A stretch of 64,000 nt of DNA, taken from positions 2,788,001 through 2,852,000 of the forward strand of contig NZ_CP166625.1 in the NCBI RefSeq assembly GCF_041320595.1, written 5' to 3'. This DNA is from Pleomorphomonas sp. PLEO. Lineage in GTDB: Bacteria; Pseudomonadota; Alphaproteobacteria; Rhizobiales; Pleomorphomonadaceae. Under the pieces are notes generated by a model, which saw only the letters and a list, made by a program, of their open reading frames with translations, had not been told where the DNA came from and made no database searches. Shown here piece by piece: positions 1 to 64,000 of the stretch. A program made the position numbers and the translations under genes. Positions within the stretch are counted from its first letter, which is position 1. Each line of letters begins with the position of its first letter.

Positions 1-524
1 CGCTGGGTATCGCCGACCGGCTGGGCCTCGACCGTATCGCCAGCCTGCAGGCCTATTACACCATCGCTGGCCGTGACCTTGAGCGGGACATCGCGCCGCT
101 GCTGCTCTCCGAAAAGGTGGGCCTGATGGTGTGGAGCCCGCTGGCTGGTGGCCTGCTGTCGGGCAAGTTCAGCCGCGATGGCTCCGGTGATGGGCGGCGT
201 GCCAACTTCGACTTCCCGCCGGTCAACAAGGACCGCGCCTTCGACGCCATCGACGTGATGGCCGAGATCGCCAAGGACCAGGGCGTGTCGGTCGCGCGCA
301 TCGCGCTCTCCTATGTGCTGCACAAGCCGTTCGTCTCCTCGGTGATCATCGGCGCCAAGTCGGTCGAGCAGCTCGACGACAATATCGCCGCCGGCGAGGT
401 GGTTCTGTCAGCCGATGAACTCGCTCGCCTCGACGCCGTCTCGGCGCTGCCGGCCGAATATCCCGGCTGGATGCTGGAGCGGCTGAGCGGCGAGAGGACG
501 GCAAGCGTCGCCAAACCCAGGTAA
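1..524 (+). CDS. Aldo/keto reductase, C-terminal part (gene starts before the window)
   Basis: The reading frame is open from base 3 to the stop at 522-524, so only the C-terminal 173 or so residues of an NAD(P)H-dependent aldo/keto reductase are present. The visible part carries the barrel segment with WSPLAGGLLSGK, the typical end of strand 6/7 in this superfamily, followed by ALSYVLHKPFVSSVIIGAKS, which matches the C-terminal cofactor-binding segment (the SSVIIGAKS stretch contacts the nucleotide phosphate in this family). The substrate cannot be told from this fragment. It reads toward the trmJ-like gene on the same strand, 124 bp away, without a clear terminator between. Confidence 0.85.
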   Translation, partial: LGIADRLGLDRIASLQAYYTIAGRDLERDIAPLLLSEKVGLMVWSPLAGGLLSGKFSRDGSGDGRRANFDFPPVNKDRAFDAIDVMAEIAKDQGVSVARIALSYVLHKPFVSSVIIGAKSVEQLDDNIAAGEVVLSADELARLDAVSALPAEYPGWMLERLSGERTASVAKPR

Positions 525-648
525 AACACAAATCGGGTGGCGCGGGACCGCGCCGCCCGCCTTCCGAAGCGGCCATATCGGGGATTTCTCCCTTTTCTTG
601 GCCGACGCGATGTGCCAAACCCGCGCCAAAAGCGGGATAGGCAAGATC

Positions 649-1440
649 ATGTCGGACGACAAAGCGGCCGGGCCGGGACCGGCCATCATCCTCTGCGAGC
701 CGCAGATGGGCGAGAATATCGGCGCGGCGGCGCGCGCCATGGCCAATTTCGGGCTGTCCGATCTCAGGATCGTCGCCCCGCGCGATGGCTGGCCCAACGA
801 GAAGGCGGAAGCCAACGCGGCCAAGGCGACGCACATCATCCATGCGGCCCGCGTCTACGACAGGCTCGAGGAGGCGATCGCCGACCTCTCCTTCGTCTAC
901 GCGACGACGGCGCGCGATCGCGACGTTACCAAGGAAGTGCGCGGGCCGGTCCACGCCGCAAAGCACATCAGAGCATTGGAAGACCAGGGCGCGGCGGTGG
1001 GGCTGCTGTTCGGCCGCGAGCGCTGGGGACTCAACAACGACGAAGTGGCGCTGGCCGACGAGATCCTGACACTGCCGGTGGTGCCGGAATATGCCTCGCT
1101 CAACATCGCCCAGGCGGTGCTGGTGGTCGCCTATGAGTGGCGCAAGGCTGGCTTCGAGGATCCCGACAGCGCGCTGCCGTTTGCCGCCTCCGACCGGTCA
1201 CCGCCGGCCGGCAAGGCAGAGCTGCTCGGGCTGTTCGACCACCTGGAATCGGTGCTCGACGAGCGGCATTTCTTCCATCCGCCCGAGAAGCGGCCGACGA
1301 TGATCCATAACCTCCGTGCCATCTTCCAGCGCCAGCAATTGACGCAACAGGAGATCCGGACGCTTCGCGGCATCATCACCTGCCTCGACGGCAAGAATCA
1401 CCGGCCGAAGAAGCGGGCCGTCGACGAGGGCAAGGCGTAG
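649..1440 (+). CDS. TrmJ-type tRNA/rRNA 2'-O-methyltransferase (SpoU/TrmH family)
   Basis: A SPOUT-class methyltransferase of the TrmJ group, which uses S-adenosylmethionine to methylate a ribose 2'-OH, in TrmJ at position 32 of tRNA. Family motif 1 is at residues 10-40 (CEPQMGENIGAAARAMANFG), motif 2 is LLFGRERWGLNNDE near residue 125, and motif 3 is PEYASLNIAQAV near residue 150. These form the trefoil-knot cofactor site. I chose the ATG at 649, after a purine-rich GGGATAGG; the frame stays open upstream to a TTG at 598. At 263 residues it has the usual TrmJ length. Which RNA is modified is inferred from the family. Confidence 0.88.
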   Translation: MSDDKAAGPGPAIILCEPQMGENIGAAARAMANFGLSDLRIVAPRDGWPNEKAEANAAKATHIIHAARVYDRLEEAIADLSFVYATTARDRDVTKEVRGPVHAAKHIRALEDQGAAVGLLFGRERWGLNNDEVALADEILTLPVVPEYASLNIAQAVLVVAYEWRKAGFEDPDSALPFAASDRSPPAGKAELLGLFDHLESVLDERHFFHPPEKRPTMIHNLRAIFQRQQLTQQEIRTLRGIITCLDGKNHRPKKRAVDEGKA

Positions 1441-1541
1441 GATTTCATTAACCATGCGGGCCGAGGATGAGGGCCGCTCGGCCCGATGTCGCCGCATTCG
1501 GCTGGCAAAGCTGGGCGACGAGACAGGCTCCAAGGAATTCC

Positions 1542-2351
1542 ATGCGCATTCTGGTGTTCGATAGCGGTGTCGGTGGCCTTTCGGTCGCCCGCGAAATCGG
1601 CAAGGCGCTGCCAGCCGCCGGCATGGATTATGTCGCCGACCTCGCCGTGTTTCCCTATGGCGGGCTGGAGCCAGGCATGCTCATCGACCGCGTCGTATCG
1701 CTGATGGACGAGGCGCTGGCCGTGCTCGACCCGGCGGCCTTGGTGATTGCCTGCAACACCGCCTCGACGCTTGTACTGCCGCCGCTTCGCGCCCGCTTCA
1801 AGCTGCCGATTGTCGGCACGGTACCGGCGGTGAAGCCGGCCGCCGAGCACAGCCGATCGCGGTTGGCCTCGGTGCTGGCGACGCCGGGTACGGTGAAGCG
1901 CGATTACACGCGCGATCTGATCGATAAATTCGGCGGCGACTGTCATTTCACACTGGTCGGTTCGATGGTCCTGGCCGAGCTGGTCGAACGCGTGGTCTCC
2001 GGCGAGCCGGTGACCGACGCCGAGCTTCTCGCCGAAATCGCTCCTTGCTTCGTTGAGGAAGCTGGGCGGCGGACCGATACCGTCGTTCTTGCCTGCACCC
2101 ATTATCCCCTAGTGCTCGGTCGGCTGAAGGCGCTGGCGCCATGGCCTGTCGAATGGATCGATCCTGCGCCAGCCATTGCCCGCCGCGTGGCAACGGTGAC
2201 GGCCGGCGCTGGTCCGTCGCGCGACGAGGGCGCCCCGCGCCGTTTCTTCTCGACGGGTCGTCGGCCGGCGCGCGCCATGCTCGACGCCTTCGGGTTCGAG
2301 GAAGGCGATGGCCTGTTTGCCGGCGAAACGTTGAAAATCGCTCGCGGGTGA
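1542..2351 (+). CDS. murI: Glutamate racemase
   Basis: Converts L-glutamate to D-glutamate for peptidoglycan precursor synthesis in the cytoplasm. The two catalytic cysteines are in ACNTAS (C71) and ACTHYP (C185), and the N-terminal DSGVGG (D7) is the conserved acidic motif. The length of 269 residues is normal. The frame is open from an upstream ATG at 1467, but the start at 1542 has AAGGA just before it and places MRILVFDSGVGG at the N-terminus as in homologues. The rpsD promoter begins only 32 bp after the stop, so the two genes are probably transcribed separately. Confidence 0.95.
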   Translation: MRILVFDSGVGGLSVAREIGKALPAAGMDYVADLAVFPYGGLEPGMLIDRVVSLMDEALAVLDPAALVIACNTASTLVLPPLRARFKLPIVGTVPAVKPAAEHSRSRLASVLATPGTVKRDYTRDLIDKFGGDCHFTLVGSMVLAELVERVVSGEPVTDAELLAEIAPCFVEEAGRRTDTVVLACTHYPLVLGRLKALAPWPVEWIDPAPAIARRVATVTAGAGPSRDEGAPRRFFSTGRRPARAMLDAFGFEEGDGLFAGETLKIARG

Positions 2352-2382
2352 TCGGAAAAGCCGGAAATGCCGTGCTTTCAGT

Positions 2383-2411
2383 TTGACAGTGGCGACCCAC
2401 TCGACTATTCA
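2383..2411 (+). promoter_or_regulatory. Housekeeping sigma promoter for rpsD
   Basis: TTGACA at 2383-2388 is a perfect -35 hexamer. TATTCA at 2406-2411 is a good -10, with exactly 17 bp between them. It lies right after murI and points to rpsD, giving a 5' leader of about 165 nt before the rpsD start. Confidence 0.8.
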
Positions 2412-2585
2412 GCCCTCAACCCGCCGGTTCCTTGGTAACGAGGAGCCGGCGCGGCCGTTCACGTGTCCCGTGGGGGACCTGCCGCGCGCAGCGTTTCCCT
2501 GTCGGTTTCGGGTGGCTTTCGAGCCAGATCGGAGCAGAGGAGGGCGCGAGTCCTGAATAAACACTGACAAAAAGCGGGATACGCG

Positions 2586-3203
2586 ATGTCTAAGCGCCAT
2601 AGTGCAAAGTACAAGATCGACCGCCGCATGGGCGAGAACCTCTGGGGTCGCCCCAAGAGCCCGGTCAACAAGCGTGAATACGGCCCCGGCCAGCACGGTC
2701 AGCGCCGCAAGGGCAAGACCTCGGACTACGGTCTGCAGCTCCGTGCCAAGCAGAAGCTGAAGGGCTATTACGGCGACCTCAGCGAGAAGCAGTTCTACAA
2801 GATTTACGAAGAGGCCGTCCGTCTGCGTGGCGATACCTCGGAAGCGCTGATCGGCCTGCTCGAGACCCGTCTCGACGCCGTCGTCTACCGCGCCAAGTTC
2901 GTGCCGACGCCGTTCGCGGCCCGTCAGTTCTGCAACCACGGCCACGTCACCGTTAACGGCCGCAAGGTCAACGTCGGTTCGTACCGCTGCAAGATCGGCG
3001 ACGTGATCGAAGTTCGCCAGAAGTCCAAGGAATTGGCCATCGTTCTGGAGTCGGTCGAGCTCGCCGAGCGCGATACCCCCGACTACATCGAGGTCGATAC
3101 CGCCAAGAAGGTCGCCAAGCTGGTACGCGTGCCGGCGCTGGCCGACGTTCCCTACGCCGTCAAGATGGAGCCGAACCTGGTCGTCGAGTATTACTCGCGC
3201 TGA
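2586..3203 (+). CDS. rpsD: 30S ribosomal protein S4
   Basis: Primary 16S rRNA-binding protein of the small subunit, required early in 30S assembly. The 205-residue product has the alphaproteobacterial S4 start [21 protein letters not shown] and the S4 RNA-binding fold around residues 95-160 ([33 protein letters not shown]). It lacks the zinc-binding cysteines seen in some S4 proteins. It is monocistronic, with its own promoter at 2383-2411 and a strong hairpin terminator after the stop. The long GC-rich leader could hold an autoregulatory site, as S4 is a known translational repressor in other bacteria, but I see no recognisable structure. Confidence 0.98.
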
Positions 3204-3230
3204 TAGGGTTCCGAAGCTTCGGATATCTGG

Positions 3231-3259
3231 AAAGGCCGCCCCGCAACGGGCGGCCTTTT
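3231..3259. terminator. Intrinsic terminator between rpsD and the convergent hydrolase
   Basis: A perfect stem GGCCGCCC/GGGCGGCC with a short CGCAAC loop, flanked by AAA on one side and TTTT on the other, so it can stop transcription from both strands. It sits 28 bp after the rpsD stop and 12 bp before the 3' end of the minus-strand hydrolase gene. Confidence 0.85.
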
Positions 3260-3270
3260 CGCTTTCTGCC

Positions 3271-4386
3271 TCACGCCTTGAGGTCGGTATAGATCGCCTG
3301 GAAGATGTCTTTGGGGAAGGCGCCTATGCACCCCTCGAGGGCCGTATTGGTGAAGATGACGATCGAAAGGCCGGTCGCCGGATCGACGTACCATTGGTGG
3401 CCATAGATGCCGCCCCAAGCCCAGGTGCCGGGTTTGCAAGGCAGCTTTTGCACGGAAGGGTCGCGGTAGATCGACCAGCCGTGCGAATAGCCCTGGCCGG
3501 ACGGCGCCGGGTCGAGATCCACCGTATGCGCTTCCGTCAGAAGCGGCCTGGAGGCCTGCGAGAGGATGGGCGCGCCGCCTTTGCGCATCGCCTCAAGGAA
3601 GATGAGGAAATCCTCCGCCGTGCCGATCATGCCGGCGCCGCCCGACGGGAAGGCCTTGGGATCGAGGGCGCGGCCGGTCCAGAATTCCACGAAGCCGTCG
3701 CCGTCCTTGACGCGTTCGATATCGCCCATACGGGTCGGTGGCGTGCCGTCGGCATAGGGAACGGCCAGGCGATCGGGATCGGTCGGCCAGAAGCCCGTAT
3801 CCGTCATGCCGAGGGGATCGGTGACCCGCGCCTTGACGATCTCGGGCAAGGACCGGCCGTCGACCACCTCCATGACGCCGCCTAGCACGTCGATGGCGAC
3901 CGAATAGCACCAGCTGGTACCCGGTTCGTAGGCGAGGGGCAGGGCGGCAATGCGCCGGATGTTCTCGGCGAGGTCGAAATCGGACGGGCCAGTACCGCCG
4001 CAGGCCGGTTCGCCGTTGCCATTGTCGGTGTCGTAGGTCAGGCCGGATGTGTGAGTCAGCAGGTGCGAGATGGTGATTGGCGGTGCAGTACCGTCGGCAA
4101 GGCGTGGCCGGAAGCCGGGCAGGTAGCGGGTCACCGGATCGTCGAGGCGAATCTTGCCGGCTTCGACCATGGCAAGGGCGGCTGCGGAAACCATCGGCTT
4201 GCTCACCGATGCCAGGCGGAAAATCGTATTGGGGGTCACAGGCCTGTTGGCCTCGCGGTCGAGGAAGCCGGCCTGCCGGTCATAGACAAGCTCGCCGTTC
4301 AGCTTGATCAATATGTTGGCGCCGACGATCGTTCGGCCTATGGCCCGGTCGACGATGGCGTTGGTGCCGGTAAACTGGATGGCCAT
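3271..4386 (-). CDS. Serine hydrolase of the class C beta-lactamase / EstB family
   Basis: A penicillin-binding-protein-fold serine hydrolase. The nucleophile motif SxxK is SVSK near residue 60 (FRLASVSKPMVSAAAL), preceded by NTIFRLAS as in EstB-type esterases. The family's second motif is CYSVAIDVLG near residue 160, with Tyr but Val in place of the usual Asn. The C-terminal WGGIYGHQWYVDP region supplies the KTG-equivalent strand. There is no obvious signal peptide, so a cytoplasmic esterase or peptidase is more likely than a periplasmic beta-lactamase. The ATG at 4386 follows a GGGAGAG ribosome site; a GTG at 4392 is a possible alternative. The physiological substrate is unknown. Confidence 0.85.
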   Translation of the reverse strand: MAIQFTGTNAIVDRAIGRTIVGANILIKLNGELVYDRQAGFLDREANRPVTPNTIFRLASVSKPMVSAAALAMVEAGKIRLDDPVTRYLPGFRPRLADGTAPPITISHLLTHTSGLTYDTDNGNGEPACGGTGPSDFDLAENIRRIAALPLAYEPGTSWCYSVAIDVLGGVMEVVDGRSLPEIVKARVTDPLGMTDTGFWPTDPDRLAVPYADGTPPTRMGDIERVKDGDGFVEFWTGRALDPKAFPSGGAGMIGTAEDFLIFLEAMRKGGAPILSQASRPLLTEAHTVDLDPAPSGQGYSHGWSIYRDPSVQKLPCKPGTWAWGGIYGHQWYVDPATGLSIVIFTNTALEGCIGAFPKDIFQAIYTDLKA

Positions 4387-4532
4387 GCCCACTTCGCTCT
4401 CTCCCTCGCAATTGTTTAAGCGGAGCCCGTCCTCTTGCGACCGCTAGCCTAGCCTTTCGCTGGCTCGTTTATGGCAGGAAGGTGCGAACTATCCACGGGA
4501 AGCTTGGCGACGCAGTTCTCCACCAAAAGGAA

Positions 4533-4559
4533 AAGGCCGCCCCCGACAGGGCGGCCTTC
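4533..4559 (-). terminator. Terminator of exported-protein gene copy A
   Basis: AAGGCCGCCC / GGGCGGCCTT stem with a CCGACA loop, about 45 bp past the stop of the gene ending at 4606. On the minus strand the stem is followed by TTTTCCTTTTGG. Nearly the same hairpin follows copies C and D of the array, and a degraded version follows copy B. Confidence 0.8.
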
Positions 4560-4605
4560 CCGACAAACGTCAGCTTTCGCCGACCGGTTGAGCTTGAGCT
4601 GACGA

Positions 4606-4971
4606 TCAGTTGCCGATCACATCGCTGTTGTCGGCATAGGGGATGTAGTGCTGCTGGGCACTCGGAGCGGCGGCGCCGGGAAGGACCAGCTTGGCCACGA
4701 AGGACGAGTCGCCCGAGGCCGCGCCCGGATCATATTCGACGACGCCCTGCGGGGAGACGCCGTGGGTGCCGATCACCACATTGCTGGCAACGGTGGCGTA
4801 ACGCTGTGCATCGGCGGCGGCAGCGGCGGCATTGGCCGGGTTGACCTGGGCCGGGACGGTGACGAACGTCGGGGAAGCGTTGTCGGCACCCGGATCGAAG
4901 GAGGTGGCAGCGTTGGCAACGGCGGGAACCAGGGCGAGGGCGAAAACGGCGGCGGTGAGGAACTTGTTCAT
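4606..4971 (-). CDS. Small exported protein of unknown function, array copy A
   Basis: I do not recognise a named family. The 121-residue product starts with a Sec signal peptide (MNKFLTAAVFALALVPAVANA, cleavage after ANA at about residue 21), leaving a mature protein of about 100 residues without cysteine. The mature part has two related units: FDPGADNASPTFVTVPAQV near residues 25-45 and YDPGAASGDSSFVAKLVLPG near 78-98. They are joined by NPANAAAAAADAQRYATV and followed by a conserved tail with YADNSDVIGN. The ATG at 4971 has GGAG 8-12 bases upstream. It is one of five tandem paralogues and carries its own terminator. A periplasmic or secreted location is inferred from the signal peptide. 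Confidence 0.8.
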   Translation of the reverse strand: MNKFLTAAVFALALVPAVANAATSFDPGADNASPTFVTVPAQVNPANAAAAAADAQRYATVASNVVIGTHGVSPQGVVEYDPGAASGDSSFVAKLVLPGAAAPSAQQHYIPYADNSDVIGN

Positions 4972-4977
4972 GGTGGT

Positions 4978-5111
4978 AACTCCGGTCTTGAATTGGGGTG
5001 TCGGTTTCTGTCGGGGGGCAGCGGTGAGCAGGAGGTCTTGTTCGCTGCCGATGACCCTTATTTGCCCCTTGCTCGATCACGGCGAAACCGGCCCTCGCTG
5101 ACGAGTGCGAG
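4978..5111. repeat. Upstream region of copy A, near-identical to 6447-6580
   Basis: By eye the 134 bases from just upstream of the copy A start match 6447-6580 (upstream of copy C) without a difference. Similarity continues into both signal-peptide coding regions and about 50 bp further out with scattered changes. This marks A and C as products of a recent duplication or gene conversion. The spacer 4972-5395 otherwise holds no gene that I can support. Confidence 0.85.
5044..5109 (-). promoter_or_regulatory. Conserved upstream block of copies A, C and E (copy A instance)
   Basis: A 66-base block is repeated at 6513-6578 (copy C, identical) and 7810-7875 (copy E, 4 differences). On the minus strand its core reads CAAGGGGCAAATAAGGGTCA. 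Retention of this block between otherwise diverged spacers suggests a promoter or operator. I could not assign -35/-10 hexamers with confidence. Confidence 0.5.
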
Positions 5112-5395
5112 GGCGAAAGTTGAACGGTGGATCGCGAAATCGTGCGCGGCGAGTTGAACGGCCGCGATGGGCTTAGGAACCACACCAGTATGCCGGGAGA
5201 AATCGGTCGGGGTTGTTCACGGATGGGCTGCGCGAGATCCGCCTTCCGTTCACGAAAGCGCATCGCGCCGGGCGAAATCTCTGGTCAGGCTGAGAAAATT
5301 CGATTAGCCGCCTCTGATCGATGCGTACGCCCGCTGCAAAGGCCTGTTGGTGGCAAATGCATCTGTCCTCTTATGCGAGCTATCCTCGCAACAGC

Positions 5396-5424
5396 AAAAA
5401 GGCCGCCCGGTTGGGGCGACCCTT
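5396..5424 (-). terminator. Imperfect terminator-like hairpin downstream of copy B
   Basis: AAGGCCGCCC then GGTTG then GGGCGACCCTT, flanked by AAAAA, so on the minus strand the hairpin is followed by TTTTTGCTGTT. It is clearly related to the hairpins after copies A, C and D but has mismatches in the lower stem. It lies 130 bp beyond the copy B stop, which fits a gene that has lost its original 3' end. Confidence 0.5.
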
Positions 5425-5553
5425 AAGAAGATCAGTGAAACGAAGGGTGGCGCGACGCCAACTTGCGTCCGCCGATACCATCATTGGGGCACTGCCAAAT
5501 GTGCTCCGCCAAGGACCGAAGCCGGCATAGGCTGTACAGCGCCAGTGCTTGTT

Positions 5554-5802
5554 TTACCTGGACCAGACGGTATTGGTCGACCCTCGGCGATGGCCGATCA
5601 ATTCGGGGTTGTCGGCGTAGGCGATTGGCTGCCTGGTGGCCTGATCCTTGTCGGCTCCCGGCACGATCAGCTTCGTCATGAAGGTGACGAAGCGGGAAGA
5701 CGCACTATCGGCCGCCCCTCCGGAGTAGATCTGGTCCGCATTGGCTATGGCAGGGGCCAAGGCAATGGCCAAAGTCGCGGCGGCGAGGAACTTGCTATTC
5801 AT
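5554..5802 (-). CDS. Shortened exported protein, array copy B (lacks the first repeat unit)
   Basis: An 82-residue member of the five-gene family. The signal peptide (MNSKFLAAATLAIALAPAIANA) is intact and GGAG precedes the ATG. The mature part runs straight into a single unit (YSGGAADSASSRFVTFMTKL, then IVPG) and the family tail YADNPELIGHR. The whole first unit and the Ala-rich linker, about 45 residues in the other copies, are absent. The tail resembles copy E (YADNPDLIGHRAGSK) but is extended by NTVWSR. The deletion is in frame, so the protein could still be made; equally it may be a decaying copy. Function unknown. Confidence 0.6.
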   Translation of the reverse strand: MNSKFLAAATLAIALAPAIANADQIYSGGAADSASSRFVTFMTKLIVPGADKDQATRQPIAYADNPELIGHRRGSTNTVWSR

Positions 5803-6007
5803 GATGAAAACTCCAGTCCTCAATCCTTATCCTGAGTTTTGTCTTTTTTGAGAAGGCCCGACCGGTTTATTCGCCAGCAGAGCCATCATTTACGGCTTGC
5901 TCGATCAGGAGAATGCCGCTTTTGGGTGACGGCGACTCTCGGACGGTTTTCCCTCTCCCGTAGGTGGTTTCGGCAGCCGCCAGTCCCTTCTGAAGAGGTG
6001 AAACAAC

Positions 6008-6035
6008 AAAGGCCGCCCGATTGGGGCGGCCTTTT
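6008..6035 (-). terminator. Terminator of exported-protein gene copy C
   Basis: AAAGGCCGCCC, GATT loop, GGGGCGGCCTTTT: a near-perfect stem 45 bp past the copy C stop, with A and T tracts on both sides. It is closely similar in sequence to the copy A and copy D terminators. Confidence 0.8.
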
Positions 6036-6078
6036 CGATGACCGTCGTCTGTGACGATCAGTGAACTTGGTCTGACGA

Positions 6079-6441
6079 TCAGTTGCCGATCACATCGCTG
6101 TTGGCGGCATAGGGGATGTAGTGCTGCTGAGCGATCGGCGCGCTGGCACCCGGCAGGATGGTCGTGGTCACCAGATCGGTGCCGCTGGCCAGGCCCGGAT
6201 CATATTCAGTGACGGTGCTCGGCGAGACGCCGTGGGTACCGACCACCGCGCCGTCAGCGACAGTGGCGTAACGCTGGGCATCGGCGGCCGCCGCGGCGGC
6301 GTTGGCCGGATTGACCTGGGCAGGGGCGGTGACGAACGTCGGGGAAGCGTTATCGGCACCCGGATCGAAGGAGGTGGCGGCGTTGGCAACGGCGGGAACC
6401 AGGGCGAGGGCGAAAACGGCGGCGGTGAGGAACTTGTTCAT
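6079..6441 (-). CDS. Small exported protein of unknown function, array copy C
   Basis: This 120-residue product is the closest relative of copy A. The signal peptide is identical (MNKFLTAAVFALALVPAVANA), the first unit differs by one residue (FVTAPAQV for FVTVPAQV), and the linker is NPANAAAAAADAQRYATVAD. Divergence is concentrated in the second unit (YDPGLASGTDLVTTTILPG) and the tail ends IPYAANSDVIGN. The identical 5' half next to a diverged 3' half suggests partial gene conversion with copy A. The frame extends far upstream of 6441, but the ATG there has GGAG and begins the signal peptide. It has its own hairpin terminator. Function unknown. Confidence 0.8.
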   Translation of the reverse strand: MNKFLTAAVFALALVPAVANAATSFDPGADNASPTFVTAPAQVNPANAAAAAADAQRYATVADGAVVGTHGVSPSTVTEYDPGLASGTDLVTTTILPGASAPIAQQHYIPYAANSDVIGN

Positions 6442-6446
6442 GATGT

Positions 6447-6580
6447 AACTCCGGTCTTGAATTGGGGTGTCGGTTTCTGTCGGGGGGCAGCGGTGAGCAG
6501 GAGGTCTTGTTCGCTGCCGATGACCCTTATTTGCCCCTTGCTCGATCACGGCGAAACCGGCCCTCGCTGACGAGTGCGAG
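6447..6580. repeat. Upstream region of copy C, near-identical to 4978-5111
   Basis: Second member of the direct repeat described for copy A; it contains the conserved 66-base block at 6513-6578. The rest of the 6442-6904 spacer holds only the copy D terminator and no gene that I can support. Confidence 0.85.
6513..6578 (-). promoter_or_regulatory. Conserved upstream block (copy C instance)
   Basis: Identical by eye to 5044-5109 and differing at four positions from 7810-7875. A weaker trace (CTGCCGA, TTATTTG, CTTG in the same order) is visible upstream of copy D near 7347-7372. Likely holds the promoter or a shared regulator site. Confidence 0.5.
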
Positions 6581-6839
6581 TGCGGAAGTTGAACATCGGA
6601 TCGCGAAATCGTGTGCGGCGAGTTGAACGGTCGCGAGGAGGCTAAGGAAAATCCCGGCATGCCGGGTAAAACCGGACCGAATTCGCTCACGAGACGGCGC
6701 GACGGGCGTGAACGGAGCCTTGCCCGCGATCACGAAATGCGCGGTGCCCCGGGCTCAAATTTCGCGAAATTTCTCGATCAACGCTGGAAAAAGCGCGTTA
6801 GCCGCCTTTGAAAGGCCGATCGGCGCGCTTGCCATGGCA

Positions 6840-6867
6840 AAAGGCCGCCCGGTTGGGGGCGGCCTTT
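6840..6867 (-). terminator. Terminator of exported-protein gene copy D
   Basis: AAAGGCCGCCC, GGTTG, GGGCGGCCTTT: a 10-11 bp perfect stem 38 bp past the copy D stop, flanked by A and T tracts. Same design as after copies A and C. Confidence 0.8.
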
Positions 6868-6904
6868 CTGGTGGTGGCTCGCTTGTGGCGATTGAGGGAC
6901 GCCA

Positions 6905-7273
6905 TCAATAACCGATGAGGTCGCTGTTGTCGGCGTAGGGCACGTAGTGCGGGTGGGCGATCGGAGCCGTGGCGCCGGGGATGATCAGCGTGGTCGAGAA
7001 GGCCGACTGGCCGTCGGAGGCACCCGGATCGTATTCGGTAACGGGCTGGGCGGCGACGCCGTGGGTACCGATCACCGCGTTGCCATCAACGCTGGCGTAA
7101 CGCTGGGCATCGGCGGCGGCGGCGGCGGCGTTGGCCGGATTGACCTGGGTCGGCACGGCGACGAACGGCGAGGTGCCGCTATCAACGGACGGGTCGTAGA
7201 AGACTTGGCCGGCATTGGCGATGGCGGGAACGAGGGCGATGGCGAACGCGGCGGCGGCGAGGAACTTGTTCAT
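6905..7273 (-). CDS. Small exported protein of unknown function, array copy D
   Basis: This 122-residue family member is most like copy E. The signal peptide is MNKFLAAAAFAIALVPAIANA. The first unit is FYDPSVDSGTSPFVAVPTQV, the linker NPANAAAAAADAQRYASVDG, then GTHGVAAQPVTEYDPGASDG opening the second unit, and the tail ends YADNSDLIGY. The mature chain is acidic and cysteine-free, with no membrane segment. Only 99 bp separate its start from the copy E stop. No terminator is visible in that gap, so D and E may be co-transcribed with E first. Function unknown. Confidence 0.8.
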   Translation of the reverse strand: MNKFLAAAAFAIALVPAIANAGQVFYDPSVDSGTSPFVAVPTQVNPANAAAAAADAQRYASVDGNAVIGTHGVAAQPVTEYDPGASDGQSAFSTTLIIPGATAPIAHPHYVPYADNSDLIGY

Positions 7274-7372
7274 GGCGATAACTCCAATCGGGAGGTGTTC
7301 AGGGAGCTTTGTTGGGGAGGGATGGCAGCGGGGGAGGTCTCTCCACTGCCGAGGGCAAGTTATTTGGGCTTG

Positions 7373-7756
7373 TTACTTGGACCCGGCGCGATGGCCGATC
7401 AGGTCGGGATTGTCGGCGTAGGCGACGGTCGAGGAATGAACGACCGGAGCCGTGGCGCCGGGGATGACCATCTTGGTGACGAAGGCCGACTCGCCATCGG
7501 AGGCACCCGGGTCATATTCGGTGACTGCTTGGGCGGCGACGCCGTGGGTACCGATCACCGCGCCGTCGGCGACGGTGGCATAACGCTCAGCGTCGGCGGC
7601 CGCCGATGCGGCGTTGGCGGGATTGACCTGAGCGGGCAGGGCGATGAAGGGCGAGGTGCCGCTATCGACCGACGGGTCGTAAAACACCTGGCCGGCATTG
7701 GCGATGGCGGGGACGAGGGCAACGGCGAAAGCGGCGGCGGCGAGGAACTTGTTCAT
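7373..7756 (-). CDS. Small exported protein of unknown function, array copy E
   Basis: This is the promoter-most member of the array at 127 residues. The signal peptide MNKFLAAAAFAVALVPAIANA is followed by unit 1 (FYDPSVDSGTSPFIALPAQV), the linker (NPANAASAAADAERYATV), unit 2 (YDPGASDGESAFVTKMVIPG) and a tail ending YADNPDLIGHRAGSK. The ATG at 7756 is preceded by GGAG at 8-base spacing; the frame is open further upstream, but that part does not resemble the paralogues. The diagnostic family features are two Y/F-D-P units, GTHGV, and YADN(P/S)-(D/E)-(L/V)-IG. Function unknown; expression as an abundant envelope protein is a guess. Confidence 0.8.
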   Translation of the reverse strand: MNKFLAAAAFAVALVPAIANAGQVFYDPSVDSGTSPFIALPAQVNPANAASAAADAERYATVADGAVIGTHGVAAQAVTEYDPGASDGESAFVTKMVIPGATAPVVHSSTVAYADNPDLIGHRAGSK

Positions 7757-7809
7757 GATCAAAACTCCGGTCTTCATGTTTGGTTTGTTTGAAGGGGCAG
7801 CGCTTGTTG

Positions 7810-7875
7810 GCTGCCGATGACCGTTATTTGCCCCTTGGCCGATCACGGCGAAACCGGCCGTCGCTGACGAGTGCG
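7810..7875 (-). promoter_or_regulatory. Conserved upstream block (copy E instance)
   Basis: This block matches the copy A and C blocks at 62 of 66 positions, about 55 bp upstream of the copy E start. The remaining 7757-8197 spacer contains this block and, at its far end, the grxD terminator. I see no other gene in it. Confidence 0.5.
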
Positions 7876-8142
7876 CGCCAGGGAAGTGAAGAGCGGATCG
7901 CGAAAGCGTGTGCGGTCAGTTGAACGGCGGCTGCCGGGATGAGGAAAAGCGCGGTGTGCCGCGACAAACCGAGATGGTGCCGCTCACGAGCGGACCGCGC
8001 CGAACCGGTCCGCCGATCACGAAACCAATGCGACTTTCGTCTAAAAAATCTTGGGGAATGCCGGAAAACCAGCCGCCGAGGCCCTTGAAGGTCGGTCCTC
8101 TATGCGCTTTTCGTTCGATTGCGAGTGCCATAGGCAAATAAA

Positions 8143-8172
8143 AAGGCCCCCGCCGGGGTCGGCAGGGGCCTT
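8143..8172 (-). terminator. Intrinsic terminator of the pur-bolA-grxD strand
   Basis: The minus-strand stem AAGGCCCC / GGGGCCTT is followed by TTTTTATTTG and lies about 25 bp after the grxD stop. It separates the purine/iron-sulfur block from the exported-protein array. Confidence 0.85.
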
Positions 8173-8197
8173 GAAAAAGCGCAGTGAGGTTGGCCGA

Positions 8198-8539
<342 letters not shown>

Positions 8540-8590
8540 GGGTCTACCTCGGTCGGTCGGATTCAAGGTCCGAATTGGAAGCATTCAAAA

Positions 8591-8821
8591 TTAAGGCGCA
8601 CTGGTCTGAAGTGCAAGAGCATGTAGCTCTCCGCCCATTTTTCCCTTGAGCGCGTCGTAGACCAACTGATGCTGCTTGACTCGCGTCAGGCCTCGGAAGG
8701 CTTCCGAAACGACGATGGCCGAATAATGGTCACCGTCGCCGGCGAGGTCGCGAATTTCGACGCTGGCATCCGGCAGCGCTTCCTTGATCATCGCCTCGAT
8801 GTCTGTTGCCTGCATGGCCAT
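8591..8821 (-). CDS. BolA family protein
   Basis: A small cytoplasmic partner of CGFS glutaredoxins. The 76-residue product has the BolA fold signature: DIEAMIKEALPDASVEIRDL, then GDGDHYSAIVVSEAFRGLTR and VKQHQLVYDALKGKMGGELH, including the conserved His after GDHY and in the RVKQHQLVY helix. The ATG at 8821 has AGGGG at good spacing; a GTG at 8830 is possible. It is followed by grxD after 51 bp and preceded by purL. Confidence 0.93.
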   Translation of the reverse strand: MAMQATDIEAMIKEALPDASVEIRDLAGDGDHYSAIVVSEAFRGLTRVKQHQLVYDALKGKMGGELHALALQTSAP

Positions 8822-8867
8822 GTCGAACACCCCTCTTTTCGTTGCCGGCTGGCAGCTGCCGTCTGGC

Positions 8868-8910
8868 GCATCCGCTTGTCCGAAAAGTCTGAAACTTTTC
8901 GAGCGGACGC
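8868..8910. repeat. Short palindromic intergenic repeat
   Basis: Nested inverted repeats: TCCGCT (8871-8876) with AGCGGA (8902-8907), and CGAAAAGT (8881-8888) with ACTTTTCG (8894-8901). The arrangement resembles the short palindromic elements scattered through Hyphomicrobiales genomes, here ending against the purL stop. Assignment to that repeat class is from general knowledge and was not checked by a genome-wide count. Confidence 0.55.
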
Positions 8911-11115
8911 TTACGCTTTGCCACCCATGAAGGCCGGGAACCAGCCGTCATAAGCCGCCTTGAGATCGGCGACCGACGCCTTGCCCGCGGCTCCGAAGTC
9001 GACGGCATCGCCACCAACCGTGCCGATTCGCTCGGCGCTGACACCGGCCTTGGCAGCGTCGGTCAGAATGGCGGCGCCTTCGCCTGGTTTCACGGCGATC
9101 AGGTAACGTGCCTGATCCTCGGCGAATACTGCCACATGCGGGGTGAGAGAGCCAAGCTCGACGCGGATACCGCGCCGGCCGGCCATCGCCATTTCGGCGA
9201 GTGCCACGCCGAGACCACCGTCGGAGAGGTCATGACAGGTGGAAACGCGGCTGGAGACGATGAGACCGCGCACGAAGTCGCCGTTCTTCTTCTCAAGTGC
9301 AAGGTCGACCGGCGGCGGCGTTCCTTCCTCACGGCCATGAAGGTCGCGCAGATAGACCGACTGGCCGAGATGGCTGCCGTGACCGCCGATAAGAATGACC
9401 TCGTCGCCATCGGCCTTGAAGGCGATGGTGGCCATTTTCGTCACGTCCGGCAGCAGGCCGACGCCGACGATGGTGGGCGAGGGCAGGATGCCTTCGCCGT
9501 TGGTCTCGTTATAGAGCGAGACGTTGCCAGAGACGATCGGGAAGTTCAGCGCCCGACAGGCTTCAGCGATACCCTGCAGGGCCCGCACGAACTGGCCCAT
9601 GGCCTCGGGCTTTTCGGGGTTGCCGAAGTTGAGATTGTCGGTGAGCGCGATCGGGTCGCCGCCGACGGCGGTGACGTTGCGCCAGCTCTCGGCGACGGCC
9701 TGCTTGCCGCCTTCGAAGGGATCGGCGTCGCAGTAGCGCGGCGTCACGTCGGCCGACATGGCGAGCGCCTTGCCGGTGCCTTCGATACGGACGACACCGG
9801 CGTCGCCACCGGGAATTTGAGCCGAATTGCCCTGCACGAGGCAGTCATACTGTTCGTAGACCCAGGCGCGCGACGCCTGGTCCGGCGCGGCCATCAGCCT
9901 GATGAGCGCGGTGCCCACGTCGTTGACCGCCGGAACGGCGTCGGTGGCTAGCGGGGCCGCCTTCTTGGGTTCGACCCAGGGACGGTCGTATTCCGGCGCC
10001 TCGTCGCCCAGCTCCTTGATCGGCAGATCGGCAACTTCCTTGCCCTGCCAGATGATGCGGAAGCGCAGATCGTCGGTGGTCTCGCCGCAAACGGCAAAAT
10101 CGAGCTCCCACTTGCGGAAGACGGCCTCGGCTTCCTTCTCCTTGGAAGGCTCAAGCACCATCAGCATGCGCTCCTGGCTTTCGGAGAGCATCATCTCGTA
10201 GGGCGTCATGTCCTCTTCGCGCTGCGGCACGCGATCAAGATCGAGGCGGATGCCGAGGTTGCCCTTGGCGCCCATTTCGACGGCCGAGCAGGTAAGGCCG
10301 GCGGCGCCCATGTCCTGGATGGCGACGACGGCGCCGGTTTTCATCAGCTCCAGGCAGGCTTCCAGAAGACGCTTCTCGGTGAAGGGGTCACCAACCTGCA
10401 CGGTTGGGCGCTTCTCCTCGATGGTGTCATCGAATTCGGCCGAGGCCATGGTGGCACCACCGACACCGTCGCGGCCGGTCTTGGCCCCGAGGTAGACGAC
10501 GGGCAGGCCTACGCCTTTGGCTTCCGACAGGAAGATGCCGTCGCGCTTGGCGATGCCCAGGGCGAAGGCGTTGACGAGACAGTTGCCATTGTAGCGAGCG
10601 TGAAAGCGCACCTCGCCGCCGACCGTCGGCACGCCGAAGGAGTTGCCATAGCCGCCGACGCCAGCAACGACGCCAGCCACCAGATGGCGGGTCTTGGGAT
10701 GGTTCGGCTCGCCGAAGGACAACGAGTTCAGGGCGGCGATCGGCCGGGCGCCCATGGTGAACACGTCGCGCAGGATGCCGCCAACGCCAGTCGTCGCGCC
10801 TTGATAAGGCTCGATATAGGACGGGTGGTTGTGGCTCTCCATCTTGAAGATGGCAACGTCGCCATCGCCGATATCGATGACGCCGGCGTTTTCGCCTGGG
10901 CCGATCAGCACCTTGTCGCCCTTGGTCGGCAGCGTCTTCAGCCACTTCTTGGACGATTTGTACGAGCAGTGCTCGTTCCACATCGCCGAGAAGATGCCAA
11001 GTTCGGTCAGTGTCGGCTTGCGCCCGATCAGATGGAGGATGCGCGCGTATTCGTCGGGCTTGAGCCCGTGGCGAGCGATGAGGTCGGGCGTAATGTCGAT
11101 GTCGTTCTGGAACAC
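8911..11115 (-). CDS. purL: Phosphoribosylformylglycinamidine synthase, large subunit
   Basis: Fourth step of de novo purine synthesis: ATP-dependent amidation of FGAR to FGAM, using ammonia delivered by PurQ. The 734-residue product is the small (three-subunit) PurL type. The N-terminal motif is [19 protein letters not shown] near residue 40. The ATP/Mg sites include [19 protein letters not shown] near residue 90 and a second DLSDGGL-type motif near residue 620. The GTG at 11115 is preceded by AAGGGG at 7-8 bases and fits rhizobial homologues; the frame is open to 11196. It needs PurS and PurQ, both encoded upstream on this strand. Confidence 0.96.
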
Positions 11116-11241
11116 GGGCAATCCCCTTGGAGACCTGGCCGACGGTTGGGCAGGGGATAGAACGACTGGCGCAAAACCGCAAGAAAGCGGCTGCAAAAAA
11201 GTGAGGCTTATGGGATTTTCCGTCGAACAGTGTCGGTGCCG

Positions 11242-11805
11242 TCAGGCGTTAGTCAGCGGCTTGTTGGCAACCACTTTGATTGTCTCGACGGGAGGATCCT
11301 GCCTGAGTGACGATGGGCGTGACGAAGAGGAGGGCTGAGTTGGGTGGGCGGGGATACGCTGCTCGGCGAGACCGGTGCGCTGCACATAGAGCGTGTCGAG
11401 GGCACAGAACTCCCGAATGAAATCAAGGACCGCGGCCGCCGACATGATTGTCGGATTGATGTCGACCGTTGCGCTGTATTTCAGATAAAGCCTCTCGGCG
11501 TCGATGGTTCGCCCAGCGTAGCCCACCGCCCAGCCCTCGAATACGCGCTTGTCGATCGTGTTTATGGAGAGGACGGTCAGGTCCTCAATGCGCGGGTCCT
11601 CAAACAGTAGTCGCAGCCGCTTCGAGACCTGCTCGCGCGCGCCCTCGATGACCTCCATGACGAATTTCTCATTGAAGACCAGGCCGCCGGTCAGCCCCTG
11701 GGCGGGACTGTATTCACTCGCAGCCGCCAGGATGCTTTTAATCATCCCTGCGGATTCACCAATCTTCACATTGGTGCGACCGTAAAACACCAGGCGAGAC
11801 AACAT
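11242..11805 (-). CDS. BLUF-like domain protein lacking the flavin-photocycle residues
   Basis: The 187-residue product has a recognisable BLUF fold at residues 1-95: MLSRLVFYGR, LTGGLVFNEKF, VMEVIEGAREQV, LLFEDPRIEDL and FEGW in order. BLUF domains are blue-light receptors that bind FAD and depend on a Tyr, an Asn and a Gln. Aligned on the LxY, NxxxxxTG and QxLEG motifs, this protein has F7, S33 and E51 instead. The C-terminal half is variable and ends in a Pro/Ser-rich stretch. Without the triad, normal photochemistry is unlikely; a role as a light-independent interaction module is inference. It sits between purQ and purL on the same strand. The ATG at 11805 is preferred over 11835 because it begins the BLUF strand. 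Confidence 0.75.
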   Translation of the reverse strand: MLSRLVFYGRTNVKIGESAGMIKSILAAASEYSPAQGLTGGLVFNEKFVMEVIEGAREQVSKRLRLLFEDPRIEDLTVLSINTIDKRVFEGWAVGYAGRTIDAERLYLKYSATVDINPTIMSAAAVLDFIREFCALDTLYVQRTGLAEQRIPAHPTQPSSSSRPSSLRQDPPVETIKVVANKPLTNA

Positions 11806-11996
11806 GCCAAAACGCTCCGGCCACTGTTGATCCAATCAACGCAAAGGTTATGCCCTCACGTGACAGACAAATGGTTACCGAAGCTGGCGAAGCCGTAAAA
11901 ACGGCAAGCTATCTAATTTTTAAGGTAAACAGGAGTTAATCAGCTCGCCACAATTGCCAATGGCACACAGGCGCAACCGGCAGTGCGCCAATTCAC

Positions 11997-12668
11997 TCAG
12001 GCGGCGACGGAAGTGACGACACTCTCAAACAGACCGCGTCCGTCAAGGCCGCCGTGCAGGGCTTCGATCAGGTTTTCCGGATGCGGCATCATGCCTAGCA
12101 CGTTGCCTGTTTCATTGAGAATGCCGGCGATGTCGTTGATCGAGCCGTTGGGATTGGTGCCCTCGGCGTAGCGGAAGGCAACGCGGCCCTCGCCCTCAAG
12201 GCGCGCTAGCGTTTCAGGATCGGCGAAGTAGTTGCCGTCATGGTGAGCCACCGGGCAACGAACGATCTGGCCCTTGGCGTAGGCGCGGGTGAAATCGGTG
12301 TCGTTGTTGGTCACCTCAAGCTTCACTTCCTTGCAGACGAAGCGAAGGTGAGCATTGCGCATCAGCGCGCCGGGCAGCAGGCCGGCTTCGGTCAGGATCT
12401 GAAAGCCGTTGCAGACGCCCAGAACCCGAACGCCCGCTTTCGCTTTCTTTGCCACGTCGAGCATGGCTGGCGAACGGGCCGCGATGGCACCACAGCGCAG
12501 GTAGTCGCCGTAAGAGAAGCCGCCGGGCAGGACGATCAGGTCGACGTCGGGCAGCGTCGCGTCCTGGTGCCAGACGACGGTCGGCCGGACGCCGGTCACC
12601 GAATGCAGGGCCTTGACCATATCGTGGTCACGGTTGGAGCCGGGAAAGAGGACGACGGCCGAGCGCAT
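11997..12668 (-). CDS. purQ: Phosphoribosylformylglycinamidine synthase, glutaminase subunit
   Basis: The class I glutamine amidotransferase subunit that feeds ammonia to PurL. The catalytic triad is visible: C86 in GVCNGFQ, and H196 and E198 in MMPHPEN. The N-terminus [14 protein letters not shown] and the oxyanion segment [10 protein letters not shown] are typical. The 223-residue length is normal. It follows purS after about 150 bp and precedes the BLUF-like gene. Confidence 0.97.
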
Positions 12669-12688
12669 ATCGTTTTCTCCTCGAAGGG

Positions 12689-12766
12689 TCAGGGCGTCAG
12701 GAACTGAACGGCAAGGGCGGTGGCAACGACCGGAATACCGATGAAGATCGCCGCCTTGATCCGCAT
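12689..12766 (-). CDS. Possible 25-residue membrane peptide between purS and purQ
   Basis: A very short frame ([20 protein letters not shown] then QFLTP) fills most of the 147 bp between purS and purQ. It is one hydrophobic helix after a basic start, like a single-pass small membrane protein. The ribosome site is weak (GGATC about 10 bases upstream). It could equally be chance. Conservation of the peptide at the same place in relatives would decide. Confidence 0.3.
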
Positions 12767-12815
12767 GAAGGCAATGATCCGGCGCGTATCGTCGGAGCCT
12801 TCGGCCCTGCGCGCC

Positions 12816-13058
12816 TCAGCTAAGAATGGCGATGTCGTAGTTTTCGATGACGGTGTTGGCGAGCAGCTTCTCGCACATGTCGGCGACCGTAGCCCGGGCC
12901 TTGTCCGGGTCGGTTTCGGCCAACGCGAGGTCGATGATCTTGCCCTGGCGGGCGCCGTCGATGCCGGCAAATCCGAGGCCGCGCAGCGCGCCCTCGATCG
13001 CCTTGCCCTGCGGGTCGAGAACGCCCGCCTTGAGGGTGATGGTGACGCGCACTTTCAT
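12816..13058 (-). CDS. purS: Phosphoribosylformylglycinamidine synthase subunit PurS
   Basis: The small dimeric subunit that bridges PurL and PurQ and helps channel ammonia. The 80-residue product matches PurS throughout: MKVRVTITLKAGVLDPQGKA, IEGALRGLGF, KIIDLAL and NTVIENYDIAIL. The ATG at 13058 gives the family-typical start; a longer frame to 13115 adds unrelated sequence. It lies 115 bp after purC on the same strand. Confidence 0.96.
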   Translation of the reverse strand: MKVRVTITLKAGVLDPQGKAIEGALRGLGFAGIDGARQGKIIDLALAETDPDKARATVADMCEKLLANTVIENYDIAILS

Positions 13059-13173
13059 GGCCGTATCCCGAAAATGAAGAACGCCGGGGGAATAACCCGG
13101 CGTTCTCAGATTCACAAGTCGGTTTTCGCGGCGTCCTGGCCAATGACGGCCCTGCTTTGCGCCGCGCCGGCTG

Positions 13174-13938
13174 TTATTTCACCAATGTCGGGCCCGAAGG
13201 GCGCGTCTGTTCGGATTCATTGAGGATGCCGAGGCGACGAGCAACTTCCGTGTAGCTTTCGACGAGGCCACCCATATCCTTGCGGAAACGGTCCTTGTCG
13301 AGGCGGTCGCCGGTGGCGATGTCCCACAGGCGGCAGCTGTCGGGGCTGATCTCGTCGGCGACGACGATGCGCATCATGTCGCCTTCCCAAAGGCGGCCGC
13401 ATTCCATCTTGAAGTCGACAAGGCGGATGCCGACGCCGAGGAACAAGCCGGCCAGGAAGTCGTTGACGCGGATGGCCAACGCCATGATGTCATCGATTTC
13501 CTGCGGCGAGGCCCAGCCGAAGGCTGTGATGTGCTCTTCTGAGACCATCGGGTCCTTGAGCTCATCGCTCTTGAAATAGAACTCGATGATCGAGCGTGGC
13601 AGCTGAGTGCCCTCTTCGATACCCAGTCGCGTGGCGATCGAGCCGGCGGCCACGTTGCGGACCATCACCTCGAGCGGAATGATCTCCACCTCGCGGATCA
13701 GCTGCTCGCGCATGTTGAGCCGACGGATGAAATGGGTAGGGATGCCCATGTTGTTGAGATGGGTGAAGAGAAATTCCGAAATCCGGTTGTTCAGAACACC
13801 CTTGCCGTCGATGATCTCGTGCTTCTTGGCATTGAACGCCGTGGCGTCATCCTTGAAGTGCTGAATCAATGTACCCGGCTCAGGACCTTCGTACAGGATC
13901 TTGGCCTTACCTTCGTAGATACGCCGGCGGCGGTTCAT
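13174..13938 (-). CDS. purC: SAICAR synthetase
   Basis: ATP-dependent joining of aspartate to CAIR in purine synthesis. The 254-residue product begins [20 protein letters not shown] as in rhizobial PurC. The family signatures [20 protein letters not shown] (near residue 90) and [10 protein letters not shown] followed by [15 protein letters not shown] (near 175-200) are present. The frame is open to 13998, but homologues start at 13938. It is the promoter-proximal gene of the pur block, with a 382-bp upstream region that contains a terminator-like hairpin. Confidence 0.96.
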
Positions 13939-14320
13939 GGGGATATACCGTGGTCTGTTGATGAAATCCATGAGGCCGGGGCTCCGCGTCCGAATCACTA
14001 AATTTGCCCGCTTGTCGCCTCGGCGGGAGTTCAGGATGCGTCAACACTATGACTGGGGTGCGAACCTCTGGCCAACGTGGACACATTCTAAGCACAGAAA
14101 GCGGGCGAACTGACGTCCGCCCGCTCCCTCGCCTTGAGGCACACTATCTGATCGGGTTCCGGATAACAATCCCGTCGTGCTGCAATTTCGCGTAGTGGTC
14201 ATGCCTTAACTCTAAATGTTCTTTACCGACTTCTGTCCAAGTTGATCACGAGGCTGTGAAAGCATATATTGAAATTGAAGAGAGTGTTTTCGCTTTTGCC
14301 TTCAGAGAAAGGAGGTTCGG
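13939..14320. other. Divergent spacer between purC and the DUF1476 gene
   Basis: A 382-bp region, more AT-rich than its surroundings on the 14160-14320 side. It holds a minus-strand hairpin at 14098-14132 and a strong ribosome site for the plus-strand gene at its right end. A minus-strand stretch of 33 codons at 14147-14245 lies between stops and has no start codon. I see no supported gene. Confidence 0.6.
14098..14132 (-). terminator. Terminator-like hairpin in the purC leader
   Basis: The stem AGCGGGCG (14100-14107) / CGCCCGCT (14118-14125) is read on the minus strand and followed by TTTCTGTG. It is about 160 nt upstream of the purC start. No minus-strand gene ends just before it. It may therefore be an attenuator in the purC leader or the end of a small RNA. 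Which of these holds is not visible from sequence. Confidence 0.45.
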
Positions 14321-14704
14321 ATGTCCACGACATGGAGCCGAAGCCTACCGTTGTCAGGCGAAAGTGGCCATGACGGCACAATCGCAGTCTTCGACAATCG
14401 CGAGAAAGCCTTTGAGATCAGGTTCGCCCGCGACGAGGAACTGAAGTTCCGTGCCACGGCGCGTCGCAACAAACTTGTCGGTCTGTGGGCGGCGGGCAAA
14501 TTGGGTATGGGCGATCAGGAGGCGGCCGATTATGCTCGCTCCGTCGTCCTTGCGGATCTCAAGCGGGTCGGCGGTCGCGATGTCTCCGCCAAGCTGGCGG
14601 CTGACCTAGCCGGCGCCGGCATCCCCGTTACGGACGACGAGATACGGGCGACGCTTCTCGATCTGATGGCGCGCGCCGAACTCGAGGTCAGGACCGAAGC
14701 CTGA
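14321..14704 (+). CDS. DUF1476 family protein (F1-ATPase inhibitor zeta-subunit type)
   Basis: In Paracoccus and relatives this family supplies the zeta subunit that inhibits ATP hydrolysis by F1-ATPase. The core matches well: VFDNREKAFEIRFARDEELK, FRATARRNKLVGLWAAGKLG and AADYARSVVLADL. This 127-residue copy has about 20 extra residues before FDNREKAFE (MSTTWSRSLPLSGESGHDGT), where the family normally starts almost at the motif. The start is supported by a near-perfect AAAGGAGG a few bases upstream. The N-terminus carries the inhibitory function in the characterised protein, so the extension could alter activity; that is inference. Confidence 0.88.
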   Translation: MSTTWSRSLPLSGESGHDGTIAVFDNREKAFEIRFARDEELKFRATARRNKLVGLWAAGKLGMGDQEAADYARSVVLADLKRVGGRDVSAKLAADLAGAGIPVTDDEIRATLLDLMARAELEVRTEA

Positions 14705-14723
14705 CACGTCCGAAAGGGAGATG

Positions 14724-15497
14724 ATGGAACATCCGTCTTTGCGTGCCGCGCTTGCCGCCGCTCGTCCACTCCGCGTCGGCTGGGCTTGCCTGCCCGATCC
14801 GCTCGCCACCGAGACCATGGTGCGCGCCGGCTTCGAGGCGGTGTTGATCGACCTTCAGCACGGCGTGATCGACATGGGTACGGCGCCGGCCATGCTCAGC
14901 GCCATTCGCGCCGCTGGAGGTTATGCGCTCGCCCGCATTCCAGTTGGCGAATACCAGTCGGCCTCGCGTCTGCTCGATTGGGGCGCCGAGATGGCGGTGG
15001 CGCCGATGATTGAAACGGCGGATGACGCGCGCGCCTTTGCGTCCTTGATGAAATATCCCCCTCATGGACTGAGGTCTTATGGACCGGCCCGCGCCGTTCA
15101 GCTGTCCGGCCTTTCGGCCGACGCCTACCGTACCTCCGCCAACGGTTCGACGCTTGCCATCGTCATGATCGAGACGCGCTCGGCGCTCGCCAATCTCGAT
15201 GCCATTCTGGCGGTTCCGGGCATCGATGGCGTGTTCGTCGGCCCTTACGATCTCTCCATCGCGTTGTCGCCCGACGGCGAGCCTGGACTCGACCGATCGG
15301 ACACGATTGCCGCCATGGAACGGGTGGCGCGGCAGACGAAGGCGGCTGGCAAGGTCTGTGGCGCATTCGGAGCCAACGCGGCGCTGGTACGTCGCTATCT
15401 CGGATTGGGATTCACGTTCGCGACCTTGTCGACCGATATGGATCTGATCGCCAGCGCCACAAAGGCGGCGATCGCCGAGGTGGAGAGCGATGGCTGA
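14724..15497 (+). CDS. HpcH/HpaI family aldolase
   Basis: A class II metal-dependent aldolase of the 4-hydroxy-2-oxoheptanedioate (HpaI) type, which cleaves 4-hydroxy-2-oxoacids to pyruvate plus an aldehyde. Visible motifs are FEAVLIDLQHGVIDMG (catalytic His), PHGLRSYGPARA, IVMIETRSALANLDAI (metal-binding Glu) and DGVFVGPYDLSIAL (metal-binding Asp). The length of about 257 residues is normal. ATG ATG at 14721/14724 follows AAAGGG; I chose the second for spacing. It is 17 bp after the DUF1476 gene and probably co-transcribed. No linked aromatic catabolic genes are nearby, so the substrate is open. Confidence 0.9.
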   Translation: MEHPSLRAALAAARPLRVGWACLPDPLATETMVRAGFEAVLIDLQHGVIDMGTAPAMLSAIRAAGGYALARIPVGEYQSASRLLDWGAEMAVAPMIETADDARAFASLMKYPPHGLRSYGPARAVQLSGLSADAYRTSANGSTLAIVMIETRSALANLDAILAVPGIDGVFVGPYDLSIALSPDGEPGLDRSDTIAAMERVARQTKAAGKVCGAFGANAALVRRYLGLGFTFATLSTDMDLIASATKAAIAEVESDG

Positions 15498-15516
15498 TTG
15501 AGCGGAGGCGGGCCAG

Positions 15517-16077
15517 TCAGGGCGCCGCTGGCGCGCTGGCCCGCTTCAGCAGTGTCGCAAAGCGCGTCAGGCCCTCCGGCCAAGGACCATAGCCGGTTTC
15601 GCCGTTGATATGGCCGGCAAAGCCGGCGTCGACGAAGTCCGAGCCCCAGGCGGCGGCGAATTCGTCTGCCCGCTCAAAGGTGCAAAAGGGGTCGTCGCGG
15701 CTGGCAATCAACATCGACGGGAAGGGCAGGGGGTCGGTGGAGAGGCCGGCGAAGCTGGCGATCTCCGGGGTGTCGAGTCGATCGACGTCGGGCAGGCCGA
15801 CCAGAAAGGCCGCGGCCACCTTTCGTCCCACGTAGGGCGCGGCGTGAATCACCGTGGCGACGCCGAGCGAGTGGGCGACCAGCACGACCGGACGGCTCGC
15901 CTTGCCGACGGCGATGCCGAGCGCCGACACCCATGCATCGCGCTCAGGGTGGTCCCAGTCACGTTGGGCGACGCGGCGCGCCGTGGGGAGGCGCTTTTCC
16001 CATCGGGTCTGCCAGTGATCCGGGCCGGAATTATTCCAGCCGGGAACAATGAGGATGTCGCATTCTGAGGTCTTCAT
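15517..16077 (-). CDS. Alpha/beta hydrolase of the RBBP9/YdeN family
   Basis: A small 186-residue serine hydrolase. The N-terminal LIVPGWNNSGPDHWQTRWE is characteristic of the RBBP9/YdeN family. The nucleophile elbow is VAHSLGVAT near residue 90, the acid residue is in SRDDPFC, and the catalytic His is in AGHINGETGYGPW near residue 165. No signal peptide is present. The ATG at 16077 gives the family start; the open frame continues upstream without family similarity. It converges on the aldolase gene with only 19 bp between the stops. Substrate unknown. Confidence 0.88.
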   Translation of the reverse strand: MKTSECDILIVPGWNNSGPDHWQTRWEKRLPTARRVAQRDWDHPERDAWVSALGIAVGKASRPVVLVAHSLGVATVIHAAPYVGRKVAAAFLVGLPDVDRLDTPEIASFAGLSTDPLPFPSMLIASRDDPFCTFERADEFAAAWGSDFVDAGFAGHINGETGYGPWPEGLTRFATLLKRASAPAAP

Positions 16078-16291
16078 GCTGCAACCTTGAATGCCTTTGG
16101 GGTGGAATGCAAGGCAAGCCGTTTCGCTGCCATAGATCGTCGGATGGGTTTTTACAGCTCGCCCTGAGCTTCCGTTCACCTGGAGAATCAGGTTTTAGTC
16201 GCGAGTCGAATCAATGGTTTGACGGCGAGACTTACGATGTCGGCGCGGCGCTTTGAGACATTGATTCATCTACCTTCCGTTCTCTCGCCGG

Positions 16292-16329
16292 TAAACGAAA
16301 ACGGCCAGACAGGGGTGCCCGTCTGGCCA
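16292..16329 (-). terminator. Intrinsic terminator of purB
   Basis: GGCCAGAC (16303-16310) pairs with GTCTGGCC (16321-16328). On the minus strand the stem is followed by GTTTTCGTTT. It lies about 40 bp past the purB stop. Confidence 0.85.
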
Positions 16330-16370
16330 TCTTCAAGTTCTGATTCAGGAGGAGCGCCGCGCTCTGCTCC

Positions 16371-17696
<1,326 letters not shown>

Positions 17697-17780
17697 GGCT
17701 CGGCCTTCTCTTGAGGGGAGATGGCGCGCGGTTTAGCAGGAAGGACGGGAAGGCTCAACCGCCGAGGACAATCAGCTGCC

Positions 17781-18341
17781 TTACGCCTCGCCGTAGTGGC
17801 GGTCGTGATAGATGAGCACTTCCTTGGCGCCATCCGGGTCGCGCGGCTTGGTCATGGTGGCAACGACCGTTCCGAAGTAGACGGTGTGCGAGCCAACATC
17901 ATGCAGAGAGAGCAGGCGGCAGTCGAGCGCCATGATTGCTTCGCTCAGCACCGGTGCGCCGGTGGAAAGCGTCGTCCATTCGCCGTGTTGGAACCGATCT
18001 TCCAAATGCAAGCCTGTTCGGCCGGCAAAAATGTTGGCCAGAGTCACTGCATCTTTAGGTAGCAGACTGATCGAGAACTGGGCATTTTCCTGCATGAGTT
18101 TGTTTTGTGGGCTTTTGCGATTGAGGCAAACGAGCACGGTCGGCGGATCGTCGGACACCGAGGCGACGGCGGTGGCCGTAAAGCCGGCCTTTCCTGCCGG
18201 ACCTGCGGTGGTCACAATGCTGACGCCGGATGGAAGGCGGGCAATGGCGTCGCGAAACGCCTCGCTGGTGGCCGGCGGCATGGCGGGGGTAGCGCTGGAC
18301 TGCTCCGCACGGTTGCGATCAGTTGCGCTGTCGATGGCCAT
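17781..18341 (-). CDS. Flavin reductase-like protein (FMN-binding split barrel)
   Basis: A 186-residue member of the flavin reductase DIM6/NTAB family, which supplies reduced FMN or FAD to partner monooxygenases. The family core is visible: RLPSGVSIVTTAG, FTATAVASVSDDPPTVLVCL, NRKSPQNKLMQENAQFSISL, and a C-terminal LIYHDRHYGE. The first 30 or so residues are low complexity. The ATG at 18341 follows GAGAGA; a longer frame to 18413 exists. It is 84 bp from purB on the same strand. No monooxygenase partner gene is nearby, so its client is unknown. Confidence 0.87.
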   Translation of the reverse strand: MAIDSATDRNRAEQSSATPAMPPATSEAFRDAIARLPSGVSIVTTAGPAGKAGFTATAVASVSDDPPTVLVCLNRKSPQNKLMQENAQFSISLLPKDAVTLANIFAGRTGLHLEDRFQHGEWTTLSTGAPVLSEAIMALDCRLLSLHDVGSHTVYFGTVVATMTKPRDPDGAKEVLIYHDRHYGEA

Positions 18342-18712
18342 TGTTATCTCTCGCAAATCGAATCCATTGATCTCGCTAGACTTATCATGAACGCAGCGGT
18401 GGGCGGACCCCAATATTGCGGTGGCGGTGAAACCGGCAAACTTCTTGCATGGCCCCTGTCGGGCTCGGTTGGTACTTTGATCGAACCTTTTCGGAGATTA
18501 CGCGGAAATCGCTAAAAGTAGCGATCTTCACGGTGGTTTCGTTGGGGATTTGGCGAAAATTGCCGTGTTTTTCTTGGTGAGGAGTGTTCTGCGTGGAGTG
18601 ATGGGGGCTCGGTTGTGTTGATCGATCGATCCTGTTAATGGAATCCATAACGCCCACAAATGAAGCAGCCACGAATTGCTGCCAAAGGGCGACTGCAGGG
18701 GGTCTCAATTTC
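18342..18712. other. Divergent spacer upstream of the branched-chain amino acid operon
   Basis: A 371-bp region between the flavin reductase start and livH. It must hold the promoters for both directions, but I could not assign a convincing -35/-10 pair or an operator. I see no gene and no RNA structure that I recognise. Confidence 0.5.
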
Positions 18713-19633
18713 ATGGAAGTTTTCGTCCAGCAGGTGATCAATGGGATCACGATTGGATCGCTGTACGGTCTGATTGCCATTGGTTACACCATGGTGTTCG
18801 GCATCATCGGCATGGTGAATTTCGCTCATGGCGACGTGTTCATGGTGTCTGCCTTTTTCGCGCTCATCTTTCTTCTGGTGCTGACCTCGTGGTTTGGCAT
18901 CGCATCGATGACCTTGGCGCTGATCCTGGTGATGGTCGCTTCGATGGTGCTTACCGGATTGCTTGTCTGGGCGATCGAGCGAATAGCCTATGCGCCGCTC
19001 AGGGGGTCCTTCCGTCTGGCACCGCTGATCTCGGCCATCGGCATGTCGATCGTGCTGTCCAATTTCATCCAGGTCGCCCAAGGACCGCGCAACAAGCCGA
19101 TCCCGCCGGTCACCCGCGACTTTTATACGCTTTGGCAGGGCGCCAACGGCTATCCGGTCAACATCTCGCTGAAGCAGATCATCATCTGGGTGGTCACGGC
19201 GCTGTTGCTGGCGGCTTTCTGGTACATTGTGCAGAAGACGGCGCTTGGCCGGGCGCAGCGCGCCTGTGAGCAGGATCGCAAGATGGCGTCGCTGCTCGGT
19301 GTCAACGTCGATCGCACCATCTCGCTCACCTTCGTCATCGGCGCGGCGCTGGCCGCCGTCGCCGGCACGCTGTTCCTGATGTACTACGGCGTCGTGGTGT
19401 TCTCAGACGGCTTCACGCCGGGCGTCAAGGCGTTCACGGCCGCCGTTCTCGGTGGTATCGGATCGCTGCCGGGCGCGGTTCTCGGTGGGCTCCTGATCGG
19501 CCTCATCGAGACGCTGTGGGGGCAGTATGTGTCGGCCGACTATCAGAACGTCGCCGCCTTCTCCATCCTGGTCATCGTGCTGATCTTCATGCCGCAGGGC
19601 CTGCTCGGGCGTCCGGAAGTCGAGAAGGTCTGA
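18713..19633 (+). CDS. livH: Branched-chain amino acid ABC transporter permease LivH
   Basis: One of two inner-membrane permeases of the leucine/isoleucine/valine importer. The 306-residue product is strongly hydrophobic with about eight membrane segments. It opens [20 protein letters not shown] and contains [15 protein letters not shown], the LivH family signature. The cytoplasmic coupling region is [20 protein letters not shown]. The ATG at 18713 has AGGGGG upstream; the frame extends to 18638 without homology. The stop is followed after 2 bases by livM, starting a tightly packed operon through livF. Confidence 0.95.
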
Positions 19634-19635
19634 TC

Positions 19636-21030
19636 ATGAATTCAGCTGTGAAGTCTAGCGACAAGGCGGGCAACGATTTCGGCCGCGCCATCAAGGACGG
19701 CGTGATCACCGCCATCATCGCCTTTGCCCTGCTCGGGCCACTGGTCGGTCTCAAGACCGACCAGAACATGGCCAACGAGTTGATCCTGCAGAACCACCTC
19801 GGTCTCGCCGCCATTCTGTCGGCCATCGTCGGTGTTGGCCGCTTCTTGCTCTCGGCCTTCGTCTATCCGCGGATTGCCGCTCGCGGCAACCGCTCCAAGG
19901 CGGCGGCAACGCTGGCCGAACTCGAGGCACGGGCAAAGCTCACCCATGGTCTGTCGGTCGTCGGGCTGATCTTCCTGTTCGTCTATCCAGTCCTGATTAT
20001 TTGGCTGTTCGGCGTGCAAGGCTCGATCAAGTGGGTCGATAACTACGGCGTCCAGATCTTGATCTACGTGATGCTGGGCTGGGGCCTCAACATCGTGATC
20101 GGCCTCGCCGGTCTGCTCGACCTCGGCTATGTCGCCTTCTATGCGGTCGGCGCCTATTCCTATGCGCTGCTCGCCATCAACTTCCACCTGAGCTTCTGGG
20201 TGCTGTTGCCGGTTGCCGGCATGCTGGCCGCCTTCTGGGGCATCATCCTCGGTTTTCCGGTGCTCCGGCTCCGGGGCGACTATCTGGCCATCGTCACGCT
20301 GGCCTTCGGAGAGATCATCCGTCTGGTGCTGATCAACTGGAAGGATTTCTCCGGCGGTTCGGCGGGTATCTCGTCAATCCCCAAGGTGACGATGTTCGGC
20401 ATCTATTCGTTCGATGTCAGTGCCCCCAACAATTTCGCCAAGGTGTTCCACCTCGCTGCGTCCTCGGCCTATTATAAGGTGTTCCTCTACTATCTGATCC
20501 TGATGCTGGCCTTGCTCACCGCCTTCATCACCTTGCGGCTTCGCCGGTTACCGATCGGCCGTGCCTGGGAGGCGCTGCGTGAGGATGAGGTGGCTTGTCG
20601 CTCGCTCGGCATCAACACCACCAACACCAAGCTGACGGCCTTTGCCATCGGCGCCATGTTCGGGGGCTTCGCCGGCTCGTTCTTCGCCGCTCGCCAGGGT
20701 TTCGTCTCCCCTGAGTCCTTCATCTTCATGGAATCGGCAGTGATTGTCGCCATCGTGGTGTTGGGCGGCATGGGGTCGATGATCGGCGTTGCGCTGGCGG
20801 CGGTCGCAATGATCGGCGGCACCGAACTGCTTCGCGAACTCGATTTCCTGAAGGCGGTATTCGGCAACGATTTCAATCCCGACCAGTACCGTATGTTGAT
20901 ATTCGGCCTCGCCATGGTGGGGATCATGGTGTGGAAGCCTCGTGGCTTCGTCTCGGCCCGCCAGCCCACTGCCTTCCTGTTCAAACGGAAGACGGTGTCC
21001 GGCGATCTCGTGAAGGAAGGCCACGGCTGA
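19636..21030 (+). CDS. livM: Branched-chain amino acid ABC transporter permease LivM
   Basis: The second permease, 464 residues. It carries an N-terminal extension of roughly 130 residues with its own hydrophobic segments, as in proteobacterial LivM, before the conserved core ([20 protein letters not shown]). The permease coupling loop is [20 protein letters not shown] near residue 310, and [18 protein letters not shown] follows. It overlaps the intergenic space of livH by only a few bases and ends 1 base before livG. Confidence 0.95.
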
Positions 21031-21031
21031 T

Positions 21032-21912
21032 ATGACGACCTCACTCAGGAACTGGGACAGCGAGCCTGTCCTCACCGTCGAGCATCTGACCATGCGGTTC
21101 GGCGGTCTCGTGGCGGTGAACGATCTTAGCTTCTCCGTCGGCCGGGGTGACATCACGGCGCTGATTGGCCCCAATGGAGCCGGCAAGACGACGGTGTTCA
21201 ACTGCATCACCGGCTTCTACAAGCCGACCACCGGCATGATGTCGATGCGGCCAAGGGACGGTTCGGTGCATCTGCTGGAGCGGATGCCCGACTTCGTGGT
21301 GGCCCGCAAAGCCAAGGTGGCGCGTACCTTCCAGAACATCCGCCTGTTCTCGGGCATGACGCTGCTGGAAAACCTGCTGGTCGCCCAGCACAACCCGCTG
21401 ATGATCGCCTCGGGCATGACCTTCCTCGGCGTGCTCGGCATCGGTGGCTACAAGACCAAGGAGCGCGAGGCGATCGAGCGGGCTCGTTACTGGCTCGACA
21501 AGATCGGCCTCATCTCACGCGCCGACGATCCGGCCGGCGATCTGCCTTACGGCGCCCAGCGTCGGCTGGAGATCGCCCGCGCCATGTGCACCGGACCCGA
21601 CCTTCTTTGTCTCGACGAGCCGGCGGCGGGCCTCAACCCGCGCGAGTCGGCCGAACTCAATGCGCTGCTGCTGTCGATCCGCAAGGACGACGGGACTTCG
21701 ATCCTGCTCATCGAGCATGACATGTCCGTGGTTATGGGCATTTCCGACCACGTCGTCGTGCTCGAATACGGCACCAAGATCGCAGACGGGACTCCCACCG
21801 AGACGCGGAACGATCCGCGCGTCATCGCTGCTTATCTCGGCGTCGACGATGAGGAAGTGGAAGAGATCGAGCAGCAGCTCGACGAGATGACCGGAAGCGA
21901 AGAGGGCAAGGC

Positions 21913-21916
<4 letters not shown>
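21032..21916 (+). CDS. livG: Branched-chain amino acid ABC transporter ATPase LivG
   Basis: The 294-residue nucleotide-binding subunit. The Walker A is GPNGAGKTT near residue 45, followed by the Liv-specific RTFQNIRLFSGMTLLENLLV. The signature-like LPYGAQRRLEIARAM and Walker B LLCLDEPAAGLNP are near residues 170-195, with IEHDMSVVMGISDHVVVLEY after. The C-terminus carries an unusual acidic tail of about 20 residues (VDDEEVEEIEQQLDEMTGSE). It overlaps livF by 4 bases (ATGA). Confidence 0.96.
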
Positions 21917-22650
<734 letters not shown>

Positions 22651-22814
22651 TCATCCATCGTTTCCAAAGGAGCTTTGAATTTGGCGTTTGATCCGAGCCC
22701 GATGTCTGCCGGAATTCGAATGTCAAATTCGCTCCACACTAGGATTGATTGAGTTTGTCTCCTCGGGAAAGCCGGTTCGCACGTTTCCCTGACAAACTCC
22801 AAGGAGCTGAACCA

Positions 22815-23162
22815 ATGCAGGGCATCCTCTACGAAGAAGCCTCGATCCTTGTCTTCCTCTTCGTGACGGTGATGTTGGGGGGACTCGGCGCCTGGATGAC
22901 CGGCCGCGCCTGCGCCAAGACTTGGCGGCCGCGCGTCGTCATGGCGATCTACGTCGCAATCCTCAGCGTCGGCATCCGCTTCATCCATTTCTCGATCTTC
23001 AGCGGCACACTGTTGTCGCCGCATTATTACCTCGTCGATGCGATCGTTCTCGAAGCCATCGCCTTCGCCGGATTCCAGTTTACGCGCGCCCGACAAATGG
23101 CTACGCAGTATTACTGGCTATACGAGATCACCGGTCCCTTCTCGTGGAAGGGGCGCGGTTGA
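22815..23162 (+). CDS. DUF6867-type small membrane protein
   Basis: A 115-residue protein with about three membrane helices (VFLFVTVMLGGLGAWM, VVMAIYVAILSVGIRFI, YYLVDAIVLEAIAFAGF) and an aromatic-rich C-terminus YYWLYEITGPFSWKGRG. Proteins of this kind are found between livF and livK in Hyphomicrobiales, which is the arrangement here. Its function is not established; the position suggests an accessory role in branched-chain amino acid transport. AAGGAG lies 8 bases before the ATG. Confidence 0.75.
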   Translation: MQGILYEEASILVFLFVTVMLGGLGAWMTGRACAKTWRPRVVMAIYVAILSVGIRFIHFSIFSGTLLSPHYYLVDAIVLEAIAFAGFQFTRARQMATQYYWLYEITGPFSWKGRG

Positions 23163-23327
23163 GACGAAACGGCATCGCCGCGGCCGGGGTCCCGGCTCGG
23201 GTGAGACGTTCCGGGTGGTGACCGGTCTGGGAGCAGGGGTTTTCTCCACCGGCCGCCACTTTGAGACCCAGGGGTTCGGGCTTGAACCCACCAGACTTCC
23301 AGTGAAAGAAAAATGGGAGACCACAAA

Positions 23328-24446
23328 ATGAAGAAGTTCCTCCTGTCCGGCGTCGTGTTCGCCGCTGGCCTCGCCTTTGCCGGTGCCGCCTCGGCCGACG
23401 TCATCATCGGCGTTGCCGGTCCGCTGACCGGCCCGAACGCCGCTTTCGGTGCCCAGCTCCAGAAGGGTGCGGAGCAGGCTGCCGCCGACATCAATGCCGC
23501 CGGTGGCATCAACGGCGAGAAGGTGGTGATCGAGCTTGGCGACGACGTGTCGGACCCCAAGCAGGGCGTTTCGGTCGCCAACAAGTTCGTCGGTGACGGC
23601 GTCAAGTTCGTGGTCGGCCACTTCAACTCGTCGGTGTCGATCCCGGCCTCGGAAGTCTACGCCGAGAACGGCATTTTGGAAGTGACGCCGGCTTCGACCA
23701 ATCCCAAGTACACCGAGCGCGGCCTGTGGAACACCTTCCGCGTCTGCGGTCGTGACGACCAGCAGGGCGCCGTCGCCGGCAAGTACATCGCCGAGAAGCT
23801 GGCCGGCAAGAAGGTGGCCGTGCTGCACGACAAGACCACCTACGGCCAGGGTCTCGCCGACGAGACCAAGAAGGCGCTCAACGCCGCTGGCGTCACCGAA
23901 GCCCTCTATGAAGGCATCAACGTTGGTGACAAGGACTTCTCGGCCCTCATCTCCAAGATGAAGGAAGCCGGCGTCGAGGTCATCTACTGGGGCGGCCTGC
24001 ACACCGAGGGCGGTCTGATCGCCCGTCAGTCGGCTGAAGCCGGCCTCAAGGCGACGATGATGTCGGGTGACGGCATCGCCTCCGACGAGTTCGCCGCCAT
24101 CGGCGGTCCGGCCGTCGAGGGCACGCTGATGACCTTCGGCCCCGATCCGCGTGAGAATCCGGCCGCCACGGAAGCGGTGAAAAAGTTCCGCGCCGCCGGT
24201 TTTGAGCCCGAGGCCTATACGCTCTACAGCTACGCCGCCGTGCAGATCATTGCCGCTGGCGCCAAGGCGGCCGCTTCGGTCGATCCGCAGGCGGTGGCCG
24301 ACAATGTCCACAAGGGCGACAAGATCCCGACCGTCATCGGCGACCTCTCCTATGACGCGAAGGGTGACCGCAAGGACGCCGACTACACCGTGTACCAGTG
24401 GTACAAGGCCGACGACGGCAAGATCACCTACAAGATGCTGAAGTAA
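23328..24446 (+). CDS. livK: Branched-chain amino acid ABC transporter, periplasmic binding protein
   Basis: The periplasmic receptor that delivers Leu/Ile/Val to LivHMGF. The 372-residue protein has a Sec signal peptide (MKKFLLSGVVFAAGLAFAG, cleaved after ASA) and the type I periplasmic binding fold: VIIGVAGPLTGPNAAFGAQL, DINAAGGINGEKV, GHFNSSVSIPASEVYAENGI, TPASTNPKYTERG, and DKTTYGQGLADE. The ATG at 23328 follows GGGAGA. A hairpin with GGGTTC/GAACCC arms at 23273-23289 lies in its leader. Codon use is very regular, consistent with high expression. Confidence 0.96.
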   Translation: MKKFLLSGVVFAAGLAFAGAASADVIIGVAGPLTGPNAAFGAQLQKGAEQAAADINAAGGINGEKVVIELGDDVSDPKQGVSVANKFVGDGVKFVVGHFNSSVSIPASEVYAENGILEVTPASTNPKYTERGLWNTFRVCGRDDQQGAVAGKYIAEKLAGKKVAVLHDKTTYGQGLADETKKALNAAGVTEALYEGINVGDKDFSALISKMKEAGVEVIYWGGLHTEGGLIARQSAEAGLKATMMSGDGIASDEFAAIGGPAVEGTLMTFGPDPRENPAATEAVKKFRAAGFEPEAYTLYSYAAVQIIAAGAKAAASVDPQAVADNVHKGDKIPTVIGDLSYDAKGDRKDADYTVYQWYKADDGKITYKMLK

Positions 24447-24490
24447 GCCGCTTCCGGCCGCCACGGCGGCCGGGATACGCCTCTTTATCG

Positions 24491-24525
24491 GACGCCGCCG
24501 GAGTGATCTGGCGGCGTTTCGTTTT
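24491..24525 (+). terminator. Terminator after livK
   Basis: ACGCCGCC (24492-24499) pairs with GGCGGCGT (24510-24517), followed by TTCGTTTT. A second GC-only hairpin (CCGGCCGCC/GGCGGCCGG, 24454-24473) sits just before it without a T tract. Together they probably end the liv operon before the second binding-protein gene. Confidence 0.7.
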
Positions 24526-24584
24526 GGTGACCAAGCTGCTATTGCTGCTCAAGACGGGATGGATGGCAGAGGCGACGTTTGGTC

Positions 24585-25697
24585 ATGGTAGGCATCTGGA
24601 GCGGCATCTGTCGGGCTTGTCTTCTGGGCGCGGCTTTGGTCGCCGGGGCCCTGTCTCCCGCGCGGGCCGATGTGGTGATCGGTCTTGCCGGTCCAATGGG
24701 GGGCAGCTTTGCCGACGTTGGGCGCGATATCAAAGCCGGCGTCGAGATCGCCGTGGCGGCGGCCAATGCGCGTGGCGGCATCAATGGCGAGAAAATCCGG
24801 ACAGTTTCCGTCGACGATAAATGCGAGGCCGAGACCGGTGGCGCGGTGGCGAACCAGTTGATCGGCAAGGGCGCCAAGGCGGTGATCGGCCATGCCTGCA
24901 CGGCGGCGGCGTTGCCGGCCGCGCGCGCCTACGCTGACGGGGGCGTGCTGTTTCTGTCGACGGCCGCCACCAATCCGCGGCTCACCGACGAGAAGATCGG
25001 CGCCGGTGTATTCCGTCTGGCCATTCGCTCCGACCGAGAAGGGCAGGCGATCGCCGACTATCTCGGTAAGCAATTCAAAGGCAAGCGTGTCGCCTTTGTC
25101 CATGATGGCAGCGTCTACGGCCAGGGACTTGTCGAGCAAGCGGCCAAGCTGTTCGCCGACGGTGGCGGCGCCGTCGCGATGACCGAAAGCTTTACGCCGG
25201 GCGAGAAGAGCCAGAACAATCTGATCGGCAAGATACAGGACGCCGCCGTCTCGGCGGTGGTGGTGGGCGCGCTGCAGGCCGACGCCGCGGTGATCGCCAG
25301 CGAGATGAGGGGGCGCGGCCTTACCGCCGCTCTAATCGGCAATGAGGCGTTGGCGCTCGCCGAATTCAAGGCGTCGGCGGGCGACGCCGCCGAGGGCACG
25401 GTCTTCTTCCTGCCCTTCGTCGACAAATCGCGACCTGAGGCGGTGAACCTCATCCTGTCGCTCGAGGAACGGCAGCTGATGCCGACCGATACGATCTTTA
25501 CCGCCTATGCCGCCACCGAAGCGGTGATCGCGGCTCTCGCCAAGACCGACGATCTTGCCGGAGAGGCGGCCTTTCTGCGCAAGAGCGGTGTCGGCACCGT
25601 CCTCGGCAAGGTTACATTCGACGACAAGGGGGACTGGCGCGAGGCGACTTATGCGCCGCAGGTCTGGCGGGGAGATTCCTTCGCGCCATTGCCCTGA
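24585..25697 (+). CDS. Second branched-chain amino acid-type periplasmic binding protein
   Basis: A 370-residue paralogue of LivK. It has a signal peptide (LLGAALVAGALSPARA) and the same fold landmarks: VVIGLAGPMGGSFADVGRDI, NARGGINGEKIRTVSVDDKC, GHACTAAALPAARAYADGG and DGSVYGQGLVEQ. It has HACTAAALPA where LivK has HFNSSVSIPA, and the two proteins are only moderately similar, so ligand preference probably differs. It may share LivHMGF or serve another transporter. The ATG at 24585 is used; its ribosome site is weak. The following 225 bp to ppx hold nothing recognisable. Confidence 0.85.
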   Translation: MVGIWSGICRACLLGAALVAGALSPARADVVIGLAGPMGGSFADVGRDIKAGVEIAVAAANARGGINGEKIRTVSVDDKCEAETGGAVANQLIGKGAKAVIGHACTAAALPAARAYADGGVLFLSTAATNPRLTDEKIGAGVFRLAIRSDREGQAIADYLGKQFKGKRVAFVHDGSVYGQGLVEQAAKLFADGGGAVAMTESFTPGEKSQNNLIGKIQDAAVSAVVVGALQADAAVIASEMRGRGLTAALIGNEALALAEFKASAGDAAEGTVFFLPFVDKSRPEAVNLILSLEERQLMPTDTIFTAYAATEAVIAALAKTDDLAGEAAFLRKSGVGTVLGKVTFDDKGDWREATYAPQVWRGDSFAPLP

Positions 25698-25922
25698 CAA
25701 AGGCTCGCTTGCCGCGTCCATCCGCGCCTTTCGGTCGGCGGCCATGCATGGCCTCCACTAGCCTTTGCCAGCGGCAACTGGTACTGTCGATCCGACGACA
25801 AACGAGTATGCGTGCCGCTCGAGCCCCCGTGCCGGTCCTGAAAGGAACGGTTGCGGATGAAAGGTCAGTTCACCTGAAAAGGCGGACAGGCCCCTGGATC
25901 GCGGTGCGCCGGAGTGATCTCA

Positions 25923-27479
25923 GTGGGTGACGCGGGCGATCTAAGCGACCGCGCAGATACCACGAGAGGACGCGCCGACCCCGCCGCGAATACGGCGACG
26001 GACGGAGCGTCCGATGCCCTGTCGAAGCGGGCGGCAAGACGCCGCCGCAAACGCCGGTCCGGTTCGGGCGCGGCAGGCGACAGGGCCTCGGTGGGACATG
26101 CGCCGACATCAGGCGACAAGCAGCCGGAGCGGGGGGGTACTCCGCAGACGGCTCGTGGCGATTCGCCTCCTGTTTCCACATCCGACAAGGCAGATGCGCC
26201 GGCCGCCAAGCCGCGCGAAGAAGGCTCCCGGCGCAGGCGGCGGCGCGGCCCGGCCAAGGGTGCCCTGCGTGGCGTGCGCAAGCCCGGTCGTGAAGATGGC
26301 CGGCCGGAAGAGGGACGTGGTCGCGAGGGCGAGCGTCGCAAGGGCGGCGATCGTCACGCGGAAAGCGGCGAGGCAAGGCCCGCCGCTGGCGCCGGCAGCC
26401 ACCCTCACGGCCATGCTCCGCACGGACGCGAAGGCGGCCGCCGTGGCGCACCGGTAACTGGTCCACTCTACGCAGCGCTTGATCTTGGCACCAACAACTG
26501 CCGTCTTCTGGTGGCCGAGCCGCAGGATCGCGGCTTCCGCGTCATTGACGCCTACTCTCGAATCGTAAGGCTCGGCGAAGGTATCGGTCGCACCGGCCGC
26601 CTGTCCGAGGCGGCGATGGATCGCGCTGTCGACGCGCTTGCCATCTGCCGTGGCAAGCTCGCCGACCTCAAGGTGCGCCGGATGCGGCTGATCGCCACCG
26701 AAGCCTGCCGGTTGGCGGAAAACGGTCCGCTGTTTCTCGAACGGGTGCGCCGCGAAACCGGCCTCAGCCTGGAGATCGTCAGCCGCGAAACCGAGGCACG
26801 CCTTGCCGTGGCGGGTTGCGCCACGCTGATAGATCCGCGTTCCGAAGGCGTTTTGCTGTTCGATATCGGCGGTGGCTCGTCGGAGTTGGTCTGGCTCGAC
26901 CTCAGGCGGCGCGGCGAAGCGCGCGGCTTTGCGCTTACTCGCTTCATCAAGAGCTGGACATCACTGCCGGTCGGCGTCGTCACGCTCAGCGAACGGCATG
27001 GCGGCCACATAGTGACGCCGGAGATCTATCGCGACATGGTCGAGGAGGTCAGCGGTCTTCTCGAGGGATTCGATGGTATGGAGGGGGCGGCGGAGCTCGT
27101 TGCTTCCGGCGGCGCCCACATGCTGGGCACCTCCGGCACGGTGACGACGCTCGCCGGCATTCATCTCGGACTCAAGCGCTATGACCGCCGCCGCGTCGAT
27201 GGCGTCTGGCTCGACGGCACCGAGGTAGATCAGATGATCGACCGCCTGATCGACATGGGTTACGAGCAGCGGGTCGCCAATCCGTGCATCGGTTCGGATC
27301 GTGCCGATCTCGTCCTGGCCGGTTGTGCCATTCTCGAAGCCATTCGCAGTAAATGGCCCTGCCAGCGCCTACGTGTCGCCGATCGCGGCCTGCGCGAGGG
27401 CATTCTGGTCGAACTCATGGCCCGCGACGGCGTCTGGCGCCGCCGGGCGCAGCCCGCAAGGACGGAAGCGCATGTCTGA
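25923..27479 (+). CDS. ppx: Ppx/GppA phosphatase with a long basic N-terminal extension
   Basis: An exopolyphosphatase / guanosine pentaphosphatase family protein that hydrolyses polyphosphate or pppGpp. The catalytic domain starts near residue 180: [16 protein letters not shown] (phosphate 1), [26 protein letters not shown] (phosphate 2) and [13 protein letters not shown]. The first 178 or so residues are low-complexity, rich in Arg, Gly, Ala and Ser, with several RRR-type clusters, and are probably disordered. I chose GTG 25923 because GGAG precedes it by 8 bases; GTG 25914 is in frame. The stop overlaps the rlmE start (ATGTCTGA), indicating translational coupling. Confidence 0.88.
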
Positions 27480-28248
27480 CAAGGGAAAATCCGGTGGAGA
27501 CAAGCCGGCCGGCCCGGACAAGTCCAAAGGCAAGGGCAGGGCCGACACCGGACTCAAGGTGAAGGTGAAGACGGCTCGCGGCCGCACCGCGTCGTCGGTG
27601 CGCTGGCTGCAGCGTCAGCTCAACGATCCCTATGTGGTCAAGGCGCGCAAGGAGGGCTGGCGTTCACGCGCCGCCTTCAAGCTGATCGAGATCGACGAAA
27701 AATTTCACCTCTTGAAGCCGGGAAACCGGGTGGTCGATCTTGGCGCCGCGCCGGGCGGCTGGTGTCAGGTGGCGGCCAAGAAGACCGGGTCGACATCCGC
27801 GAACCCGCTGGTGGTCGGCATCGACTATCTGGAAATGGACGGCGTGTCCGGTGTGGCGCTGCTGCAGAAGGACTTTCTCGACGAAGACGCGCCGGCCGCG
27901 CTGATGGCAGCGCTCGGCGGCCACGCGCCGGATGTCGTGGTGTCCGACATGGCCGCGCCGACCACCGGCCATCACAAGACTGACCATCTCAGGACCACCT
28001 ATCTTTGCGAGGTGGCGATCGCCTTCGCCGTCGACGTGCTTCGGCCCGGCGGCGCCTTCGTCGCCAAGGTGTTCCGTGGCGGCACCGAAAATGAACTTCT
28101 GGCGTCGCTCAAGCAGAATTTCGCTCAGGTCTTCCACTTCAAGCCGCCGTCCTCGCGCCAGGAGAGCGTCGAGATGTACGTTGTCGCCAAGGGCTTCAAG
28201 GGGCGGTCTTCGGTCGAGTCGGAGGTAGCCGAGGACGACCAGCCGTGA
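27472..28248 (+). CDS. rlmE: 23S rRNA 2'-O-methyltransferase RlmE (FtsJ/RrmJ)
   Basis: SAM-dependent methylation of the A-loop uridine (U2552 in E. coli) during late 50S assembly. The Rossmann motif [11 protein letters not shown] is near residue 90. The K-D-K-E catalytic tetrad is visible in order: [32 protein letters not shown] and [11 protein letters not shown]. The first 40 residues are lysine/glycine-rich, a common alphaproteobacterial extension. It overlaps ppx by 8 bases and recX by 4. Confidence 0.95.
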
Positions 28249-28868
28249 GGGGGGCTCGTTCCGGCAGCGGCACCAACGGCTGGGACAGGATACCCGACGC
28301 GCCGGATGAGCCCGTCCAGACGGCGCCCACCGACCCGAAGAAACTGCGCGAGAAGCTGCGCCGCTCGGGCTTTGCCTATCTCCAGCGCTATTCCGCCTCG
28401 GAGGCGCATTTCGCCGAGCTGATGGAGCAGAAGCTTCGCCGCTGGGAGACCGCGGGCTATGTGGCGCTGGGCGAGACCCGTGCCGCCGATCTCGTTGCCG
28501 AACTGACATCCGAATTCCGCGAGCTGGGCCTTCTCGACGACGCGGGATTCGCGGCGTCGCGCGTCGCCTCGGCGCGTCGGAAAGGCACTTCGCGGCTCAA
28601 GATCGCCCTTGGTCTGCGGGCGAAGGGTGTCGATGGCGAACTGGCGCGGACAGCCATCGACCAAGAGGGCACGGATGAGACGGTGGCGGCGCTGCGCTTT
28701 TGCCGGCGTCGGCGGATCGGTCCATGGCGGCGGGGGGAGCGGCCGGATCGCGACGGCCTCAATCGTGAGATCGCTACGCTGGCGCGGCAGGGTTTTGCCA
28801 CTCAGCTGGCGCGCGCCGTCGTGCTACTGTCGCATGAGGAGGCCGAGGAAAAGCTCGGCCTGGTCTGA
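28245..28868 (+). CDS. recX: RecX family regulatory protein
   Basis: RecX proteins bind RecA filaments and limit recombinase activity. The 207-residue product shows the repeated three-helix pattern: [20 protein letters not shown] followed by [29 protein letters not shown] with [17 protein letters not shown], and [20 protein letters not shown]. It starts with a GTG overlapping the rlmE stop (GTGA). recX is usually next to recA; here it sits between rlmE and recO, still a recombination-related neighbour. Confidence in the family is good, in the precise role moderate. Confidence 0.82.
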
Positions 28869-28880
28869 GAAACATCGTCG

Positions 28881-29630
28881 ATGGAATGGGTGTCGGACGC
28901 GCTGCTGATCGGCCTTCGCCCGCACGGGGAAACCAGTGCGGTGATCGAAGTGATGACGCCCGATTATGGTCGCCATCTCGGTCTCGTCAAAGGTGCTCGC
29001 TCCCGGCGTCTGCAGCCGGTGCTGCAGGCTGGCAATTCGTTGCTGGTCACCTGGCGGGCACGGCTAGAGACGCACCTCGGCTTGTTTTCCGTTGAGCTAT
29101 CGGAGGCCCGCGCCGCGCGGCTGATGGAGAGCGCCGCTGGTGTGTTCGGCGTGCAGATCGTCGCTGGCCATCTGAGGCTGCTGGCCGAGCGGGAGGCGCA
29201 TTCCGGTCTCTACCGGGCGGCGATCTCGCTGCTCGACCATCTCGACGGCGTCCTGCAATCGGCGGCTCTGGTTGCCCGCTTCGAGATGATGTTGCTCGAA
29301 GAGCTGGGCTTCGGGCTCGATCTGTCATGCTGCGCCGCCACGGGCCGGACCGATGATCTCCGCTTCGTCAGCCCCAAGTCGGCGCGGGCGGTGTGCGGCG
29401 ATGCCGGGGCGCCCTATGCCGACCGTCTCTTGAGGCTTCCGGCCTTCCTGCTGCCGGGGGCGGATCAGAGCCCCGACGCAGTCGACGTCGCGGCGGCGCT
29501 GAAGCTCACCGGTTTTTTCCTCGATCGGCATGTCGCCGGACCCAGGGCGATCGACTTGCCGCCGGCGCGAGCCCAGATGATCGGCAAGCTGGAAGCCGAG
29601 CAGCGAGCGCACCAAAGCCTCGTGCCGTAG
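28881..29630 (+). CDS. recO: DNA repair protein RecO
   Basis: Recombination mediator that loads RecA onto SSB-covered single strands with RecR. The 249-residue product has the N-terminal OB-fold: MEWVSDALLIGLRPHGETSA, VMTPDYGRHLGLVKGARSRR, and LQAGNSLLVTWRARLETHLG. The C-terminal helical region has CCAATGRTDDLRFVSPKSAR, where the zinc-finger cysteines of some RecO proteins are mostly missing, as in many alphaproteobacteria. It starts 12 bp after recX and closes the ppx-rlmE-recX-recO operon. Confidence 0.95.
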   Translation: MEWVSDALLIGLRPHGETSAVIEVMTPDYGRHLGLVKGARSRRLQPVLQAGNSLLVTWRARLETHLGLFSVELSEARAARLMESAAGVFGVQIVAGHLRLLAEREAHSGLYRAAISLLDHLDGVLQSAALVARFEMMLLEELGFGLDLSCCAATGRTDDLRFVSPKSARAVCGDAGAPYADRLLRLPAFLLPGADQSPDAVDVAAALKLTGFFLDRHVAGPRAIDLPPARAQMIGKLEAEQRAHQSLVP

Positions 29631-29806
29631 AGCCATTCAATCTTCACGCAACGGTCACTGCCGGTTCGCCATCGCCGGCTATCACGGTCTCGTCTGCCCG
29701 GCCGGACTGTTTTGTTGGTTGCTCTTAGTAGCAGGGTTCCCGCCGGGCGGGGCATCGACATCCTATTTTCGCAGTCGTCGCTTGAACCTTTCTTCAGGAG
29801 CAAGTC

Positions 29807-30958
29807 ATGAAAGCTCGTTTGCGCACGGAATTAGCCATCGCCGTCTTCGGCATGACGCTCGCAGCCAGCATTTTTCCCGCCAGTGCTGATAAGTTCACTA
29901 TCGCCGTGGTGTCCGACACGCAGAACTACAACGACGTGACGTTGCCGCAGCCGCGCGGCGTCAACGCCCTCATCCAGCAGATGCAATATCTGGTCGACAG
30001 TAAGAAGGAGAAGAATCTCGCCTTTGTCACCTTCGTTGGCGACATCGTCCAACATGGTGATGGCCAGTTCCGCACCGGTATCATCGGCCAATATACGCTC
30101 TGGGACACGCGGACCGAATGGGACTACGCCAACCTCGCCGTGTCGGTGCTGAGCTCGTCCGATATCCCGTTTGGCATGGTGCCGGGTAACCACGACTATG
30201 ACAACTATTCCTGGTACACGACCCCGAATGGTCCGGGTGCCAGCCGACCACTTCGTGGCGGCACGCTGTGGAACGCCTATTTCGGCCCGGCATCGCGCCA
30301 TTTCGCCAGCAAGGCCTGGTACGGCGGCAGCAACAACAACGGCATGGACAGCTATCAGGTGTTCGAGGCCGGCGGGCGCAAGTATCTGCATCTGGGCCTG
30401 GAGATGGAGCCGACGCCAGCCGCCCTCGATTGGGCCAAGCAGGTGATCGCCGCCAACGAGGGACTGCCGACCATCGTCACCACCCACGAATGGCTCGACC
30501 CCAACTTCACCGGCGAGACTGCCCGCTCCAACGACTACAAGTCCTATTTCGACGGTGCCGCCAACCTGCCCCCGGATGACGTCTGGGAGAAGTTCATCCG
30601 CAAGACGCCGCAGATCTTCATGGTGCTGGCCGGTCACGACTGGACATCGACGGTTGCCGGCGTCTCGCAAGGCGAAAACCTGCGTGTCGATACCAACGAC
30701 GCCGGCTATCCGGTCTACCAGTCGGTACAGGACTATCAGGGCAACACCATCGGGCCGGACGGAAAGCCGGATTCGGCCAATGGCGGTGCCGGCTGGCTGC
30801 GCTTCATCGAGTTCGATACCGATGCCAAGAAGCTGCACTATTACACTTACTCGACGCTGGTCGACAAATATGCCGGTCGCAACGGAGAGGCGAGCTTCGG
30901 TGTCGCGCCGAACTATTCGGACTTCACCGTGGATTTCCCGCCACAGCTTACCAAGTAA
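29807..30958 (+). CDS. Secreted calcineurin-like metallophosphoesterase
   Basis: A 383-residue exported phosphoesterase. The signal peptide ends PASA near residue 27. The dinuclear metal motifs appear in order: VVSDTQNYN near residue 34 (DxQ instead of DxH), VGDIVQHGD near 70, GNHDYDNYSW near 125, THEW near 225 and AGHDWTS near 275. Proteins with this motif set include secreted phosphodiesterases and phosphatases; the substrate is unknown. The ATG follows CAGGAG. It is not coupled to recO (176 bp gap) and ends at a strong bidirectional hairpin. Confidence 0.88.
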   Translation: MKARLRTELAIAVFGMTLAASIFPASADKFTIAVVSDTQNYNDVTLPQPRGVNALIQQMQYLVDSKKEKNLAFVTFVGDIVQHGDGQFRTGIIGQYTLWDTRTEWDYANLAVSVLSSSDIPFGMVPGNHDYDNYSWYTTPNGPGASRPLRGGTLWNAYFGPASRHFASKAWYGGSNNNGMDSYQVFEAGGRKYLHLGLEMEPTPAALDWAKQVIAANEGLPTIVTTHEWLDPNFTGETARSNDYKSYFDGAANLPPDDVWEKFIRKTPQIFMVLAGHDWTSTVAGVSQGENLRVDTNDAGYPVYQSVQDYQGNTIGPDGKPDSANGGAGWLRFIEFDTDAKKLHYYTYSTLVDKYAGRNGEASFGVAPNYSDFTVDFPPQLTK

Positions 30959-30995
30959 ACTGTAATTGGCTGGAACTAGGCTGACTGGAAATAGA

Positions 30996-31040
30996 CAAAA
31001 ACACAGGCGGGGATATTTCATCCTCGCCTGTGTTTGTCAT
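30996..31040. terminator. Bidirectional terminator between phosphoesterase and AMP-ligase-like genes
   Basis: AAAACACAGGCG pairs with CGCCTGTGTTT around a GGATATTTCATCC loop region that can itself pair. It is A-rich upstream and T-rich downstream, so it works for both convergent genes. Confidence 0.85.
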
Positions 31041-31072
31041 TCTTATGAGGGCGAGACAGTTACTCGCTAGAT

Positions 31073-32701
31073 CTACGCTACGGCTTGAAGAAACAGCGCC
31101 TCGCGGCGCACCGAACCGTCGGCATTGCGCGGGATTTCCGACACCGAAACCAACGCGGCCGGACGGTCGAGCTTGCCGGCCTCCTCGCCATCGAGCCAGA
31201 TCAGCAGCTCGGTCAGCGACGGACGCTCTCCGGCCTTTGGCACTACGGCCAAGCCGAGACGATGGCCGATTGGACCGGCCTCGATCGGAAACACGGCGGC
31301 ATCCTCGACGCCGGGATGGCTGCGGAACAGCGCGTCAAGCCGTTTGGGCGACACGGTGATGCCGGCGATGCCGATGGTCTCGCCGAGTGTGCCGGCGATC
31401 ACCAGTCGTCCATCGTGTTCCTCGGCGGCAAGGCCGGTGCGCAGGAAACCGTCGGAGGTGACGCCGAGCAGGGCGCTGCGACGACCAGACTGCGGCTCGG
31501 GCCAGGGCGCGTCTGGGATGGCGGCGCCACCAAGCAGCAGTTCGCCGCTCTCGGTCTTGCGGTTACGGGCGGCGGCCTTGGTCTTGATCCTCGCCTCGAA
31601 CAGCACCGGGGTGGTATCGAGGCCGCCCATGCGCGCCTCCCCGGATGGCAACGCCAAGGCGCCGCCTGCGACGTCGCGCGCACGCGGGATGAGGCAGAGA
31701 CCGCCGAGCGTAACAAGGTCGACCGTGCGAGCCGCCGGAGCCGGTGCGAGGCCGAGCCCACTGACCACCGCCGAAAAGGCAACGGAGCGGTCGAGACTGG
31801 CGGCGAGCGGGGCGACCATGACTTCCGGCAGTACGACGCGGTCGGCGCCGGTGCTCTCCACAGCGGCGGCGAGGCCGGCAAGCGAGGTGCCGTGATGGAA
31901 GGCGACGTGGCCGCCTGAAATCAGCGCCGAGGCAATCGAGCCGGCCACCGAGGCAAGACTGGCCGGGTGCATGGTGGAGAGAACGGTCTCGGACGCGGCA
32001 ACGCCGGCCTCGATCAAATGGCCGGTGGCGATTGCCATGAGCTGGTTGTGGCTGTAGGGAACGATCAGCAGTTCGTCGTCGGGCGTCCGCGCCATGGAGA
32101 GCAGGGCGATATGATCGGCCGCCGCGCCGCGCCGCACCACCTCAGGGGGCTCGCCCAGCGCCTCGACATCGGCGAGCACTTCGGAAAGATCGATCAGGCC
32201 GTCTGGCTGGCCGTCGCCGACGGCAAAGACGAAGCGGATGGCGAAGGTATCGGCGGCGACGTCGCGCACCAGTTCGCCCGACGGCTCGTCCTCGATCTCG
32301 GAGGCGGTGACCATGGCCTTGATCGACGCCGATTCGATGGCCGCCTCGATTTCCGACTTGGTCCAGTAAATGGGGAGCGGCGCCACAACGAGGCCGGCTT
32401 TCAGCGCAGCGAACAGGATGATGGCGGCGTCGGCGCAGGGTGGCAGGTGGATGCCGAGCACCATGTCCGGCCGAAGGCCGACGGCGGCGAAGAAGGCGGC
32501 GAGGCCATTGACGCGCTTTTCAGCGTCGGCGAAGCCGTAGCGGGCGGAGAGGCCTGGCACGGCGCCAACGCCGACATCCTCGAAGGCGATCGTCTCGGGC
32601 GCGACAGCGGCGGAGCGATGCAGCAAATCGCAGAGCGTGACGTTGTTCCACGCGCCGGATGCGACGTAGGCTTCGGTTCGTTGTTCGGACGTCAGGATCA
32701 T
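31073..32701 (-). CDS. AMP-dependent ligase homologue lacking catalytic motifs
   Basis: A 542-residue protein with the fold of acyl-CoA synthetases/ANL enzymes: an N-terminal DLLHRSAAVAPETIAFEDVG, LRPDMVLGIHLPPCADAAII, and a C-terminal domain with ETIGIAGITVSPKRLDALFR and HPGVEDAAVFPI. The Ser/Thr/Gly-rich ATP loop (normally TSGTTGxPKG) is replaced by MARTPDDELLIVPYSH. DGWFxTGD appears as DGFLRTGL, and the catalytic lysine of the A10 motif is serine at residue 530 (RNADGSVRREA). Adenylation activity is therefore doubtful. It lies 43 bp downstream of the peptide-binding protein gene. A binding or regulatory role is possible; this is inference. Confidence 0.78.
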   Translation of the reverse strand: MILTSEQRTEAYVASGAWNNVTLCDLLHRSAAVAPETIAFEDVGVGAVPGLSARYGFADAEKRVNGLAAFFAAVGLRPDMVLGIHLPPCADAAIILFAALKAGLVVAPLPIYWTKSEIEAAIESASIKAMVTASEIEDEPSGELVRDVAADTFAIRFVFAVGDGQPDGLIDLSEVLADVEALGEPPEVVRRGAAADHIALLSMARTPDDELLIVPYSHNQLMAIATGHLIEAGVAASETVLSTMHPASLASVAGSIASALISGGHVAFHHGTSLAGLAAAVESTGADRVVLPEVMVAPLAASLDRSVAFSAVVSGLGLAPAPAARTVDLVTLGGLCLIPRARDVAGGALALPSGEARMGGLDTTPVLFEARIKTKAAARNRKTESGELLLGGAAIPDAPWPEPQSGRRSALLGVTSDGFLRTGLAAEEHDGRLVIAGTLGETIGIAGITVSPKRLDALFRSHPGVEDAAVFPIEAGPIGHRLGLAVVPKAGERPSLTELLIWLDGEEAGKLDRPAALVSVSEIPRNADGSVRREALFLQAVA

Positions 32702-32744
32702 CGCTCGTTTCCCTGTTGGCCCCGGATTTCAGGACTTTTGGGCG

Positions 32745-34556
32745 TTAGGACTTGACGTCCGCCCACCAGGCGGACGGTTGAATGCCGGTTAGCGCCGTCG
32801 CGTCCGGCCGGTGGATGCGTGTCCAGCGAGCGACCAGATCTTCGGGCAGGTGGAATAGCGGGACGCAGTAGAGACCGGAGATCAACACGCGGTCGAGCGC
32901 ACGCACGGCGGTTTCGAACTCCGTCTGTCCGGTGGCGGCGAGCAACGCGTCGATCATGGCATCGATGGCTGGGCTCGATGCGCCGGCATAGTTGAAGGTG
33001 CCCTCGGTGACCGCCGCCTTCTGCGACCAGCGATTCACCTGTTCGTTGCCGGGCGACAGCGACGCCATCCAGAGCATTTGCAGCATGTCGAAGTCGAAGC
33101 TTTTCTGGCGGTCGTAATATTGCGTCGAGTCGACGAGCCGCACCGACATGTCGATGCCAATCAGCTTGAGCGTCGCCTGATAGGAGAGGGCGAGGCGCTC
33201 CTCGTCGGGCACTTTGGCCATGAACTCGAAGGCAAAGGGCTTACCGTTCGCATCGACCAACTGACGACCGTCGAGTTTCCAGCCAACCTGTCCGAGGAGG
33301 TCGAGGGCCGCACGTAGCGCCTTGCGGTCGCGGCCCGAACCGTCGCTGACCGGCGGCGCATAGGTGCCGGCCATGACGTCCGGCCTCACCTGGTCCTCAA
33401 ACGGGGCGAGCAAGGCCTTTTCGGCGTCGGAAGCGGCAACACCGATCGCCGACAGGCTGGATCCCTCGAAATAGGAACCGCTGCGGGCGTAGGCGCCATA
33501 GTAGAGCGTGCGATTGATGGCTTCGAAGTCGAACAGCAACGTCAGCGCCTCGCGGACACGGGCGTCCTTGAAGAACTCTCGCCGCGTGTTGAAGACGAAC
33601 CCGGTCATGCCCTTGGGCGAACCGTTCCGAACCTTCTCCATGACGACACGGCCGTCCTTGACCGCCGGGAAGTCGTAGGCCTTGGCCCAGTGGCCGGGAT
33701 CGTTGTCGATGTTGACGTCGAAGGCGCCGGACTTGAAGGCCTCGAAATAGGCGGTGCTGTCCTTGAAATACTCGATGCGGATCTCGTCGAAATTGTCGAG
33801 GCCGCGCTTAATGGGCAATTCCCTAGCCCAATAGCTCGGGTTGCGCTTCAGCACTACCTGCCGGCCCTCGTCGACGCTGGCCACTTGATAGGGGCCGGAG
33901 CCCATCATCGGTTTCATCGAAGATTGATCGAAGGTATCGGGGTCCACCGCGTGCCGGGGCAGGATGGGCGTGTAGCCGCCGATCAGGAGTGGCAGCTCGC
34001 GGTCGGCACCGTCGGCAAAGGAAAAGCGCAAGGTGCGCTCACCGACGCGATCGACCGACACCACCTTGTCGAATCGACGCTTGTAGACCGGCCGTCCCTT
34101 GTTCTTCAAAAGATCGACGGTGAACAGCACGTCATCGACCGTCACCGGCTGGCCGTCGGCAAAAGTAGCGCCGGCATTGAGCGTGAATTCGGCCCAGCCG
34201 CGGTCGGCCGGCATCTCGACGCCCTCGGCGAGAAGGCCGTAGAGCGCGAAGGCTTCATCGGCGGTGCGATAGAGAAGGGTGTCCCAGACGTTGTTGCCGT
34301 AAAGCGCGTCGGAAAGGCCGCGCGGCGCGTTGCCCTTGACGATGAAGGGATTGAGGCTGTCGAACGAGCCGGGAAAGCCAAGCGCAAACGTGCCACCTTT
34401 GGGAGCGGCGGGATCGGCATAGGGAAGATGGTCGAAGTCGGCGGGCAGGGCGGGCTCGCCATGCATGGCAATACCGTGCACCGATGCTGCTCGGGCCGGT
34501 AGTGACATAAGAAGGCCGGCGCCGACGGTACCAAGACAAAAAACGCGGCGAGTCAT
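32745..34556 (-). CDS. Periplasmic oligopeptide-type binding protein (SBP family 5, YejA-like)
   Basis: A 603-residue extracellular solute-binding protein of the peptide/opine/nickel family, closest in style to YejA. The N-terminus MTRRVFCLGTVGAGLLMSLP has a twin-arginine-like TRRVF motif before the hydrophobic stretch, then ARA cleavage. Conserved parts include HGEPALPADFDHLPYADPAA, KGGTF, SFDSLNPFIVKGNAPRG, MGSGPYQV, and the C-terminal IDALLAATGQTEFETAVRAL. The ATG at 34556 is chosen over 34568 because it begins the Tat-like motif. No permease genes are adjacent, so the cognate transporter is encoded elsewhere. Confidence 0.9.
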   Translation of the reverse strand: MTRRVFCLGTVGAGLLMSLPARAASVHGIAMHGEPALPADFDHLPYADPAAPKGGTFALGFPGSFDSLNPFIVKGNAPRGLSDALYGNNVWDTLLYRTADEAFALYGLLAEGVEMPADRGWAEFTLNAGATFADGQPVTVDDVLFTVDLLKNKGRPVYKRRFDKVVSVDRVGERTLRFSFADGADRELPLLIGGYTPILPRHAVDPDTFDQSSMKPMMGSGPYQVASVDEGRQVVLKRNPSYWARELPIKRGLDNFDEIRIEYFKDSTAYFEAFKSGAFDVNIDNDPGHWAKAYDFPAVKDGRVVMEKVRNGSPKGMTGFVFNTRREFFKDARVREALTLLFDFEAINRTLYYGAYARSGSYFEGSSLSAIGVAASDAEKALLAPFEDQVRPDVMAGTYAPPVSDGSGRDRKALRAALDLLGQVGWKLDGRQLVDANGKPFAFEFMAKVPDEERLALSYQATLKLIGIDMSVRLVDSTQYYDRQKSFDFDMLQMLWMASLSPGNEQVNRWSQKAAVTEGTFNYAGASSPAIDAMIDALLAATGQTEFETAVRALDRVLISGLYCVPLFHLPEDLVARWTRIHRPDATALTGIQPSAWWADVKS

Positions 34557-34929
34557 GACGCCAGACATACAAACGGGCTCCGTGTGGAAGCGAATCTTTC
34601 CCAGAGGTTAACACGTCCTTCCGCCGAGACCGATGATTTTTGGCGCAAATGGCACTTGGTCCACCGCCGAACCGCATGAACGGACGACGATTTTCCCTCT
34701 ATTGCCGCCGAGCCACCGTGTTGCCTAAATTTGCGGTCATCGGGTTCTGCGACTTCCGAATGGGGGGTGGGGTGAGCCCCGCGTGCCGCAGGGCGGAGAA
34801 AAGTCACTTTCGGCAGGCTTCCTCGGGTTCGGATTGCGCGAAGCGCTGTTGACAAGTCGATCGAAATCAGACGATCGGTAGCGCCACAGATGTGTGCCTC
34901 CGGATCGACGCATGCAAAGGATTGGGCGA
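34557..34929. other. Divergent spacer between the peptide-binding gene and the IalB gene
   Basis: A 373-bp region without a supportable gene. A perfect TTGACA is present at 34849-34854, about 75 bp upstream of the IalB gene, but no convincing -10 follows at the right distance. The region reads open on both strands for short stretches that look like chance. Confidence 0.4.
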
Positions 34930-35598
34930 ATGGCAACAGTTTTTTCTTTTAGAACTCTGGGTTGCGTTGCGGCGCTGCTCTTGTCGGCGACGGCGGCCCT
35001 GGCTCAGGACAAGCCTACCGCCGCGCCCGCGGCTGCCGCCGCCGGTGCTGCCACCGATGCCGGTGCGGACAACCCCTGGAACAAGCTCTGCGGCGAAGAC
35101 GCCCGTACCAAGAAGCAGGTCTGCTTCACGGTTCGCGAGCTCCGGACCGACAGTGGCCAGTTCTTGGCCTCGGCCGGCATACGTGAGGTGGACGGCGAGA
35201 CGCGCAAGATCCTTCTGGTGCAGACGCCGGTCGCCATGCTGATCCAGCCGGGCATCCGCGTGCAGGTCGATCAGAACACCCAGGTGCCGGGCAAGTTCAC
35301 CATCTGCATGCCCAATGCCTGCTTCGCCGAGATCCCGATCACCGACGATTTCACCGCGTCGATGAAGAAGGGCAAGGACCTGATCATCACCACGCAGAAC
35401 CAGCAGGCGAAGGCGTTGAACTTCCCGATCTCGCTCGGTGGTTTCACCTCCTCCTACGAAGGCCCGGCGATCGACACGGCTGCTCTCCAGCGCCAGCGCG
35501 ATCAGCTCGCCACCGAGGTGCAGCGTAAGGCCAAGGAAGCTCAGCAGAAGCTGCTGGACGCGCAGAACGCCGCCTCCGGTAACGCCACCAAGCCCTGA
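34930..35598 (+). CDS. Invasion-associated locus B (IalB) family protein
   Basis: A 222-residue exported protein. The signal peptide (GCVAALLLSATAALAQ) is followed by an Ala-rich linker and the IalB domain from about residue 50: NPWNKLCGEDARTKKQVCFT, GIREVDGETRKILLVQTPVA, and FTICMPNACFAEIPITDDF, with the four conserved cysteines (two pairs likely disulfide-bonded). The last 40 residues are a charged, probably coiled-coil helix (QRQRDQLATEVQRKAKEAQQ). The family was first found in Bartonella invasion but is widespread in free-living relatives with unclear function. The ATG at 34930 follows AAAGGA. Confidence 0.87.
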   Translation: MATVFSFRTLGCVAALLLSATAALAQDKPTAAPAAAAAGAATDAGADNPWNKLCGEDARTKKQVCFTVRELRTDSGQFLASAGIREVDGETRKILLVQTPVAMLIQPGIRVQVDQNTQVPGKFTICMPNACFAEIPITDDFTASMKKGKDLIITTQNQQAKALNFPISLGGFTSSYEGPAIDTAALQRQRDQLATEVQRKAKEAQQKLLDAQNAASGNATKP

Positions 35599-35624
35599 GC
35601 CAACCGATAGTCTGCAAGCAAATT

Positions 35625-35660
35625 AAGCCCGGCGGGGGATTTCCCGGCCGGGCTTTTTTG
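35625..35660 (+). terminator. Intrinsic terminator of the IalB gene
   Basis: AAGCCCGGC pairs with GCCGGGCTT and is followed by a run of six T. It lies about 27 bp past the stop, close to the convergent katA gene. Confidence 0.9.
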
Positions 35661-35680
35661 TTGGCGTTTGGCCGCCCTAT

Positions 35681-37123
35681 TCAGCCGATGCGAAGGGCCT
35701 GCCGGACACCCGCCGCGTAGGCCGGATCGATCCTTTCGAAATGGCTGAGCTGGCGTTCGACGATCTCAAGCGGCACGCCAGCCATGGCGGCGGCGATGTT
35801 GTGGAAGAGCCGCTGCCTCTGACCATCGTCGAACAGGCGGAACAGCGCGGCGGCCTGCGAATAATCGTCATTGCCCTCGCGGTGGTCGTAGCGGTCGGCA
35901 TCGCCGGAGATCCTGAGCGGTGGCTCGCGGAATTCCGGTGCCTGACGCGGGCCACCGAAGCTGTTGGGCTCGTAATAGGCGTCCGGATTGGGCTTGTTGG
36001 GCATAAAGTTCATGGCGCCGTCCTTGTGATAGTGATGGATGGGGCATTTCGGCGCATTGACGGGCAGCGCCTCATAATGAGTGCCGAGCCGGTAACGATG
36101 GGCATCGGCATAGGAGAAGATGCGGGCCTGCAACATCTTGTCGGGCGAGAAGCCGACGCCGGGCACGATATTGGACGGCGAGAAGGCGGCCTGCTCGATT
36201 TCGGCGAAATAGTTGTCGGCGTTGCGGTTGAGTTCGAAGGTGCCGACCTCGATCAACGGATAGTCGGCATGTGGCCAGACCTTGGTGAGGTCGAACGGAT
36301 TATAGGACGTCTTCTCCGCGTCCAATTCCGGCATGATCTGAACCAAGAACTTCCAGCGCGGATAGTCGCCGGCCTCGATGGCGCCGAACAGGTCTTCCTG
36401 AGTCGATTCGCGGGTACGGCCGACCAACTCCGCCGCCTCGGCATTGGTGTAATGGCGGTGGCCCTGCAGCGTCTTGAAATGGAATTTCACCCAGAATCGC
36501 TCGCCGGCCTCGTTGATGAACGAATAGGTGTGCGAGCCGAAGCCGTCGATGTGACGAACGTCGGTCGGCAGGCCCCGATCGGAGAACAGGATGGTGACCT
36601 GGTGGAGGCTTTCGGGCGACAGCGACCAGAAATCCCACATGGCAGTGGGCGAACGGAGGTTGGTGCGCGGATGCCGCTTCTGGGTGTGGATGAAATCGGG
36701 GAACTTCAGCGGATCGCGGACGAAGAACACCGGCGTGTTGTTGCCGACGACATCCCAGTTGCCTTCCTCGGTGTAGAACTTCAGGGCAAAGCCGCGTACG
36801 TCGCGCTCGGCGTCGGCGGCGCCGAGTTCACCGGCCACGGTCGAAAAGCGCAGCAGCAGCGGCGTCTTCTTGCCGACCTCGGAGAACAGGCGGGCGCGGG
36901 TGTAGCGGGTGATGTCGTGGGTGACCGTCAGTTCGCCGAAAGCGCCCCAGCCCTTGGCGTGGACGACACGCTCGGGAATGCGCTCGCGGTTCTGGTGGGC
37001 CAGTTTCTCGATGAGTTGCCAGTCCTGCATCAGCACCGGGCCACGTGGGCCGGCGGTGAGCGAATTCTGGTTGTCGGAGATGGGCGAGCCGGCGGTGGTC
37101 GTCTGGATCGGTCTGTCAGTCAT
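35681..37123 (-). CDS. katA: Monofunctional haem catalase
   Basis: Decomposes hydrogen peroxide. At 480 residues it is a small-subunit (clade 3 type) catalase. The distal side shows [20 protein letters not shown] (catalytic His near residue 55) and [20 protein letters not shown] (catalytic Asn). The proximal haem ligand Tyr is in [15 protein letters not shown] near residue 340. It is divergently transcribed from oxyR with a 125-bp shared control region holding a T-N11-A dyad, so peroxide induction through OxyR is likely. Confidence 0.97.
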
Positions 37124-37200
37124 GGCGGGGCTTTCTGTTGTGGGGCGATGGTGTCAAAACGAGGATCTGGCCTTGCTGACATCGACATGACGGCATTTTC

Positions 37201-37213
37201 TGGAATCATTCCA
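37201..37213. promoter_or_regulatory. LysR-type T-N11-A dyad in the katA/oxyR control region
   Basis: TGGAAT-C-ATTCCA is a perfect 6+1+6 inverted repeat that also fits the T-N11-A consensus of LysR regulators. It lies 35 bp upstream of oxyR and 77 bp upstream of katA, the usual place for a site controlling both genes. OxyR binding is inferred from the context. Confidence 0.55.
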
Positions 37214-37248
37214 ATTGCTTTGTCCGGGTGGGCTGATAGGATTTCCTT

Positions 37249-38163
37249 ATGAAGATCACCCTGCGTCAGTTGCGTTATCTCGATGCGCTCGCCGCTGAGG
37301 GCCACTTCGGCCGGGCTGCCGATCGGGTATCGGTCAGCCAGCCGGCATTGTCGGCTCAGATTCGAGAACTCGAGGCGGCGCTTGGTTGCCAGTTGGTCGA
37401 GCGCATATCCACGGGCGCCCGGTTGACGGCCACTGGCCAAGAGATCGTCAGGCGTGGCCGTCGCATTCTGGCCGAGGCGGGAGACCTCGAGACCTATGCC
37501 CGCGCCGCCGCCGATCCGACGGCCGGCGCGCTGCGACTCGGCATCATTCCGTCGATTGGCCCCTATCTGTTGCCGAAGCTGCTGTTGGCCCTTGCCGAGA
37601 GCTTTCCGGCGCTGAAGGTCGGTGTGCGAGAGACCGTCACGGCTACCCTGGTGGGCGAATTGCAGGATGGCGGGCTCGATCTCATCATCGCCAGCCTGCC
37701 GCTGGGCGATCCGTCCTTTGTGGAAAGGCCGGTGTTCACCGACGCGTTCCTGCTGGCGACGCCCGCGGCGGGGCCGTTGTCGCTCGGCGCCTTCGACAAG
37801 GCGGCCGACATTCCCACCGAAGCGCTGCTGTTGCTCGAAGACGGCCATTGCCTGCGCGACCAGACGCTCGCCTCCTGTGGCGCCCTGGACGCCCGGCGAT
37901 TGACGCGGGCTGGCGTCACCTCGCTGGCCACCATTCTGCAACTGGTGGCGGCCGGGCAGGGAATCACGCTTCTGCCGGAACTTTTTCTGGCGGCGACGCC
38001 GCTCGATGCCGGTCGCGTGCGCCTCCGTCGGTTCTCCGAGCCGGAACCGCACCGCAACATTGGTCTTGCCTGGCGTCGCAGCAGTCCACTCTCTCCCCTC
38101 TGCGAACGCATCGCCGACCTGACGGCCGAGCTGAAGCCGGCGTCCGACGCCATTCCGGCGTGA
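37249..38163 (+). CDS. oxyR: Peroxide-sensing LysR family regulator OxyR
   Basis: The 304-residue regulator has an N-terminal winged helix (MKITLRQLRYLDALAAEGHF, GRAADRVSVSQPALSAQIRE) and a C-terminal redox domain. The two redox cysteines are C201 and C210 in GHCLRDQTLASCGA, the same 9-residue spacing as E. coli C199/C208. It is divergent from katA, the classic arrangement, and it presumably activates katA when oxidised and represses itself. The start is the ATG at 37249; the ribosome site is AGGA. Confidence 0.95.
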   Translation: MKITLRQLRYLDALAAEGHFGRAADRVSVSQPALSAQIRELEAALGCQLVERISTGARLTATGQEIVRRGRRILAEAGDLETYARAAADPTAGALRLGIIPSIGPYLLPKLLLALAESFPALKVGVRETVTATLVGELQDGGLDLIIASLPLGDPSFVERPVFTDAFLLATPAAGPLSLGAFDKAADIPTEALLLLEDGHCLRDQTLASCGALDARRLTRAGVTSLATILQLVAAGQGITLLPELFLAATPLDAGRVRLRRFSEPEPHRNIGLAWRRSSPLSPLCERIADLTAELKPASDAIPA

Positions 38164-38356
38164 AGCCCGCCTTGTCATAATAGCGAGGGGAAGGGGCAGA
38201 GCCGCATGCCCTGACACGAAAGTCGACTTGCCATCGGTTTTCGAGGCTTTGCCGCGCTTGCTCCATGGTCATCCCACGGCTATAAGCCGGCCTGACCAGA
38301 GATCCGGCGGCGACCGGACCCGGCCTTGCCGCCAACCATAAAAGGGGCAGATTTCA

Positions 38357-38779
38357 ATGGCGATCGAACGTACCTTCTCGATGATCAAGCCCGACGCAAC
38401 CCGTCGCAACCTCACCGGTGCCATCACCGCCAAGCTCGAGGCGGCCGGCCTGCGGGTCATCGCCGCCAAGCGCGTGTGGATGAGCCGCAAGCAGGCTGAG
38501 GGCTTTTATGCCGTCCATAAGGGCAAGCCTTTCTACGATGAGCTCGTCGACTTCATGTCGTCGGCGCCGACCGTGGTGCAGGTGCTCGAGGGCGAGAATG
38601 CCATCGCCAAGAATCGCGAAGTGATGGGCGCCACCAACCCAGAGAAGGCCGCCGCTGGCACCATCCGCAAGGAGTTTGCGCTGTCGATGGGCGAGAACTC
38701 GGTGCATGGCTCCGACGCGCCGGAAACGGCCGCTCAGGAAATCGCCTACTGGTTCTCCGAGACCGAAATCGTCGGCTGA
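38357..38779 (+). CDS. ndk: Nucleoside diphosphate kinase
   Basis: Transfers the terminal phosphate between nucleoside di- and triphosphates. The 140-residue protein carries the catalytic histidine H117 in [12 protein letters not shown] and the N-terminal [13 protein letters not shown] nucleotide-binding motif. AAAGGGG precedes the ATG. Monocistronic, with a perfect terminator immediately after. Confidence 0.98.
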
Positions 38780-38802
38780 CGCTTTCCTACCTATCTAAGA
38801 AC

Positions 38803-38834
38803 AAAAGGGCGCCTTTAGCGGGGCGCCCTTTTTT
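38803..38834 (+). terminator. Intrinsic terminator of ndk
   Basis: An 11-bp perfect stem AAAAGGGCGCC / GGCGCCCTTTT with an 8-base loop, ending in six T. It starts 24 bp after the ndk stop. Confidence 0.93.
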
Positions 38835-38961
38835 AATCTGGGCCATGGTTCAGAAAGCATTGCCGTCATAAACCAAATTTTCTCTATTCCATGGCAAGCC
38901 TCAAGTCTGGAAGGGGAGATAAGACGTTCTAGGAAGTTGTTGTCTCAGGGTTTTTCGCTTC

Positions 38962-39504
38962 ATGATTGATCCGTTGGATCACGGTACCTATGTGCGTCTC
39001 GATGCTTTGCGCGTTGGCGTCGTCGACGACAGCGCCTATTTCCGCAAACTTGCGGAAACGATGCTGACTGCCTTCGGCGTACGCGTCATTTTGCAGGCCG
39101 CGACTGAGGCGGAGGCTCTCAGCATGGTCATGACGCAGTCGCCGGACGTGCTTCTTCTCGACTGGAATCTCGGAACCGCAGGCAACGGAGCTGCGCTGCT
39201 CGATCTTTTGCGCCGCCATCCCGACGCACGGGTGTCGACCCTCGCCGTGGTCATGGTAACAGCCTATGCCGACAAGCGCCGCATGCTGATGGCGGTGAAA
39301 CTCGGCGCCAACGACGTTCTCGTCAAGCCGCTGTCGGCGCGACGCCTCTATGATAGGCTGGCCGAACTGTCGTCAGTGCGGCAACTCTATGCGCGCCAAG
39401 GCAATCGGCTGATACCGGCTGTGCCGCCGGCGAAGGTCATTCACGATGGCCCGAGCGAACTTATTCGCGTGCGTTCACATTTTCTGAACAAGCCGACCCG
39501 CTGA
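38962..39504 (+). CDS. Single-domain response regulator (CheY-like) with a short C-terminal tail
   Basis: A receiver domain at residues 15-135: acidic pair D22/D23 (VGVVDDSAYFRKL), phospho-acceptor D67 (VLLLDWNLG), T100 (VMVTAYAD) and K122 (DVLVKPLS). All key residues are present, so it can be phosphorylated. The remaining 45 residues have no DNA-binding or enzymatic domain. No histidine kinase is adjacent; the partner is unknown. The ATG has no strong Shine-Dalgarno sequence. Confidence 0.9.
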   Translation: MIDPLDHGTYVRLDALRVGVVDDSAYFRKLAETMLTAFGVRVILQAATEAEALSMVMTQSPDVLLLDWNLGTAGNGAALLDLLRRHPDARVSTLAVVMVTAYADKRRMLMAVKLGANDVLVKPLSARRLYDRLAELSSVRQLYARQGNRLIPAVPPAKVIHDGPSELIRVRSHFLNKPTR

Positions 39505-39549
39505 TCTTGATTGCCGTGGGGCCGGCTTTCTGGCTAAATCACGGGCATC

Positions 39550-41223
39550 ATGACAAAATCTTTCCGCACCCTGAAGCTCGCTCTCGCCCAGGCCAACCCG
39601 GTCATGGGCGATATTTCCGGCAACCTCGACAAGGCGCGGCAGGCGCGCGCCGAGGCGGCTCGGCTCGGCGCCGATATTGTCGTGCTGCCTGAGCTCTACC
39701 TTATCGGCTATACGCCCGAGGATCTGGTGCTGAAGCCGGCGGTGCAGCGCGATTGTCGCCGGGCGATCGAACAATTCGCGGCCGAGACCTCCGACGGTGG
39801 GCCTGCCGTGCTGATTGGTACGCCATGGGTGGGCGAGACCGGTGCGTTGCACAACGCCATCGCTCTTCTCGATGGCGGTGCCATCGCGGCTCTGCGCTAC
39901 AAGGCCGACCTGCCCAACTATTCGGTGTTCGACGAGAAGCGTGTGTTCGTGCCCGGGCCACTGCCGGTTCCTGTGGTTTTCCGGGGCATCCGTCTCGGTC
40001 TGCCGGTGTGCGAGGACATCTGGAAGCCGGAAGTCGTCGAGCATTTGTCGGAGACGGGCGCCGAGCTGCTGATCGTCATCAATGGCTCGCCTTATCGCTG
40101 GACCGTTCTCGGCGAGCGGCTTGATAGTGCCAATGCGCGTGTCGTCGAAAGCGGCCTGCCCATGGTTTACCTCAATACCGTTGGCGGCCAGGATGACTTG
40201 GTGTTCGACGGCGCCAGCTTCGGCCTCAACCCGGACCGCGAGTTGGCTTGCCGCTTGCCAGCCTTCCGCGAAGCGATGGTGCTTGTCACGCTTGCCGAAG
40301 GCGAGGATGGCTGGCGGATCGTACCGGGGGAGGTCGCGCCCTATCCGGAGGTTCACGCCGCCAACTGGCTCGCCTGCGTCGTCGGCCTTCGCGATTATGT
40401 CGAGAAGAACCGCTTCCCCGGTGTGGTGCTCGGCCTGTCCGGTGGTATCGATTCGGCGGTGGTGGCGGCGATGGCCGTGGACGCCTTCGGGGCGGACAAG
40501 GTGCGCTGCCTGATGCTGCCCTATCGCTACACATCGGCGGACAGCCTTGAGGACGCGGCGCAATGCGCCGCCTTGCTCGGCGTTCATTACGATGTCGTTG
40601 CCATTGCCGATCCGGTCGAGGGCTTCCTCAAGTCGCTCGGGCCGCTGTTCGAGGGGACGAAGTCGGATACCACCGAGGAGAATCTCCAGTCGCGTGCCCG
40701 TGGTACCATCCTGATGGCCGTATCCAACAAGTTCGGATCGATGGTTCTGACCACCGGCAACAAGAGCGAGATGTCGGTCGGCTACTGCACGCTCTACGGC
40801 GACATGAACGGTGGCTTCAATCCGATCAAGGACCTCTACAAGATGCAGGTCTACGCGCTGGCCGAATGGCGCAACGCCCATCGGCCGGATGGCCTCAAGG
40901 GACCGGCCGGCGAGGTGATTCCCAACCGCATCATCACCAAGGCGCCGACCGCCGAGCTGCGCGAGAACCAGACCGATCAGGACAGCCTGCCGCCTTACCC
41001 GGTGCTCGACGGCATCCTGAATGGTCTCGTCGAGGAAGAAAAGACGGTGGCCGAATTGATCGCCGCCGGTTTCGAAGAGGCGACGGTGCGCCGCATTGAG
41101 CACCTGCTCTATATCGCCGAATACAAGCGTCGGCAGGCAGCACCCGGCGTCAAGATCACCACCAAGAACTTCGGTCGCGATCGCCGCTATCCGATCACCA
41201 ACCGGTTCCGAGATAGGGGCTAA
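39550..41223 (+). CDS. nadE: Glutamine-hydrolysing NAD+ synthetase
   Basis: Amidates deamido-NAD to NAD using glutamine. The 557-residue two-domain protein has an N-terminal nitrilase-fold glutaminase with triad E48 (VVLPELYLIGY), K118 (RYKADLPNY) and C154 (PVCEDIWKP). The C-terminal synthetase has the ATP-binding loop GLSGGIDSAVVAAM near residue 295 and LYGDMNGGFNPIKDLYK near 420. It is followed by a palindromic intergenic repeat. Confidence 0.96.
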   Translation: MTKSFRTLKLALAQANPVMGDISGNLDKARQARAEAARLGADIVVLPELYLIGYTPEDLVLKPAVQRDCRRAIEQFAAETSDGGPAVLIGTPWVGETGALHNAIALLDGGAIAALRYKADLPNYSVFDEKRVFVPGPLPVPVVFRGIRLGLPVCEDIWKPEVVEHLSETGAELLIVINGSPYRWTVLGERLDSANARVVESGLPMVYLNTVGGQDDLVFDGASFGLNPDRELACRLPAFREAMVLVTLAEGEDGWRIVPGEVAPYPEVHAANWLACVVGLRDYVEKNRFPGVVLGLSGGIDSAVVAAMAVDAFGADKVRCLMLPYRYTSADSLEDAAQCAALLGVHYDVVAIADPVEGFLKSLGPLFEGTKSDTTEENLQSRARGTILMAVSNKFGSMVLTTGNKSEMSVGYCTLYGDMNGGFNPIKDLYKMQVYALAEWRNAHRPDGLKGPAGEVIPNRIITKAPTAELRENQTDQDSLPPYPVLDGILNGLVEEEKTVAELIAAGFEEATVRRIEHLLYIAEYKRRQAAPGVKITTKNFGRDRRYPITNRFRDRG

Positions 41224-41224
41224 A

Positions 41225-41316
41225 GCATTTTCGAGCGAAGTGGGTGCCGGTTCGCGTGAAGAAAATGCGTTAATTCAATAAGCTAGACCGATTCCGTGAA
41301 CACGGAAACGGTCTAG
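41225..41316. repeat. Two-part palindromic intergenic repeat (Hyphomicrobiales type)
   Basis: Part 1: GCATTTTC (41225-41232) pairs with GAAAATGC (41261-41268) around a GAGCGAAG...TTCGCGTG centre. Part 2: CTAGACCG (41283-41290) pairs with CGGTCTAG (41309-41316), with an inner TTCCGTG/CACGGAA stem. Sequences of this pattern are common repeated elements between genes in Rhizobium-like genomes as far as I recall. A genome-wide count was not possible here. Confidence 0.65.
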
Positions 41317-41398
41317 ATCCGCAGTTCGCCGGACTATCCTCCGCTACGACCAAAGTCGAACATCGCTTCGCCGCCAACCTCGGCGGCGGAGGGATGCC

Positions 41399-41881
41399 AT
41401 GCCGTTCGATCTGCTCGCCGTCGTCCGTGCCATCCATGTGCTGGTCGTCACCTTCTGGATCGGCGGGATATTCTTCATCACCTTCATTCTGCATCCGGCG
41501 ATCATCCGCGCCGCGCCTCCGGAGGGGCGGCATAAGCTGTTCAAGGCGATGCATCACCCCTTCGGCAAGCTGACGCGCTGGTCGATCGTGCTGGTGGGGC
41601 TCACCGGCCTCTACCTGCTGCACGAGATGGACATGTGGGAACGGTTCCTCGATCCGCATTCCTGGTACCTGCACCTGATGGTGCTGGTGTGGGGATTCGA
41701 GGCGTTCATGCGTTTTGTCTACGGGCCGTTGCACATGCATCCACGCAACGATCAGTGGGCTGAAACCAAGCCCGACGCGGTGTTCGCCGGCATGGTGCAG
41801 CGGCAGCGCTTTATTGGCCTTGTCTCAATACCAGCTATCCTCGCCGCGGTGATGGGCGCGCACGGTTACTTGCCGTTTTGA
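41399..41881 (+). CDS. CopD-like integral membrane protein
   Basis: A 160-residue membrane protein with about four helices: LLAVVRAIHVLVVTFWIGGI, the RWSIVLVGLTGLYLL helix, WYLHLMVLVWGFEAFM, and FIGLVSIPAILAAVMGA. Conserved-looking histidines in the first helix (AIHVL), in MHHPF, in WYLHL and in LHMH could bind haem or copper, as in the CopD/DUF2269 type of protein. The precise family and function are uncertain. The ATG at 41399 follows GGAGGG. It converges on the Anbu gene with 16 bp between the stops. Confidence 0.7.
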   Translation: MPFDLLAVVRAIHVLVVTFWIGGIFFITFILHPAIIRAAPPEGRHKLFKAMHHPFGKLTRWSIVLVGLTGLYLLHEMDMWERFLDPHSWYLHLMVLVWGFEAFMRFVYGPLHMHPRNDQWAETKPDAVFAGMVQRQRFIGLVSIPAILAAVMGAHGYLPF

Positions 41882-41897
41882 GATCGGGTGACCGAGC

Positions 41898-42635
41898 CTA
41901 TTTGTACGGCGGAATGGGGATGGCCCGATAAGCGGCGCGCAGTGCCGCGCTCCAGCGTTCGCGCAGGTCGTGGAAATAGGGTTCGCCCGGCTCGATGCGA
42001 TGCAGGACGTCGTGGGCGATGGCGTCGCGCTTGACGGTCACCAGATCGATCGGCATGCCGACGCCAAGGTTGGAGCGCATGGTCGAATCCATCGAGATCA
42101 GACCGAGCTTGAGCGCCTCGACGAGGTCGGAGGCAAAGGTGATGGCGCGGTCGAGAACCGGCTTGCCATATTTGTGCTCGCCGATTTGCAGGAAAGGCGT
42201 GTCTTCGGTCGCTTCGATGAAATTGCCCTGGCGGTAGACCATGAACAGGCGAAGACGCCCCTTGGCCACCTGACCGCCGACCAGCATGGTCACCTCGAAG
42301 CCGGCGTTGGACTGCTCCAGCGCTTCGCCGTCGATGCGATAGACCTCACGCACGGCGCGGCCGACCAACTGGGCTGTCTTGAACATCGACGGCGTCGTCC
42401 AGATGGTTTCCGTCTGGCCCGTTTCCTTGTTCTCGATACCTTCGTTCAGGAAGGACAGCACGGCTTGGGTGATGGCGAGATTGCCGGCGGTGGCCACCGC
42501 GATCATGCGGTCGCCCGGCTTTTCGAAGATGTGCAGCTTCTTGTACTGGGAAACATTGTCGAGACCGGCGTTGGTGCGCGTGTCCGCGATCATCGTCAGG
42601 CCTTCCTTGACGAGGATGCCAACGCAATAGGTCAT
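41898..42635 (-). CDS. Anbu-type proteasome-like N-terminal nucleophile hydrolase
   Basis: A 245-residue homologue of Anbu (bacterial proteasome homologue), an Ntn-fold protein that forms open rings. The N-terminus MTYCVGILVKEGLTMIADTR puts Thr2 in the catalytic position, with the conserved Asp in MIADTRTNAG and Lys in QYKKLHIF. GNLAITQAVLSFLNE and GLISMDSTMRSNLGVGMPID are further family landmarks. Anbu genes usually sit with genes for an ATP-grasp protein, an alpha-E protein and a transglutaminase. None of those is here. Peptidase activity has been hard to show for this family, so substrate and role are open. Confidence 0.88.
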   Translation of the reverse strand: MTYCVGILVKEGLTMIADTRTNAGLDNVSQYKKLHIFEKPGDRMIAVATAGNLAITQAVLSFLNEGIENKETGQTETIWTTPSMFKTAQLVGRAVREVYRIDGEALEQSNAGFEVTMLVGGQVAKGRLRLFMVYRQGNFIEATEDTPFLQIGEHKYGKPVLDRAITFASDLVEALKLGLISMDSTMRSNLGVGMPIDLVTVKRDAIAHDVLHRIEPGEPYFHDLRERWSAALRAAYRAIPIPPYK

Positions 42636-42743
42636 CTTTATCTCCCGAGCGCCCAGAATTCCGTTCTGTTTAGAGCATCGGTTTGCGATTCCAAAGCGCC
42701 ATTTGAGCACGGCTGCCGGTGCGCTGGGGCGGGTCGCAACAGG

Positions 42744-42781
42744 TGAAAGAAAAGGCCGGATACCCTTATGGATATCCGGCC
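42744..42781 (-). terminator. Minus-strand terminator downstream of the 43 kb small gene
   Basis: GGCCGGATA (42754-42762) pairs with TATCCGGCC (42773-42781). On the minus strand it is followed by TTTTCTTTC. No annotated larger gene ends here, so it marks the end of a short transcript coming from about 43.0 kb, upstream of the Anbu gene. Confidence 0.75.
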
Positions 42782-42916
42782 TGAAGTATGCGATCGCCCG
42801 CACGGACAACGCGGGAACCGATCGTTTTGGCGGAAACCGCCGAAGCACCACCGTCGCAGGTCGGAGTGACTGATCCGCGGCGACGAAGACAACGGACGCC
42901 GCGCGACCAGCGACCG

Positions 42917-43024
42917 TCACCCCTTGAACAACCAAGCAAAGCCCGGAGACGATGACAAACCATCCAGAAGCGCTTCGGCGGCAGCAATTCGCGTCCGCGT
43001 TTCCTTGTTGCAAATGATTATCAT
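42917..43024 (-). CDS. Possible 35-residue protein under a Fur-box-like dyad
   Basis: A short frame (MIIICNKETRTRIAAAEALL, then DGLSSSPGFAWLFKG) has a good ribosome site, GGGAG six bases before the ATG, and lies between a possible promoter and a clear terminator at 42744-42781. I do not recognise it; it is not HemP, which I looked for because of the iron-box context. The first codons (ATGATAATCATT) overlap the dyad at 43012-43026, so the dyad may partly reflect coding sequence. Alternatively the locus makes a small regulatory RNA of about 250 nt. Confidence 0.4.
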   Translation of the reverse strand: MIIICNKETRTRIAAAEALLDGLSSSPGFAWLFKG

Positions 43025-43026
43025 TT
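43012..43026. promoter_or_regulatory. Fur-box-like inverted repeat
   Basis: AAATGA-TTA-TCATTT is a perfect 6+3+6 dyad resembling the core of the Fur box (AATGATNATCATT type). A weak promoter candidate on the minus strand (TTGTCC, 17 bp, TAGAAA) overlaps it. Of the 42636-43166 gap, this site, the small frame and two terminators are all that I can point to. Confidence 0.45.
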
Positions 43027-43103
43027 CTAACTCCCGACGACCTGCCGGACAATCCGGGAAACTGCGGGGGAGGGCGAATTTTCGCGGCTTATCATCGGCA
43101 AAC

Positions 43104-43140
43104 GGAAAACGGGCGCGGCACCCTTGAGATGCCGCGCCCG
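43104..43140 (-). terminator. Intrinsic terminator of the alcohol dehydrogenase gene
   Basis: GGGCGCGGCA (43111-43120) pairs perfectly with TGCCGCGCCC (43130-43139). On the minus strand it is followed by GTTTTCCGTTT. It lies about 30 bp past the stop. Confidence 0.88.
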
Positions 43141-43166
43141 CTTCAAATCGCGTTGGTCAACCGATC

Positions 43167-44309
43167 TCAGCCGTAATAGGCCGCCGTATAGAGAGCCTTG
43201 ACGTCGTTCACCGAGGGCGTGCCGGGGTTGGTCAACGTGCAGGGGTCGGCGAAGGCGTTCTCGCTCATGCGGTTCAGCACTTTCTTGAACTTGCCTTCGT
43301 CGAAGTCGACCTCGTCGCAGTCCTTGAAGGTGGAGGGGATGGCCAGCCGCTTGTTGAGCTTGCGGATCGCCTCGGCCAGGTCATCGATGCCGAGGACGTG
43401 CTCCACGTAGGCATACTTGTCGGTGAACTGCCGGTTGAAGTCGATGATGTAGGGCAGCATGATCGCGTTGGCGAGGCCGTGGGTGACGCCGAACTCGCCG
43501 CCGATCTTGTGGGCCATGGAGTGCACCAGGCCGAGCGAGGCGTTGGTGAAGGCCATGCCGGCCAGCGCCGAGGCGTTGTGCATGTTGAAGCGGGCCATCT
43601 TGTCGCCCGGCGTCGTGTAGGCCTTGTCGAGGTTCTCCAGCACCAGCCTGATCGCTTCCACCGCGTAGGGGTCGGTAAACGAGGTGGCGGCGATCGAGGC
43701 GACCGCCTCGACGGCGTGGCACATGACGTCCATGCCGGTGTTGGCGGTGATGGTGGGCGGCATCACCATCGGCAGGGCAGGGTCGAGAATGGCGATATCC
43801 GGCACCATGTCGGCGGCGACGATCGGATACTTGATGTGGTTCTTGGTATCGGTGATCACCGAGAAGGCGGTGATCTCGGAGGCCGTGCCGGACGTCGAGG
43901 GAATGGCGACGAAGCGGGCCTTGGTGCGGAGCGGCGGCATCGAGCCGACCGGAATGATGTCTTCGAAGGTCAGGTTGGGATGCTCATAGAAGCACCACAT
44001 CACCTTGGCGGCGTCGATCGCCGAGCCGCCGCCGATGGCGACGATCCAGTCGGGCTCGAAGTCCTGCATCGCCTTGGCGCCGCGCCAGACGGTCTCCACC
44101 GATGGGTTCGGCTCGACGCCGTCGATGACGATGGAGTCGATGCCGCCCTTCTTCAGGATGGCAATCGCCTGATCAAGGAAGCCGAAGCGCTTCATCGAGC
44201 TGCCGCCGGTGACCAGCGCTGCCTTCTTGCCCTTGAGGTCGGCCAGCTTGGAGAGCGATCCCTCTCCATAGATGATGGTGCGGGGGATGGAGAAGTTCAT
44301 CACGGTCAT
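43167..44309 (-). CDS. Iron-containing (group III) alcohol dehydrogenase
   Basis: An NAD(P)-dependent, Fe2+-binding dehydrogenase of 380 residues. The nucleotide motif is AIGGGSAIDAAKVMW near residue 90, PSTSGTASEITAFSVI near 140, and the iron ligands lie in DPALPMVMP, NTGMDVMCHAVEAV, ASLGLVHSMAHKIGGEFGVT and HGLANAIMLP (two to three His plus Asp). Substrate (butanol, 1,3-propanediol, lactaldehyde or methanol types share this fold) cannot be fixed from sequence alone. The ATG at 44309 has AAGGAG 6 bases upstream; an open frame to 44366 lacks homology. Monocistronic with its own terminator. Confidence 0.93.
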   Translation of the reverse strand: MTVMNFSIPRTIIYGEGSLSKLADLKGKKAALVTGGSSMKRFGFLDQAIAILKKGGIDSIVIDGVEPNPSVETVWRGAKAMQDFEPDWIVAIGGGSAIDAAKVMWCFYEHPNLTFEDIIPVGSMPPLRTKARFVAIPSTSGTASEITAFSVITDTKNHIKYPIVAADMVPDIAILDPALPMVMPPTITANTGMDVMCHAVEAVASIAATSFTDPYAVEAIRLVLENLDKAYTTPGDKMARFNMHNASALAGMAFTNASLGLVHSMAHKIGGEFGVTHGLANAIMLPYIIDFNRQFTDKYAYVEHVLGIDDLAEAIRKLNKRLAIPSTFKDCDEVDFDEGKFKKVLNRMSENAFADPCTLTNPGTPSVNDVKALYTAAYYG

Positions 44310-44969
44310 CTCTGTCTCCTTGTCGGAACGAGGGAGGGCTCGTCCGGACATGGCAGTCCGTTCCATCTCCTTGGCGGAGGCGGTGACAGGCGGGCTCTCG
44401 ATGGCGAATTCTGGTGTGGTGTCAGTTGGTTGACCGACGCCGGAAAATTTATTTCCTGATGTCTAGATCAGACTTTCGGCTTGGAAACACAAGCCATCTA
44501 AAAACGTTTAAGTCCTTGGAGGAGCGATATAAACGGTTTACTTGCCAACCGGTGTCATCTTGCCAGACGCGTGAAGATGCGATGCCAGCGGGGCGCGGGC
44601 GTTCATAAGAAGGGCCGGAGAAAGTTCTCCCAGATCAAAGAAAACTGAGAAACTGAAGCACAGCGGTGGCATTCCCACCTAGCAAAAGACCGAGCCAGCA
44701 AGAGCCAACCCGGTCGCATTTGGTGATCAAGATTGCTTTACATATGAAGTTATTTTGCGCGGATCCGCACGGTCGGAAACCGCATTTTTGCGTAAGGTTT
44801 ATGATTCAAATGAATCAACCACATAGGTGATATTTTCACCGAACAACGCAGCGCTGCCCATCCTTAACTGCCCTCATTTTCGATTCTTCAGGCTCTTCCG
44901 CTTGCCGCTCACGTTGGCATGGCGACGGTATCTTTCTTTCGGGAGGGCGAGCGCGGTCCTGCAGGGGCT
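44310..44969. other. Long AT-enriched spacer between alcohol dehydrogenase and tRNA-Leu
   Basis: A 660-bp region with visibly lower GC between about 44440 and 44830 than anywhere else in the window. Short frames here (for example 44414-44608) have no ribosome site or family features. It must hold the alcohol dehydrogenase promoter. The only structured element that I see is the dyad at 44802-44817. Confidence 0.5.
44802..44817. promoter_or_regulatory. Perfect 16-bp dyad in the alcohol dehydrogenase upstream region
   Basis: TGATTCA-AA-TGAATCA is a perfect 7+2+7 inverted repeat about 490 bp upstream of the dehydrogenase start. It looks like a dimeric regulator site, but the regulator is not identifiable. 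Confidence 0.35.
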
Positions 44970-45054
44970 TGGTGCGGACGGCGGGGCTCGAACCCGCATG
45001 ACCTAAGCCGAGGGATTTTAAGTCCCTTGCGTCTACCAGTTTCGCCACGTCCGC
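44970..45054 (-). tRNA. tRNA-Leu (anticodon UAA)
   Basis: On the minus strand a 7-bp acceptor stem (GCGGACG/CGTCCGC) starts at 45054. The anticodon arm GGGACTTAAAATCCC shows anticodon TAA. A long variable arm follows (class II tRNA), then the T arm GCGGGTTCGAGCCCCGC. The discriminator A and an encoded CCA end occupy 44970-44973. Length about 85 nt, as expected for tRNA-Leu. Confidence 0.95.
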
Positions 45055-45215
45055 GTTGAGTCTGGCTTTATATGTTTCGCAAAATCGCGGCAAGCCACGC
45101 GCCCAAAACTTGTGATCGGCTTGCGGCCAAGGCGGCCTATTGGACGATCTAGGCAACAGCCCATCGTTTCCGAACTGAAGATTTCGGATGGTGATCGGGG
45201 GGCTGGCGCGGCTGG

Positions 45216-45818
45216 CTATCTGGTGCCGAAGGCGGCGAGAAACACGTTGATCGCGTCCTCCACCGCGACCTGTCGGGTTTGCTCATGGGGCACCCCGTCG
45301 AGGCCCCATAGCTGGCGTTCCACGAGCCCGGCCTCGCACAGTGACTTGAAATACAGCCCTGTCTGCCGAGCATCGGCGCGCCTTAATAGATCCCTTTCCA
45401 TCAGCGATCCGATTGTTTCGCAAATGACGATCAACGTCTTACGCGGACCGTTCTCATAAAATATCCGGCTCAGCTGGGGCTGCCGTCCGGCCTCGCCCAT
45501 GATCAGGCGGTTCGCCTCGACGACATCCGGCCGGGTCACTAGGTCGAGATAGGCCGTGCCAAGCTGGCGGAGGGTTTCTCTGAGGTCGCCGCCCGCCTTG
45601 GCGGCCTCCATCTCTTCCAGCCCACCTTCGCCCGCCAGGTTCACGAAGGCTTCGAACAGCGCTTCCTTGCTGGGGAAGTAGCCATAGAGCGTGACCTTGG
45701 AGGCACCCGCCTCGGCGGCGACGGCTTCCATGGAAACGGCGCCAAATCCTCGTTCGATAAATAGCTTTCCGGCCGCCCTGACAAAGCCCAGCCGCCGATC
45801 CTCGGTCTTCCTTCGCAT
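45216..45818 (-). CDS. TetR family repressor, divergent from the carotenoid oxygenase
   Basis: A 200-residue TetR/AcrR regulator. The helix-turn-helix is at residues 10-55 (AAGKLFIERGFGAVSMEAVA, AEAGASKVTLYGYFPSKEAL). The C-terminal ligand domain resembles the AefR-like type (ETLRQLGTAYLDLVTRPDVV, ANRLIMGEAGRQPQLSRIFY). The ATG at 45818 follows GAGAGG; the frame is open to 45926, which crosses the operators. It faces the carotenoid oxygenase gene across a promoter with two matching operators, so it probably represses both genes. The inducer is unknown. Confidence 0.9.
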   Translation of the reverse strand: MRRKTEDRRLGFVRAAGKLFIERGFGAVSMEAVAAEAGASKVTLYGYFPSKEALFEAFVNLAGEGGLEEMEAAKAGGDLRETLRQLGTAYLDLVTRPDVVEANRLIMGEAGRQPQLSRIFYENGPRKTLIVICETIGSLMERDLLRRADARQTGLYFKSLCEAGLVERQLWGLDGVPHEQTRQVAVEDAINVFLAAFGTR

Positions 45819-45877
45819 TGTCGGTCGCCTCTCTCGCCAGGCCATGCCGCGCGCCTCGTCGGCACACGAAAAATTTA

Positions 45878-45892
45878 ACTGAACGATACCGT
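45878..45892. promoter_or_regulatory. TetR-type operator, left copy
   Basis: ACTGAACGATACCGT is the reverse complement of the right copy at 45935-45949 with one mismatch. It lies 60 bp upstream of the TetR gene start, on the side of its promoter. Confidence 0.6.
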
Positions 45893-45901
45893 ATAGAAAT
45901 A

Positions 45902-45931
45902 TTGACATCCAGGAAAGTACGGACATATACC
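45902..45931 (+). promoter_or_regulatory. Promoter for the carotenoid oxygenase gene
   Basis: A perfect -35 TTGACA (45902-45907) is followed 18 bp later by TATACC (45926-45931), or 17 bp later by ATATAC. The right operator begins a few bases after the -10, so bound repressor would cover the start point. The transcript would carry a leader of about 280 nt. Confidence 0.65.
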
Positions 45932-45934
45932 TAA

Positions 45935-45949
45935 ACGGTACCGTTCAGT
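45935..45949. promoter_or_regulatory. TetR-type operator, right copy
   Basis: ACGGTACCGTTCAGT contains a perfect 10-bp palindrome ACGGTACCGT and pairs in inverted orientation with 45878-45892. It sits directly downstream of the -10 element. Confidence 0.65.
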
Positions 45950-46222
45950 TATGGAGTCCCCCTTCGTGAACGACGCGTCTAGGCCAAGCCAGTGCGAGGA
46001 ACGTGTCGCGCGTTCTCACGACGCCTCGGGCGGAACGGCAAAAGGCCGATCCGAAGCCGGCACGGCTGCCGCTTCGTCGCAGATGTTCGAGTGGGGGGAA
46101 GAACAGGGGCTGGATCAGCAGCTGACGGCAGACCAGCGGATCGGCGCGGGGCAGGGGCCGCGCGCCAATCCATTCCGACCTTTGTCACGTCGTACGCCAG
46201 ACCACTCATAGGAGCCAAGACC
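45950..46222. other. Leader region of the carotenoid oxygenase gene
   Basis: A 273-bp stretch between the operator and the gene. An 86-codon frame (45951-46211) spans almost all of it and ends just before the oxygenase ribosome site. It has no Shine-Dalgarno and a low-complexity polar composition, so I do not call it a gene. Confidence 0.4.
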
Positions 46223-47701
46223 ATGAGCATGACCTTCCCCGAAATCCCCGAATTCACCGGCCTCTACAAGCCGAGCCGCATCGAGACGCAGATCTTCGAT
46301 CTGGAGATCGAGGGCACGCTGCCCTCGGCAATCAACGGCACCTTCTTCCAGGTCTCGCCGGACTCCTATTATCCGCCGATGCTCGGCAAGGACATTTTCT
46401 TCAATGGCGATGGCCTCGTTTCCGCGTTCAAGTTCGAAAATGGCCATGTCAGCCTGCGTCGGCGCTATGTTCAGACCGACCGGCTGGCGGCGCAGCGGCG
46501 CGAACGCCGTTCTCTCAACGGCGTCTACCGCAACGTCTACACCAACGATCCTCTGGCGGCGGAGAACAACACGACGGCCAATACCACCGTGCTGTTCCAC
46601 GGCGGCGTGCTGCTGGCGATGAAGGAGGACGCGCTTCCCTATGCACTCGATCCGGAGACGCTGGAGACACTCGGCATCTGGGATTTCAACGGTCAGATCA
46701 AGTCGGCCACCTTTACCGCCCATCCCAAGGTCGACCCCGACAATGGCGATCTTCTGTGCTTTGCCTATGAAGCGAAGGGCGATGGAACGCCGGATATCGC
46801 CTATTTCGAGATCGACGCCGGCGGCAAGCTGAAAAAGGAAGTTTGGTTCAAGGCGCCCTACGCGGCGATGATCCACGACTTCGCCATCACCGCCCGGCAT
46901 GTCGTCTTCCCACTCATCCCGTTGACCGTGGACGTCGAGCGGATGAAGGCGGGCGGGCAGCATTTCCAGTGGCAATCGGATCTGCCGCAGCTTTTCGGGG
47001 TCCTGCCGCGCGACGGCAGCGCCGAGGACGTGATGTGGTTCTACGGCCCGAAGAACGGATTCCAGGGGCACACGCTCAATTCCTTCGAGGAAGACGGCGT
47101 GTTGCAGGTCGACATGCCGGTCACCTCGGGGAACGTCTTTTATTTCTTCCCGCAGGCCGATGGCTCGGTGCCGCTGCCGGAGACGCTGAGTTCGCAGCTC
47201 AATCGCTGGACGTTCAATCTCAACGGGCCGGGCGATTCCCGAGCCGACGAACACGCCCTTCAGCCGCGCCCGCTGACAGCCTTCCCCTGCGAGTTCCCGC
47301 GCTGCGACGAACGCTTCACCGGCAAGCCCTACGAGCATGGCTTCGTGCTCGCCTTCGACCCCAGGCTGCCGTTCGACGAAAGCCTGGGTGAGCGGCCGTT
47401 CCAGTTCTTCAACCAGTTGGCCCATATCAACGTGAAGACCGGCGAGACCGATGCCTGGTATCCCGGCAACGCGCAATGCTTCCAGGAGCCGATTTTCGTA
47501 CCGCGCGCGGCGGATGCGCCCGAGGGAGACGGCTATGTGATCGCGCTGCTGAACCATCTCAACGGCGCGAATACCGAGCTCATAGTGCTGGACTCGCTGA
47601 AAATGGCGGCGGGGCCAGTCGCACGCATCAAGATCCCGTTCCGGCTGCGCATGTCGCTGCATGGCAACTGGTCATCGGCGGCCGCGCTGGCGGGCGCCTG
47701 A
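46223..47701 (+). CDS. Carotenoid oxygenase / lignostilbene dioxygenase family enzyme
   Basis: A non-haem Fe2+ dioxygenase that cleaves a double bond of a carotenoid, stilbene or related phenylpropanoid. The four iron-binding histidines are visible in the 492-residue protein: H167 (TAHPKVD), H218 (MIHDFAIT), H283 (GFQGHTLNSF) and H480 (LHGNW). A propeller-blade motif NGTFFQVSPDSYYPPMLGKD is near residue 38. The ATG at 46223 has AGGAG 8 bases before it. The presence of a dedicated TetR repressor and consensus promoter suggests substrate-inducible catabolism of an aromatic compound; this is inference, as no carotenoid biosynthesis genes are nearby. Confidence 0.9.
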   Translation: MSMTFPEIPEFTGLYKPSRIETQIFDLEIEGTLPSAINGTFFQVSPDSYYPPMLGKDIFFNGDGLVSAFKFENGHVSLRRRYVQTDRLAAQRRERRSLNGVYRNVYTNDPLAAENNTTANTTVLFHGGVLLAMKEDALPYALDPETLETLGIWDFNGQIKSATFTAHPKVDPDNGDLLCFAYEAKGDGTPDIAYFEIDAGGKLKKEVWFKAPYAAMIHDFAITARHVVFPLIPLTVDVERMKAGGQHFQWQSDLPQLFGVLPRDGSAEDVMWFYGPKNGFQGHTLNSFEEDGVLQVDMPVTSGNVFYFFPQADGSVPLPETLSSQLNRWTFNLNGPGDSRADEHALQPRPLTAFPCEFPRCDERFTGKPYEHGFVLAFDPRLPFDESLGERPFQFFNQLAHINVKTGETDAWYPGNAQCFQEPIFVPRAADAPEGDGYVIALLNHLNGANTELIVLDSLKMAAGPVARIKIPFRLRMSLHGNWSSAAALAGA

Positions 47702-47704
47702 GCC

Positions 47705-47743
47705 ACAGCCCCCGGCTCCGTCCCGTCCGGAACCGGGGGCTGT
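47705..47743. terminator. Strong hairpin between convergent carotenoid oxygenase and ROK genes
   Basis: An 11-bp perfect stem ACAGCCCCCGG / CCGGGGGCTGT with a 17-base loop begins 3 bp after the oxygenase stop. There is no T tract, so termination efficiency is uncertain. Confidence 0.6.
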
Positions 47744-47789
47744 CCATCGGGCCGATGCTTCAATCGCATGCGGTGAGGCTGTCCCTCAG

Positions 47790-48932
47790 TCAGACGCCTT
47801 TCACCGCACGGCCGCGATATTTGTGAGGAGCGCTGACCTCGTAGAGCGGGATACTGCCTGCACCGAGATGAAAATGCTCCCGGTCGATGTGCGAAACGAC
47901 GATCTTGGTGTCGGACGGATGCCCGCTCACCAGAGCCCGCAGCTGGTCCGCCAGGGCGTCCAGCACGCTGCGGGGCAGCAGGCCTCCCAGGATGATCGCT
48001 TCGCAATCAAGCAGCATCTGAGCATGATGGACGAGCGGAGCGAGCTGCGATGTCGCTCGGCGCAGCCAGCCTTCGATGCGCGCGTCGGTGCCCAGTGCCT
48101 CGGGCAAGTCGAACAGGCTGCGGTGGTTTTCGCCGAGCTCAGCCAGATATCGCATCAGGTCGCGCCCGGTCGGGCGCGGCATATCCTGGGGAAAGTGACC
48201 GCCGAACGCCGCCGCATTTCCGAACGAGCCGCGAAACAGGCGACGATGCAGGATATTGCCCCCACCAAGACCGTAGCCGAAGTAGATCAGGCAGAAATTC
48301 TCCATCTGGGCGCCGGCACCGAAATAGGCTTCGGCAAGCGCTGCCGCGTGGCCGTCGTTTTCAACCCAGGTTGGAACGCCCAGGGCCTCTTCGAAGATCT
48401 GACGCGGCTTGCTGCCACGCCACAGCGGCCATTCGCTCGGCGTGAAGAAGCGCTGCTGGTTGTCCGTCAAATTGATCGGCAGCGAGACGCCGGCGGCCAG
48501 CAGTTGCCGCCGATCCACGCCAGCCCCTTCCAGCAGATCCTGAACGATGTCGGCGGTCATTGTCGCGGCTGCCTCGGGATCGCGTATCTCGGTCTCCACC
48601 ATGCGCTCGGCGATAACCTCGCCGGTCAGGGAACTGAGAGAAACAGCAATCCGATCCACGGTGAAGGCGATGCCGGCCATCCGCAGTCTGTCGCGGTTTA
48701 GGCGCAGAAGGCGGGTCTTGCGCTTGGCGACAGAGCGGGGTTGGAGAACGCTTTCGAAGTCGACATCTTCCAGCATTCCCCAATCGATCAGGTCCTGACT
48801 GAGGCGTGTCAGAGTGGCGGGCTGGAGGTCGGTGAGATCGGCGATCTCGATGCGCGGCATCGGGCCATAGAGCCGCAATGTCTCCAGAATACGCCGATGA
48901 TTGTGGCCTAAGGAGAAGCTGGGCTGCAGCAT
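47790..48932 (-). CDS. ROK family transcriptional regulator
   Basis: A 380-residue repressor-type ROK protein. The N-terminal winged helix is at residues 8-60 (GHNHRRILETLRLYGPMPRI, EIADLTDLQPATLTRLSQDL), and the sugar-kinase-like domain contains GVSLPINLTD, PTWVENDGHAAALAEAYFGA, YFGYGLGGGNILHRRLFRGS and AIILGGLLPRS. The zinc-binding CxCGxxGC motif of many ROK proteins is absent. It is divergent from an ABC transporter operon across a perfect 22-bp dyad, which suggests that it controls that operon in response to a sugar or sugar-like ligand. Confidence 0.9.
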   Translation of the reverse strand: MLQPSFSLGHNHRRILETLRLYGPMPRIEIADLTDLQPATLTRLSQDLIDWGMLEDVDFESVLQPRSVAKRKTRLLRLNRDRLRMAGIAFTVDRIAVSLSSLTGEVIAERMVETEIRDPEAAATMTADIVQDLLEGAGVDRRQLLAAGVSLPINLTDNQQRFFTPSEWPLWRGSKPRQIFEEALGVPTWVENDGHAAALAEAYFGAGAQMENFCLIYFGYGLGGGNILHRRLFRGSFGNAAAFGGHFPQDMPRPTGRDLMRYLAELGENHRSLFDLPEALGTDARIEGWLRRATSQLAPLVHHAQMLLDCEAIILGGLLPRSVLDALADQLRALVSGHPSDTKIVVSHIDREHFHLGAGSIPLYEVSAPHKYRGRAVKGV

Positions 48933-49007
48933 GAAATTCCCATGGCAAAGAGGGCGAACCGGCTTCAGTGATGCCGGATCGGACGACCGGAAACAATATC
49001 GCCACTA

Positions 49008-49029
49008 ATTTTCTTTCTGTAAAGAAAAT
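49008..49029. promoter_or_regulatory. Perfect 22-bp operator-like dyad between ROK regulator and ABC operon
   Basis: ATTTTCTTT-CTGT-AAAGAAAAT: two perfect 9-bp arms with a 4-bp spacer, AT-rich like NagC/Mlc-type ROK operators. It lies 75 bp from the ROK start and 64 bp before the binding-protein start. Confidence 0.65.
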
Positions 49030-49093
49030 GTCACTCACGGCCGTTAAGGCATGGGCGCCATCCGAGCGTAGTCCGTCTCTCAAGGAGCCCGTC

Positions 49094-50341
49094 ATGTCCT
49101 CCACGTCCCTCGTCGCCTCCGCCGTCCTTCTGGCGCTGATGTCGACGGCCACTCTTGCCGCCGATGTCGCATCTCCGGCTTTTGGCGAAAAATTCAACGT
49201 CACCGACACTTCGGTGCCGCTCGACAAGCTCACCCGCGCCAATTTCTATGAGACGCTGGTGCCGCTCGCCAAGGCAAAGGGCAGTCTGACCTTCTACAGC
49301 TATTGGCCGCCGGCACCGCTGGTCGTCTACCAGCAGCAGGTCATCCCGTCTTTCGAGAAGAAGTACGGCATCAAGGTCAATTTCAACTCGGTGGAGTCCA
49401 ACGTCGGCCTGCCGCAGCTCGATGCGACCTTCAAGGAAGGCAAGCCGTCGCCGATGGATGCCTATTTCTCGTCCGATCTGCCGGCCGATCTCAATGAAAT
49501 CGCCAACATTCGCCTGGTCGACCTGCTGCCCAACGCGGCGGACATCGATCCCAAGTATGCCCGTACCTATCGGGGGATCGCCCATGGCGGCGCCTACGTT
49601 CCCTTCCACGCCAACCAGACGGTGATCGCCTTCAATTCGGCGATGGTGAACGAGGCGCCGAAGACCTTCGACGAACTGCTCGCCTATTCCGAGCAGCATC
49701 CGGGAAAGGTGGCGGTGACTTCGCCGCTGCGTGGCGGTTCGGGCAGTGGTTTCCTGACCTCGGTCGCCAGGCAGAAGATGTCCGCCGAATGCGTCGGGAA
49801 ATTCATGGACCTCACCAGCAACGAAGCGCAGTCGAAAGCGCTGGTCAATGACAGCCCGTGCTTTGCGCCGGTCTGGGACTATTTCAAGACGCTGCTCAAA
49901 ACCGCCCAGATCACCAACGGCAACACCGACACGCTGAACCTGATGGCCAATGGCGTCGCCTCGATCGGCACCGCCTGGGAGGATCTGACCTTCTCCTACA
50001 TCAAGGGCAAGCAGCTGCCGGATACCATTCGCGTGACGATCCTCGAGGGTGGCCAGACCGGTGGCGCGGAAGGTGCGTTCATTGCCGCCAATACCGATAA
50101 TCTCGCGGCAGCTCTTCTGTTCATGGACGAGATGCTGGCGCCGGAACATCAGGCCTGGAAGCTGATCGGCTTTGCCTCGCGGTCGCCGAAGACCGGTCTT
50201 GACGATAGCTTGATCCCGGCGGACGTGCGGAAGTTCCTGCTCCCCACCAAGATGTTCGCGGAACGGCAGATTTCCAGCCCCAATCCGGTCATGTCCAAGG
50301 TTGTCCGCGATGCCTTTGCGGCCAAGGTTCTCGAGAACTAA
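49094..50341 (+). CDS. ABC transporter periplasmic binding protein (SBP family 1)
   Basis: A 415-residue receptor. The signal peptide is SSTSLVASAVLLALMSTATL, cleaved after ALAA-type residues. The mature fold resembles the iron/putrescine/phosphonate-type group: GSLTFYSYWPPAPLVVYQQQ, PSFEKKYGIKVNFNSVESNV, DAYFSSDLPADLNEI, and VGTAW-like ASIGTAWEDLTFSYIKGKQL. The ligand is not clear. The ATG at 49094 follows AAGGAG. It is the first gene of an operon with one ATPase, two permeases and a TIM-barrel protein, facing a ROK regulator. Sugar-related cargo is an inference from that regulator class. Confidence 0.85.
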   Translation: MSSTSLVASAVLLALMSTATLAADVASPAFGEKFNVTDTSVPLDKLTRANFYETLVPLAKAKGSLTFYSYWPPAPLVVYQQQVIPSFEKKYGIKVNFNSVESNVGLPQLDATFKEGKPSPMDAYFSSDLPADLNEIANIRLVDLLPNAADIDPKYARTYRGIAHGGAYVPFHANQTVIAFNSAMVNEAPKTFDELLAYSEQHPGKVAVTSPLRGGSGSGFLTSVARQKMSAECVGKFMDLTSNEAQSKALVNDSPCFAPVWDYFKTLLKTAQITNGNTDTLNLMANGVASIGTAWEDLTFSYIKGKQLPDTIRVTILEGGQTGGAEGAFIAANTDNLAAALLFMDEMLAPEHQAWKLIGFASRSPKTGLDDSLIPADVRKFLLPTKMFAERQISSPNPVMSKVVRDAFAAKVLEN

Positions 50342-50364
50342 GAAAGACAGGGGGAGTGGCCGCC

Positions 50365-51432
50365 GTGACGACACAGGCGAATGAACTCGACGTCGCAGAC
50401 GTTTCCAAGGCCTTTGTCGGAACGCGGGCACTCCTTCCCACCTCGTTTGCGGTGAAGAAAGGTGAGTTCGTCACCATTCTCGGCCCGTCGGGGTGTGGAA
50501 AGTCGACCCTGCTGCGCATCATCACCGGCATCACCGAACCGAGTGGAGGGCGGATCCTGCTGCGCGGCAAGGATATTACCCGCTTGCCGCCAGAGCGTCG
50601 CGACATCGCGATCGTCTTCCAATCCTACGCGTTGTTTCCGCACATGAGCGTTGCCGACAACATCCTGTTCGGGCTGAAGATGAAGCGAGTGCCGAAGGAG
50701 GAGCGCAAGCGCCGTTTCGCCCAGGTGGTCGCCATTTGCGGTCTCGAAACTCTCGTCACGCGCTCGCCGCGCCAACTCTCAGGTGGCCAGCAACAGCGTG
50801 TCGCGTTGGCGCGCGCGCTGGTGGTCCAGCCGGCACTGCTGCTGCTCGACGAACCTCTCTCCAATCTGGATGCCAAGCTCAGGGAAACCCTGCGCGAAGA
50901 GCTGATGGCGCTCCATCGGCGGACCGGGTCGACAACGCTCTACGTCACGCATGACCAGAGCGAGGCGATGAGCATGTCCGACCGGATCATCGTCATGAAG
51001 GATGGTCAGGTGGTGGAAAGTGGCGCGCCGCGTTCGCTGTACATGCGGCCGCGCCAGCGGTTCACCGCGCTGTTCTTCGGCCATACCAACATCGTTCCCG
51101 TGAAGGTGGATGGCAGCCAGGCGCATCTGCCCTGGGGTGGATCGGTCGCCCTTGTCGAAAAATCGCAAGGGTGCGGTGAGATTTCGTTGCGGCCGGAGTG
51201 CCTTACGCTGGCCGCCGATCCCGCTGGCCCCGGGGTCGTCACTGCGGCAACCTTCATGGGCGCGGATGTTCACTACACCGTTCGCATCGGCGATCGCCTG
51301 CTGCGGGCTCGCCACGGCAGCACCGCCCCGTTTGCCGAAGGGACGCGCGTGTCGGTGACCGTCGATACGCCCGTCTCTCTTCTGGCGGCGGAGCTGCCGG
51401 GGCTGACCGGCGCGGCCGTGGAGGCGCAATGA
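50365..51432 (+). CDS. ABC transporter ATPase (PotA/FbpC-like)
   Basis: A 355-residue nucleotide-binding subunit of an importer. The Walker A is LGPSGCGKSTLLRI near residue 35, the Q-loop IVFQSYALFPHMSV near 80, the signature LSGGQQQRVALARAL near 133, and the Walker B LLLLDEPLSNLDAKLRE near 155. The C-terminal 110 residues form a TOBE-type regulatory domain. The GTG at 50365 is preferred because GGGGGAG precedes it at proper spacing; a GTG at 50356 is in frame. It overlaps the first permease by 4 bases. Confidence 0.93.
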   Translation: MTTQANELDVADVSKAFVGTRALLPTSFAVKKGEFVTILGPSGCGKSTLLRIITGITEPSGGRILLRGKDITRLPPERRDIAIVFQSYALFPHMSVADNILFGLKMKRVPKEERKRRFAQVVAICGLETLVTRSPRQLSGGQQQRVALARALVVQPALLLLDEPLSNLDAKLRETLREELMALHRRTGSTTLYVTHDQSEAMSMSDRIIVMKDGQVVESGAPRSLYMRPRQRFTALFFGHTNIVPVKVDGSQAHLPWGGSVALVEKSQGCGEISLRPECLTLAADPAGPGVVTAATFMGADVHYTVRIGDRLLRARHGSTAPFAEGTRVSVTVDTPVSLLAAELPGLTGAAVEAQ

Positions 51433-52283
51433 TGCGCAGCGATCGGCTTCACCTTTTCCTGCTCCTGTTGCCCGGGATCGGCGTTCTCTTGGCGACCTTC
51501 GGCCTGCCGCTGTTCTGGGCGGTGGTGGGGGCGTTCGGTCTCGGCGCCGATGGTCCCGGCTTCACGCTGATGCCGCTTTCGGACATTTTCGCTCAGGCGA
51601 AATACCGCAAGGGCCTGATGATGTCGCTCTACTACGCGATCGCGCCGACCATGCTGACGCTGTTCGTCGCCATCCCCTTGGCGCTATTGCTGCAAAAGAG
51701 CTTTATCGGTCGCAAGCTATTGAACGGGCTTTATAAGTTGCCGCTCGCCGTGCCGGCGATCGTGGCTGCCTTCCTGGTTCTGACGCTATTCGAGCAGGGC
51801 GGTTTCGTAGACCGTCTGCTGATGCTGGGCGGCTGGAGCATCGGCAAGATCGTCCGCGATCCCTTCGGTATCGGCGTCATCCTGGCAACGCTCTGGAAAG
51901 ACGTGCCGTTCATGACGCTGATCATCGCCGGTGCGTTCGGCGCCATTCCAAGCGATACGGTGAGTGCGGCGCGCAGCCTTGGTGCTACACGGCTACGTGC
52001 CTTCTGGGCGGTGCAGCTTCCGCTCGCCATGCCGGGTATTACCGCCGCTACATTGCTTTGTTTCGTCAAGTCGTTGGGCAATTTCGCGGCCCCCAGTCTG
52101 CTGGGCCCCGCCTATCCGTTGCCGCTGTCGATCCTGATGTACGATTCCTATCGCGAGGGTGACTGGATGGCGATCTATGCCATGGGAACCGTGCTGATCC
52201 TGGCAGCCTTCGTCGTGCTGGCTGCCTACTACACGCTGACGGCCGCGGCCTTCGGCGCAGGCAAGGCGGCAAATTCAAGATGA
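51429..52283 (+). CDS. ABC transporter permease 1
   Basis: A 284-residue inner-membrane permease with about six helices. It begins with LFLLLLPGIGVLLATFGLPL. The coupling EAA-type loop is VSAARSLGATRLRAFWAVQL followed by PLAMPGI near residue 180. It matches the PotB/CysT-like permease type. The start overlaps the ATPase stop (ATGATG), and the stop overlaps permease 2, indicating tight translational coupling. Confidence 0.92.
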   Translation: MMRSDRLHLFLLLLPGIGVLLATFGLPLFWAVVGAFGLGADGPGFTLMPLSDIFAQAKYRKGLMMSLYYAIAPTMLTLFVAIPLALLLQKSFIGRKLLNGLYKLPLAVPAIVAAFLVLTLFEQGGFVDRLLMLGGWSIGKIVRDPFGIGVILATLWKDVPFMTLIIAGAFGAIPSDTVSAARSLGATRLRAFWAVQLPLAMPGITAATLLCFVKSLGNFAAPSLLGPAYPLPLSILMYDSYREGDWMAIYAMGTVLILAAFVVLAAYYTLTAAAFGAGKAANSR

Positions 52284-53110
52284 TGCTGATTCACTCCCTC
52301 CGCTCGCGCGGCCTTCTGCTGTCGTTTGCCGCGCTGTTCTGTGTCCTCCTGATGCTCGGCCTGCCGCTCGGCATCATCGTGCTGTGGTCGGTGTCGGACG
52401 GCTGGTTTCCGCCGAGCCTGCTGCCGGATGGCTATACCGCGCGTCACTGGCTCATGTTCCTGAGCGATCCGTCGCTGAAGTCGGCGGCGATCAACAGTCT
52501 GGTGATTACGGTCGTCGTCACCTTCGCCACGATGATCATCGCCATGCCGACGGCCTGGGCGCTGGCGCGTTACGAATTCGCGCTGAAGAAGGTGGTGGAG
52601 ATTTTCGTCCTCGCGCCCCTCATCGTGCCGGGCATTGTCGTGGCGGTGGGGCTGGGGCGCGTGTTTCTCAAGCTCGATCTCGCCTACACCATGCTTGGCG
52701 TCATCATCATTCAGGTGGCCGGTGTGCTGCCGATGACCATCCGCATTCTGGCGAGCGGTTTTGAGGCCATACCCTCCGATCTCATCGCGGCGGCGCGGAC
52801 ACTGGGGGCCAACCGCATCGCGGTGGTCCGCCATATTCTCATCCCGCTCAGCGTTCCGGCCATGCTGGCCGCCGGTCTTTTGTCCTTCATCGGCAGCTTC
52901 GAGGAGTTCGAGCGGACCTTCATCGTCGGCGCTCCCATTGTCCATACGCTGACAACCCGGCTTTACATCAATCTGTCCGGCGCGGGGCTGGTGGTGCCGG
53001 TGGCCTCGGTCGTCTGCCTCATCCTGTTGTTGCCAGTTTTCCTGATCTTCATGCTGACCAGCCGCATCATGCGCGATGACGTTATGGCCGCCGGCATGGG
53101 CAAGCTCTGA
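52280..53110 (+). CDS. ABC transporter permease 2
   Basis: A 276-residue partner permease with six helices. The coupling loop is IAAARTLGANRIAVVRHILI followed by PLSVPAM near residue 175. The N-terminus (LLSFAALFCVLLMLGLPLGI) and PDGYTARHWLMFL are typical of the PotC/YdcV type. With permease 1 it forms the membrane channel of the ROK-linked transporter. About 250 bp separate it from the TIM-barrel gene. Confidence 0.92.
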   Translation: MMLIHSLRSRGLLLSFAALFCVLLMLGLPLGIIVLWSVSDGWFPPSLLPDGYTARHWLMFLSDPSLKSAAINSLVITVVVTFATMIIAMPTAWALARYEFALKKVVEIFVLAPLIVPGIVVAVGLGRVFLKLDLAYTMLGVIIIQVAGVLPMTIRILASGFEAIPSDLIAAARTLGANRIAVVRHILIPLSVPAMLAAGLLSFIGSFEEFERTFIVGAPIVHTLTTRLYINLSGAGLVVPVASVVCLILLLPVFLIFMLTSRIMRDDVMAAGMGKL

Positions 53111-53358
53111 GCGCCTGGCCCGGAACTCTACTGGGGCGGGCATCTGGCTTAGTCTTCTGCGCTTCCGGTGCTCACGAACAGGGAGTTCGCTCCGCTCCGG
53201 TTCTCGAAGCCGTCGCCAGCTGCCTCGCCCCAGCGAATTTCGAGTCAGGCACTGAGCCGGCCCTCGGGCCCGCCTCCCATCGACCCCCAGTGGGCAGTCC
53301 ATCCGACGAGGGCTTCTCGTGGACGCTGCCGATCCAACCTCATGCAATGGAAGAGACC

Positions 53359-54267
53359 ATGCCAAACACCGCTGCCGCCATCCGGGTCGGGGCTTCCGCC
53401 GAATCCGCCAATGGCCTGCCTTCGACGATCATCGAAAGCCTGGATCGCCTCGAAGAGGTGGGGACCGACACCGTCGAGCTACCGCTGTTGTGGATGGAAC
53501 TGGTGATTGACGGTCGCGTCATGCCGGCTCGCCTTGAGGAACTGCGTCGGGCGGTGAGCGGGCGTCCGTTCGCCTATAGCGCTCATGCCGCCATCGGCAT
53601 CAACTTCATGTGCGATCCCGTCTATCTCAAGCTCCATCAGAACCTGGCAAGGGCGCATCTGACGATCGCCTCGGAACTTGCTTGCGAGCATATGGTCGTG
53701 CACACCGGTTTCTGCGCGCCCACTCTCGCCAAGCCTCAGATCGAACGGTTGCGCGCCCAGGAATGCGAAACGCTTCTGATGCTGGCAGACGAGGCTCGGG
53801 CGGCCGGTGTCATCGTCTGCGTGGAAAATATCTTTGCCGAAAAGGGCAATCGCCTCACGGCTTCGGCCTCGGAGCTGGCGGCCGAACTGCGCGAACTTGA
53901 CCACTCGCACATAAGGGCCTGCCTCGACATCAGCCACGCGGCACTGCACTGCGACAGCGTCGGACTTGACCTGATGGAAGAGGTCGCGCCGCTTATTCCA
54001 CTCGCCAAGCATGTCCACATTCACGACAGCTTCGGGCGCACCAACAACATCCCGGTTCACACCCAGCAGGAGGCGCTGGGCCTCGGTGTCGGCGACCTGC
54101 ATCTGCCGGTTGGCTGGGGCAACCTGCCGTTCGATGACATCGTCACTCTTGCCGATTTTCCCAAGGAAACGATCTTCAATATCGAACTGAACAAGCATCG
54201 GTGGCATGCACTGGACGAAGCCGTCCGCGAGACCCGCCGCTTGGCATTGCGTGCGCGGGTGAGGTGA
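53359..54267 (+). CDS. Sugar phosphate isomerase/epimerase-like TIM-barrel protein
   Basis: A 302-residue xylose-isomerase-like (AP endonuclease family 2) barrel. Metal-site residues appear in order: HMVVHTGF, VIVCVENIFAEKGN, ACLDISHAALH, AKHVHIHDSFG and IFNIELNKHRW. Members isomerise or epimerise sugars, keto-sugars or inositols. It follows the ABC permeases on the same strand, so it may act on the imported compound. The start is uncertain: ATG 53359 has GGAAGAG close upstream, and ATG 53347 is in frame. The 53111-53358 gap has no gene. Confidence 0.85.
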   Translation: MPNTAAAIRVGASAESANGLPSTIIESLDRLEEVGTDTVELPLLWMELVIDGRVMPARLEELRRAVSGRPFAYSAHAAIGINFMCDPVYLKLHQNLARAHLTIASELACEHMVVHTGFCAPTLAKPQIERLRAQECETLLMLADEARAAGVIVCVENIFAEKGNRLTASASELAAELRELDHSHIRACLDISHAALHCDSVGLDLMEEVAPLIPLAKHVHIHDSFGRTNNIPVHTQQEALGLGVGDLHLPVGWGNLPFDDIVTLADFPKETIFNIELNKHRWHALDEAVRETRRLALRARVR

Positions 54268-54374
54268 TGCCGAGCGCCGCCAATGGCTTTCGGCACGACA
54301 AGGTCGAGTAACGTCTGCTCGGCGAGATCGTCGATCGGCAGGGTGGTCGGTCGGACAGAGCAGACTGAAGAGGG

Positions 54375-54408
54375 ACGACGCTCCGTCTTGGGAAGACCGG
54401 AGCGCCGT
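54375..54408. terminator. Imperfect hairpin between convergent TIM-barrel and rlpA genes
   Basis: ACGACGCTCCGTCTT (54375-54389) pairs with AAGACCGGAGCGCCGT (54393-54408) with one bulge and one mismatch. On the minus strand a CCCTCTTC stretch follows. Probably ends rlpA transcription and perhaps the ABC operon. Confidence 0.5.
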
Positions 54409-54427
54409 TCTCTATGGGCAGGCTGTC

Positions 54428-54823
54428 TCAGCCGCACATCGCCGGGGCACGCATGCCCTTTTCATCGACGACCGACAGACGGACGCTGGCTGTTCCTGAG
54501 CCGACCATGCCGATTTCATTGGCCGCGCCGCGCGCCAGGTCGATCACGCGACCCTTGGCAAACGGACCCCGATCATTGATGCGCACCACCACGGTGCGGC
54601 CGTTTCTCAGGTTCTGGACCTCGACGAGGGTCCCGAAAGGTAAGGTACGGTGGGCGGCAGTATGGGCCCCTGGCCTCATGGGTTCACCGCTCGCAGTGCG
54701 TCCACGTTCGGCGTACCAAGACGCCTTACCGCATTGTGCCTGAGCCGGCGCCGCCTGGTGAAAAAACGCGACCGCTAGGGCGGCCGTGAAAAAAGCGCTT
54801 GTGGCGCTTGTTTTGAAATGCAT
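54428..54823 (-). CDS. rlpA: RlpA-like septal ring / double-psi beta-barrel protein
   Basis: A 131-residue exported protein. After a signal peptide ([20 protein letters not shown]) comes the double-psi barrel: [40 protein letters not shown] and [20 protein letters not shown] with [11 protein letters not shown]. The motif GRTASGE and the catalytic-type INDRGPF Asp are present. It lacks the SPOR domain of E. coli RlpA, so it is the short alphaproteobacterial form. It acts on cell-wall glycan in the envelope; lytic activity is inferred. Confidence 0.9.
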
Positions 54824-55037
54824 GCAGTCAATCCTGTTCCAACCCGCGTTGGCAGCGCGGACGAGCCTCCATAGGGACCACCGGTGGTTACCGGCGATCA
54901 GCGACGGAGGCTCAGAACAGGGAAAAATGCGGCGAGAATCGGGCCAAGCGTTTTTAGGCCGGACAACCGTAGATCGGTCAATCCAGCCTAAAGTCTAACG
55001 AATCAAACGTTTACAAGGTGCACGAAATTTTAGCGGT

Positions 55038-55559
55038 TTAATCGTTTCCCTGCCTGGAAATGGGCGGCTGGAAGGCAAAACCCAGGTCCCAGGGGAAGTA
55101 GATCCACGTATCCTGGCTGACCTCGGTGATGAAGGTATCGACCAGCGGGCGGCCCTTTGGCTTGGCGTAGACGGTGGCGAAATGCGCTTTCGGCAGCATG
55201 TCGCGGACGATACGGGCCGTCTTGCCGGTGTCGACGAGGTCGTCGATGATCAGGACACTGGCGCCCTCGCCACCTTCAAGGTCGATGACGTCCCGGCTTA
55301 CCTGTTTGATGATCTGCAGCTCACCTTGCGAGGTATAGTCGTGGTAGGAGGCGATGCCGACCGTCTCGATGATGCGGATGTTGAGCTCGCGCGCCACGAT
55401 AGCCGCCGGCACCAGGCCGCCGCGGGTGATGCAGACGATGGCCTTCCATTCGCCAAGGCCAGCGAGCCGCCAGGCGAGCGCTCGGGCATCGCGGTGGAAC
55501 TGGTCCCAGGAAACCGGGAACGCCTTGGGAGCGAGCGGCTGGGCGTCTTGCGGGGACAT
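55038..55559 (-). CDS. gpt: Xanthine/guanine phosphoribosyltransferase
   Basis: Purine salvage: converts guanine, xanthine or hypoxanthine plus PRPP to the nucleotide. The 173-residue product has the PRPP-binding loop [17 protein letters not shown] near residue 103 and the N-terminal [35 protein letters not shown] near residue 41 is typical of Gpt. Of three in-frame ATGs I chose 55559, which begins MSPQDAQP and has AGGA upstream; 55574 and 55583 are alternatives. It lies 61 bp downstream of the CinA-like gene on the same strand. Confidence 0.93.
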
Positions 55560-55620
55560 GGTGGCGATCCTCATCGTGATCAAGCGTCGGGCTTTCTCAA
55601 ATGCCCGATTGGCGCGGATT

Positions 55621-56388
55621 TCAATAGTCGGTGAGAGTGCTATCCCCGGCTTTGTCGTGGGCGATGGTCGCCAGCATGGCTTCGACCGCCATTTTGGCCG
55701 CGGCGAGTGCCGATGGTTCGCGCGAGCGGATCACCAGCTTGGTCGAGAAGTTGCGAGCGGCGAGGATCGGGTAGCTGCCGATGGAAACGAGCGGATGCGC
55801 TTTGGCCACCTCGCCGAGCGCGGTGCCGATGACGCCTTCGCCGAACGGGCAGTCGACAGTGATCGATTGCACGGGCACGCCGCCTTCGAGTTCCTTCTCG
55901 ATGCCGAGCAGCATGGCCTGCATGATCTTCGGCACGCCAGCCATGACGAACACGTTGCCGATATGGAAGCCCGGTGCCTTGGAGACGGGGTTGTCGATGA
56001 GAGTCGCGCCAACAGGGATGCGGGCCATCCGCATCCGTGCCTCGGTGAGTTCCTCCGGGGCGACATAGTGCTGCCGCAGGATATCGACAGCGTCGGGATG
56101 ATACTCTACGGCGACGCCGAACGCCTTGGCCACCGCGTCGGCGGTGATGTCGTCGTGAGTCGGCCCGATGCCTCCGGTGGTGAAGACATACGTATAGGCC
56201 GCCCGGAGTGCATCGAGTGCTGCTACGATACGGTCTTCTTCGTCGGGGACAACGCGGATTTCCTTGAGGTCGACGCCGATTTCGGTCAGAAAGGCGGCGA
56301 TGTGGCCGGAATTGCTGTCGCGGGTACGGCCGGAAAGAATCTCGTCGCCAATGATTAGGACGGCGGCGCTGGGGGATTGAGCTATCAT
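55621..56388 (-). CDS. CinA-type molybdopterin-binding (MoaB/MogA-fold) protein
   Basis: A 255-residue protein homologous to the N-terminal half of competence/damage-inducible protein CinA. It shows [20 protein letters not shown] at the start, then [20 protein letters not shown] near residue 70, and [20 protein letters not shown] near 140. The C-terminal nicotinamide-nucleotide amidase domain of full CinA is missing. In CinA, this domain has ADP-ribose or NMN-related pyrophosphatase activity; whether that holds here is inference. The ATG at 56388 gives the family start. Confidence 0.9.
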
Positions 56389-56568
56389 GGATTTGCAAGC
56401 CTTTGGAATCATCGCTCTGTTTTCGAGGATTCCCGATCCTGAAACAATCGCCAACATTACGCGGAATTAAAGATCGCCTTGGTCGCCCGCCGTTTGATTG
56501 ACGCAATCGCGCAACATAAGGCGCCCCTAGTAGGGCATTCGCCCAGCTTTTACTTTTCCAGGTTGATT

Positions 56569-59163
56569 ATGCTCGCTGCAGTTCCAACGGAGCCTCCGGA
56601 GGTTTCTTCCGATCAGCCCGGCCGCCTTGCCCGGCTGAAGCCGGTCATTGTCGCTGTTGTCGCGCTGCTGATCGTCGGTCTGTCGGTGCTGGCGCTGTCG
56701 CGCCTGTTGTCGACCGTGGTCTACGATGACCTCATCACGGCCATCGAGGACACCTCCTGGTCGCGGGTCGGTCTTGCTCTGCTGTTCACCAGCGGCAGTT
56801 TCCTGGCCCTTTCCATCTATGACGTGCATGCGCTTCACTTCGCCGGGGCAAAATTGCCCTACCGGTTGGTGGCGCTGGCAAGCTTCTGTGCCTACGCCGT
56901 TGGCAACATCGCCGGCTTTGGCCCGCTGACCGGCGGGTCCGTCCGTTACCGCTTCTATTCGCCTTTTGGCCTGGAGCCCGAAGCGATTGCCAAAGTGGTC
57001 GCCTATGTGGCCGCCGCCTTTGGCTTTGGCCTTACCTTTGTGGCCGGCATGGGGCTGACCATTTCCGGGCCGGACCTCGCCGCGCTGATCGGCATGCCCG
57101 GTGCCACGGTGCGCGGTATCGGCCTCTTGATGCTGGCGGGCGTCGGGGCGGTGCTGCTGTTTTCCGCTATGCGTCGCGGCTCGGTGACGGTGTTCGGCCG
57201 TGCCGTGGCGCTGCCGAACGTGCGGGATATCGTTTCGCAGCTGGTTGCGACGTCGGTGGACGTCGCCTGCGCCGCTGCCGTGCTTTATGTGCTGCTGCCG
57301 GACGGCGATGTCTCCTTCCCGACGGTGCTCGCCGTATTTTCGGTGGCGATCGGCGCCGGCGTGCTCAGTCACTTGCCGGGTGGCGTCGGCATTTTTGAAA
57401 CCATCGTCGTCGGTGCGCTCGGCACGCGGCTGCCGATCGACGGCGTCATCTCGGCGCTGCTGCTCTATCGCGTCATCTACTACGTGGTCCCGCTTGTCGT
57501 GGCGGTGGCGGCGATGATCGTCAGCGAGGCTCGGCGGGCCACCGTGGCGAGCCCGGCGCTGACGGCCGCCGTGTCCGGCATTACGCCGATCGTTCTCGGC
57601 ACGCTTGCCATCGTGCTCGGCGCCATGCTGGTGTTCTCCGGCGTCACGCCTCCGGCCGACACCCGCCTCGACCTGATGTATGCTTTTATTCCGCTACCGC
57701 TGGTCGAAGGCGCGCATTTCGTTGGATCAGTGCTCGGCGTCTTCATGATCGTTGCCGGTCGCGGGCTTGTTCACCGGCTCGATGGTGCCTGGTGGCTGGC
57801 GCTGACGCTGACCGCAATGTCCATTCCCTTCGCAGTCCTCAAAGCACTGGCGATCGGTGAGGCGGTGCTTTTTGCGATTCTGATCGTTGGGCTGGTCTCC
57901 AGCCGGCATCTCTACACGCGGCCGGCTTCGCTGCTGCATGACCGGCTCAGCCCGGCCTGGTGGGTATGCATCACCTCGGTTTTGGCGCTTGCCGCTGGCA
58001 TCCTGTTTTTCGTCTATAAGGAAGTGCCGTATAGCCACGATCTCTGGTGGCAGTTCGAGATGTCGGCGGCCGCGCCGCGCTCGCTGCGCGCCGCCATCGG
58101 CATAGGGCTGGCGACGGCCGTCGTGGCCTCATGGCTTCTGATCCGGCCGCCGTCCGGTCGCATAGAGCCGTTGAGCGCCGACGACCTCACCCGCGCCGTC
58201 GCCGTCCTGGCCGGCACCGGTCACGCCTATGCGAACCTCGTGCGGATGGGCGACAAGAACCTGATCTTCTCCGACGAGGGCGACACCTTCCTGATGTACG
58301 TCAAGCGCGGCCGCTCCTGGATCTCGCTGGGCGATCCGGTTGGCGCGGACGTCGGCCGGCGCGAACTCATCTGGCGGTTCATCGAGACAGCTCGCGCGCA
58401 CGGCGGCCGGGCCGTTTTCTATCAGGTACCGGCCGAGAGCCTCTCTCTTTATGCCGATGCCGGCCTGTCCGCCTTCAAGTTGGGCGAAGAGGCGGTCGTC
58501 GATCTCGCCGCTTTCGATATCAAGGGTACGCGGCGCGGCAACTTGCGCAATGCCATCAACAAGGCCGAGCGTGACGGCGTCGTCTTCGAGGTGGTGCCGC
58601 CGGAGGGTGTGCCGGCTATTCTCGATGAGCTCGCCACTGTTTCGACGAGTTGGCTGGAAGCCCGTAAGGCTCGGGAAAAGGCCTTCTCGATGGGCGCCTT
58701 CGAACCGGACTACATCGTATCGCAGCCGGTCGCGGTGCTGAAAAAGGCAGGGCGCATCTTCGCCTTCGCGACGCTGATGATCTCCGGCGATGGCCGGGAG
58801 GCAGCGATCGACCTGATGCGGTTTACGCCCAAGTCGCCCAACGGCACCATGGAACTGTTGTTCACCCGCGTGCTGTTGCACTTCAAGGCGGCCGGTTATG
58901 CCACCTTCAGCCTTGGCATGGCGCCACTGGCCGGTCTATCCGACAGCCCGATGGCGCCGCTCTGGCACAAGCTCGGTCGCGCCGCCTTCGAGCACGGTAA
59001 TGCCTTCTACAATTTCCACGGTCTGCGTGCCTTCAAGACCAAGTTCGATCCGGTCTGGCGGCAGCGCTACATGGCAGTGGCCGGCGGGCTCAATCCGCTG
59101 CTGGCGCTAGCCGATGTGACCTTTGTCATCTCCGGCGGTCTCAAGGGAGCCGTTTCCAAATGA
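56569..59163 (+). CDS. lpiA: LpiA/MprF-type phosphatidylglycerol aminoacyltransferase
   Basis: Transfers lysine (or another amino acid) from aminoacyl-tRNA to phosphatidylglycerol and flips the product, lowering the negative charge of the membrane. The 864-residue protein has an N-terminal flippase region of many helices (FGPLTGGSVRYRFYSPFGLE, GVLSHLPGGVGIFETIVVGA) up to about residue 545. A C-terminal cytoplasmic DUF2156 synthase follows (NLIFSDEGDTFLMYVKRGRS, DLMRFTPKSPNGTMELLFTR, PMAPLWHKLGRAAFEHGNAF). The ATG at 56569 follows AGG; the frame is open to 56479. It overlaps acvB by 4 bases. This is the acid-inducible lpiA-acvB pair of rhizobia. Confidence 0.93.
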   Translation: MLAAVPTEPPEVSSDQPGRLARLKPVIVAVVALLIVGLSVLALSRLLSTVVYDDLITAIEDTSWSRVGLALLFTSGSFLALSIYDVHALHFAGAKLPYRLVALASFCAYAVGNIAGFGPLTGGSVRYRFYSPFGLEPEAIAKVVAYVAAAFGFGLTFVAGMGLTISGPDLAALIGMPGATVRGIGLLMLAGVGAVLLFSAMRRGSVTVFGRAVALPNVRDIVSQLVATSVDVACAAAVLYVLLPDGDVSFPTVLAVFSVAIGAGVLSHLPGGVGIFETIVVGALGTRLPIDGVISALLLYRVIYYVVPLVVAVAAMIVSEARRATVASPALTAAVSGITPIVLGTLAIVLGAMLVFSGVTPPADTRLDLMYAFIPLPLVEGAHFVGSVLGVFMIVAGRGLVHRLDGAWWLALTLTAMSIPFAVLKALAIGEAVLFAILIVGLVSSRHLYTRPASLLHDRLSPAWWVCITSVLALAAGILFFVYKEVPYSHDLWWQFEMSAAAPRSLRAAIGIGLATAVVASWLLIRPPSGRIEPLSADDLTRAVAVLAGTGHAYANLVRMGDKNLIFSDEGDTFLMYVKRGRSWISLGDPVGADVGRRELIWRFIETARAHGGRAVFYQVPAESLSLYADAGLSAFKLGEEAVVDLAAFDIKGTRRGNLRNAINKAERDGVVFEVVPPEGVPAILDELATVSTSWLEARKAREKAFSMGAFEPDYIVSQPVAVLKKAGRIFAFATLMISGDGREAAIDLMRFTPKSPNGTMELLFTRVLLHFKAAGYATFSLGMAPLAGLSDSPMAPLWHKLGRAAFEHGNAFYNFHGLRAFKTKFDPVWRQRYMAVAGGLNPLLALADVTFVISGGLKGAVSK

Positions 59164-60578
59164 AGCGACTGATACTGTTCGTCATGACCGGCCTCCTTTT
59201 GGCGGCCGGTATAGCGACGAGCGCATTTATCTATCTTTTCCCCAGCCTGCCGGTCGAAAAGACGGACACTCTCGGTATCGCCGAGGTGATCGCACCGCGC
59301 AAAGAGCCGACTGGCATCGTCTATTTGCTGTCGAGCGCCGGTGGCTACGGTTTTTGGGATCGCGTGACGGCCCGCCGCTATGCGGCAAAGGGCGCGATCG
59401 TCGTCGGTATCGATACGCCGGCCACGTTCGCCAAAGCGGAAAAGCTCCCCGATGACTGCGTCTACTTCGTCTCCGACGTCGAGCAGGTCAGCCAGGACAT
59501 TCAGCGGGTGCTGGATGTCGACAGCTATCATTCGCCGTTGATTGTCGGCAGCGATCTCGGCGGCACCTTCGCCCTGGCGCTGGCCGCCCAATCGCCGGAT
59601 GCCACGATCGGCCGCACGATCGCCGTCGATCCGCGCGCGGCGCTGCCGCTGCGCAAGGAGCTGTGCAGCGACGCCAAGCACGCCAAAGCGGCGGACGGCA
59701 ACGGCTGGGTCTATGAGCTTCAGAAGGGGCACCTTCCCGACCCGATCGACGTTTATCTGACCCGCGACGCCGACCCAACCGGGGCCTCGCATGTCGATGA
59801 ACTGGTCGGATCAGGCTTTGGCATTGCCACGGCCAAGAGCGTGAAAGTCGCCAGCCGGACGCTGGACGGCGCGGTGCTCGAGCAGTTGGTGAGCAAGGAA
59901 GACAACGGATCGCCGCTGGCCGGTATTCCGATCACCCTGGTGCCGGCCACGGCGACGCACGACACCATGGTCATCATCTATTCTGGCGATGGCGGTTGGC
60001 GCGACATCGACGCCGAGATCGGCGGCTATCTGGCCAAGGCCGGCGTGCCTGTGGTCGGCATCGACTCGCTACGCTATTTCTGGAACGATATCGACCCGGC
60101 CGACGCCGCCGACGACCTTGCCAAGGTGATCGACGCCTACACGAAGAAGTGGAACGTCCACAAGGTGGCGCTCGTCGGCTATTCCTTCGGCGCCGATGCG
60201 CTGCCGGCCATCTATCAAGCGCTGCCCGCCGACCACAAGGCCAGCGTCAATCTCGTCTCGTTGCTCGCCTTCACCGGTGCGCGGCAGTTCGAAATTCAGG
60301 TCTCAGGTATCCTTGGCGGCAAGACCGACCCCAACGGACCGTCGACGCTTCCGGACCTCGAGAAAATCGAGCCGGCCAAGGTGCAGTGCATCTATGGCAG
60401 CGAGGACGATGAGACGGCTTGCACACGCCTGCCGAAAGACAAGGGCTTCAGCCTGATCGTCCATCCCGGCGGTCATCACTTCAACGACGACTACAAGCCG
60501 GTCGCCAAGGACATTCTCGATCGCCTTGTTCCGCAGGACACCGCGTCGACCGCCGTGGAGGCACAGGCAACGCCTTGA
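59160..60578 (+). CDS. acvB: AcvB/VirJ family protein
   Basis: A 472-residue periplasmic or membrane-anchored protein with an N-terminal hydrophobic segment (LILFVMTGLLLAAGIATSAF). It has two alpha/beta-hydrolase-like halves; the C-terminal VirJ domain contains MVIIYSGDGGWRDIDAEIGG and the nucleophile elbow VGYSFGADALPAIY near residue 340, ending with HPGGHHFNDDY (His). In Agrobacterium and Rhizobium tropici AcvB is co-transcribed with lpiA and is reported to hydrolyse aminoacylated phosphatidylglycerol; it is also needed for virulence or acid tolerance. The ATGA overlap with lpiA indicates coupling. Confidence 0.93.
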   Translation: MKRLILFVMTGLLLAAGIATSAFIYLFPSLPVEKTDTLGIAEVIAPRKEPTGIVYLLSSAGGYGFWDRVTARRYAAKGAIVVGIDTPATFAKAEKLPDDCVYFVSDVEQVSQDIQRVLDVDSYHSPLIVGSDLGGTFALALAAQSPDATIGRTIAVDPRAALPLRKELCSDAKHAKAADGNGWVYELQKGHLPDPIDVYLTRDADPTGASHVDELVGSGFGIATAKSVKVASRTLDGAVLEQLVSKEDNGSPLAGIPITLVPATATHDTMVIIYSGDGGWRDIDAEIGGYLAKAGVPVVGIDSLRYFWNDIDPADAADDLAKVIDAYTKKWNVHKVALVGYSFGADALPAIYQALPADHKASVNLVSLLAFTGARQFEIQVSGILGGKTDPNGPSTLPDLEKIEPAKVQCIYGSEDDETACTRLPKDKGFSLIVHPGGHHFNDDYKPVAKDILDRLVPQDTASTAVEAQATP

Positions 60579-60609
60579 CGAAGCCGCCGGGAACGGGGAA
60601 CAAGGCGTC

Positions 60610-61299
60610 ATGCGCTTTCCCGTTCCGTTGGTTCCCGGCCGGCTCGTCCGCCGTTACAAACGCTTCCTCGCCGACTGTCTTCTGGACAGTGGCGAGGAGG
60701 TAACCGCCCACGTCGCCAATTCGGGTTCCATGCTCGGCCTTGCGACGCCCGGTTCTCGCGTCTATCTCTCCCGTTCCGACAATCCGAAGCGTAAGCTTGC
60801 CTGGAGCTGGCAGCTCATCGAGGTGGACGTTACGCTGGTCGGCATCGATACCGGCCTTTCCAACCGCATCGTCGCCGAGGCGATCGCTGAGGGGCGCATT
60901 CCCACCCTTGCCGGCTACGAGACGCTGCGTCGCGAGGTGCCCTACGGCGCGCGCAGTCGTGTCGACATGTTGCTAGAAGGCGCGGGACGCCCGCCCTGCT
61001 ATGTCGAGGTCAAGTCCGTCACTTTGTCGCGCAAGGTGGGGATGGCCGAGTTTCCCGATGCCGTTACCGCGCGTGGGGCAAAACATCTCGCCGAGCTTGC
61101 CGCCGTGGTCAAAGCCGGAGCACGGGCCGTCCTTGTCTATCTCGTACAGCGCGGCGACTGTGATCGCTTCGAGCTCGCCGCCGATATCGATCCGGCTTAC
61201 GCCATGGCGGCGGGGGCGGCTCGCGCAGCCGGCGTCGAAATGCTGGTGGCGCGCACCGTGATCACGCCGGAGGGAATCGAAATCCGACCCGATTTCTGA
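60610..61299 (+). CDS. sfsA: SfsA family protein (sugar fermentation stimulation homologue)
   Basis: A 229-residue SfsA protein, predicted nucleic-acid-binding with a nuclease-like core. Landmarks are GRLVRRYKRFLADCLLDSGE, VTAHVANSGSMLGLATPGSR, VGIDTGLSNRIVAEAI, CYVEVKSVTLSRKVGMAEFP (the VEVK nuclease-like motif) and TARGAKHLAEL. The ATG at 60610 gives the conserved N-terminus MRFPVPLVPGRLV. It lies 31 bp after acvB and shortly before map, an adjacency also seen in other alphaproteobacteria. Its cellular role is poorly defined. Confidence 0.93.
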   Translation: MRFPVPLVPGRLVRRYKRFLADCLLDSGEEVTAHVANSGSMLGLATPGSRVYLSRSDNPKRKLAWSWQLIEVDVTLVGIDTGLSNRIVAEAIAEGRIPTLAGYETLRREVPYGARSRVDMLLEGAGRPPCYVEVKSVTLSRKVGMAEFPDAVTARGAKHLAELAAVVKAGARAVLVYLVQRGDCDRFELAADIDPAYAMAAGAARAAGVEMLVARTVITPEGIEIRPDF

Positions 61300-61405
61300 C
61301 AGAATAGTGAAACACAGCCGTGTACTCGGCGCGGTGCTTGGGTATATGACGACGAAAACACGAGGCCGTTCGGCTTCCAATGCCAGATACAGGTTGGTTG
61401 ATCCG

Positions 61406-62236
61406 ATGATCAATTATGTCGACGCGGCGGTCGCTCCGCTGCGCAACACCGGAGACATTCGCCTTTACACCGCGGCCGACTTCGACGGCATGCGCAAGGC
61501 CTGTCAGTTGACCGCCGGCTGCCTCGATGAGCTCGTGGATATCGTCAAGCCGGGCGTTTCCACGCAGGAGATCGACGACTTCGTCTATAATTATGGCTGC
61601 GATCATGGCGCCCTGCCGGCCACCATCTATTATCGCGGCTATACCAAGTCGGTCTGTACCTCGATCAACCATGTGGTCTGCCACGGCATTCCCGATGACA
61701 AGCCGCTGCGCGAGGGCGACATCGTCAACATCGACGTCACCTTCATTGTTGATGGCTGGCACGGCGATTCCTCGCGCATGTATGGCGTTGGCGTCATCAA
61801 GCGCGCGGCCGAGCGGCTGATCGATGTGACGCATGAGTCGCTGATGCGCGGCATTGCCGCCGTACGGCCCGGAAACACCACTGGTGATATCGGCGAAGCC
61901 ATTCAGAGATATGTCGAGAGCGAGCGCTGCTCAGTGGTACGCGATTTCTGTGGCCACGGCGTCGGCAAGCTATTCCACGACACGCCGAATATCCTGCATT
62001 ACGGCCGCAAAGGCGAAGGTCCCGTGCTGAAGCCGGGCATGATTTTCACCATCGAGCCGATGGTCAATCTCGGCCGGCCGCATGTGAAGGTGTTGTCCGA
62101 CGGCTGGACGGCGGTAACGCGCGACCGTTCGCTATCGGCGCAGTTCGAACACGCCGTCGGCGTCACCGATGCGGGCTGCGAGATCTTCACGCTGTCGCCG
62201 AAGGGCCTGTTCAAACCGCCGCTGAAGGCTGCCTGA
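61406..62236 (+). CDS. map: Type I methionine aminopeptidase
   Basis: Removes the initiator methionine from nascent proteins. In the 276-residue protein the metal ligands are visible: NIDVTFIVDGWHGDSSRMYG (two Asp), DFCGHGVGKLFHDTP (His), FTIEPMVNLGRPH (Glu) and AQFEHAVGVT (Glu before His-Ala). The substrate His is in NHVVCHGIPDDK. The ATG at 61406 fits homologues that begin MxNYxxA; the frame is open to 61307. It converges on the DUF1178 gene with 6 bp between the stops. Confidence 0.96.
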   Translation: MINYVDAAVAPLRNTGDIRLYTAADFDGMRKACQLTAGCLDELVDIVKPGVSTQEIDDFVYNYGCDHGALPATIYYRGYTKSVCTSINHVVCHGIPDDKPLREGDIVNIDVTFIVDGWHGDSSRMYGVGVIKRAAERLIDVTHESLMRGIAAVRPGNTTGDIGEAIQRYVESERCSVVRDFCGHGVGKLFHDTPNILHYGRKGEGPVLKPGMIFTIEPMVNLGRPHVKVLSDGWTAVTRDRSLSAQFEHAVGVTDAGCEIFTLSPKGLFKPPLKAA

Positions 62237-62242
62237 AGGTTC

Positions 62243-62485
62243 TCAGCACCCGGCGGCCATCGGACAGCCGGGATTGGCGCAGCTCGACGGGTTGCAACCC
62301 GGTTCGGCTGCGAACGACGCCTTGGCTGCTCCCACGCTGGGGGCCATCAGGGCCTTTTCGACATGCGCAACACCGCAGGACGGGCAGGCGTAATCGGCCT
62401 TCTTTGCCTCCCAGTCGGCATTGCCGCCGAACCAGTCGTCGAAGTCGTGGCCGCAGGCGGCGCAGTGCAGGTTGAAATGGATCAT
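62243..62485 (-). CDS. DUF1178 family zinc-ribbon protein with a Cys-rich tail
   Basis: An 80-residue protein. Residues 1-50 match DUF1178: MIHFNLHCAACGHDFDDWFG, then YACPSCGVAHVEKALMAPSV, with two CxxC pairs that should bind one zinc. It is short for the family, and the last 20 residues (CNPSSCANPGCPMAAGC) add five further cysteines, which might form a second metal site. Function unknown. The ATG at 62485 has no strong ribosome site. Confidence 0.78.
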   Translation of the reverse strand: MIHFNLHCAACGHDFDDWFGGNADWEAKKADYACPSCGVAHVEKALMAPSVGAAKASFAAEPGCNPSSCANPGCPMAAGC

Positions 62486-62725
62486 GGCTGGGCCGTGGTC
62501 TCTCGTGTTGTCGTGGCTGATAGGTCGCCGCGACGGCCGATCCTGTCAAGCGCAGTTCCCCCTAGGAGCCAGGCTCTAGCCGGTGCGTGGATCGTCATGC
62601 GTGCTGACGGATGCACGATTGCGATGCTCAAGGCCTCGAAGCCGCCACAGGTCTGTCTTCGCGGCATCTCAATCCTGGGGCAGGATCGGGCCATAGGATG
62701 CAACCGTGTCTCGGGGGAGATCAAC

Positions 62726-64000
62726 GTGAAATCGATGTTGTTTGCCGCCGCGCTTTTGAGCGCCGCTTCGCCTCTCGTACTGGCAACCACGGCCTTTGCC
62801 GATGACAAGGTGGGTTCCGTGCTGTTGTCGTCGGGAGGGCTGGCCGAGATCGTTCGCAACGTCGATCTCGCGGCGGGTGAAAGCCATCTGGCGCTGCAAA
62901 TTCCCGCCGACCAGGCCGACGATGTTCTCAAGAGCCTTCTCGTCAGCGACCCCGGAGGCTCCATCGTCTCTGTTACCCTCGACGGCGCCAACGCCGTTGG
63001 CGAGGCGTTCAAACGCCTGCCGCTGAAGCGTGAGGATCTCGCCTCCACGGCCACCATCGCCGCCGCCATGGCCGGCTATGCGGCGACGATTGACGATGGC
63101 GCCGGCCACAAGGCAAGCGGTGTCATTCTCGGTGTCAGCAAGGTGCCGCGCGCGACCCAGGGGCAACCGATCGAGCTGCCGGCGGTGACGCTACGCCAGG
63201 ACGACGGCAGTTTCGCCGAAGTGTTGCTTGGCCCCGGAGCGAGTATCACCTTCGCCGACAAGGATTTGCAGGCACGCCTTGACGCGGCGATTTCCGCCGT
63301 TCGAATGGCGGCCGACGCCAATTTCCGCACGCTCAGCATCGAAACGACAGGGAAGGGCGCGCGCACGGTACGGCTTTCCTACGTGGTCGCAGCGCCGGTG
63401 TGGAAGGCCGCCTATCGCATTGTGCCGGCCGATGGCGGCAAATATCGCGTTCAGGGCTGGGCTGTGCTCGAGAATGGCAGTGGGGACGACTGGAGCGGAG
63501 TCCAGCTAACGCTGTCGTCGGCCAATCCGGTGGCGCTCAAGCAGCGCCTCGTCGACATGTACTGGCGCGAGAGGCGCGAGGCGCCACTGCTGCTGCCGGG
63601 TGGTGCGATCAATCCGATCGTCGATGGCGCACCGGCGGGTGGTGCTCTTGATGAGTCAATGGAAGGCGAGGCCGATCTGCCTGGGGACGAGCCGTTGGGC
63701 TTGACGGCAATGCGAGCACAAGCCGCGCCTGCACCAGTCGAACCGTCGCGCGGCCCGGAGGCCGTCTCGGTTGAGGGCGACGTTGGCGTTACTTTCGCGC
63801 TACCACAACCAGTGACCCTTAAGGCTGGCGAGACGTTGACAGTGCCGATCATCGATGCCGATATCGACGCCGACCTCGTGTCGCTATGGCGTGATGGCAA
63901 TGGCATGGCGCCGCAGGCAGCCGTTTTCCTATCGAATACTACCGGCAAGAGCGTGCCGCCGGGCATCTTCACGGTCTATGGGCCGGATGGTTATCTCGGG
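62726..64000 (+). CDS. Exported DUF4139-type protein, N-terminal part (runs off the window)
   Basis: The frame stays open from GTG 62726 to the last base: 425 codons without a stop. The GTG has GGGGGAG 7 bases upstream; ATG 62735 is in frame. A signal peptide (LFAAALLSAASPLVLATTAF then ADD) is followed by a beta-rich region and, from about residue 215, YVVAAPVWKAAYRIVPADGG and VQGWAVLENGSGDDWSGVQL. That is the DUF4139 (mucoidy-inhibitor-like) signature. A Pro/Ala-rich linker follows near residues 285-350. Likely a periplasmic or surface protein; its function is not known. The C-terminus is outside the window. Confidence 0.75.
   Translation, partial: MKSMLFAAALLSAASPLVLATTAFADDKVGSVLLSSGGLAEIVRNVDLAAGESHLALQIPADQADDVLKSLLVSDPGGSIVSVTLDGANAVGEAFKRLPLKREDLASTATIAAAMAGYAATIDDGAGHKASGVILGVSKVPRATQGQPIELPAVTLRQDDGSFAEVLLGPGASITFADKDLQARLDAAISAVRMAADANFRTLSIETTGKGARTVRLSYVVAAPVWKAAYRIVPADGGKYRVQGWAVLENGSGDDWSGVQLTLSSANPVALKQRLVDMYWRERREAPLLLPGGAINPIVDGAPAGGALDESMEGEADLPGDEPLGLTAMRAQAAPAPVEPSRGPEAVSVEGDVGVTFALPQPVTLKAGETLTVPIIDADIDADLVSLWRDGNGMAPQAAVFLSNTTGKSVPPGIFTVYGPDGYLG

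Follow-up and report, generated by a model that had tools for sequence, protein, structure and literature searches.

The window, a stretch of 64,000 nucleotides from Pleomorphomonas sp. PLEO, carries at positions 4606-7756 an array of five paralogous genes, A to E, all on the minus strand. We confirmed the presence of each, and their preliminary description as exported paralogues of 82-127 residues with a cysteine-free mature part is borne out. Gene A (7373..7756; 127 amino acids) and gene B (6905..7273; 122 amino acids) are the first and second cistrons of a unit A-B, and a terminator scan lists no terminator in the interval between them. Gene C (6079..6441; 120 amino acids) forms a transcription unit of its own, gene D (5554..5802) encodes a protein of only 82 amino acids, and gene E (4606..4971; 121 amino acids) is a mosaic. 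Intrinsic-terminator-like hairpins lie on the minus strand 3' of C (6008..6034), D (5398..5424) and E (4530..4561). Pairwise identity among the five proteins is 51-84%; an own-genome search with B as the query retrieves A, C and E at E <= 2.2e-41 and D at 4.2e-6. The signal peptides, read by eye, end in ANA, and reading of the sequences found no cysteine in any mature part.

Three mature motifs had been put forward as common to the array. The C-terminal tail is indeed common, in the form Y-A-[DA]-N-x-[DE]-[LV]-I-G (5/5 genes), but GTHGV and the (Y/F)DP units, found in A, B, C and E, are absent from D. Protein D misses the entire middle and retains the signal peptide, a linker and the YADNPELIG tail; its gene has neither the hairpin nor the promoter element described below and shows low codon adaptation. 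The five window genes are unequal, since D belongs to a separate, conserved short type. It may represent an accessory form that shares its tail with the full-length members.

The local amplification noted earlier is real, but the array is one of two: the genome contains 13 family genes, eight of them in a second array about 544 kb away. This second array, the genus-wide conservation and the repeat architecture lie beyond the view from the window; the leader hairpin was also missed in the first reading. The genes surrounding the window array give no hint of the role, as had been stated. Chemotaxis receptor genes near family members were not trusted as a functional clue, because such genes are numerous and are absent at other family loci.

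Promoter-leader element and its hairpin

Three window genes are preceded, on the minus strand, by a promoter-leader element, located at 7796..7862 for A-B (covariance model E 2.8e-17), 6486..6565 for C (E 4.7e-21) and 5017..5096 for E (E 4.7e-21). The A-B copy combines CGTGATCG...GGTCATCG with the hairpin, which here has a short, 6-nt loop and has lost the seventh pair; the hairpin of the element is GGCAGCG-loop-CGCTGCC. Gene B retains a leader hairpin (7324..7350, minus strand), between A and B, without the promoter motif. The element is borne by 10 of the 13 own-genome copies and was found nowhere else in the genome at the thresholds used: the promoter pattern gave 10 matches genome-wide and the covariance model 10 at E <= 4.3e-17, all upstream of family genes. 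The next covariance matches were the leaders of the twin of B in the second array (E 0.066) and of B itself (E 0.12), and the first unrelated match also scored 0.12.

At E <= 0.1 the covariance model matched in 20/20 genomes, other genera included, the strongest match outside the genus being in G017 (E 6.6e-6). We opened 14 stretches with such matches. A family-like protein follows the match in L162 (E 1.7e-7), eight weak matches (E 1.8e-6 to 5.4e-3, G017 among them) have an unrelated gene or none downstream, and five strong ones are so placed, at the end of a contig, that the gene was unreadable in that stretch. An Rfam search of positions 4400-8200 at E <= 5 returned eight matches, all under the gathering scores; two of these sub-gathering matches, both to Phe_leader and on opposite strands, were rejected because they coincide in part with the terminator 3' of C.

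The hairpin was found at 46 of 63 family gene starts, counted after L048:7105, L109 and L118, three frames that lack a usable start, had been removed. As read, 42/46 are fully paired; one of the four mispaired rows is an artefact, because L044:7739 was caught out of register. The 46 hairpins comprise 8 distinct arm pairs; several rows stem from near-identical genomes (e.g. G006 and G009) and are therefore not independent. With the loop read together with the 3' arm, an anti-Shine-Dalgarno-like ACCTCC (ACCUCC in RNA) occurs in 36/46 and CCTCC in 38/46. An A/C-rich spacer and then the ribosome-binding site follow the hairpin, and the leaders are conserved at unlinked loci. When six leaders were folded, one hairpin with CCUCC in its loop was seen in each of five, but none in the A leader; fold energies were just 0.8-1.6 sd under those of shuffles. 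Covariation of the arms is thin, with two double changes, a number equalled in 3.5% of 2000 arm shuffles. The bare arm pattern is unspecific, occurring at 25 genome places (8 family leaders and 17 elsewhere; reversed control, 8). By eye, the loop can form only four pairs (CUCC-GGAG) with the gene's own ribosome-binding site.

Stem-loops in 5' leaders of the ompA type stabilise mRNA. The family hairpin is likewise a leader stem-loop, and the exported protein encoded downstream is apparently abundant; it differs in that it recurs ahead of paralogues at unlinked loci and also ahead of a second cistron. We propose that it lies at or near the mRNA 5' end, with transcripts predicted to start at or just upstream of GGTCATCGGCAGCG, and that it would protect or tune the mRNA. 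The SmelA075/SmelA099-type small RNAs of Rhizobiales are reported to have three or four hairpins each, variable in their stems, with CCUCCUCCC in the loops (PMC3927594). The two share an anti-Shine-Dalgarno sequence in a hairpin loop and the same bacterial order. Unlike those RNAs, the family leader has just one such hairpin, its stem is near-invariant, its usual loop word is ACCUCC and it precedes protein-coding genes; none of the six folded leaders showed several anti-Shine-Dalgarno hairpins.

Protein architecture and relation to known families

Among the relatives, the proteins are built from a 60-residue unit, consisting of a (Y/F)DP hairpin, an Ala-rich helix and a GTHG turn, which occurs 1.5-2.5 times per protein. 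Mature isoelectric points of the 12 full-length own-genome copies are 4.05-4.42. The family members are small and acidic, begin with an export-signal-like segment, have no cysteine in the window copies and consist of one or more copies of this unit. The preliminary description could not assign them to a named family, and Pfam and NCBIfam scans likewise gave no family model above its curated cut-off. A PDB sequence-profile search gave no match at E <= 1, although a relative at the level of fold may exist, tblastn of B against plasmids and phages gave none above the cut-off, and a PHROGs scan and a scan of one viral contig never reached theirs; PHROG 38448 (3/29 members, E 0.0011) is an entry without a function.

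Several names appeared below threshold. DUF7261 (PF23922) matched A at 12.8 bits and B, over residues 5-62, at 13.1 bits (best E 0.062), a weak likeness against a cut-off of 27; DUF4585 matched L103 at E 4.5e-5 with 23.9 bits (cut-off 27). EpsB (E 0.0015) and rubredoxin (E 0.005) also remained below threshold, as did a CTB-type bacteriocin model of NCBIfam (3/29 members, E 6e-4). The best sub-threshold names were rejected because they contradict each other. The M23 peptidases (PF01551) raise the question of whether the family is a missed relative of known enzymes. Two of 29 members matched at E 2.8e-4 and 6.6e-4, but at 21.5 and 20.3 bits (cut-off 28.7) and over residues 20-82 only, and the remaining 27 had no match at E <= 1; we consider such a relationship very improbable.

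The acid-activated periplasmic chaperones of the HdeA type (NF007576) bear on another explanation, that of a largely disordered, acidic, chaperone-like or shielding protein of the periplasm, which the cell would make in large amounts in response to a particular stress; a sigma factor dedicated to that stress would then recognise the common promoter. HdeA carries a conserved cysteine pair. The likeness consists of a small exported protein and a weak sub-threshold score (3/29 members at E <= 0.5, best E 0.066), but A-E have no cysteine, and the 12.5 bits for E are far below the cut-off of 85. Two AlphaFold models were poor (pLDDT 52.7 and 43.2) and do not establish a fold; low confidence of this kind is compatible with disorder. 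Other points in favour of a stress protein are the single dedicated promoter, with no sigma-70 pattern in 4400-8200 (shuffles, mean 0.6), and the proximity of the second array to MarR-type and thioredoxin-reductase-like genes, named by sequence reading. A constant stress-gene neighbour was, however, not seen in the loci listed, and we regard this explanation as unlikely.

Spread and evolution of the two arrays

Pleomorphomonas comprises environmental bacteria, some of them nitrogen-fixing. The family was present in 14/14 genomes of the Pleomorphomonas group and in 0/6 genomes of five other genera of the same taxonomic family. Two outcomes had been named in advance as speaking against the preliminary description: a clear match to a characterised family, of which none exceeded its cut-off, and an absence of any expression and conservation outside the strain, whereas conservation extends far beyond it. 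The home locus adjoins grxD in 12/14 genus genomes, our own included (loci compared), and core motifs are kept throughout the genus; G007 and G008 have divergent members only. Searches of wider samples matched 3/383 non-genus genomes of the order (E 9.8e-4 to 5.3e-3) and 1/384 other genomes of the class (E 1.6e-4 across 47 positions). Weak relatives outside the genus may have been missed in these searches, because no more than 10 or so candidates per genome were scored. Of the four non-genus matches, L109 is a frame of 74 residues that lacks a signal peptide; it was taken into the iterated profile once and was left out of all subsequent counts. These results show the family to be Pleomorphomonas-specific.

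Twins of the two arrays bear signs of between-array exchange. B and its twin are 99% identical as proteins, and E combines a leader and signal part resembling C with a mature part identical to that of a second-array copy (240/240 bases). The tree used here covered five genomes and comprised 28 proteins, each 100-135 residues long. In none of the 16 pairs compared does dN/dS reach 1; it is 0.02-0.22 for the four between-array twins and shows weaker constraint (0.38-0.76) for short-type pairs. At the sequence level, these comparisons show arrays that evolve through duplication and exchange with purifying selection.

Such constraint bears on two further explanations. A surface or signalling family whose variation alters recognition, as in adhesins, allorecognition, bacteriocin-like or host-facing proteins, would fit the 13 copies of several sequence types, the mosaic genes, the restriction to one genus and the sub-threshold bacteriocin likeness. 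It is at odds with the dN/dS values and the constant core motifs, and reading the neighbouring genes by eye turned up neither a secretion nor an immunity partner; we judge it decidedly unlikely. Expansion that is neutral or driven by recombination, in which the copy number of a small, non-essential gene simply drifts and brings no dose benefit, could account for the number of matches per genome, which are not always whole genes and range from 1 (G008) to 13 (our genome), for the low codon adaptation of D and for a frameshifted copy in G011 (L048:7105). Retention by every genus genome, conserved leaders at unlinked loci and purifying selection on the coding sequences speak against such drift, which seems quite unlikely to us.

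Expression level and proposed role

Codon adaptation of the 12 full-length copies is 0.69-0.79, compared with a mean of 0.716 for 24 reference genes and a median of 0.615 for 46 window genes, which were chosen by a rough rule and may include wrong frames. Codon use of the family is thus at the level of ribosomal proteins, with the exception of D; the top six window genes reach 0.71-0.83 (rpsD, 0.81), and there is no copy among the 13 of the family that lies above the window maximum. From this codon use we infer that the family genes are strongly expressed.

The preliminary description left the choice between dosage need and diversification. We favour dose over diversification because of the ribosomal-level codon use, the common promoter-leader, the low dN/dS of twins and the exchange between arrays. 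The best explanation, to which we give about an even chance, is a genus-specific, abundant structural or protective protein located in the periplasm, at the surface or in the culture fluid, whose additional copies would provide a higher dose; it would not be an enzyme. A more ambitious proposal, and a long shot, is that the secreted repeat protein builds a matrix or an envelope layer, specific to the genus, outside the cytoplasm and that the leader hairpin acts as a riboregulator of all copies. Repeat number and gene copy number would then serve as dials for length and dose, and the anti-Shine-Dalgarno loop would tie the expression of every copy to the translation state, whether in cis or in trans.

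The family is named in none of the searched libraries, yet it is kept by all 14 genus genomes examined. This genome keeps thirteen copies, and ten share a private control region, which is often the sign of a product that the cell requires in large amounts. Experimental handles are offered by the repeat unit and the hairpin: an array that can be deleted, a promoter that can be searched for and a clear hypothesis for the loop. Two gene clusters, mostly under one private control region, suggest that Pleomorphomonas makes an undescribed envelope or secreted protein in bulk.

Paralogous genes and their products

The preliminary description placed five paralogous minus-strand genes for small exported proteins at 4606-7756, and all are present as described: A (7373-7756, 127 amino acid residues), B (6905-7273, 122), C (6079-6441, 120), D (5554-5802, 82) and E (4606-4971, 121), coordinates including the stop codon and products beginning with an export-signal-like start. 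Neighbouring genes, named by reading their translations, are rpsD, a serine-hydrolase-like gene, grxD, bolA and purL. Protein identity is 80% for A and B, 84% for C and E, and 61-67% between these pairs; D, which lacks the protein's middle part, shares 51-56% with A, B, C and E over 69-75 aligned D residues. The mature forms of A, B, C and E have an acidic pI (4.05-4.42) and a mass of ~10 kDa; D is basic (pI 8.4). Minus-strand terminator-like hairpins lie 3' of E (4530-4561), D (5398-5424) and C (6008-6034), and another, found by eye, 3' of B (about 6838-6867). Their stems are closely alike (GGCCGCC...GGGCGGCC or close), as if they had been copied together with the genes.

The proteins are built from a repeated unit of ~60 residues, (Y/F)DPAARDNDPQF...NPANAAAAKADAARYAAA...SGAVIGTHGSEGxxVVT as read from divergent relatives, of which the full-length window proteins hold ~1.5 copies and some others 2.5. 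In the window proteins, the tail YADNxxLIG resembles an eroded vestige of the following unit; a relative at position 12905 of locus L049 retains NPANAEAAARDAAR ahead of the tail. Two low-confidence AlphaFold models (pLDDT 52.7 and 43.2) agree on the order of strands and helix, and in the L054 model helices 47-68 and 107-128 and strands 81 and 141 recur at period 60, also with low confidence; we consider these scores too low for claiming a fold. Tandem copies also occur in divergent subfamilies whose units are shorter (YWDPSANSSSG; YDPAEGEFV three times), three at L102:5890-7625 and two at L103:5592-6464, so amplification is a recurring habit of the family.

Three other genomes encode D-like short proteins, with the tail YADNP(D/E)LIGxRxG, next to full-length genes (L044:6183, L049:5060 and L113:8877, where the contig end truncates the adjoining gene). 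This recurrence marks D as a conserved type rather than mere debris. The short type is under weaker constraint (five compared pairs, dN/dS 0.38-0.76), and its codon adaptation is low for D (0.43-0.44) and 0.63-0.70 in the other three genomes. One other short-type protein, L044:6183, contains cysteine.

Two arrays and genomic homes

Searching the single-contig genome (5.48 Mb, with the window at 2788001-2852000) with B identified 12 full-length family genes and D; the 16 rows returned also include D's second half as a separate row and two matches attributable to chance (E 0.77 and 0.92). Eight of the genes form a second array at 2239201-2249086, ~544 kb from the window array; this second array includes the 99%-identical partner of B. 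Comparison of twin copies between arrays revealed purifying selection, with dN/dS of 0.17 for A, 0.02 for B, 0.09 for C and 0.22 for E. Between the A-B cassette, including ~340 upstream bases, and its twin, identity is 93% over 1270 bases. E is mosaic: over the leader and signal part it agrees with same-array C at 120/120 bases (two adjoining blocks), and over the mature part with the L043:6622 copy of the second array at 240/240 bases. When 28 proteins of five genomes are placed in a tree, those of the two loci mingle (11 label changes versus a shuffled mean of 10.4). Sequence is therefore exchanged between the arrays.

The bolA-grxD gap is occupied by a family gene here and in 11 of the 13 other genus genomes compared, and is a home of long standing in the genus. 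The same region of genomes G007 and G008 and six genomes of other genera contained seven small frames with signal-like starts, none with family motifs, and the profile search gave no match in this region. In relatives (L044, L048, L049, L113, L115), family genes again have neighbours known from the flanks of the second array. A third home, between sugar-transport-like permease and dipeptidase-like genes (named by reading), is common to two genomes (L045:5818-6183, L052:4932-5303). At eight loci (L103, L104, L105, L106, L108, L044, L113, L177) a family gene follows a chemotaxis-receptor-like gene encoded on its own strand, an arrangement that may be fortuitous given how abundant such receptors are.

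Named contigs assign the protein family to Pleomorphomonas through 17 loci, with the titles P. oryzae, P. carboxyditropha, P. diazotrophica, P. koreensis and several Pleomorphomonas sp., besides one MAG titled Proteobacteria only. A 29-member protein profile matched 14/14 genus genomes and 0/6 genomes representing five other genera in the same taxonomic family; B as sole query matched 12/13 other genus genomes and 0/46 outside the genus. Marginal matches occurred in 3/383 non-genus genomes of an order sample and 1/384 other genomes of a class sample. No family match was found in the plasmids, phages and viral contigs searched, nor any mention of such a protein family in titles and abstract openings of the Pleomorphomonas papers listed by literature searches.

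Promoter motif and leader hairpin

A dedicated promoter-leader element precedes 10 of the 13 copies in the genome. Upstream of most copies stand, in order, TTTnnnCGTGA(T/A)CG, an A-rich stretch, GGTCATCG and the inverted repeat GGCAGCG-loop-CGCTGCC, whose 3' end lies 32-90 bases before the start codon. The promoter pattern matched the genome 10 times, always upstream of family genes (reversed control, 1). A covariance model of the element, with 150 of 4318 candidates scored, gave 10 matches at E <= 4.3e-17, all upstream of family genes, followed by the leaders of B's twin (0.066) and B (0.12); unrelated places scored at least 0.12. In a genus search, the model also hit L162 (G008:C6:36090-36177, minus strand) and so pointed to a divergent exported protein, one that has YNPSGTGD repeats and IGTHN and is not among the matches listed for the 29-member profile. 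No sigma-70 pattern was found within 4400-8200; if GGTCATC is itself a -10 element, the hairpin would be partly untranscribed from that promoter.

The hairpin occurs at 46 of 63 starts examined, a count leaving out three frames. The 17 starts lacking it are 10 divergent-subfamily genes (L102-L108), four short-type genes including D, and L061, L062 and L114:1183. As read, 42 of the 46 are fully paired (the L044:7739 row was misread), and two-sided changes preserve pairing in two cases, GGCAACG/CGTTGCC (L048) and AGCAGCG/CGCTGCT (L049); that of L116 is broken, and those of A and its twin lack the seventh pair. Loops span 6 to 28 bases, and 36 of the 46 contain ACCTCC, an anti-Shine-Dalgarno-like word; SmelA075/SmelA099-type sRNAs of Rhizobiales, which also show an anti-Shine-Dalgarno sequence in hairpin loops (PMC3927594), served as comparison.

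In B and its twin, both second cistrons, the promoter motif is missing and the hairpin persists, with a G-U pair in it; this favours a role at the RNA level. Counting against such a role, the six leaders folded have energies only 0.8-1.6 sd lower than those of shuffled sequences, the observed arm pairing is reached in 3.5% of 2000 arm shuffles, and the bare hairpin pattern occurs at 17 places elsewhere in the genome besides eight family leaders. GGTC at the leader start can pair with GACC directly 5' of the ribosome-binding site in C (6486-6565) and E (5017-5096); in A (7796-7862) it sits within a closing helix, and at L048:7785 the counterparts are AGTC and GACT.

Codon use and possible role

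The reference set for codon adaptation consisted of 24 genes (23 in the genus-wide comparison) encoding ribosomal proteins and elongation factors, together with neighbours such as adk. The 12 full-length copies score 0.69-0.79, with a mean of 0.716 for the reference genes themselves; among 46 window genes the median is 0.615 and the maximum 0.826, which no family copy exceeds. Across the genus, 59 genes of at least 75 residues average 0.756 with the hairpin (n=42) and 0.705 without it (n=17). Codon adaptation thus suggests that family genes are strongly expressed. The product would be abundant and copy number would serve dose; the leader hairpin may stabilise or regulate the mRNA, and the protein plausibly serves a structural or protective purpose beyond the cytoplasm. 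That these elements combine, giving an abundant exported structural or protective protein whose copies supply dose and whose hairpin acts on the mRNA, we consider an evenly balanced proposition.
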